Of a stretch of 25,395 nucleotides of DNA, positions 1 through 25,395 are shown in pieces; position 1 is the stretch's first letter, and every line of letters starts with the position of its first letter. This DNA is from a virus. A program made the translations under genes and the position numbers. The stretch spans positions 1-25,395 of the IMG/VR virus record IMGVR_UViG_3300023178_000243; one strand, given 5' to 3'. The notes below the pieces were generated by a model. The model made no database searches. It worked only from the letters and a program-made list of their open reading frames with translations, and had not been told where the DNA came from.

Positions 1-135
1 ATTATTGTTTTAAGAAATGATTGTGCTACACCACCAGATGGAAAAGTAAAAGTTGGTAATGATTATATTGATTCTTGGAATCACCCAACATTAGCACAAC
101 CAACCCAAGCACAATTAGATGCGATTGGAGATTAA
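1..135 (+). CDS. C-terminal end of a tail-associated protein (partial)
   Basis: The frame is open from the first base and stops with TAA at 133-135, leaving the last 44 residues of a protein whose start lies outside the window. The tail contains a PTQAQLDAIGD ending, like the short proline/glutamine-rich ends of XkdW-like and tail-fibre-assembly proteins. The tail fibre gene begins at the next base, so this is probably part of the same tail/adhesin operon. The function is not provable from 44 residues. Confidence 0.6.
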   Translation: MIVLRNDCATPPDGKVKVGNDYIDSWNHPTLAQPTQAQLDAIGD

Positions 136-1236
136 ATGAGCACATTAAAAGTTGATACATTACAAAATTCAGTTGGTGAAAATTTAGTTTTTGGTAACAA
201 AAATTTGCTCATCAATGGCTCACAAAGTGTCTGGCAAAGAAGCACCTCAACCTCTGTTAGCACAGATACATATTCAACAGTTGATAGATGGAAAACAAGA
301 GTAAATAGCATGGGTGCATTTACAATATCTCGTTCTACAGATGTTCCATCAGGACAAGGGTTTGGTTATTCTACAAAATGGGATTGCACAACAGCAGATG
401 CAAGTCCAGCAGCTAGTGATAATATTGTTTTTGAACAAAGAATCGAAGGTCAAAATCTGCAACACATTCTAAAAGGTGATAGTTCAAATGCAAAAAAACT
501 TACTTTGAGTTTTTGGATTAAAACCAACAAAACTGGAACTTACATTTGTGAATTAATTGACATTGATAACTCAAGAAATATATCTAAATCATTTACAATC
601 AGCTCTAGTAGCACATGGGAAAAAATAACCTTAACATATGATGGTGACACTACAGGAACACTTGATAATGATAATGCGTTTTCATTTGGAGTAATGATTT
701 GGTTTGGGGCTGGTTCTGATTTTACAACAGGAACTTTACAAACATCATGGGGAACAGTTGGAACAAATAGAGCAGTAGGTGTTGTAAACCTAGCAGATTC
801 AACAAGTAATGAGTTATATATTACAGGGATTCAATTAGAAGTTGGAAGTAAAGCAACAGATTTTGAGTTTGAGTCATATGAAAGAACTTTAAGTAGATGT
901 CAAAGATATTATTTACAGTCTTGGGAATTAAGCACAGGAATATTAAACCTTAAGGGTGCATCAATTTATAATGGCACAGTTGATGGGGCTGGAGCTATTT
1001 ATGTGTGGGTTCCTTTTTCTTCAGCATTAAGGTCATCACCAACTGTAGTTACTTACTCAAGCTCTACTGGCACATCAGGAAAATGGATAGGTAATCGTTC
1101 TGGTTCAGGCTCTTCCGACCGCACAACAAGCAGTCCAAATACATCACCTAAAAGTTTTTATATGAATGTATCAGTAGGTGGTGTTCATGTAGCTTGTCAA
1201 GTTTATGGTCATTGGTCTGCTGATGCAGAATTATAG
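136..1236 (+). CDS. Tail fibre / receptor-binding protein
   Basis: This 366-aa protein is rich in Ser, Thr, Gly and Asn, as expected for a secreted beta-structured phage adhesin. Residues about 22-55 (NKNLLINGSQSVWQR, later DRW) match a common opening of marine phage tail-fibre C-terminal modules. The middle (about 120-235) reads like a carbohydrate-binding beta-sandwich: LTLSFWIKTNKTGTY, then ITLTYDGDTTGT, then LYITGIQLEVGSKATDFE. The stretch YERTLSRCQRYY after it recurs in such fibres. It would sit at the tail tip and contact the host surface. It starts directly after the upstream TAA with no room for a promoter, so it is co-transcribed. The adhesin call is firm; the receptor is unknown. 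Confidence 0.8.
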   Translation: MSTLKVDTLQNSVGENLVFGNKNLLINGSQSVWQRSTSTSVSTDTYSTVDRWKTRVNSMGAFTISRSTDVPSGQGFGYSTKWDCTTADASPAASDNIVFEQRIEGQNLQHILKGDSSNAKKLTLSFWIKTNKTGTYICELIDIDNSRNISKSFTISSSSTWEKITLTYDGDTTGTLDNDNAFSFGVMIWFGAGSDFTTGTLQTSWGTVGTNRAVGVVNLADSTSNELYITGIQLEVGSKATDFEFESYERTLSRCQRYYLQSWELSTGILNLKGASIYNGTVDGAGAIYVWVPFSSALRSSPTVVTYSSSTGTSGKWIGNRSGSGSSDRTTSSPNTSPKSFYMNVSVGGVHVACQVYGHWSADAEL

Positions 1237-1244
1237 GAGTTAAT

Positions 1245-1421
1245 ATGAATATTACATCAGCACAATATGTGCAAGATTTAAATGGAAATAATGCAACAAT
1301 CAAAGCAACAATAGATAATGTTATATGTTTTGTTCCAATACAAGTTGGCAACAGACACTATGATGAAATCATGCGTCAAGTAGATGCTGGAACTTTAACG
1401 ATAAGCCCAGCTGACGAATGA
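1245..1421 (+). CDS. Small tail-fibre-linked protein, 58 aa
   Basis: An ATG at 1245 has a good AGGAGT ribosome site at 1235-1240, and the same AGGAGTTAATATG string precedes the major capsid gene. The 58-aa product contains the motif RHYDEIMRQVDAGTLTI, typical of small acidic proteins found next to tail fibres in marine phages, where a role in tail assembly or as a fibre chaperone is suspected but unproven. Its stop overlaps the next start as ATGA. No membrane segment is seen. Confidence 0.7.
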   Translation: MNITSAQYVQDLNGNNATIKATIDNVICFVPIQVGNRHYDEIMRQVDAGTLTISPADE

Positions 1422-1582
1422 ACATTCAAGAGTTAGAGAAACACTTTGCCAAGCATGAGGCAGTCTGTGAAGAAAGATGGACAGAAACAATCTTGAGAAT
1501 AAAAAGAATCGAACACATCATGATAGCTGGTGCTGGTGCAATTATTATTTTGTTGTTGTCTATAGTATTACGAATGGGGTGA
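1418..1582 (+). CDS. Small XhlA-like membrane protein, 54 aa
   Basis: The start overlaps the preceding stop (ATGA at 1418-1421). The N-terminal 33 residues are charged and helical, and one hydrophobic segment follows at about 36-51 (AGAGAIIILLLSIVL). This layout, amphipathic helix then one C-terminal membrane helix, is that of XhlA/haemolysin-like lysis accessory proteins. Its place at the head of the lysis cassette fits such a role. The family link rests on architecture only. Confidence 0.65.
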   Translation: MNIQELEKHFAKHEAVCEERWTETILRIKRIEHIMIAGAGAIIILLLSIVLRMG

Positions 1583-1604
1583 TGAGATCGATCCAGTAAC
1601 TGCT

Positions 1605-2057
1605 ATGGCAGTAGCGACATCTGCTATTAAAGGTATTAAGACTGGAATCAAACTAGCCAAAGACACTAGCGAGATAGCCAAAGAGCTAGACAAATTCTTC
1701 CAAGCAAAGAATGTCATTGAGGAAGAAGCAAAGAAAGAACAAGAGAACTCAAAGAAAAGAAAGTCTGTCAACCAACAGGCAATGGCTAATGTTCTCAACA
1801 GAAAGAAACTACGAGAAGCAGAAAAGCAACTGAAAGAATCCATGTATTGGTCTGGACAAGCCGACCTTTGGAATGAGCTAGTCAAGGAGAGATCACGACT
1901 ACGAAAGGAACAAGCTGAAGCAGATGAGAAAGCAAAATATAGAAAAAGAGTTATCCTTGAGAGGATTAGGGATGGATTTGTTATCACAGGTTTATTATCA
2001 TTTACATCATGGATAATCGTAACCCTGATAGAAATGATAATGGGCAAGGGGAAGTAA
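1605..2057 (+). CDS. Coiled-coil protein with C-terminal membrane segment (lysis cassette)
   Basis: This 150-aa protein has a long Lys/Glu-rich helical centre (about 30-120) and one hydrophobic segment near 124-145 followed by a short basic tail. It belongs by eye to a marine-phage family of unknown role that usually begins M-(E)-IDPVTA followed by an Ala/Thr-rich stretch. Here the codons for DEIDPVTA lie in frame just upstream (1581-1604) but without any ATG, GTG or TTG, so 1605 is the first usable start and has only a weak ribosome site. The stop overlaps the next start (ATG 2057). A spanin- or holin-accessory role is possible but unproven. Confidence 0.7.
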   Translation: MAVATSAIKGIKTGIKLAKDTSEIAKELDKFFQAKNVIEEEAKKEQENSKKRKSVNQQAMANVLNRKKLREAEKQLKESMYWSGQADLWNELVKERSRLRKEQAEADEKAKYRKRVILERIRDGFVITGLLSFTSWIIVTLIEMIMGKGK

Positions 2058-2158
2058 TGGATAAAATTTTTTTCTACATTATCCTAGCTTTTTTCTTTTG
2101 TTTTGTAACAGCTGCAACCATTCTTTGGATTGATAATTTATTATGTAAAGGAGTATAA
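2057..2158 (+). CDS. 33-aa single-span membrane microprotein
   Basis: The ATG at 2057 shares its A with the upstream TAA, and the ORF ends inside the AAAGGAG ribosome site of the holin gene. Residues 4-25 are one continuous hydrophobic helix (IFFYIILAFFFCFVTAATIL), followed by a short tail. Wedged between two lysis-cassette genes and coupled to both, it could modulate holin timing; that role is inference. No family recognised. Confidence 0.5.
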   Translation: MDKIFFYIILAFFFCFVTAATILWIDNLLCKGV

Positions 2159-2160
2159 CT

Positions 2161-2649
2161 ATGCCACTACCTAGCTTACTAACACCACTAATTGGAAAAG
2201 GACTGAACATGGTAGCCAATGCTGTAGCTGTCAAAGGTAAGTCTTGGCTCAAAGAAAAGACTGGAGTTGATCTGTCATCCAGTACACTCTCAAGTGAGGA
2301 TGAGATGAAGCTCAAACAGTTTCAAATACAGAATGAAACAGAACTCATTAAGATTAGATTAGAAGAAAAGAAAATAGATTTTCAAGAATTAGAAAGCTCG
2401 AATCAGGCTATCACGCAGAGATGGGCTGCTGACATGGCATCTGATTCGTGGCTCTCTAAAAATATTAGACCACTATCTTTAATAGCAATCTTTGTAGGAT
2501 ACTTCCTCTTTGCTATGATGAGTGCCTTTGGATTAGATGCTAATGAAAGTTATGTCAGTCTACTTGGACAATGGGGTATGCTTATCATGGGTGCATACTT
2601 TGGTGGTCGATCATTAGAAAAAGTAATTGAACTAAGGAACAAGAAATGA
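2161..2649 (+). CDS. Holin, GTA-type 3TM holin family
   Basis: The 162-aa product carries the hallmark RWAADMASDSWLSKNIRP at about 87-104, which matches the conserved core of the holin family first described from gene transfer agents (GTA_holin_3TM). Two clear membrane helices follow (about 104-124 and 131-149), preceded by a charged helical region (about 44-80) and an N-terminal amphipathic stretch. It would form the inner-membrane lesion that releases or triggers the endolysin. AAAGGAG lies 7 nt upstream. The stop overlaps the endolysin start by 4 nt, a classic holin-endolysin pairing. Confidence 0.85.
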   Translation: MPLPSLLTPLIGKGLNMVANAVAVKGKSWLKEKTGVDLSSSTLSSEDEMKLKQFQIQNETELIKIRLEEKKIDFQELESSNQAITQRWAADMASDSWLSKNIRPLSLIAIFVGYFLFAMMSAFGLDANESYVSLLGQWGMLIMGAYFGGRSLEKVIELRNKK

Positions 2650-3086
2650 ATTTAAGTAAACACTTTAAGCTAGAGGAATTTACTCGTAGTCAGACAGCTA
2701 AAAGAAATAACATTGATAACAGTCCAGATGAAGGTAGTCTGTATAACTTAAAAAGATTAGCAACTGAGCTAGAAAAAGTCAGAGAGTTATTGCAAAAACC
2801 TATCACAATTACATCAGGGTTTAGATGTTTGGATTTAAATAGAAAACTTGGGAGTAAAGACACATCCTCTCATGTAGTTGGATGTGCTGCTGACTTTGTT
2901 GTGAGTGGCTACACAGTCAAGGAAGTAGTGCAGATAATTAAAGATAGCTACATCAGACCAGATCAAGCCATAGCAGAGTATGATGAATGGATCCACTTTT
3001 CTATCAGTAAACATTCAGGTGAAGAACCAAGAGAGATGTATCTAACTATTGATAAGTCAGGCACAAGAGAGTTTTCAATCGCATAA
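2646..3086 (+). CDS. Endolysin, peptidase M15 family
   Basis: This 146-aa protein is the length of single-domain phage M15A (Peptidase_M15_3) endolysins. It opens with LSKHFKLEEFTRSQTA, typical of the family. It has ITSGFRCLDLNRKLG and the zinc-site pattern: His76 in SSHVVG, Asp83 in AADF and His117 in WIHFS, with an acidic residue (Glu111 or Asp113) placed to act in catalysis. It would cleave the peptide part of peptidoglycan during lysis. There is no signal peptide, so holin-dependent export is expected. It is the last gene of the + strand lysis cassette and converges on the opposing early operon. Confidence 0.9.
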   Translation: MNLSKHFKLEEFTRSQTAKRNNIDNSPDEGSLYNLKRLATELEKVRELLQKPITITSGFRCLDLNRKLGSKDTSSHVVGCAADFVVSGYTVKEVVQIIKDSYIRPDQAIAEYDEWIHFSISKHSGEEPREMYLTIDKSGTREFSIA

Positions 3087-3112
3087 AAAAAAGGAGTTCC
3101 GAAGAACCCCTT
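3085..3112 (-). terminator. Rho-independent terminator of the minus-strand operon
   Basis: Read on the - strand, AAGGGGTTC pairs with GAACTCCTT around a TTCG tetraloop (3091-3112), with nine pairs including one G-U, followed by six T (3085-3090). On the + strand the same stem has an A-C mismatch and only a broken T-run, so it is built mainly to stop the early operon after the LexA-like gene. It could still act weakly on the endolysin transcript. Confidence 0.85.
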
Positions 3113-3138
3113 CTTTCAACTTTAAAAGGTAGAAAAAA

Positions 3139-3342
3139 TTAATCGCCAAATACATTGGCTCGTTTTTCTTTATCAAACTCAGTCAGTTTATCATCATTCA
3201 TAATGCGTTTCAACATGTTTTGTACTGTTGGTTGCTTAATACCTAATGCTTCTGCTAACTCCTTTTGTGATGGTCTTCTACCATGTTGCTCTCTAAACTT
3301 ATGATATGCTTCCATCAAGTCTAGTTGTTTACTCGTCAACAT
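3139..3342 (-). CDS. LexA-like winged-helix DNA-binding protein, 67 aa
   Basis: The sequence LTSKQLDLMEAYHKF, then RRPSQKELAEALGIKQPTVQNMLKRI, matches the N-terminal DNA-binding domain of LexA (LTxxQ opening, helix-turn-helix near 24-45). The self-cleaving peptidase domain of LexA is absent, so it cannot be a RecA-cleaved repressor by itself. Three ATGs occur in a row (3348, 3345, 3342). The AAGGAG ribosome site abuts the first and is 6 nt from the third, so 3342 is the best start. It overlaps the end of recT. It could repress phage promoters or bind host LexA sites. Confidence 0.8.
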   Translation of the reverse strand: MLTSKQLDLMEAYHKFREQHGRRPSQKELAEALGIKQPTVQNMLKRIMNDDKLTEFDKEKRANVFGD

Positions 3343-4183
3343 CATCATCTCCTTTTGTACCTACATTTAATTGTATCTTCTTGAGTGTGGGTAGTTCATC
3401 TATCCATTCAGCATTAGTTTTGTAGAGTTGAGCTACCTTCTTATCTTTCTCACTATCCTCTAGCTTGGGTGATCCTTTGATCTTTCCTACTAAAGATTTG
3501 TACTTAGCAATCCTATCATCAGAGTCACTACACATAATTGGATTAGAGTTTGGTATTTGAATTTGAAATTCAGTTGAAACCTCTTGAGGTGGCTCGGTGA
3601 TTACTTCAGCTTTGGTAGTTAATTTATCAAGAGGATTCTTTGGTGTGATGTCTTTTTGTTGTGGATAGTCTTGAGCTTCTTCAATAGTAATAACACCCTT
3701 CAGAGCATCAGGGAAACTATCACGCAAAGCAAAACCTCTTGCTCTCATTTGTAGCATACGATCAGGATACTGTGTCCATGGTCCTTGCTTACCCCATAGT
3801 CTAGCTGACTTGGCATCAGTTACAGAGAATGTTCGTTTGGTTTCCTCTACTTCTTCACCATACTTTCGCTTGACTACACAATAAGCTGTCTTGTTTTCTC
3901 CTTCACCTTCTACCCATTCTGTTACACCCATACATCTACTATCATTCTTAACAAGGGCAAGAGCTGCATCACCATAAATGCTTGGCTTACCATTAATCAC
4001 AGCTATGTTTTGCAGTGCTTGTAGTGGTGGAAGTCCTATCTCATACCCCCATTGTATTGCTACAAGTATATCATTTGGCTTACTTCTATATTGTGTTGGA
4101 CACATACCAGAAGCTGATATCATCTTTGAAAATTCCATAGCTTCAGTCATGTTGGTTGGTGCTAGTGTTATAGATTTACTCAT
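3329..4183 (-). CDS. recT: RecT-family single-strand annealing protein
   Basis: This 284-aa product has RecT-family features: MCPTQYRSKPNDILVAIQWGYEIGLPPLQALQ, then INGKPSIYGDAALALV, and WTQYPDRMLQMRARGFALRD about 140 residues in. These make up the annealing core. The C-terminal ~100 residues are Lys/Glu-rich and less conserved. It would anneal ssDNA exposed by the upstream-encoded exonuclease. Its ATG overlaps the nuclease stop (ATGA) and an AAGGAG site lies 8 nt upstream inside that gene, giving the usual exo-recT pair. It would support recombination-dependent replication and concatemer formation. Confidence 0.92.
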   Translation of the reverse strand: MSKSITLAPTNMTEAMEFSKMISASGMCPTQYRSKPNDILVAIQWGYEIGLPPLQALQNIAVINGKPSIYGDAALALVKNDSRCMGVTEWVEGEGENKTAYCVVKRKYGEEVEETKRTFSVTDAKSARLWGKQGPWTQYPDRMLQMRARGFALRDSFPDALKGVITIEEAQDYPQQKDITPKNPLDKLTTKAEVITEPPQEVSTEFQIQIPNSNPIMCSDSDDRIAKYKSLVGKIKGSPKLEDSEKDKKVAQLYKTNAEWIDELPTLKKIQLNVGTKGDDDVDE

Positions 4184-5157
4184 AATTTTTTCTCCTTAAT
4201 TGTTAAAGTTTTTTGTCGTATTGAATAGGCATCCTTAGCTGGTACAATCTTTTCAGGTTGTGCTTTGTAGTTTCGCATACCCCACTTGATGTCGTAATTC
4301 ATGGTGGTTGCTACACCATAGTCTTGCATCATGTCTTTAAGTTGTGCTTCGGCTTTGTCTATTTGATCTTGGAAAAACTTGATCTGCGTTTTAGCTGTTG
4401 CAATAAGTTCACAATGTTTATCTGCATCTGTTTCTAGGTGCAAAGGTTTCTCAAGTTCTTTTGCTTCAGGGTAAGTATTATTAGCATCAGCTGAATTAGA
4501 TGATGGATACTCTAGTAACTCACCTGTTTCTTTGTAGTGGTCTATCTTGTTTTGAAACTTTACAACAGCTTCAGCAATCTTTGTTTGTGTGTCGTAGTGT
4601 GGTTCAAAAATATAGACAGCTAACTTTCTGTTTTGATGCAGCACAGCAACAGCACCCCACTTCGCACCTTGCTCACTACTACACATCATCTGCCCTTGAA
4701 GTTGTATTACCCCTCTATGTAGTGGTAGTTCTTCAGGATTGAAAGCATCATTCGTTGTCTTAGCTTCAACTGGTCCGAATCCATCAAGTCGTATTTCGCC
4801 TGATTCATTCATGACATAAACATCTTCTTCAGCATTTGTTTTTATAATCTGACCAGTCGCTTGAGCATAGCCATCTAAACTACAACCCAATGGAAGAAGG
4901 TGGTGTTTGTAGGGTTTGTCAACCTCGCATGAAAAGGTATCCATTCTTAGTTTTGCGAACGCAGAATTTAGGATGTAATTTTCGAGTAGGTTTCCAACAT
5001 CCATTGGGATCGTTGAAGGTCGCTCGGTGATTATGTTATCTAAACTTTCAACACTTTTTCTTAACTCCTCGTTTGGTGTGCTGTAAGGTGACACCCCCAA
5101 AAGACCTGGTAACCTCGAAGCACTCATTAAAGTATTATCTGTTAATTTTCCTACCAT
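4180..5157 (-). CDS. YqaJ/lambda Exo-type 5'-3' dsDNA exonuclease
   Basis: From the ATG at 5157 the product is 325 aa. An upstream in-frame extension to 5241 is rejected because AAGGAG sits 10 nt before 5157. PD-(D/E)XK nuclease residues are visible: Glu59 in DVGNLLEN, Asp95 in GCSLDGY, Glu131-x-Lys133 in PVEAKTT, and the downstream helix with VIQLQGQM. The N-terminal SASRLPGLLGVSPY resembles the entry of YqaJ-type recombinases. The last ~60 residues form a coiled-coil-like helix (LIATAKTQIKFFQDQIDKAE). It would resect dsDNA ends for RecT. Confidence 0.88.
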   Translation of the reverse strand: MVGKLTDNTLMSASRLPGLLGVSPYSTPNEELRKSVESLDNIITERPSTIPMDVGNLLENYILNSAFAKLRMDTFSCEVDKPYKHHLLPLGCSLDGYAQATGQIIKTNAEEDVYVMNESGEIRLDGFGPVEAKTTNDAFNPEELPLHRGVIQLQGQMMCSSEQGAKWGAVAVLHQNRKLAVYIFEPHYDTQTKIAEAVVKFQNKIDHYKETGELLEYPSSNSADANNTYPEAKELEKPLHLETDADKHCELIATAKTQIKFFQDQIDKAEAQLKDMMQDYGVATTMNYDIKWGMRNYKAQPEKIVPAKDAYSIRQKTLTIKEKKL

Positions 5158-5174
5158 TGTTATTTTCTCCTTAT

Positions 5175-5357
5175 TTAAAATGAAAACATTGTGGCTACAA
5201 AAAACCAAAATAAAATTATGGTAATCAAAGCACCTACACAATATTTTGAGTAATATAAAAAATTGTTAATTAATTTTAATCTTCTAACCCTTCTTGAATA
5301 TTTCCCAGGGTTTATAAAAGATTCTGCATTTGTATAATTTTTTTCATCGTTTGGCAT
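5175..5357 (-). CDS. Small single-span membrane protein, 60 aa
   Basis: A GGGGG ribosome site (5364-5368) lies 6 nt before the ATG at 5357. The N-terminal half is polar and very basic (YSRRVRRLKL at 20-29), and residues about 39-59 form one membrane helix, so by the positive-inside rule the N-terminus should be cytoplasmic. It lies just upstream of the exonuclease in the same operon. Its ribosome site is embedded in a duplicated leader (5362-5445). No family recognised. Confidence 0.6.
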   Translation of the reverse strand: MPNDEKNYTNAESFINPGKYSRRVRRLKLINNFLYYSKYCVGALITIILFWFFVATMFSF

Positions 5358-5361
5358 AAAT

Positions 5362-5445
5362 TACCCCCTTTATATGTTTGTATTTAAATTTGGGGTATAT
5401 CTTACCATCATAATTATATGATCGTTCAATGTACCCCCTTTAAAT
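5362..5445 (-). promoter_or_regulatory. Duplicated Shine-Dalgarno leader with alternative pairing
   Basis: On the - strand two near-identical copies of CATWTAAAGGGGGTA occur, one ending at 5432 and the other at 5362, the second being the ribosome site of the 60-aa membrane protein. Between them lies TACCCC (5397-5392), which can pair with GGGGTA of either copy. If the middle pairs with the upstream copy, the downstream ribosome site is free; if it pairs with the downstream copy, that site is masked. A helper stem ATCAT/ATGAT lies inside the first loop. This is the geometry of translational attenuation. Function is inferred. Confidence 0.4.
5370..5429 (-). CDS. Possible 19-aa leader peptide (TTG start)
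   Basis: A TTG at 5429 follows AAAGGGGG by 4 nt, the same arrangement as the initiator gene start at 7220 (AAAGGGGG, AACA, ATG). The frame reads LNDHIIMMVRYTPNLNTNI and stops with TAA at 5370-5372, inside the ribosome site of the 60-aa membrane protein. Its length and overlap would suit a leader peptide coupled to that gene. The coding evidence is only the ribosome site and position. Confidence 0.3.
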   Translation of the reverse strand: MNDHIIMMVRYTPNLNTNI

Positions 5446-5477
5446 GCTGTTAAAACAGATATGATATTATTCTTATA

Positions 5478-5774
5478 TTACTTTCCACCCTCAAGATAGG
5501 CTTTTATCTCATTGGCTGGGATTAATTTAATAAAATCAAAATAAATTAATAAATCTGCTTCTCTTATTGCTTTAACTTTTATTTTTTCATCATTGTTTTT
5601 TTGTTTCAGATCAATTAAAAAGCATGGACAAAAAATGTTATCGTCAACTTTAAAGCTTTCATTGTATGGGATAGCTAACATTGATTTAAATTTGTTTCTA
5701 TTTCCTCTTTTGGCTTTAAATAAAAAATGATTATTACTTTTATTTTTTACTTTTAATATAAATTTGTTTTCCAT
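5478..5774 (-). CDS. Hypothetical early protein, 98 aa
   Basis: AAAAGGAA lies 9 nt before the ATG. The protein is basic in its first third (FKAKRGNRNKFKS near 19-31), with alternating hydrophobic strands and a CPCF pair near 49-52. No membrane segment or known domain is recognised. It lies in the middle of the early - strand operon among other small unknown genes, the usual place for host-takeover proteins. Confidence 0.6.
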   Translation of the reverse strand: MENKFILKVKNKSNNHFLFKAKRGNRNKFKSMLAIPYNESFKVDDNIFCPCFLIDLKQKNNDEKIKVKAIREADLLIYFDFIKLIPANEIKAYLEGGK

Positions 5775-5805
5775 TGTTTGATTTCCTTTTTAGTTGATTG
5801 ATTAA

Positions 5806-5976
5806 TTAAGATACTGTTAAGTTTTTAATGTGATCATCTTGTAATTCAATGCCATAGTCATCAAGGAATTGTTCCTTTAACATCTTTAAATATTCCTCTT
5901 TTGAATATGCTTTTATCTGATTATTAGAAAAGCTGATATAGATATCACAATCAAAAGACTTAAGATTTTTTTCCAT
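5806..5976 (-). CDS. Hypothetical small early protein, 56 aa
   Basis: An ORF from ATG 5976 to TAA 5806 encodes MEKNLKSFDCDIYISFSNNQ and then a Lys/Glu-rich helix ending in KNLTVS. AGGAGATCAAAC provides a strong ribosome site that overlaps the stop of the 24-aa microprotein just upstream, so the two are translationally coupled. It is short, soluble and mixed alpha/beta in appearance. No family recognised. Confidence 0.55.
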   Translation of the reverse strand: MEKNLKSFDCDIYISFSNNQIKAYSKEEYLKMLKEQFLDDYGIELQDDHIKNLTVS

Positions 5977-5986
5977 GTTTGATCTC

Positions 5987-6061
5987 CTATAAAGTTAATA
6001 GATAAATAATTGGTGCAATTATAATAATAATAAATACTAATAAAAAAAGAGCTGGAATCAT
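5987..6061 (-). CDS. 24-aa hydrophobic microprotein
   Basis: The ATG at 6061 has a GGAG site 9 nt upstream, inside the end of the 157-aa gene, and the TAG stop overlaps the next gene's AGGAG site. The product is almost wholly one membrane helix (MIPALFLLVFIIIIIAPIIY and four more residues). Phages often carry such tiny single-span proteins that act on host membrane targets; the function here is unknown. Tight coupling at both ends supports translation. Confidence 0.45.
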   Translation of the reverse strand: MIPALFLLVFIIIIIAPIIYLLTL

Positions 6062-6062
6062 G

Positions 6063-6536
6063 TTATAAGACTCCAGCTATTTCGTTTCGGCTTGTCATGT
6101 TGTAGAACATATCGTTGTAACCCATAACAAAGTAGTACATTGCTAAGTTATTTTTAAAGGCTTTGAAATCACTATTATTAATAGTAATTTTTGGACAATA
6201 ATAATTGTTAGCAAATCTTATTTTAATATCTGGGTATTCATTCTTGCTTGTATCTACATTAAAATTAAATAATCCAAACTTTACAATATGATGTATAAAT
6301 GTAATAAACTGATTGCAGATATATTCTTTATTTAAAAAAGAATCGTCAGTATATCTAAGAGAACCTACAAAAAATTTATCTTTTAAAAATTGATGTTTAA
6401 TTTCTCTGTGCTTATCTGATAATTCCATGACCTTGTCATATGGAATTTTTTTATCAAAGTATTCTTGAAGGCAAGAATTAAATTCAAACTCTTGAGTGTC
6501 TAATAAAATCATTAATTCTTTTGTGTTTGTTTTCAT
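6063..6536 (-). CDS. Hypothetical early protein, 157 aa
   Basis: AAAGGAG lies 9 nt upstream of the ATG at 6536. The protein has a helical N-terminal half and an aromatic-rich second half (FITFIHHIVKFGLFNFNV near 78-95, YYFVMGYNDMFYNM near 134-147). It has no predicted signal peptide and no motif I recognise. Low-GC, Asn/Lys/Phe-rich codon use matches the neighbouring early genes. It lies between two membrane microproteins in the operon. Confidence 0.65.
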   Translation of the reverse strand: MKTNTKELMILLDTQEFEFNSCLQEYFDKKIPYDKVMELSDKHREIKHQFLKDKFFVGSLRYTDDSFLNKEYICNQFITFIHHIVKFGLFNFNVDTSKNEYPDIKIRFANNYYCPKITINNSDFKAFKNNLAMYYFVMGYNDMFYNMTSRNEIAGVL

Positions 6537-6562
6537 TTGTTTTTTCTCCTTTGTTTAGTTGT

Positions 6563-6700
6563 TTAAATAAATAATTCTTTTATCATGAAGCCAAACATAA
6601 CCCCACCGAACAAGCCAACAGACAAAGGCGAGAAGATCAGGGACAGAAAAGCCATCATAATTATTGTTAAGCCTGAAAACATGAAAGTAAAATAAAACAT
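6563..6700 (-). CDS. Small membrane protein, 45 aa
   Basis: The ORF runs from ATG 6700 (site AAAGGAAA, 9 nt upstream) to TAA 6563. The product is hydrophobic throughout, with two possible spans (about 3-23 and 25-40) divided by SPLS, and ends with KELFI. It is the first gene after the terminator at 6728-6749, so it needs read-through or a promoter inside the preceding gene. Locally it uses more G and C (TCGCCT, GGTGGG) than its neighbours. No family recognised. Confidence 0.5.
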   Translation of the reverse strand: MFYFTFMFSGLTIIMMAFLSLIFSPLSVGLFGGVMFGFMIKELFI

Positions 6701-6727
6701 TGTTTGGTTTCCTTTTGTTGAGTTGAT

Positions 6728-6749
6728 AAAAAAGGGCGATTACTCGCCC
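6728..6749 (-). terminator. Terminator overlapping the stop codon of the first minus-strand gene
   Basis: On the - strand GGGCGA (6749-6744) and TCGCCC (6739-6734) form a perfect 6-bp stem with loop GTAA, followed by six T (6733-6728). The TAA stop of the 97-aa gene lies in the loop. Genes further along the operon have no room for a promoter before 6700, so this looks like an attenuation point that is passed by read-through or antitermination. Confidence 0.8.
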
Positions 6750-7033
6750 ATTAAAAATTGTAATTCTTCTATTTTAGATTTATATAATCGTATCTCACCT
6801 TTTAAAATATCTTTATGGCATAAAAGATTAGTGTCTTTTAGTGTGCGTTCCTTGGTTCTGATAGAAGTTTTAAAATATTCTATTCTTTTTTTAATTTTTC
6901 TTTTAAAACTACTAATCCCTTCAGCTTTTCCAACTAAATGAGCATTATCTAATAACTCATTAAATTCTGTAGACTGTTGCATTTCAATATACTTTGAAAG
7001 CTCCATTGGTTTAGTGTTTGTTTGTGTTGTCAT
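6740..7033 (-). CDS. First gene of minus-strand operon, coiled-coil protein, 97 aa
   Basis: AGGAGT lies 8 nt before ATG 7033; a longer reading from 7069 is rejected because it would run through the operator palindrome and lacks a ribosome site. The product is charged and mainly helical, with a basic run (SFKRKIKKRIEYFKTS near 42-57) followed by heptad-like repeats, suggesting a dimeric coiled coil that could bind nucleic acid. Its stop codon is in the loop of an intrinsic terminator, which makes it an immediate-early gene. A role in antitermination is a guess. Confidence 0.65.
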   Translation of the reverse strand: MTTQTNTKPMELSKYIEMQQSTEFNELLDNAHLVGKAEGISSFKRKIKKRIEYFKTSIRTKERTLKDTNLLCHKDILKGEIRLYKSKIEELQFLMGE

Positions 7034-7051
7034 GTTTGTACTCCTATTAAA

Positions 7052-7075
7052 GTTAGTAACCACTAACATTAGTGG
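7052..7075. promoter_or_regulatory. Operator-like overlapping palindromes
   Basis: CCACTAA-CA-TTAGTGG (7060-7075) is a perfect inverted repeat. GTTAGT-AACC-ACTAAC (7052-7067) is a second one sharing its middle arm. Three TTAGTG-like half-sites thus alternate in orientation within 24 bp. They lie between the candidate - strand promoter and the ribosome site of the 97-aa gene. They could be a repressor operator, or in RNA two mutually exclusive hairpins upstream of the start codon. Confidence 0.5.
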
Positions 7076-7096
7076 CTGTTTTGTTTCGATGGGTTA

Positions 7097-7126
7097 ATAT
7101 TAAAATGATATCGTTGAATTAGTCAA
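7097..7126 (-). promoter_or_regulatory. Candidate promoter of the minus-strand early operon
   Basis: On the - strand TTGACT (7126-7121) is separated by 18 nt from TAATAT (7102-7097). The -35 box is close to consensus and the -10 box matches at four of six positions. It would start transcription near 7090, ahead of the palindromes and the 97-aa gene, and is the only reasonable candidate in the divergent region for that strand. Confidence 0.4.
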
Positions 7127-7184
7127 TAGATAAATATAATTAAATATAGCTAATAATATTAAATGCTTGATATTAAAGCGATAT
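7098..7184. repeat. TATTAAA-NN-GATAT direct repeats in divergent control region
   Basis: TATTAAA-AT-GATAT (7098-7111) and TATTAAA-GC-GATAT (7171-7184) are direct repeats 73 bp apart. Another TATTAAA lies at 7157-7163. The second copy overlaps the + strand promoter spacer and the first overlaps the candidate - strand -10 box, which is where a shared regulator would bind. In such AT-rich DNA partial matches are common, but a 12-of-14 identity is notable. Confidence 0.35.
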
Positions 7185-7195
7185 TTTTTTATAGT
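7167..7195 (+). promoter_or_regulatory. Sigma70-type promoter of the replication gene
   Basis: TTGATA (7167-7172) and TATAGT (7190-7195) are spaced by exactly 17 nt, near the ideal for host sigma70. The start would be near 7202, giving a very short leader that contains the AAAGGGGG ribosome site (7208-7215) of the initiator gene. It lies in the divergent control region, so early genes on both strands could be controlled together. Confidence 0.6.
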
Positions 7196-7219
7196 TAATA
7201 AACTTTTAAAGGGGGAACA

Positions 7220-8239
7220 ATGGAACAATTAAAAAATGTAGTTGATTTTAAACTGCCGAAAAAAAAGAAAATAAAAGAGCAGCTCGAGCCAATGAAAGAT
7301 AATAGGAAATTTGTTGTCTTTCCTTTATGGGTGTTTCAAGAGTTGGAATTAACAGCCAAACAATTAAAGGTGCTGGGGTTATTGTGTTCGTACTGTAACA
7401 GGGCTGGTATTACATGGGTAAGCCATGCCAAGATAGGACAAGATTGTAATCCACCAGTAAGTAAGCAATCTATTCAGCTGTTTATGAAACGATTTAAAAA
7501 GCTTGGCATAATTGAAGTAATTGGAAAGCATAAGCAGTATAATAAAGGGGAAACAATAAGAGTTATATTCGACAAGGAATTAAGTCTTGATGATGTAATC
7601 AGTGCAACCAATGACGGACAAGAGGAAAACAAATTCCCTGAGATGATCAAGAAAGAAAGAGAAGAAGTTTTATCAGGTCCAAAAGTGGAGGACATTCCCA
7701 TTGATGATTCACACCAACCAATGGAAACATTCACAAAAGAAGAACTCGAAACAAATAGGAGAAGGATCAACCTATTAAAAAAAGCAGTAAGAACCGATAG
7801 CACCATCAGGAAAGGAGGACTCAATAAAATAGAAGTTGATCAACATTATATGGGATTATTAAAGGAGGACATCGAATTGAGTAAGAAAAAGAAAGAAACA
7901 CCGACAAGGTCAGACAACAAAAAGACTAAAAAGGCGACAAGGTCTAAGAGTTCACCGACAAGGTTTGAAGGTGTTACCGACAAGGTTCAAAGAGCTTGTC
8001 TAAACACAAGTAACATATTAACAATAGATATATTAATAGATATATATAATAAATACATTAATGGTTATCTTATGGTTGGACAAGTTCCGAAGATCACCGA
8101 AGAAGATATGAAAGCATCTGAAATGCTAATCAATGCTGGAATGACTGAGGAACAATTCAGGAAAACTATTGAAACAATAAAAGAATATAAACCTTTAGCA
8201 GATATTCTATTAGAAGTAACAAACAAATATAGCTTTTAA
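7220..8239 (+). CDS. Replication initiator-like winged-helix protein (lambda O-like layout)
   Basis: This 339-aa protein has an N-terminal winged-helix region (about 32-115): FPLWVFQELELTAKQLKVLG, then WVSHAKIGQDCNPPVSKQSI and a wing ending in GETIRVIF. This is like phage replisome organisers and O-type initiators. A charged linker (about 150-255) is Lys/Thr/Ser-rich, and a small helical C-terminal domain (about 262-335) would be the place to contact a helicase or loader. Four iterons and an AT-rich tract lie within the linker and C-terminal coding sequence. AAAGGGGG is 4 nt before the ATG. No helicase or polymerase is adjacent, so the host replisome is probably used. A plain transcription regulator is the alternative. 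Confidence 0.6.
   Translation: MEQLKNVVDFKLPKKKKIKEQLEPMKDNRKFVVFPLWVFQELELTAKQLKVLGLLCSYCNRAGITWVSHAKIGQDCNPPVSKQSIQLFMKRFKKLGIIEVIGKHKQYNKGETIRVIFDKELSLDDVISATNDGQEENKFPEMIKKEREEVLSGPKVEDIPIDDSHQPMETFTKEELETNRRRINLLKKAVRTDSTIRKGGLNKIEVDQHYMGLLKEDIELSKKKKETPTRSDNKKTKKATRSKSSPTRFEGVTDKVQRACLNTSNILTIDILIDIYNKYINGYLMVGQVPKITEEDMKASEMLINAGMTEEQFRKTIETIKEYKPLADILLEVTNKYSF
7901..7986 (+). repeat. Four in-gene iterons, consensus CCGACAAGGT
   Basis: CCGACAAGGT occurs at 7901, 7955 and 7977, and GCGACAAGGT at 7934, all in the same orientation. Start-to-start distances are 33, 21 and 22 bp, close to whole helical turns. The first three are read in one frame (Pro/Ala-Thr-Arg), but the fourth is in another frame (Thr-Asp-Lys-Val), so the conserved unit is DNA and not a peptide repeat. 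Confidence 0.75.
7901..8062. other. Candidate replication origin (iterons plus AT-rich unwinding tract)
   Basis: The iteron block (7901-7986) is followed after 24 bp by a 52-bp tract (8011-8062) that contains only three C or G pairs outside A and T runs and has TATATAT-like steps. Iterons inside the initiator gene next to an easily melted region repeat the layout of the lambdoid ori in gene O. The call is by analogy; no experimental signature can be seen. Confidence 0.55.
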
Positions 8240-8476
8240 ACTTATCAGAAGGGGTACAGGTTCAATTATCTTTTTAATTTAATAGAAAGGCTAAGGGGGT
8301 GGTGTTTGTGTAGCAAGAAGGGCATTTAAAAAGGTATAATGTCTGCGTATGTTTACATTTTATTTTATTTGTATGCGTGTTGGCTTTCAGTCGCAGAAAA
8401 AAAAAGCATATGTTTGGGGGGTGCCAGTCACCCTTATCGTATATGTCCACCACATAAATTTTTTCCAATAATCCCT
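8240..8476. other. Mostly non-coding interval with hairpin and a TATAAT box
   Basis: No convincing gene fills these ~240 bp. TATAAT occurs at 8335-8340 with only a poor -35. A G-run and the hairpin GGGTG-CCAGT-CACCC (8419-8433) with weaker outer pairing CATAT/ATATG (8408-8412 with 8441-8445) stand out as far more GC-rich than the surroundings. A 50-codon ORF (8339-8491) and a 32-codon ORF (from 8373) are open here. The region may encode a small RNA or be a protein-binding site. Confidence 0.35.
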
Positions 8477-8491
8477 TGTAAAGTAAAATGA
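8339..8491 (+). CDS. Doubtful 50-aa ORF with hydrophobic N-terminus
   Basis: ATG 8339 follows AAAAAGG by 4 nt and the frame ends with TGA at 8489. The product opens with a hydrophobic, signal-like stretch (VYILFYLYACWLSVAE) and carries four Cys residues. LYAC at 11-14 vaguely resembles a lipobox, but no basic N-terminus precedes it. The ATG overlaps a TATAAT hexamer, so promoter use would exclude this start. Composition differs from neighbouring genes. Chance ORF is quite possible. Confidence 0.2.
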   Translation: MSAYVYILFYLYACWLSVAEKKSICLGGASHPYRICPPHKFFPIIPCKVK

Positions 8492-8512
8492 TATCATATA
8501 TCATAGTGATAT
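8477..8512 (+). promoter_or_regulatory. Promoter with overlapping GATATC-type operators
   Basis: TTGTAA (8477-8482) and TATCAT (8499-8504) are 16 nt apart, a plausible sigma70 promoter for the 90-aa gene at 8540. Superimposed are two inverted repeats: ATGATATCAT (8488-8497) and ATATCA-TAG-TGATAT (8498-8512). Both cover the spacer and -10, where a repressor would block polymerase. The 11-mer AAAATGATATC (8485-8495) also occurs in the divergent control region at 7102-7112. Confidence 0.5.
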
Positions 8513-8539
8513 TAACAATCACTTATAGGGGAAACACTT

Positions 8540-8812
8540 ATGGCATACGAACACAAAGCTGGATATGGTGCAGCATTTAAGAACGACAAGAAGGTAGAGG
8601 ATTGGCACTCTGATTACAGGGGTAAGATCATGTGTCACGACAACAAGTTGTATTATCTTGACATTACTGTAAAGACATCTAAGGCTGGTACGAAGTTCTT
8701 TTCTGTAAAGATAGGTAATGAGGTAGCTGATCAACCTAATGCAACAGTACATCCATCACATCAACCAGCACCGAAGAGTGTCGATGAGATGGCAGATGAC
8801 TTACCATTCTAA
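8540..8812 (+). CDS. Small protein with SSB-like acidic C-terminal tail, 90 aa
   Basis: The ATG at 8540 has GGGG 8 nt upstream. Residues 1-61 are compact and mixed alpha/beta with KTSKAGTKFFSVKIG. A disordered Pro/His/Gln linker follows (about 62-80), and the protein ends DEMADDLPF, very like the SSB C-terminal tip (acidic run then Pro-Phe) that docks host recombination and repair proteins. It is too short for a full OB-fold SSB of usual length (~150-180 aa), so it may be a minimal ssDNA-binding protein or a decoy of the SSB tail. It comes first after the 8477 promoter and is cut off by a terminator. Confidence 0.7.
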   Translation: MAYEHKAGYGAAFKNDKKVEDWHSDYRGKIMCHDNKLYYLDITVKTSKAGTKFFSVKIGNEVADQPNATVHPSHQPAPKSVDEMADDLPF

Positions 8813-8814
8813 TG

Positions 8815-8859
8815 TGTCGAAATAGAAACCCTATACTAGGGTTTTTCGATTTTTCGACA
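8815..8859 (+). terminator. Nested-stem intrinsic terminator before the AIPR gene
   Basis: AAACCCTA-TAC-TAGGGTTT (8826-8844) is a perfect 8-bp stem followed by a T-rich run. It is enclosed in a second perfect stem, TGTCGAAA (8815-8822) with TTTCGACA (8852-8859). It begins 2 nt after the stop of the 90-aa gene, separating that gene from the AIPR gene. The outer stem is unusual for a plain terminator and might regulate it. Confidence 0.75.
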
Positions 8860-8880
8860 TTTAACAAAAAGGGGAAAGAT

Positions 8881-10020
8881 ATGGAATTAAAACTAAAACA
8901 AGAAGAATTTATTTATACAATCAACGATGTTAGGAAAGTATCTGATACAACGAGCCAGACTGAAGCTAGGAATGGTTCTTCGCATTATACTGTCATAACA
9001 ACTGTTGAGAATGTTTTGGATATTAATATACAAGAAAACTTGAGGATTGGATATTCCAATCGTGAGTCAGCAAAAAAAGTAAATAGAGTGCACCGAGATA
9101 TTATCAGCTCTTTTAAAGATAATAAACAAAGGTTTATTCAAAAACATAGTGGCTTTACTGTGCTGTGTGACTCTTTGAAAGTAAATGGTACTGCTGTATT
9201 TTTGAGGAACGCATCGCTTGTCAATGGTGCTCAAACGCAACAGCTTATTAAAGATTATATAGAGGAAACTCCAGATGATATAGCAGCTCGAAAAACAGAA
9301 GTACGAGTTGAGCTCATCGTAGAAAAGAATGATCGACAACGCATTGATATTGCTATTTCCAGAAATAATTCAGTCAATGTACAGTCCATCTCTAAGTTAG
9401 GGAAACAAGGATACTTTGATTATTTAGAAGATGGTGTTAAAAAGATTTTAGGTAAAGATGCTGATATACAAAAGAGTGAAACGCAAAAAGCTATTTCAAC
9501 CGAGAAGCTCATTCAAGTTGTAAAAATTATGTGTCCTCATAAGCTGAATCCAAAGTTAAGAGATGCACCAGACCAAGCCTATCGTAATAGAAAATCTAAT
9601 GTTACTGAGTATCAGAAGATGGTAGATAATAATGGAAAAGACAATCCAGAGCTCTTTGAGTTTTATAACAGCTTTTGTGGTGTTGCTTGGCGAGAGTTCA
9701 AGAAATGGTCAACAATGCCAGAGTGGGTTAAGGTGCGAAACAGGCATGAAAATTATTATAAGCTGGGAAGCTATAACGAAAAGGATAATACTATAGAAAT
9801 TAAGTTAAGCATTGTATTACCACTTCTTTATGGATTGACACCTTTTATAAAGAAAATAAATAATACTTGGGATATTGTCTATCCAGAGAATTTTGATGCT
9901 AAAAAGTATATTAAGTATATTGCAAAATTGTACAAAGATAATGGATGTGACGCACAGGATTTTGGCAGAAACCAGCAAATGTACTTGAATTTATTTGTCT
10001 ACAATACAGATATGCTATGA
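8881..10020 (+). CDS. AIPR-family (abortive-infection-like) protein
   Basis: ATG 8881 with GGGG 6 nt upstream gives 379 aa; an in-frame extension to 8812 would run through the terminator and is rejected. Core AIPR signatures are visible: NLRIGYSNRESAKKVNRV (53-70), the F-x-HSGFTVLCDSL stretch (85-99, where NNGIT is usual), LVNGAQTQQLI (113-123, matching IVNGxQT) and RNNSVNVQSISKL (161-173, matching NxQ). Family members are usually 500-700 aa, so this is a compact form. The family is named from a lactococcal phage-resistance protein; its biochemical activity is not settled. The gene stands alone after a terminator and could serve superinfection exclusion or host interference. Confidence 0.75.
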   Translation: MELKLKQEEFIYTINDVRKVSDTTSQTEARNGSSHYTVITTVENVLDINIQENLRIGYSNRESAKKVNRVHRDIISSFKDNKQRFIQKHSGFTVLCDSLKVNGTAVFLRNASLVNGAQTQQLIKDYIEETPDDIAARKTEVRVELIVEKNDRQRIDIAISRNNSVNVQSISKLGKQGYFDYLEDGVKKILGKDADIQKSETQKAISTEKLIQVVKIMCPHKLNPKLRDAPDQAYRNRKSNVTEYQKMVDNNGKDNPELFEFYNSFCGVAWREFKKWSTMPEWVKVRNRHENYYKLGSYNEKDNTIEIKLSIVLPLLYGLTPFIKKINNTWDIVYPENFDAKKYIKYIAKLYKDNGCDAQDFGRNQQMYLNLFVYNTDML

Positions 10021-10205
10021 AACAAAAATGTTATTACTGTCAGCATTTTTCTACAGATAAACCAGAAGGTGTTGTGTTTTGCAATTTACATAAACGAGAA
10101 GTAAAAAGGGGATGCAAGTTCTTTGTGAGAGAACCTGGATCAGATGATGATTTAACCAATGAGGAAAGAGAGAAGTTATATGGAAGCTCTACTGGTACGA
10201 CTTAG
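10017..10205 (+). CDS. Cys4 mini-protein, 62 aa
   Basis: The start overlaps the AIPR stop (ATGA). Cys5-x2-Cys8, Cys22 and Cys33 with nearby His residues form a probable small zinc-binding fold, KCYYCQHF and VKRGCKFFV, followed by an acidic tail. Phage proteins of this build are often DNA- or polymerase-binding adaptors, but none is recognised here. Coupling to the AIPR gene makes it a possible partner of that protein. Confidence 0.65.
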   Translation: MKQKCYYCQHFSTDKPEGVVFCNLHKREVKRGCKFFVREPGSDDDLTNEEREKLYGSSTGTT

Positions 10206-10359
10206 ACCTGAAACTAAGGCTTTGTTGGAAAAAGAAAAAGATAAGACTGGTCTATCTATGTCACGCATTATAGATTTGCACATCAATGAGTATTTGAGTG
10301 AGAAGCATAGAACAGTCAATGACAAGATCGACAAAATGATGTATGGATCGACAAGATGA
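10180..10359 (+). CDS. Ribbon-helix-helix-like DNA-binding protein, 59 aa
   Basis: The best start is ATG 10180 after GAGAGAAG; an upstream in-frame ATG at 10159 would add only MRKERSY. The sequence ALLVRLRPETKALLEKEKDK then LSMSRIIDLHINEYL fits beta-strand, helix, turn, helix of Arc/MetJ-type regulators, with length typical of the class. It could regulate nearby phage promoters. It overlaps the Cys4 gene by 26 nt and the resolvase-like gene by 4 nt. Confidence 0.65.
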   Translation: MEALLVRLRPETKALLEKEKDKTGLSMSRIIDLHINEYLSEKHRTVNDKIDKMMYGSTR

Positions 10360-10360
10360 T
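10326..10360 (+). repeat. Short tandem repeat at the end of the RHH gene
   Basis: GATCGACAARATGAT occurs twice with a 20-bp period (10326-10340 and 10346-10360), across the RHH gene end and the next start codon. Two copies only; it may be a binding site for the encoded regulator or chance from a repeated Asp-Lys coding pattern. Confidence 0.3.
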
Positions 10361-10673
10361 TAATTCACGAACCAAGGGTGCAGCTGGAGAAAGAGAACTC
10401 GCAAAGATTCTATCTGAGGAACTCAATATCAAAGTCAATCGTAAACTCGACCAAGCAAGAGAAGGTGGAGATGATATGCAGATTGGCAAGTTTCGTATAG
10501 AAGTAAAAAGACGAGAGAAGCTGCAACCTGATAAGTGGATGGAACAAGTGGAGAAGTGTGCTGAAGTTGGAGAGTTTGGAGTGGTAGCTTACAGACGCAA
10601 TGGACAGAAGTGGAGATGGATTATACCACATGACTTGATGATACAAGTGTTAAGGGATAATATTGATGGGTAA
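10356..10673 (+). CDS. Holliday-junction-resolvase-like PD-(D/E)XK nuclease
   Basis: This 105-aa protein has the pattern of small phage/archaeal resolvase-type nucleases: KGAAGERELAKILSEEL (7-23) with Glu12/Glu14, RKLDQAREGGDDMQ (29-42) with Asp39/Asp40, FRIEVKRRE (46-54) with the Glu49-x-Lys51 catalytic pair, then a Gln-bearing helix and a VVAYRRNGQKWRWI strand. It would cut branched DNA before packaging, suiting a phage with exonuclease and RecT. Start overlaps the RHH stop. Confidence 0.75.
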   Translation: MINSRTKGAAGERELAKILSEELNIKVNRKLDQAREGGDDMQIGKFRIEVKRREKLQPDKWMEQVEKCAEVGEFGVVAYRRNGQKWRWIIPHDLMIQVLRDNIDG

Positions 10674-10872
10674 TGAAACTTATGATAAGGCAAGACGAGC
10701 TGAAGAAAATGTAACCAAGCAAAAGTTCTGCACCAACTGTCAGAAAAGAAGATCAATAGATGGTGGTGTGGTTTTTAGAAGTGGAAGGATTGCACGATGG
10801 AAGTGTAAGACTTGTGCTGCTAGAGAAATGGAGAGGAGAAACCATGCGAATACTAGAAAAGATATTGGATGA
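10666..10872 (+). CDS. Zinc-ribbon-like small protein, 68 aa
   Basis: ATG 10666 overlaps the resolvase-like gene by 8 nt; a TTG directly before it is not needed. Two CxxC pairs, Cys22/Cys25 and Cys47/Cys50, separated by a basic stretch with GGVVFRSGRIARWKCKTC, form a clear treble-clef or zinc-ribbon pattern as in small phage HNH-adjacent or nucleic-acid-binding proteins. No HNH residues are present. The function is unknown. Confidence 0.65.
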   Translation: MGNETYDKARRAEENVTKQKFCTNCQKRRSIDGGVVFRSGRIARWKCKTCAAREMERRNHANTRKDIG

Positions 10873-11083
10873 TATAGATAACTTTGAATTAGATATATTT
10901 CACATACTTTTACTGATATTAAGTGGATTGATGTTTGTGTTTATGTTGACTATGTTTAGTGCATCATATGATTCGGAGATAAAGCGATATGGAGAAAGAG
11001 CAGCCACCTATAGGGAAATTGCAGAGCATTTACGAGATTATAAAGAAGACAAGCTATGGCAAGAGTATGAGGTCGTGGAGTGA
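10844..11083 (+). CDS. Small membrane protein, 79 aa
   Basis: Start ATG 10844 is chosen because GGAGAGGAG lies just upstream; the frame is open further back but without a ribosome site. One membrane helix (about 18-39, IFHILLLILSGLMFVFMLTM) follows a short acidic N-terminus, and a charged helical C-terminal domain (about 43-79) should face the periplasm or cytoplasm. No family recognised. Confidence 0.55.
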   Translation: MRILEKILDDIDNFELDIFHILLLILSGLMFVFMLTMFSASYDSEIKRYGERAATYREIAEHLRDYKEDKLWQEYEVVE

Positions 11084-11264
11084 GGAATATAAAACATATA
11101 CCTATGCTAAAGATTTATTTATTCGATTTAAAAATGGCAAGGAAAGACGAGATCACCTATACAGGATAAGGGAGTTACATGGCAGAGATAGAGAGAAGCT
11201 TATACGAGATGAATTACAGAGAATATATTTAGCAGAGCATGACAAAAAAAACAAAGAGTCCTAA
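11067..11264 (+). CDS. Hypothetical basic helical protein, 65 aa
   Basis: The frame is open from ATG 10989, which has a fair GGAG site but would overlap the membrane-protein gene by 95 nt. ATG 11067 gives a 17-nt overlap and is preferred, though its ribosome site is weak. The protein is rich in Arg, Lys and Glu (KDLFIRFKNGKERRDHLYRI, then DREKLIRDEL), suggesting a small helical nucleic-acid-associated protein. It overlaps terS by 26 nt. Confidence 0.5.
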   Translation: MRSWSEEYKTYTYAKDLFIRFKNGKERRDHLYRIRELHGRDREKLIRDELQRIYLAEHDKKNKES

Positions 11265-11670
11265 TCACATACCTAGTTTAAAGAACTGGGGTGGTGTGCG
11301 TTCTATTCAAAGTAAACTCAAGCGATCCAATACTTTGATTCACAATAGAGAAGCTGTCGCTTATGAGTTACTCTGTATGGCAAATACCAAGATTACTGAT
11401 GTGATGTCGTGGGATGAGAACAACAAAGTTGTCATCAAAGCATCAAGTAAGATACCAGAACACGCACTTCGTGCTATAAAGAATATTAAGATTAGACGAG
11501 ATAAAGATGGCAATGAAACACTTGAGCTAGAGTTCTTTGACAAAGTACAAGTGCTTCGTCTACTTGCTAAAGCATCTGGTTTACTTGATAGTCCTGAGAA
11601 TGAAGATAAGCCAAGTGTAATTGGTATTAATGTAAAAGCACCAGAGGTAATAGACAATGACGAAAAGTAA
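11239..11670 (+). CDS. terS: Terminase small subunit
   Basis: The 143-aa product has the order expected of phage TerS: an N-terminal basic region, a helical block with VAYELLCMANTKITDVMSWD, a paired-strand region KIPEHALRAIKNIKIRR and GNETLELEFFDKVQVLRLLAKASGLLD, where the FDK-x-LRLLAK segment is typical of Terminase_2-like proteins, and an acidic tail. It would recognise the packaging site and form a ring that loads TerL. TerL is encoded two small genes downstream. Confidence 0.75.
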   Translation: MTKKTKSPNHIPSLKNWGGVRSIQSKLKRSNTLIHNREAVAYELLCMANTKITDVMSWDENNKVVIKASSKIPEHALRAIKNIKIRRDKDGNETLELEFFDKVQVLRLLAKASGLLDSPENEDKPSVIGINVKAPEVIDNDEK

Positions 11671-11857
11671 AAGTGTTTTGTATCAACCATCAACAAGCCA
11701 AGTGGAAAAGATTTTAGATGAAACTCTTGGCATCAAGTTATGTAATAGATGTAAATCAAAGATTAGTCATATAGAGCCATGTATTGGTGCTGCTAAAGAA
11801 AAAGGATATTGTTATAGATGTTGGAAGATTTGTTATGGCAGAGATGAGCAATACTAA
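11657..11857 (+). CDS. Cys-rich small protein, 66 aa
   Basis: Cys29-x2-Cys32, Cys42, Cys52-x2-Cys55 and Cys59 suggest a zinc-binding knuckle pair: KLCNRCKSK then GYCYRCWKIC. The start overlaps terS by 14 nt. It is the third Cys-cluster mini-protein within 1.7 kb. No family recognised. Confidence 0.6.
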   Translation: MTKSKSVLYQPSTSQVEKILDETLGIKLCNRCKSKISHIEPCIGAAKEKGYCYRCWKICYGRDEQY

Positions 11858-12062
11858 GCAAGTCAAAGGGGATCATTATAAGACCATGACTATGCAACCA
11901 TGGGATTTTATTATTGAAAATAAACTACCTTATTGTGAAGGAAATATTATAAAATACATTTGTCGCTACAAGTCAAAAGGTGGCATAGATGATCTTGAGA
12001 AAGCAAAACATTACTTGGAGAAACTAATTGAAATCGAAGGCAGAAAAAACTGCACCTGGTGA
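11835..12062 (+). CDS. DUF3310 protein (T7 gp1.1/nucleotide kinase-like family)
   Basis: The 75-aa product has the DUF3310 signature: DHYKTMTMQPWDFIIENKLPY, then GNIIKYICRYKSKGGIDDLEKAKHYLEKLI. The start 11835 is preferred because GGAAG lies 7 nt upstream; an in-frame opening back to 11784 lies inside the Cys-rich gene. The family is widespread in phages. Some members are annotated as nucleotide kinases, but no P-loop is present here, so the activity is uncertain. Confidence 0.8.
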   Translation: MAEMSNTKQVKGDHYKTMTMQPWDFIIENKLPYCEGNIIKYICRYKSKGGIDDLEKAKHYLEKLIEIEGRKNCTW

Positions 12063-13584
12063 CATAGGTGGATTAAACCTAGACTTTTCTACTTCCCCTG
12101 TTATCTGGAAGTTTCTTCGATCCAATAACTTTGTACGAGGGGTGGTAGGACCAGTAGGTAGTGGTAAATCCTATGCGTGTGCAGCTGAGATCATGATGAG
12201 AGCTGTCAGACAAAAGCCATCTCCTATTGATGGTATTAAGTATTCTCGTTTTGTAATAGTTAGAAACTCATATCCTGAATTAAAAACAACGACCATTAAG
12301 ACATGGCAAGAGATATTCCCTGAAAATGTTTTTGGTCCGATGCATTGGACACCACCCATTTCACATCACATTCGCCTACCAAGTAGAGGTGATGCCCATG
12401 GAATAGACTGCGAAGTTATATTCTTAGCATTGGACCAGCCCAAAGATGTTAGAAAACTTTTATCTCTTGAACTCACAGGTGCGTGGGTAAACGAAGCAAG
12501 AGAGTTGCCTAAAGCTGTGATTGATGGACTAACACATCGTGTTGGTAGATATCCAACGAAAAGAGATGGTGGACCAACATGGTATGGAATATGGATGGAT
12601 ACTAACCCAATGGATGATGACCATTGGTGGTTTAGGTTAGCCAAGAAAGAAAAGCTAACAGGAAAATTTGGATGGAAGTTTTTTGAACAACCAGGTGGAG
12701 TTGTTGAAGTGCCACCAGATGTCTTACCAGACAACCCAGAAGCAAACGACCATATCTTTGCTAGTGGGAGGTGGTGGAAGCTGAACCCCCTTGCTGAAAA
12801 TATCAACAACTTACCATCTGGCTACTATATGCAAATGCTAGGTGGAAAGAACTTAGATTGGGTACGATGCTATGCTGAAGGTAAATATACTTATGTGCAA
12901 GAAGGGAAACCTGTTTGGCATGAGTACGATGATATGTTAATGTCAGGTGATGTAGAATACGATCCTAACCTTCCAATTCAAATAGGACTGGACTTCGGAT
13001 TAACACCAGCAGCTGTAATTGGGCAAAGACTCAACAATGGTAGGTGGATTGTTCTACACGAAATCGTAACCTTTGACATGGGATTGGAAAGGTTTGGTAA
13101 TCAGTTATTAGCTGAGTTAAATGGGAAGTTCCCTAAAGCTCAACTGATGGTATGGGGTGATCCAGCTGGTTTAGCTAGAGATGCTATCTATGAAGTAACA
13201 GCATTTGACCATTTGAAAACTCTAGGTCTAAATGCACAACCTACTCATTCTAACAAATTTATGGTTAGACGAGAAGCAGCAGCTGCACCAATGCTAAGAC
13301 TGGTAGAAGGTAAACCAGGTTTAATTATTTCAAGAGAATGTAAACTCCTTCGTAAATCACTTGCTGGTGGATATCACTTTAAACGACTAGCTATAGGTGC
13401 TGGTCAAGAACGATTCAAAGATTCTCCTAACAAGAATGAACATTCGCACATTGGTGATGCTTTTGGTTACTTACTGCTTGGTGGTGGGGAACATAAACGC
13501 ATGACACGATCAGGATTGAATAAGAATACCTTTATTGCTCAGACTGTAGCAAATACAGACTTTGATGTATTCACATCTCTTTGA
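12028..13584 (+). CDS. terL: Terminase large subunit
   Basis: A TTG start at 12028 is chosen: GGAG (12017-12020) is 7 nt upstream and no ATG/GTG occurs before the ATPase motif. The 518 aa carry Walker A GPVGSGKS (41-48), Walker B with catalytic Glu156 in GAWVNEARE, and an RNase H-like nuclease with Asp322 (GLDFGL), Asp378 (WGDPAG) and Asp477 (HIGDAFGY). It drives DNA into the prohead and cuts concatemers. The N-terminus overlaps the DUF3310 gene by 35 nt. Confidence 0.95.
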   Translation: MKSKAEKTAPGDIGGLNLDFSTSPVIWKFLRSNNFVRGVVGPVGSGKSYACAAEIMMRAVRQKPSPIDGIKYSRFVIVRNSYPELKTTTIKTWQEIFPENVFGPMHWTPPISHHIRLPSRGDAHGIDCEVIFLALDQPKDVRKLLSLELTGAWVNEARELPKAVIDGLTHRVGRYPTKRDGGPTWYGIWMDTNPMDDDHWWFRLAKKEKLTGKFGWKFFEQPGGVVEVPPDVLPDNPEANDHIFASGRWWKLNPLAENINNLPSGYYMQMLGGKNLDWVRCYAEGKYTYVQEGKPVWHEYDDMLMSGDVEYDPNLPIQIGLDFGLTPAAVIGQRLNNGRWIVLHEIVTFDMGLERFGNQLLAELNGKFPKAQLMVWGDPAGLARDAIYEVTAFDHLKTLGLNAQPTHSNKFMVRREAAAAPMLRLVEGKPGLIISRECKLLRKSLAGGYHFKRLAIGAGQERFKDSPNKNEHSHIGDAFGYLLLGGGEHKRMTRSGLNKNTFIAQTVANTDFDVFTSL

Positions 13585-14047
13585 TGAATTAAATAAGAAA
13601 AAACCTAATGGTGTATTCTTTATGCCATTTAGCTCAGTTCATTATGAAGCAATGAACATTACCCAACAAGATTTAGTAGCTCAATCTCAATATCTTAATA
13701 TCGGAGAAAGATTAGAGTGGCAAAGTGAAGTTGGATTTTGTGCTACTGTTTTTCTACATTTAAATCCTGTAATGGTGTTTGGTATCGTTCCGATATGGAA
13801 TGGGGTAGCTGAAGCATGGATGATTGCAGATGATAAGATAAGAAACAAACCTTACACCCTTACAAAATACTCAAAGCGATTTATTGATATAGTTCCGATA
13901 TCCCTTGCATTGCATCGCCTACAGATAACGGTTAGAATCCGAGATAAGAGGGCAGTATCTTGGGCAAGATTTCTTGGCTTTACTGAAGAAGGAATATTGA
14001 GAGGATATGGTCCAGACAAAGCTAACTATTACATGATGAGGAAATAA
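13565..14047 (+). CDS. T7 gp13/DUF2833-like GNAT-fold protein
   Basis: The 160-aa product shows an acetyltransferase-like fold: VVPIWNGVAEAWMIADDKI with nearby strands, a long helix (LTKYSKRFIDIVPISLALHRLQITVRI) and the late WARFLGFTEEGILRGYGPD typical of GNAT proteins. This combination matches DUF2833, the family of T7 internal virion protein gp13. Here it lies next to terL and not with the other internal proteins. ATG 13565 is used in preference to the TTG just before it. Acetyl-CoA binding is unproven. Confidence 0.7.
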   Translation: MYSHLFDELNKKKPNGVFFMPFSSVHYEAMNITQQDLVAQSQYLNIGERLEWQSEVGFCATVFLHLNPVMVFGIVPIWNGVAEAWMIADDKIRNKPYTLTKYSKRFIDIVPISLALHRLQITVRIRDKRAVSWARFLGFTEEGILRGYGPDKANYYMMRK

Positions 14048-14049
14048 CT

Positions 14050-14328
14050 ATGGGTGGTATTCTCGGAGGTGGTGGTGGTGGAGGTAGTAACTCTGCTGCT
14101 ATCAAAGCACAAGAAAAAGAATTAGAGCAACAAAAATTAGAAGCTGAAGCTAGAAGAAAAGAGCTAGATGAGGAAAAAAGAATTATGGCAGAAGAAGAAG
14201 CTGCTAAGTTAGCTTCAGTAAAGAAACGAGGAAGAAGGGCATTACTTGCAAAAGCAAGATTCGGTACTGCTCAAACTGACGACCAAGGTATGCAATCAAA
14301 GCTTGGTGGCGATTCACAAACAGTATAG
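14050..14328 (+). CDS. Gly-rich/coiled-coil small protein, 92 aa
   Basis: The protein opens MGGILGGGGGGGSNSAA and continues as a Glu/Lys-rich coiled coil (about 18-60) ending with a basic RGRRALLAKARFG stretch. Genes of this form are common between terminase and portal in marine podoviruses, where a structural or ejection role is suspected. No enzyme motif is seen. Confidence 0.6.
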   Translation: MGGILGGGGGGGSNSAAIKAQEKELEQQKLEAEARRKELDEEKRIMAEEEAAKLASVKKRGRRALLAKARFGTAQTDDQGMQSKLGGDSQTV

Positions 14329-14337
14329 GAGAATAGT

Positions 14338-14529
14338 ATGCCTTATGGTAAAGGAACATATGGTTCAAAAGTAGGTAGACCAAAGAAAAAGAAAACTATG
14401 AATGGTGCAGTTCGTCAGGTTATGAAGGAATATAAGACTGGAAAACTCAAGTCTGGCTCTGGTGCTGTAGTAAAAAGCAAAGATCAAGCTATGGCAATAG
14501 CTATGGCTAAGTCACGCAAGAGTGCATAG
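14338..14529 (+). CDS. Small basic DUF6496-like protein, 63 aa
   Basis: AGGAGA lies 6 nt before the ATG. The product is strongly basic and matches the DUF6496 pattern: RQVMKEYKTGKLKSGSG followed by VVKSKDQAMAIAMAKSRK. Such proteins occur beside phage head genes; their role is unknown. Possibly virion-packaged or DNA-bound. The stop overlaps the GTG of the next gene. Confidence 0.65.
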   Translation: MPYGKGTYGSKVGRPKKKKTMNGAVRQVMKEYKTGKLKSGSGAVVKSKDQAMAIAMAKSRKSA

Positions 14530-14705
14530 TGGCAAAGTCTACTGTTAATAAAGCTGGTAATTATACCAATCCTAAAATGCGTAAAGCTATTTTTAACCAA
14601 ATCAAAGCTGGTGGCAAAGGTGGAAAACCTGGTCAATGGTCAGCTCGTAAAGCTCAGATGTTAGCTAAGACTTACAAAGCTAGAGGTGGTGGGTATACAT
14701 CGTGA
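14529..14705 (+). CDS. Small basic protein with GTG start, 58 aa
   Basis: The GTG at 14529 overlaps the upstream TAG by one base. The product has NYTNPKMRKAIFNQIKAG, GGKGGKPGQWSARKAQ and MLAKTYKARGGGYTS, a pattern common to small basic phage proteins near the portal. There is no ATG upstream in frame. It overlaps the next gene's GTG by 4 nt, so the three basic genes (14338-14947) are a coupled set. Confidence 0.6.
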   Translation: MAKSTVNKAGNYTNPKMRKAIFNQIKAGGKGGKPGQWSARKAQMLAKTYKARGGGYTS

Positions 14706-14947
14706 AGGAAAGTCAAGAAAGATTAGTTCGTTGGACTAAGCAAAAATGGCGAACTAAATCTGGTAAACCATCAACGCAAGGTCCAAAAGCAACTGGAGAA
14801 AGATATTTGCCAGAAGCTGCTATAAAAGCTATGTCTAGTTCTGAATATGCTCGTACTACAGCTGAGAAACGCAAAGGTACAAAAGCTGGTAAACAGTTTG
14901 TAAAACAACCTAAGAGTATAGCAAAGAAAACGAGTAGGTATACTTAA
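14702..14947 (+). CDS. Small basic protein (DUF5872-like), 81 aa
   Basis: GTG start at 14702 within the preceding stop (GTGA). The sequence QERLVRWTKQKWRTKSGKPS, ERYLPEAAIKAMSSSEYA and GKQFVKQPKSIAKK matches a family of short basic phage/bacterial proteins that I associate with DUF5872, with moderate certainty. Role unknown. Its TAA shares a base with the next ATG. Confidence 0.6.
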   Translation: MKESQERLVRWTKQKWRTKSGKPSTQGPKATGERYLPEAAIKAMSSSEYARTTAEKRKGTKAGKQFVKQPKSIAKKTSRYT

Positions 14948-15531
14948 TGCCAATAACTGTAACTAGAGAATCACTCAATACAAAAAGTATCCATAACAAT
15001 CCAAGTTATGTTGATAAAGATAATATTCAGACTTTAGTATCTAGTGAAAAACCTATGCCTACAGTTGATATTAATCATTTACGATTACATGAAGGCAAAG
15101 GATTTTATTATAATAAATTATATCCTGATTCAGCTAAATTAGCATCTGGTGCAAGTATTGATGTAGCTATTGCATTTGCTAGTGGAGTGTATGCTCACTT
15201 ACATGAGGATGTCGAAACTGGTGGGGATGCAGAGTTTTATATTTATTCAGGATCAGTTGTTACTGGTGGCACATCTGTTCCAGCACTTAACAGAAATTTT
15301 AATTCATCTAACACATCACAAAGTGCAATACTTCTTAATCCTACTGTAACAACATTAGGAACAGAAAAGTATGCTAGTTTTATTCCTGGTGGAACTGGAG
15401 GTGCATCTGCTGGTGCTGGAGGTAGAAGTTTTCAGTTTGTCTTAGCACCACTAACAACTTATTTATTTCGATTAACAAATGTCAATGGTGCAGCACACAT
15501 GGCACATATAATTTTAACTTGGTATGAATAA
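14947..15531 (+). CDS. Virion structural protein, beta-rich, 194 aa
   Basis: Ser, Thr, Gly and Ala-rich beta-pattern throughout, with FYYNKLYPDSAKLASGASIDVAI in the middle and a C-terminal RSFQFVLAPLTTYLFRLTN typical of head-decoration or head-fibre proteins. It has no enzyme motif. Proteins like this occur between the terminase and portal genes of marine podoviruses. It starts at the base where the preceding gene ends and overlaps the next by one base. Confidence 0.6.
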   Translation: MPITVTRESLNTKSIHNNPSYVDKDNIQTLVSSEKPMPTVDINHLRLHEGKGFYYNKLYPDSAKLASGASIDVAIAFASGVYAHLHEDVETGGDAEFYIYSGSVVTGGTSVPALNRNFNSSNTSQSAILLNPTVTTLGTEKYASFIPGGTGGASAGAGGRSFQFVLAPLTTYLFRLTNVNGAAHMAHIILTWYE

Positions 15532-15854
15532 TGAGAAAAGAACATAAAGAAGAATCAGGTGGATTATCTGCAAAGGGTAGAAAATTTTATAATGCTCAAG
15601 GGATGAATTTAAAACCTGGAGTTAAAGGTAAAGCAGATACTCCTGAGAAGAAAAAAAGAAAAGGAATGTATTTAGTTAGAGCTTTTTCTAATCCTTCTGG
15701 TCCAATGAAGAATCCAAAAGGCGAATCAACTAGATTAGCTAAGTCGGCACATCCATGGGGTGAGCCAGTTCCACAAACAATAGCAGCAGCACATAAACTA
15801 GCAAGAAAAGGTAGAGGTTTATTGGCACAATACAAAGCACAGAAGGCAGCATAA
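15531..15854 (+). CDS. DUF6321-like basic protein, 107 aa
   Basis: The sequence GGLSAKGRKFYNAQGMNLKPGVKG, here spanning about 10-33, and later RAFSNPSGPMKNPKGESTRL and HPWGEPVPQTIAAAHKLA match the DUF6321 pattern of short basic phage proteins. No role is established. The ATG overlaps the upstream TAA. The portal follows 2 nt after the stop. Confidence 0.7.
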   Translation: MRKEHKEESGGLSAKGRKFYNAQGMNLKPGVKGKADTPEKKKRKGMYLVRAFSNPSGPMKNPKGESTRLAKSAHPWGEPVPQTIAAAHKLARKGRGLLAQYKAQKAA

Positions 15855-15856
15855 TT

Positions 15857-17437
15857 ATGGCAGAGATGATGAGATTAACACCAGAACAAGTTTTAAAAAG
15901 ACATGACATTGCTTTAAGTCGTAAAGAAGATTTTAGAGATTTATATGAAGATTGTTATGAGTTCGCACTACCACAAAGAAATTTATATGATGGTTACTAT
16001 GAAGGTAAAGTAGGTGGTAGCAAGAAGATGGCTAGAGTGTTTGATTCTACTGCTATTAACTCAACACAACGATTTGCTAATCGTCTGCAATCTGGCATAT
16101 TCCCACCACAAAGAAAGTGGTGTAGGTTAGAGCCAGGTCCAGATATTCCATTAGAAAGAAGATCAGAAGCTCAAGCAGCACTTGATGTTTATACAGAAAA
16201 AATGTTTTCAACACTCAAGCAAACAAACTTTGATATTGCTATGGGTGAGTTCTTACTTGATCTTGCAGTTGGTACAGCTGTGCTTATGATTCAACCAGGA
16301 GATGATAACTCCCCTATTAACTTTATTCCTGTTCCTCAGTTCTTAGTTTCTTTTGAAGAAGGTGCGAATGGTCAGGTAGATAATGTTTATCGAAGAATGA
16401 GAATGAAAGGTGAAGCCATCCAACAGCAATGGAAAGATGCAAAGATAGATGAGAAGCTACAAAGAAAGATAGATGAGAAACCAACAGAAGATGTGGATTT
16501 AATTGAAGCTACTATATTTGATGTTAAAAGAGGTGATTACTGTTACCATGTTATTCACAAGGAAAGTAAGTCTGAAATAGTTTATAGACGCATGAAGTAT
16601 ACTCCTTGGATTGTATCTCGATACATGAAAGTATCAGGTGAGATATATGGTAGAGGACCACTTGTTACTGCTATTGCAGATATCAAAACATTAAATAAAA
16701 CATTAGAGCTATTACTTAAGAACGCATCACTTGCTATTGCTGGAGTATATACAGCAGCAGATGATGGAGTATTGAATCCAGCTACATTAAAGATTGTACC
16801 TGGTGCTATTATTCCTGTAGCAAGAAATGGTGGACCACAAGGAGAATCATTAAGACCACTACCAAGAGCTGGTGATTTTAATGTATCTCAGATTGTTATT
16901 AATGATTTAAGAATGAACATTAAGAGAGTCTTACTTGATGAGTCATTACCACCAGACAATATGTCAGCTCGTTCAGCAACAGAGATTGTTGAGAGAATGA
17001 AAGAATTATCACAGAATCTTGGTTCTGCATTTGGTAGATTAATTAATGAAACTATGATCCCACTTACAGCAAAGATATTGCAAGTTATGGATGATAGAGG
17101 ATTGATTGACTTACCATTAAAAGTAAATGGACTAGAAGTGAAGATTAGTCCAGTAGCACCACTTGCTCAAGCTCAAAGTATGGAAGAAGTAAATGGTATT
17201 CTACAGTTTGCTCAGATTGCACAAGGTGCTGGACCTGAAGGTCAGATGATGCTTAAGGTAGGAGATATGTTAGATTATGTAGCTGATAAACTCAATGTAC
17301 CAGCAAGTCTAATACTATCACCTCAAGAGAGAGCTATTCGTATGCAACAAGCACAGGAAATGGCTCAAATGGCAGCACAACAAAATCCTGAAGCTGCACA
17401 ACAAGTAGTACAACAAGCAGTAGCTAAAGGAGTGTAA
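15857..17437 (+). CDS. Portal (head-tail connector) protein
   Basis: At 526 aa it has the usual size for T7-type connectors. Recognisable segments are FRDLYEDCYEFALPQRNLYD near 22-41, VFDSTAINSTQRFANRLQSG near 61-80, YGRGPLVTAIADIKTLNKTL near 263-282 and the crown region rich in Gln/Ala at the C-terminus (MAQMAAQQNPEAAQQVVQQA). It forms the dodecameric ring at one capsid vertex, through which DNA is packaged and ejected. Scaffold and Bbp19-like genes follow immediately. Confidence 0.92.
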   Translation: MAEMMRLTPEQVLKRHDIALSRKEDFRDLYEDCYEFALPQRNLYDGYYEGKVGGSKKMARVFDSTAINSTQRFANRLQSGIFPPQRKWCRLEPGPDIPLERRSEAQAALDVYTEKMFSTLKQTNFDIAMGEFLLDLAVGTAVLMIQPGDDNSPINFIPVPQFLVSFEEGANGQVDNVYRRMRMKGEAIQQQWKDAKIDEKLQRKIDEKPTEDVDLIEATIFDVKRGDYCYHVIHKESKSEIVYRRMKYTPWIVSRYMKVSGEIYGRGPLVTAIADIKTLNKTLELLLKNASLAIAGVYTAADDGVLNPATLKIVPGAIIPVARNGGPQGESLRPLPRAGDFNVSQIVINDLRMNIKRVLLDESLPPDNMSARSATEIVERMKELSQNLGSAFGRLINETMIPLTAKILQVMDDRGLIDLPLKVNGLEVKISPVAPLAQAQSMEEVNGILQFAQIAQGAGPEGQMMLKVGDMLDYVADKLNVPASLILSPQERAIRMQQAQEMAQMAAQQNPEAAQQVVQQAVAKGV

Positions 17438-17701
17438 ATGTCTGGGTGGGAAGATTTAGAACAACCAAAGAATAAAGAAATAAAAGATAATCAACAAATT
17501 ATAGATGACCATAATAGATTGGTGCTTAGAGTATTCAAGGATGAAGATGGGATGAAATTACTTAACTGGCTTAAGCAAGTTTATTTAGATCAACCTGTTG
17601 CGATTCCTGGATCGGACTCTAGTCATGCGTATTACAGAGAAGGACAAAATAGTGTGGTTAGAGATATTTTTAATAGAATAGCGAAAGCGAGAAAATTATA
17701 A
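17438..17701 (+). CDS. Bbp19-like small protein, 87 aa
   Basis: The sequence VLRVFKDEDGMKLLNWLKQVYL and HAYYREGQNSVVRDIFNRI matches the Bbp19 family, small proteins found between portal and scaffold genes in podoviruses. Role unproven; probably head assembly. Starts on the base after the portal stop and overlaps the scaffold ATG by one base. Confidence 0.75.
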   Translation: MSGWEDLEQPKNKEIKDNQQIIDDHNRLVLRVFKDEDGMKLLNWLKQVYLDQPVAIPGSDSSHAYYREGQNSVVRDIFNRIAKARKL

Positions 17702-18504
17702 TGGAGACAAATGAAAACCAACCCAGTAGTGAAGTTTCTCAAGAAACTCAGGAAGAATCTGGCTTATTGGATTCAGCGACCATTTCGCAAGAAGAAGATG
17801 AGAACCAGACAAACCCCCAAGCAGCAGAGATCGACCACAAAGAAGCGATCGAAGAAGAAGATGACGAACCCTTAGAAAGACCTGATTGGTATCCTGAGAA
17901 CTTTTGGAATAGTGAAACAAGTGAGCCAGAGATTGAAAAGTTATCTAAGTCTTGGATGGATTTAAGGAAACAAATCTCACAAGGAAGTCACAAAGCACCT
18001 AAAGATGGCAAATACAATACTGAAGTTTTTGGTAGTATACCTGATGATGATCCTATTAAATCTCATGTTACATCATGGGCAAAAGAATATGGAATCAGTC
18101 AAGGTGCATTTGATGATTTAGTAGGTAAGGTTGTTGAAATGCAAGGTAATGAAGCACAAGTTGCACAACAATCATTAGAAGCAGAAAAGAAAGCTCTTGG
18201 TCCTAATGCTGACCAGATTATTAAAAATACTATTGATTGGGCTAATGGTCTAGTTAGAAAAGGTGTTTTAGGTGAGGATGATTTTGAGGAGTTTAAAATC
18301 ATGGGTGGCACAGCAAAAGGGATAAAGGTTATTACAAAATTAAGAGAAGCATTTGAAGGAACAAGGATTCCAGTAAATTCTCAACCTGTTGATGGTATGC
18401 CTTCTAAGGAAGAACTCTATCAAATGGTTGGTAGCAAGGAATACAAAGAAAATCCAGCTTACAGACAAAAAGTTGAGAGGATGTTTCAACAAACATTTGG
18501 ATAA
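17701..18504 (+). CDS. Capsid scaffolding protein
   Basis: The 267-aa protein has a highly acidic, disordered N-terminus (about 1-60), then RPDWYPENFW, common in T7-type scaffolds, a helical centre with the AQVAQQSLEAEKKALGPNAD region, and a basic C-terminus with YRQKVERMFQQTFG. Placement between portal and major capsid is diagnostic. It would template prohead assembly and then leave. Confidence 0.85.
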   Translation: METNENQPSSEVSQETQEESGLLDSATISQEEDENQTNPQAAEIDHKEAIEEEDDEPLERPDWYPENFWNSETSEPEIEKLSKSWMDLRKQISQGSHKAPKDGKYNTEVFGSIPDDDPIKSHVTSWAKEYGISQGAFDDLVGKVVEMQGNEAQVAQQSLEAEKKALGPNADQIIKNTIDWANGLVRKGVLGEDDFEEFKIMGGTAKGIKVITKLREAFEGTRIPVNSQPVDGMPSKEELYQMVGSKEYKENPAYRQKVERMFQQTFG

Positions 18505-18527
18505 ACTAACTTTCCCCCAGGAAGTTT

Positions 18528-18553
18528 GGGAGTCTTCGGACTCCCTTTTTTTT
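18528..18553 (+). terminator. Strong intrinsic terminator after scaffold gene
   Basis: GGGAGTC (18528-18534), TTCG tetraloop, GACTCCC (18539-18545) and eight T (18546-18553) form a textbook terminator. It cuts the packaging/head operon off from the capsid gene, which must then rely on read-through or its own promoter. Confidence 0.92.
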
Positions 18554-18732
18554 GTTGCATTTTATTAAAAAAACCATTAGAAGAAAACTAAGGCATATTG
18601 ATTTTATATCAACCCTTGTACTCAGTAAGACTGCGACTGGCTATCGTAAATAGCAAGTTAGAACCCAAAAGCAAATTTTGGCTTATTCCAACGAAAAAAA
18701 CTTTACTTTAATTTTTTTTATTAGGAGTTAAT
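18554..18732 (+). other. Structured non-coding leader upstream of the major capsid gene
   Basis: There is no ORF here. Three hairpins follow one another: TTGAT/ATCAA (18598-18612), GACT-G-GCTAT with ATAGC-A-AGTT (18635-18659, one mismatch) and CCAAAA-GCAAA-TTTTGG (18665-18681). An A/T tract and AGGAGTTAATATG follow. I found no convincing -35/-10 pair. The interval may be a promoter plus a structured 5'UTR that stabilises capsid mRNA, or a small RNA. Confidence 0.45.
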
Positions 18733-19572
18733 ATGGCAGTTTCATTATCTAATGCTTTCATTACTCTCTTTGATGCTGAAGTCAAACAAGCATACCAAGG
18801 TAAAGCACAGCTTGTTGGTGCAGTTAGACAAAGACGAGGAGTTGAAGGTTCAACAGTTAAGTTCCCAAAGATTGGGAAAGGTGTTGCTCAGTTAAGAGTT
18901 CCACAATCTGATGTTACACCACTTAATGTTTCATTTTCACAAGTAACTTGTACTCTTAGCGACTACAATGCAGCAGAGTATTCTGACATCTTTAATCAAG
19001 CTAAAGTTAATTTTGATGAAAGACAAGAGCTAGTTCAAGTTGTATCTAATGCAATTGGTAGAAGACAAGACCAGTTAATCTTAGATGCACTTAATGGTTC
19101 ATCTACATCATTAACTGTATCTAATGATATTGGTGGTACAGATACTAATATGAATGTAGCCAAGCTAAGAGAAGCTAAGAAGTTGTTGGATACAAACAAT
19201 GTTCCACCAACAGATAGACACATGATTATTCATGCTAATTCTTTAGCTTCTTTACTATCTGAAACTAGTGTAACAAGTGCAGACTTTAATACAGTTCGTG
19301 CATTAGTTGCTGGTGAGATTAACACATTCTTAGGATTTACTTTCCATGTACTTGGAGATAGATCAGAAGGTGGATTACCTATCGATGGTTCAAGCGACAG
19401 AACTCTTTATGCTTTCCATAAAGATGCAGTCGGTTATGGCGAAGGTATTGCAGCTAGAACTGAGATTAACTATGTTGCTGAGAAAACTTCTTTCTTAGTC
19501 AACTCTGTTTTCTCTGCTGGTTCAATAGCTATCGATGACGAAGGTATTGTTAAATTAACAGCTAGAGAATAA
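18733..19572 (+). CDS. Major capsid protein
   Basis: At 279 aa this is a compact HK97-fold capsid protein. Features include EGSTVKFPKIGKGVAQLRVP near 37-56, an acidic/hydrophobic spine helix (KVNFDERQELVQVVSNAIGR near 96-115), PPTDRHMIIHANSLASLL near 158-175 and a P-domain-like end FLVNSVFSAGSIAIDDEGIV. AGGAGT is 5 nt upstream. Flanking terminators (18528, 19885) set it and its small follower apart as their own unit. Confidence 0.85.
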   Translation: MAVSLSNAFITLFDAEVKQAYQGKAQLVGAVRQRRGVEGSTVKFPKIGKGVAQLRVPQSDVTPLNVSFSQVTCTLSDYNAAEYSDIFNQAKVNFDERQELVQVVSNAIGRRQDQLILDALNGSSTSLTVSNDIGGTDTNMNVAKLREAKKLLDTNNVPPTDRHMIIHANSLASLLSETSVTSADFNTVRALVAGEINTFLGFTFHVLGDRSEGGLPIDGSSDRTLYAFHKDAVGYGEGIAARTEINYVAEKTSFLVNSVFSAGSIAIDDEGIVKLTARE

Positions 19573-19583
19573 GGAGATAGAGA

Positions 19584-19862
19584 ATGGCTTTTGACAAAAC
19601 AGGATTCACTACTTATGGTGCATCAAAGAGTGGAAATGCAGTATCCTTATATGGTTACAGTACAGCAGATGCTATTGCTGATGTAAACACATCTGGCTAC
19701 TTCAATGATCTTTCTGATACATTAGAAGTTGGTGATGTAATTTTATGCAGAACTTCAACTGGTGGCACTCAAGCATTGAGCTGGGTATATGTTGCAAGTA
19801 ATGCTTCAGGTGTCGTTGATGTGACAGATGGTCTTACAATTACAGCAACTGACTCAGATTAA
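19584..19862 (+). CDS. Capsid-linked small structural protein, 92 aa
   Basis: GGAGA lies upstream of the ATG. The protein is Ser/Thr/Asp-rich and beta-patterned (GNAVSLYGYSTADAIADV, DTLEVGDVILCRT), like small decoration or capsid-stabilising proteins encoded right after the major capsid gene. Direct coupling to the capsid transcript and the terminator after it support equal expression. A tail-fibre fragment is less likely. Confidence 0.65.
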   Translation: MAFDKTGFTTYGASKSGNAVSLYGYSTADAIADVNTSGYFNDLSDTLEVGDVILCRTSTGGTQALSWVYVASNASGVVDVTDGLTITATDSD

Positions 19863-19884
19863 TTTTCATCTATTAATCAAACCT

Positions 19885-19916
19885 AAGGGTAGTCTTATGG
19901 CTACCCTTTTGTCTTT
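19885..19916 (+). terminator. Intrinsic terminator after the capsid unit
   Basis: AAGGGTAG (19885-19892), an 8-nt loop and CTACCCTT (19901-19908) form a perfect 8-bp stem followed by TT-G-TC-TTT. The T-run is interrupted, so some read-through into the tail genes is likely. Confidence 0.8.
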
Positions 19917-19929
19917 ATAAAGGGAAAGT

Positions 19930-20544
19930 ATGGCAAGTGGAGATACAGCACTAGGAATTTGTTCAGACGCATTATTAATGATTGGTGCAAAATCAATCAG
20001 CTCATTTACAGAAGGAACTGATTCAGCAAATATTTGTGCTTCATTGTTTGAAGATATAAAGAAACAATCTCTTATGCAATATCCTTGGACATTTAGCTTT
20101 AAGAAAGTTCAAGTTGCAAGACTAGCTACTACCCCTACGACAGAATATACATACGAATATCAATTACCAAGTGATCGCATTGGTCCACCAAGGCAAGTGT
20201 TTATATCAAACACAGCTGGGCAAAGACCAATTAATGCTTATAGAATTTTACAAGACAAGTTGTTGACTAATGAAACAACTGTCTATGTTGACTATCAATA
20301 TGATGTTGAACCATTTGAAATGCCTACTTACTTTGTACAGTTTTTAAAATATTACATGGCATGGCATTTATCCCTGCCTATTACAGATCAAACTGATAAA
20401 GCTGCATACTGGCAGTCAGTAGCTGTAGGAACACCAGGTGAGAATGGTAGAGGTGGCTACTTTAGAACAGCTATTAGTATTGATGGACAAACACAACCTA
20501 ATAACTATATTGATGATTACTCGCTAATTGAGGTTCGTAATTAA
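19930..20544 (+). CDS. Tail tubular protein A (T7 gp11-like)
   Basis: The 204-aa product matches T7 gp11-type gatekeepers: ALGICSDALLMIGAKSISSF near 7-26, then YPWTFSFKK, YQLPSDRIGPPRQVF, and a late YFVQFLKYYMAWHLSLPIT. It forms the dodecameric ring under the portal. A GGGAAAG ribosome site lies upstream. The stop is joined to the tail tube B start (TAATG). Confidence 0.9.
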   Translation: MASGDTALGICSDALLMIGAKSISSFTEGTDSANICASLFEDIKKQSLMQYPWTFSFKKVQVARLATTPTTEYTYEYQLPSDRIGPPRQVFISNTAGQRPINAYRILQDKLLTNETTVYVDYQYDVEPFEMPTYFVQFLKYYMAWHLSLPITDQTDKAAYWQSVAVGTPGENGRGGYFRTAISIDGQTQPNNYIDDYSLIEVRN

Positions 20545-22535
20545 TGGCAAGATTTGTAAGTTTACAAACAAACTTTTCTACAGGTGAGCTTGATCCACTT
20601 CTTCGTGCAAGAGTAGATTTACAAGCATACACCAATGCACTAGAAGAATGTAATAACTTTGTGGTACAACCACAAGGTGGTATTCATCGTAGACCTGGTT
20701 CAAAGTATTTAGCATCGCTACCTAATACAGGTTCAGACTCTGTAGCTAATGGTAGTAGATTAGTATCATTTGAGTTTTCTACAAGTGATTCTTATATGTT
20801 AGTATTCACTCACAATAGAATGATTGTAGTCAAAAACAAACAAGTTATTACAGATATTAATGGTAGTGGTAATGATTATTTAGATACTAGCTCATTAGGA
20901 TTAACTGGTACTATTGTTGAGAAAATGTGTTGGGTACAAAGTGCTGATACATTAATAGTAGTACAAGAAGATTTAGCACCTATAAAGATAGTAAGAGGTG
21001 CTGGAGATAGCAACTGGACAGCATCTGCTATTACATTTGATTCGATACCAAAATATGATTATGTACCAGCATCAAGCAATCCAACTGGAACAATTACTCC
21101 TAACAAAGTATCAGGCAATGTACAGATAACAGCAAGTAGTGGTGTATTTAGTGCATCTCATGTTGGTCAGTATATTAATGCTTCACCACAAGGTAGAGCA
21201 AAAATTGTGCAACGAGTAAGTTCAACTGTTGTAAAAGTCGTAACAGAGTTTCCATTTTTTGATACAAGTGCTATAGCTAGTGGAAGTTGGGAGTTAGAAA
21301 CTGGATACGAAGCTGTATGGAGTGCCACAAGAGGATATCCTAGGACAGTAACATTTCATGAAGGTAGATTATTTTTTGGTGGTGTTAAGTCACGACCATC
21401 TACAGTCTTTGGTAGTAAGGTGGGATTGTTCTTTGACTTTGATCCAGAAGAAGGATTAGAAGATGATGCACTTGAAGCTACTCTTGATACATCTACTTTT
21501 AACAGTATTGTTGATATTACAAGTGGTCGTGATTTACAAATCTTTACTACTGGTGGTGAGTTCTATGTACCACAACAAGGTCTTGATCCTATCACTCCAT
21601 TGAACTTTTTTATAAGAACTGCAACTCGTAATGGTGCAAAAGAAAATGTACGAGTGCAACAGTTAGAAACAGGAACTTTGTTTTTACAAAGACAAGGTAA
21701 ATCATTAAGTGAGTTTGCTTTTACTGATACATCGTTATCATATATAACTACAAAAGTTAGTTTACTTAATGGACATTTACTTAAAAACCCTACAAATATA
21801 GCATTAAGAAAATCAGTTGCTACAGATGAGAATGATTTGTTACTTATTACAAATGCAGATGATGGAACGATGGCAGTCTATTCATTGCTTCGATCACAGA
21901 ATGTAATAGCACCATCAGAATGGAATACAGATGGTAATTACTTAGATGTTGGAGTTGATATAACAACAATATATACTGTAGTTAAAAGAACGATTGATTC
22001 TACTGATTATTACTTTTTAGAGTATTTTGATGATGATATGTTAGTTGATAGTGCAGTAACTGGCACAACAGGTTCATCTGCAACTGTAGCACATTTAGAT
22101 ACAGCTACAGTAGATATTATCTTAGATGGTGCAGTTCAAACGCAACAAGCTGTATCAAGTAACACAGTTACATTTGCTAGAGCATCGACATCATCATTTC
22201 AAGTTGGGTTACCATTTACAACTAAGGCAGTTACTATGCCAGTAGAGTTAAGACTAGCAGTAGGAACACGATTAGGATTTAAGAAAAGAATAGTAGAGGT
22301 TAATGCTTTGGTGTTAAACTCACAACATATGAAGATTAATGGAACAAATATTCCTTTTAGAGCTTTAGGATCAGATATATTAGATGAAGCAGTACCAGCA
22401 TTTACAGGCACTAAAACTCTACATGGAATACTTGGTTATACTGATGAAGGTAAAATAACCATTGAACAGGATGTACCATTGAAGCTAACACTTCTTGGTA
22501 TGGAGTATAAAGTAGCAACACATCAAGGAACATAA
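20544..22535 (+). CDS. Tail tubular protein B (T7 gp12-like nozzle)
   Basis: The 663-aa protein starts with FVSLQTNFSTGELDPLLRARVDL, followed by ALEECNNFVVQPQGGIHRRPGS, both diagnostic of T7 gp12-type nozzle proteins. The mid region has YPRTVTFHEGRLFFGG and the C-terminal part is beta-rich. It forms the tail nozzle below protein A. The length is a little below T7 gp12 (~790 aa), common in marine phages. Confidence 0.92.
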   Translation: MARFVSLQTNFSTGELDPLLRARVDLQAYTNALEECNNFVVQPQGGIHRRPGSKYLASLPNTGSDSVANGSRLVSFEFSTSDSYMLVFTHNRMIVVKNKQVITDINGSGNDYLDTSSLGLTGTIVEKMCWVQSADTLIVVQEDLAPIKIVRGAGDSNWTASAITFDSIPKYDYVPASSNPTGTITPNKVSGNVQITASSGVFSASHVGQYINASPQGRAKIVQRVSSTVVKVVTEFPFFDTSAIASGSWELETGYEAVWSATRGYPRTVTFHEGRLFFGGVKSRPSTVFGSKVGLFFDFDPEEGLEDDALEATLDTSTFNSIVDITSGRDLQIFTTGGEFYVPQQGLDPITPLNFFIRTATRNGAKENVRVQQLETGTLFLQRQGKSLSEFAFTDTSLSYITTKVSLLNGHLLKNPTNIALRKSVATDENDLLLITNADDGTMAVYSLLRSQNVIAPSEWNTDGNYLDVGVDITTIYTVVKRTIDSTDYYFLEYFDDDMLVDSAVTGTTGSSATVAHLDTATVDIILDGAVQTQQAVSSNTVTFARASTSSFQVGLPFTTKAVTMPVELRLAVGTRLGFKKRIVEVNALVLNSQHMKINGTNIPFRALGSDILDEAVPAFTGTKTLHGILGYTDEGKITIEQDVPLKLTLLGMEYKVATHQGT

Positions 22536-22536
22536 T

Positions 22537-22971
22537 ATGGAAGCAGTCGCAGTTGGTTTAAAAATTTTTCAAGCAATAGCAGCTAGAAAACAAGCTAAAA
22601 CAGAAGCTAAAATGATTGAGTTGCAAGGTCAGTTTGATAAGATAAAAACTCAACAAGCAGCATTAGATAAAGAAGAACAAGCTCTTGATGTTATAGATGA
22701 GCAAAGACGATTTAATGCAGCAGCATTTGCAAGAGCAGCAGCTGGTGGGGTAGATGCGTTTTCTGGTACAGCTCTAAATATAACTGTTCAAAATGCAACT
22801 GAAGCTGGTCAAGCATATCAAACTCTTATTAGACAAGCATCTACATTAGAAGGAAGTGCTGGATTCCAAGCTGGTCAAGCATTAGCTACAGCAGAGCAAA
22901 CAAGACGAGCTGGTAATTTACAAGCAGTTGGTTATCTTGGTGAAGCTGCATATTATGGATCACAAACATAG
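22537..22971 (+). CDS. Internal virion protein, T7 gp14-like
   Basis: The 144-aa protein is Ala/Gln-rich and helical, with QRRFNAAAFARAAAGGVDAFSGTAL near 56-80, a pattern seen in small internal core proteins directly after the tail tube B gene. It would sit in the head and be ejected into the outer membrane at infection. One base separates it from the tail tube stop. The assignment rests on position and composition. Confidence 0.7.
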   Translation: MEAVAVGLKIFQAIAARKQAKTEAKMIELQGQFDKIKTQQAALDKEEQALDVIDEQRRFNAAAFARAAAGGVDAFSGTALNITVQNATEAGQAYQTLIRQASTLEGSAGFQAGQALATAEQTRRAGNLQAVGYLGEAAYYGSQT

Positions 22972-22980
22972 GTTAATAAT

Positions 22981-24723
22981 ATGGCAGAACTTCCTTTAAT
23001 AAAACCAGCAAGAGATTTACTTTCTAATACAAGTGTGCCTGTTGATTTACGACCAACTATTGCTGCGAGTCGTAGACAGAGTGAAGCTCTTAATTTTGCG
23101 TTAGATAAAATAACACAAGCTGTAACTGGTGTAGCTACTGCACAGAAAAAAAAGAAAGATCAAACTAATCAATTAATAGCAGATCAAGCATATAGTGAGC
23201 TTCAAAATAATGTAAATGCAGATGCTGCTACAATTAAAGAAAAAATTATTAATGGTGAAATTACTAATATTAGTGAGTTAAGTGTTGAAACAAATGCTCT
23301 GTATGGATATGCAAAAGCTCTTATAAGTTTTGATAGAAATTCTGCAATGAAACTTAATACATTAATTAGTGGTCATCATAAAAATTTTAGAGATGAATTA
23401 TTTAAACAACAAAAATCTGCACGAAATGTAAGTCTAGATAGCAATTTTAATAAAGGAATTGATAGTTTGCCTAGTTATTTATCTTCTACTCTTAATAATT
23501 CTGCTTTAACTATTTCGGAAAAAATTAATGAAATACAAAATTTTCGAAATCTTTTAAAAGATAGTATTGATATTAGTTATGGTGATCAAACTGAAAAGAA
23601 AAAAACATTAAATACTAGAATTGATACCTTAACAAAACAAGAAACTGAGTTTTATATAACAAATACTATAACATCAGAAAAATGGTTAAAGGATAATAAT
23701 CTTGAAAGAACAGATTTGTATGCTGCAATATTAACTGGCAAAGTTAAAGAGTTTAATGATTTAATTGGTGACAAAGCACAATATGCTGAAACTATAAGAA
23801 ATATTGTCAACAATACTATACAGCAAGAACAAGCTCAAGACAAAGAATTTGTTTTAAATAAAAAACAAGAATTTTATGAGAAATTTAATGATTTAAAAAA
23901 GTTAATAAGAAAATCAAAAGAAGATGGAATTACACATGATGAAGCAACAGAGATTAATGATATAAAAGCTATACTTGATGAAAGTTTAACTCTTTTAGGT
24001 TTTGAAGATAAAGTTGCTCAAGGTTACAGAAAGTTTTTAGAAGAGCCAACTGAGATAGAAAATACTTTTGAATTTATAACTGCAATGAATAATAAAATTA
24101 TAAATGGCGAAGTTGGGTTTAACGAAATTATGAGTATGGTTGTTGGTAATTTAATAAATGAAGAAGAAGCTAAATTATTTCAAACAACATATAACAATGT
24201 TATAGATAAAAATTTAACTGAAGATAGAAGATATATACAACGAGAATTTGGTGTGGTTGAAGCATCTATTGGTAGTTGGCAATATGATAATGTTTTTAAA
24301 AGATTTTTACCTTTAGCTTTAAATGAATATAGAGATGAGTTAGATAAATTAGAAAAAAAAGGGCTTCCTATTAATAGAAAGGAAGTTAGAGACGAAGTTA
24401 TTAAAAAATATAAAACTATGCCATTAATGGAACAAGCTCAAGAAAATACAAATAAGATTGTTAAAATATTATCTGACATATTGGACAATCCAGAAGAGTT
24501 TGATTTTTATGGATTAAATGAAGAAGATCGTCAACCATTAGAAAATTTAAGAGAAGATGTTAAAAAATCTGGGCATTTAAATAAAGAATTTTTTGAAAAA
24601 TATTATGGTCCAAAATTTGATAGTGAAACTTCAACAGAAGAACAAAAACAGCTTTATGCTGATATCATTAATGCAATTAATCAATATGACAAATTAGAGG
24701 AAGCTAGTAAAAGTGAGCAATAG
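22981..24723 (+). CDS. Large helical internal virion protein, 580 aa
   Basis: It begins LPLIKPARDLLSNTSVPVD and is then almost wholly predicted helix, rich in Lys, Glu, Asn and Ile, with no Cys-based or enzyme motif. Its place after the gp14-like gene suits the T7 gp15 position (periplasmic ejection tube), though T7 gp15 is longer (~750 aa). The codon composition is noticeably more AT-rich than the tail genes. Homology is inferred from synteny. Confidence 0.6.
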   Translation: MAELPLIKPARDLLSNTSVPVDLRPTIAASRRQSEALNFALDKITQAVTGVATAQKKKKDQTNQLIADQAYSELQNNVNADAATIKEKIINGEITNISELSVETNALYGYAKALISFDRNSAMKLNTLISGHHKNFRDELFKQQKSARNVSLDSNFNKGIDSLPSYLSSTLNNSALTISEKINEIQNFRNLLKDSIDISYGDQTEKKKTLNTRIDTLTKQETEFYITNTITSEKWLKDNNLERTDLYAAILTGKVKEFNDLIGDKAQYAETIRNIVNNTIQQEQAQDKEFVLNKKQEFYEKFNDLKKLIRKSKEDGITHDEATEINDIKAILDESLTLLGFEDKVAQGYRKFLEEPTEIENTFEFITAMNNKIINGEVGFNEIMSMVVGNLINEEEAKLFQTTYNNVIDKNLTEDRRYIQREFGVVEASIGSWQYDNVFKRFLPLALNEYRDELDKLEKKGLPINRKEVRDEVIKKYKTMPLMEQAQENTNKIVKILSDILDNPEEFDFYGLNEEDRQPLENLREDVKKSGHLNKEFFEKYYGPKFDSETSTEEQKQLYADIINAINQYDKLEEASKSEQ

Positions 24724-24725
24724 TT

Positions 24726-25391
24726 ATGAATGATATTATGTTCCCATCTATAGATAATGCTTTTGAAAAATATGAAGCAGAAACATTTGGTTTTAAAAAA
24801 AGAGCATTACAAAAATCAAAAGGTATGATGGCTCGATCTCAAGAAGCTGGTGCAGAAAGAGTTGTAAAAGAAATACAAGAAGCTGGTGGAGAAAAAATAC
24901 CTTTACATATTTACGATAAATCCGATCCAATGGAGTATGCTAGATTTTTTGCTGATTTTGGGGTTGCTGTATTAGATATGGCAAAAGCACCAGTAAAAGG
25001 TGCTACTCAAGCATTTCTTGGCTTACCTGGTGATGTTGTTGAAATTTTAAACATAGTAGGTGGTGTAATGAATAAAAGTGCAACTGTACAAGAATATTCA
25101 GAGATTGGTAAAAAGTTTTTAAAAATGGCTAATATTGATCCAGAATCTGCAAATAATGTCATAGCTTTGATAGATAAATTTCCTACAAGCGAAGATGTAA
25201 AAAAACATTTTGATGAGGTTGCAATATTAAGAACAAAATATGCACAACCTGTAGAAACTTTTAGTGAGTTCTTAAGTTTAGGAAGTCTTTTTAAATCAAA
25301 GAAAATAGCAAAAGTTGTTACAGAAAAAGGAACTGAAGTTTTAAAAGACATAAAACAAAACATTAAAAAAACTAAGAAGGCAAAGAAATGA
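24726..25391 (+). CDS. Putative internal/ejection protein, 221 aa
   Basis: It has an amphipathic segment near 76-115 (FADFGVAVLDMAKAPVKGAT, FLGLPGDVVEILNIVGGVM), of the kind found in membrane-inserting ejection proteins, and a very basic C-terminus (KQNIKKTKKAKK). No lysozyme/transglycosylase motif is visible. Two bases separate it from the preceding stop, so they share a transcript. The stop overlaps an ATG (ATGA), where another gene probably begins. Confidence 0.6.
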   Translation: MNDIMFPSIDNAFEKYEAETFGFKKRALQKSKGMMARSQEAGAERVVKEIQEAGGEKIPLHIYDKSDPMEYARFFADFGVAVLDMAKAPVKGATQAFLGLPGDVVEILNIVGGVMNKSATVQEYSEIGKKFLKMANIDPESANNVIALIDKFPTSEDVKKHFDEVAILRTKYAQPVETFSEFLSLGSLFKSKKIAKVVTEKGTEVLKDIKQNIKKTKKAKK

Positions 25392-25395
25392 GAAG
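25388..25395 (+). CDS. Possible start of next virion gene (partial)
   Basis: An ATG at 25388 overlaps the TGA of the preceding gene, the same coupling used across this operon. Only two codons and two bases lie inside the window. A large gp16-like internal protein would be expected here by synteny with T7-type phages, but nothing of its sequence can be seen. Confidence 0.3.

Follow-up and report, generated by a model that had tools for sequence, protein, structure and literature searches.

The origins of iteron plasmids, served by Rep-type initiators, combine iterons with an adjoining AT-rich tract that is opened by a winged-helix initiator; as a rule they are located elsewhere than in the rep gene, and the Rep_3 proteins have two winged helices. 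Such origins and their DNA unwinding elements are covered, at least in part, by a published review (PMC4980987). In phage lambda, four iterons and an AT-rich tract are located in the middle of the O gene (PMC7466680; J02459 annotation). The closest cultured relative that we found for the virus described here is Methylophilales phage MEP301 (an OM43 phage), for which no DNA or RNA polymerase has been reported (PMC8024684). Its gene order is similar up to the terminase, and its gp55 (201 aa, annotated as hypothetical) is a shorter homologue of the initiator discussed below (42% identical over ~105-127 aa), from which the repeat array is absent. In the open-access literature we found no in-gene iteron origin described for this phage group.

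The window (the whole 25,395-bp stretch of viral DNA that was analysed) shares with the iteron plasmid origins the presence of iterons adjoining an AT-rich tract, and its layout is the same in kind as that of lambda ori within O. An earlier note on this DNA had proposed a lambda-O-style origin at 7901-8062, a reading which the architecture of the locus and the concerted change of its words in homologues support. We consider it probable (roughly 85%) that this segment is a replication origin residing inside its own initiator gene, and the comparative evidence for such an origin is strong. The features are as follows.

7220-8239, + strand: putative replication initiator gene, 339 aa, with the candidate origin inside (phrog_270, E 5e-9; phrog_391, O-like, E 0.003)
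7301-7573, + strand: codons of the predicted winged-helix DNA-binding domain, residues ~28-118 (AlphaFold2 pLDDT mostly ~90 or more)
7463-7504, + strand: codons of the predicted recognition helix, residues 82-95, within the winged-helix domain
7886-8011, + strand: codons of the predicted disordered linker, residues 223-264, containing the repeats (pLDDT below 50)
7901-7910, + strand: iteron 1, CCGACAAGGT, exact word match
7934-7943, + strand: iteron 2, GCGACAAGGT, exact word match
7955-7964, + strand: iteron 3, CCGACAAGGT, exact word match
7977-7986, + strand: iteron 4, CCGACAAGGT, in another reading frame, exact word match
7995-8000, - strand: candidate for a fifth box, in inverted orientation (core GACAAG on the - strand, CTTGTC on the + strand), a 6-bp match only
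8011-8062, no strand: AT-rich tract, candidate DNA unwinding element, 10% GC (counterpart in ten long relatives)
8024-8236, + strand: codons of the C-terminal helical domain, residues 269-339 (pLDDT about 90), with a presumed helicase-recruiting role
8540-8812, + strand: putative single-strand DNA binding protein, directly downstream of the initiator (phrog_18154, E 3e-4)

The initiator gene and its word array

The product of 7220-8239 is, by prediction, a replication initiator; it falls within the PHROG replication initiation families (E 5e-9 for phrog_270). Both phrog_270 (replication initiation protein) and phrog_391 were matched by 41 of 46 family members, and the winged-helix profile HTH_36 by 38 of the 46. 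The AlphaFold2 model places helices of lower confidence between the winged helix and the disordered stretch 223-264, and the iterons correspond to codons 228-256 inside this stretch. A PDB fold search returned only generic winged-helix matches, MarR-type regulators being the best, and gave no structural match for the C-terminal domain, which is conserved in most long relatives.

The word SCGACAAGGT occurs in four exact copies, all on the + strand, at 7901, 7934, 7955 and 7977, with the positions and steps (33, 21 and 22 bp) given in the earlier note; the steps correspond to 3.1, 2.0 and 2.1 helical turns. The note's further claim, that the last copy lies in a different reading frame, is borne out by the 339-aa ORF, in which the first three copies begin in frame 0 but the fourth in frame 1. 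No 9-mer of the 25,395-bp window other than CGACAAGGT, which all four exact copies share, reaches four copies within 200 bp. The partial inverted core CTTGTC at 7995-8000, absent from that note, would extend the layout to R-R-R-R-L (R, direct; L, inverted) at 33/21/22/16 bp.

The array is not an accident of codon usage, since none of 20,000 synonymous recodings of the ORF (keeping the protein and drawing on the phage's own codon usage) yielded four clustered copies of any four-base 9-mer, and 78 yielded three; the rare codons CCG, GCG and AGG are used within the words. The cluster statistic reached 10.6 for the initiator gene as compared to 7.4 for the lambda O gene, which was thus found by the same measure, and did not exceed 5.1 in 20 other genes of the window or 4.8 in 85 unrelated ORFs of related phages. 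No second array was found within the window.

The AT-rich tract proposed to follow the iterons is indeed present at 8011-8062, with 10% GC, and holds the lowest-GC 50-mer of the gene. The gene itself is AT-rich, and the GC content of the tract is only mildly lower than the encoded amino acids demand (p about 0.03; for the minimum 50-mer, 24%). On the other hand, the change of GC skew that might have been expected near 8 kb did not materialize: there is no sign change at this position. The absence of this signal is not diagnostic here, because the sign of the skew tracks gene orientation.

Conservation and change of the array in relatives

Homologues were collected from environmental virus contigs by a terminase search combined with an initiator-profile search, giving about 90 distinct sequences; the window and its relatives are fragments or of unknown completeness. 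A scan of IMG/VR with the window initiator as a single protein returned no relative, whereas an alignment-based scan succeeded. A pattern scan of IMG/VR for paired CGACAAGGT gave mostly protein-repeat or chance matches and no initiator homologue. The long-family profile matched nothing in the bacterial and archaeal genomes scanned, and hence gave no prophage or host evidence. Near-identical relatives (e.g. L122) stop short of the initiator gene, and the sole contig retrieved with the AIPR gene in search of close relatives begins at window position 8286, just past it; the nearest homologues retaining the gene are ~30% identical. The family comprises long forms (about 290-370 aa), which have a linker and in most cases share the C-terminal domain, and short ones of 140-254 aa.

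Clustered words beyond all shuffles were observed in all 30 full-length long homologues (at least 290 aa), and in 29 of these the top cluster falls in the linker; the linker boxes of L225 were seen on inspection. The short homologues (140-254 aa) have no comparable array within the gene. In three long clades the boxes are arranged as R-L-R-R-L at about +0, +12, +36, +48 and +60, which differs from the R-R-R-R-L of the window, although the relatives, too, end their arrays with an inverted box. The core word is GACAAC in most relatives, GTCAAC in L202 and L225, CACAAC in L212, L213 and L216, partly GACATC in L209 and L232, and GACAAG in the window. The copies have changed in concert, as each inverted box reads, in reverse complement, the word of its own clade. 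The homologues found, of which the nearest is about 30% identical, do not retain the exact word of the window, so the case for an origin rests on architecture and concerted change. The alignment of homologues called for in the earlier note shows the array and the AT-rich tract kept at the same position in the gene, even as the encoded peptide and the word itself change.

Two further observations concern individual relatives. A distant long homologue (L250:3577-3690) has a fifth, unrelated word in the same linker, with three copies of ATCAGAGAG and one of ATTAGAGAG in two frames. The CACAAC clade (L212:1113-1358 and other loci) retains the N-terminal domain and the array in combination with a different C-terminal domain, which suggests recombination at or just after the origin.

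In each of L202, L225, L250 and the window, copies of one word are found in two frames, and the boxes of the CACAAC clade read HTQP where those of the GACAAC clade, in a different frame, read IDN. Among 18 relatives, synonymous diversity is 0.37 in the N-terminal part, 0.33 in the linker before the array and 0.33 in the C-terminal part, and drops to 0.043 over the array (about an eightfold fall) and 0.082 over the AT tract. In ten relatives tested, whose genes have ~52% GC, the tract following the array has 21-29% GC, with a third-position GC of 0.14-0.32 versus 0.62-0.73 elsewhere, and is AT-rich beyond what its amino acids require (p<=0.0002). The relatives thus support the AT tract much more strongly than does the window alone. 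Concerted copies, differing frames, low synonymous diversity and the GC-poor tract together indicate that selection acts on the DNA, in agreement with the earlier proposal.

Likely recognition of the array and alternative readings

The comparison also shows co-variation between the word and the recognition helix. Members of the GACAAC class differ at 5% of the helix positions (SKQQVARAMKQLR and near variants) as compared to 11% of those in the remainder of the domain. When this class is set against the GTCAAC class, the values are 46% and 30%, and against the CACAAC class 74% and 42%. Where the word is shared, the helix is therefore better conserved than the remainder of the domain, and where the word has changed, it is less well conserved. 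This makes the initiator itself a likely binder of its own array; the co-variation is suggestive rather than decisive, because independent word changes are few (about five word classes, with the tree placing words in single clades).

Such co-variation would suit any specific binder, including one for which the array is an operator through which the initiator, or another phage regulator, controls its own gene and the early operon, with replication starting elsewhere. Most winged-helix proteins regulate transcription, and the best fold matches, as mentioned above, are of the MarR type. We nevertheless regard an operator as improbable: the array lies in the last third of the gene rather than at a promoter, and is the only one in the window; it is coupled to an AT-rich tract depleted in third-position GC in 10 out of 10 relatives tested; and the protein families matched are those of replication initiators.

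An even smaller chance is left to the possibility that the inverted boxes form RNA or single-strand hairpins (acting in mRNA regulation or primosome assembly) rather than protein-binding DNA. The arrays of the relatives do fold well as RNA (z of -4.4 to -5.3; -2.2 for the window). However, hairpins need complementarity and not one shared word, and the unpaired direct boxes share the clade-specific word with the paired ones. At most one copy in the window has an inverted partner, no Rfam match was obtained, and both concerted change and co-variation with the recognition helix point to protein-DNA contact. The least credible reading, that the selected entity is a repeated linker peptide (PTR in the window, where copies 1-3 encode [PA]TR in frame, and IDN..VV in relatives, where the GACAAC clade has repeated IDN and VV in frame), is largely refuted by the differing frames within one gene and between clades, the collapse of synonymous diversity, the predicted disorder of the linker and the failure of all 20,000 recodings to reproduce the array.

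Proposed initiation mode and its distribution in the family

In the proposed in-gene origin, the N-terminal winged-helix domain would bind the GACAAGGT iterons (four direct copies and perhaps a fifth, inverted core), forming a nucleoprotein complex which would melt the adjoining AT-rich tract. The C-terminal helical domain may then recruit the host replicative helicase, after which the host replisome would copy the phage genome. A host replisome is proposed because the searches turned up neither a DNA polymerase nor a helicase of the phage. Since the array sits in codons of a disordered linker under weak amino-acid constraint, the sites could evolve alongside the DNA-binding domain.

As in the lambda design, the initiator gene contains multiple iterons, placed after the codons of the DNA-binding domain and before those of the C-terminal domain, and the AT-rich tract adjoins them on the C-terminal side. 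Unlike in lambda, whose iterons are 18 bp long (10 bp for the window words), the boxes of the relatives are a mixture of direct and inverted ones. No counterpart of the lambda P gene was found, the virion genes are of the T7/pelagiphage type, and profiles of lambda P and DnaC/IstB revealed no helicase loader gene beside the initiator in the 15 records searched (including the window and MEP301; several are fragments), the position after the initiator being taken by the SSB-like gene rather than a loader. The Phage_rep_O profile (PF04492) was matched over its cut-off by 0 of the 15 records, with nothing in the window and a weak 14-bit match in the record of the relative L235. The comparison by hhalign with lambda O (as a single sequence) gave a probability below 1% for both the whole-family and the C-terminal profiles, although with a single sequence remote homology may have been missed. 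Thus, the initiator may well work like lambda O, but its assignment to the lambda O family finds no support, as PF04492 is not reached, hhalign found nothing and no P gene turned up. No Rep_3-type profile was among the family matches listed.

The absence of a visible polymerase, pointed out in the earlier note, holds for the PolA and PolB profiles, which, like those of DnaB, DnaC/IstB, lambda P and tyrosine integrase, gave no match in the 15 records; the T7 RNA polymerase profile gave none either, but nor did its control. The presence of RecT- and RecE-like genes, an SSB-like gene and a RusA-like resolvase makes it plausible that a lambda-like theta stage is followed by recombination-dependent concatemers.

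Other features were noted around these genes. Beside its replication genes, the phage encodes a protein of the AIPR (abortive infection) family (window 8812-10020), whose real start may be at ~8881, past a terminator-like hairpin at 8824-8846. Two exact occurrences of the palindrome-like ATGATATC[AG]T, at 7105-7114 and 8488-8497, are intergenic, one ahead of the initiator gene and the other ahead of the SSB-like gene, and may serve a phage regulator as operators.

Clusters of DnaA boxes (TGTGGATAA, at least 2 exact copies) were observed near the initiator gene in four short-initiator relatives (L266:3402-3457, L196:3862-3906, L156:305-357 and L144:1208-1251), those in L266 being spaced by 12-bp steps 83 bp after the gene. 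There were none in 30 long-initiator loci or in 1.5 Mb of other loci. In other short-initiator relatives, three-copy words (GCTCAACTGG; TTCCCACTT) are located directly downstream of the initiator gene (L155:548-619, L154:527-599, L184:2760-2849 and L281:3844-3933) and could be alternative origins.

A broader scenario can be put forward only tentatively, its parts taken jointly. An initiator family with no detectable relationship to lambda O may have evolved the in-gene iteron/AT-tract origin independently, in podoviruses that have neither a polymerase nor a helicase loader of their own. The origin would be a swappable module, residing in the gene with a co-evolving word in the long members and missing from it in the short ones, some of which have DnaA-box clusters nearby. 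This would imply a switch between self-initiated and host-DnaA-assisted replication.

Overall, from the architecture and concerted change we infer origin activity of 7901-8062, which provides a specific candidate origin for a set of environmental podoviruses that have no recognisable polymerase and whose replication mode we found undescribed. The results further point to a way of locating origins, through the collapse of synonymous-site diversity in the linker of an initiator gene. With at least four site words paired with four recognition helices, the family represents a natural experiment, and the protein-DNA code of an initiator could be read from metagenomes via such word/helix pairs.
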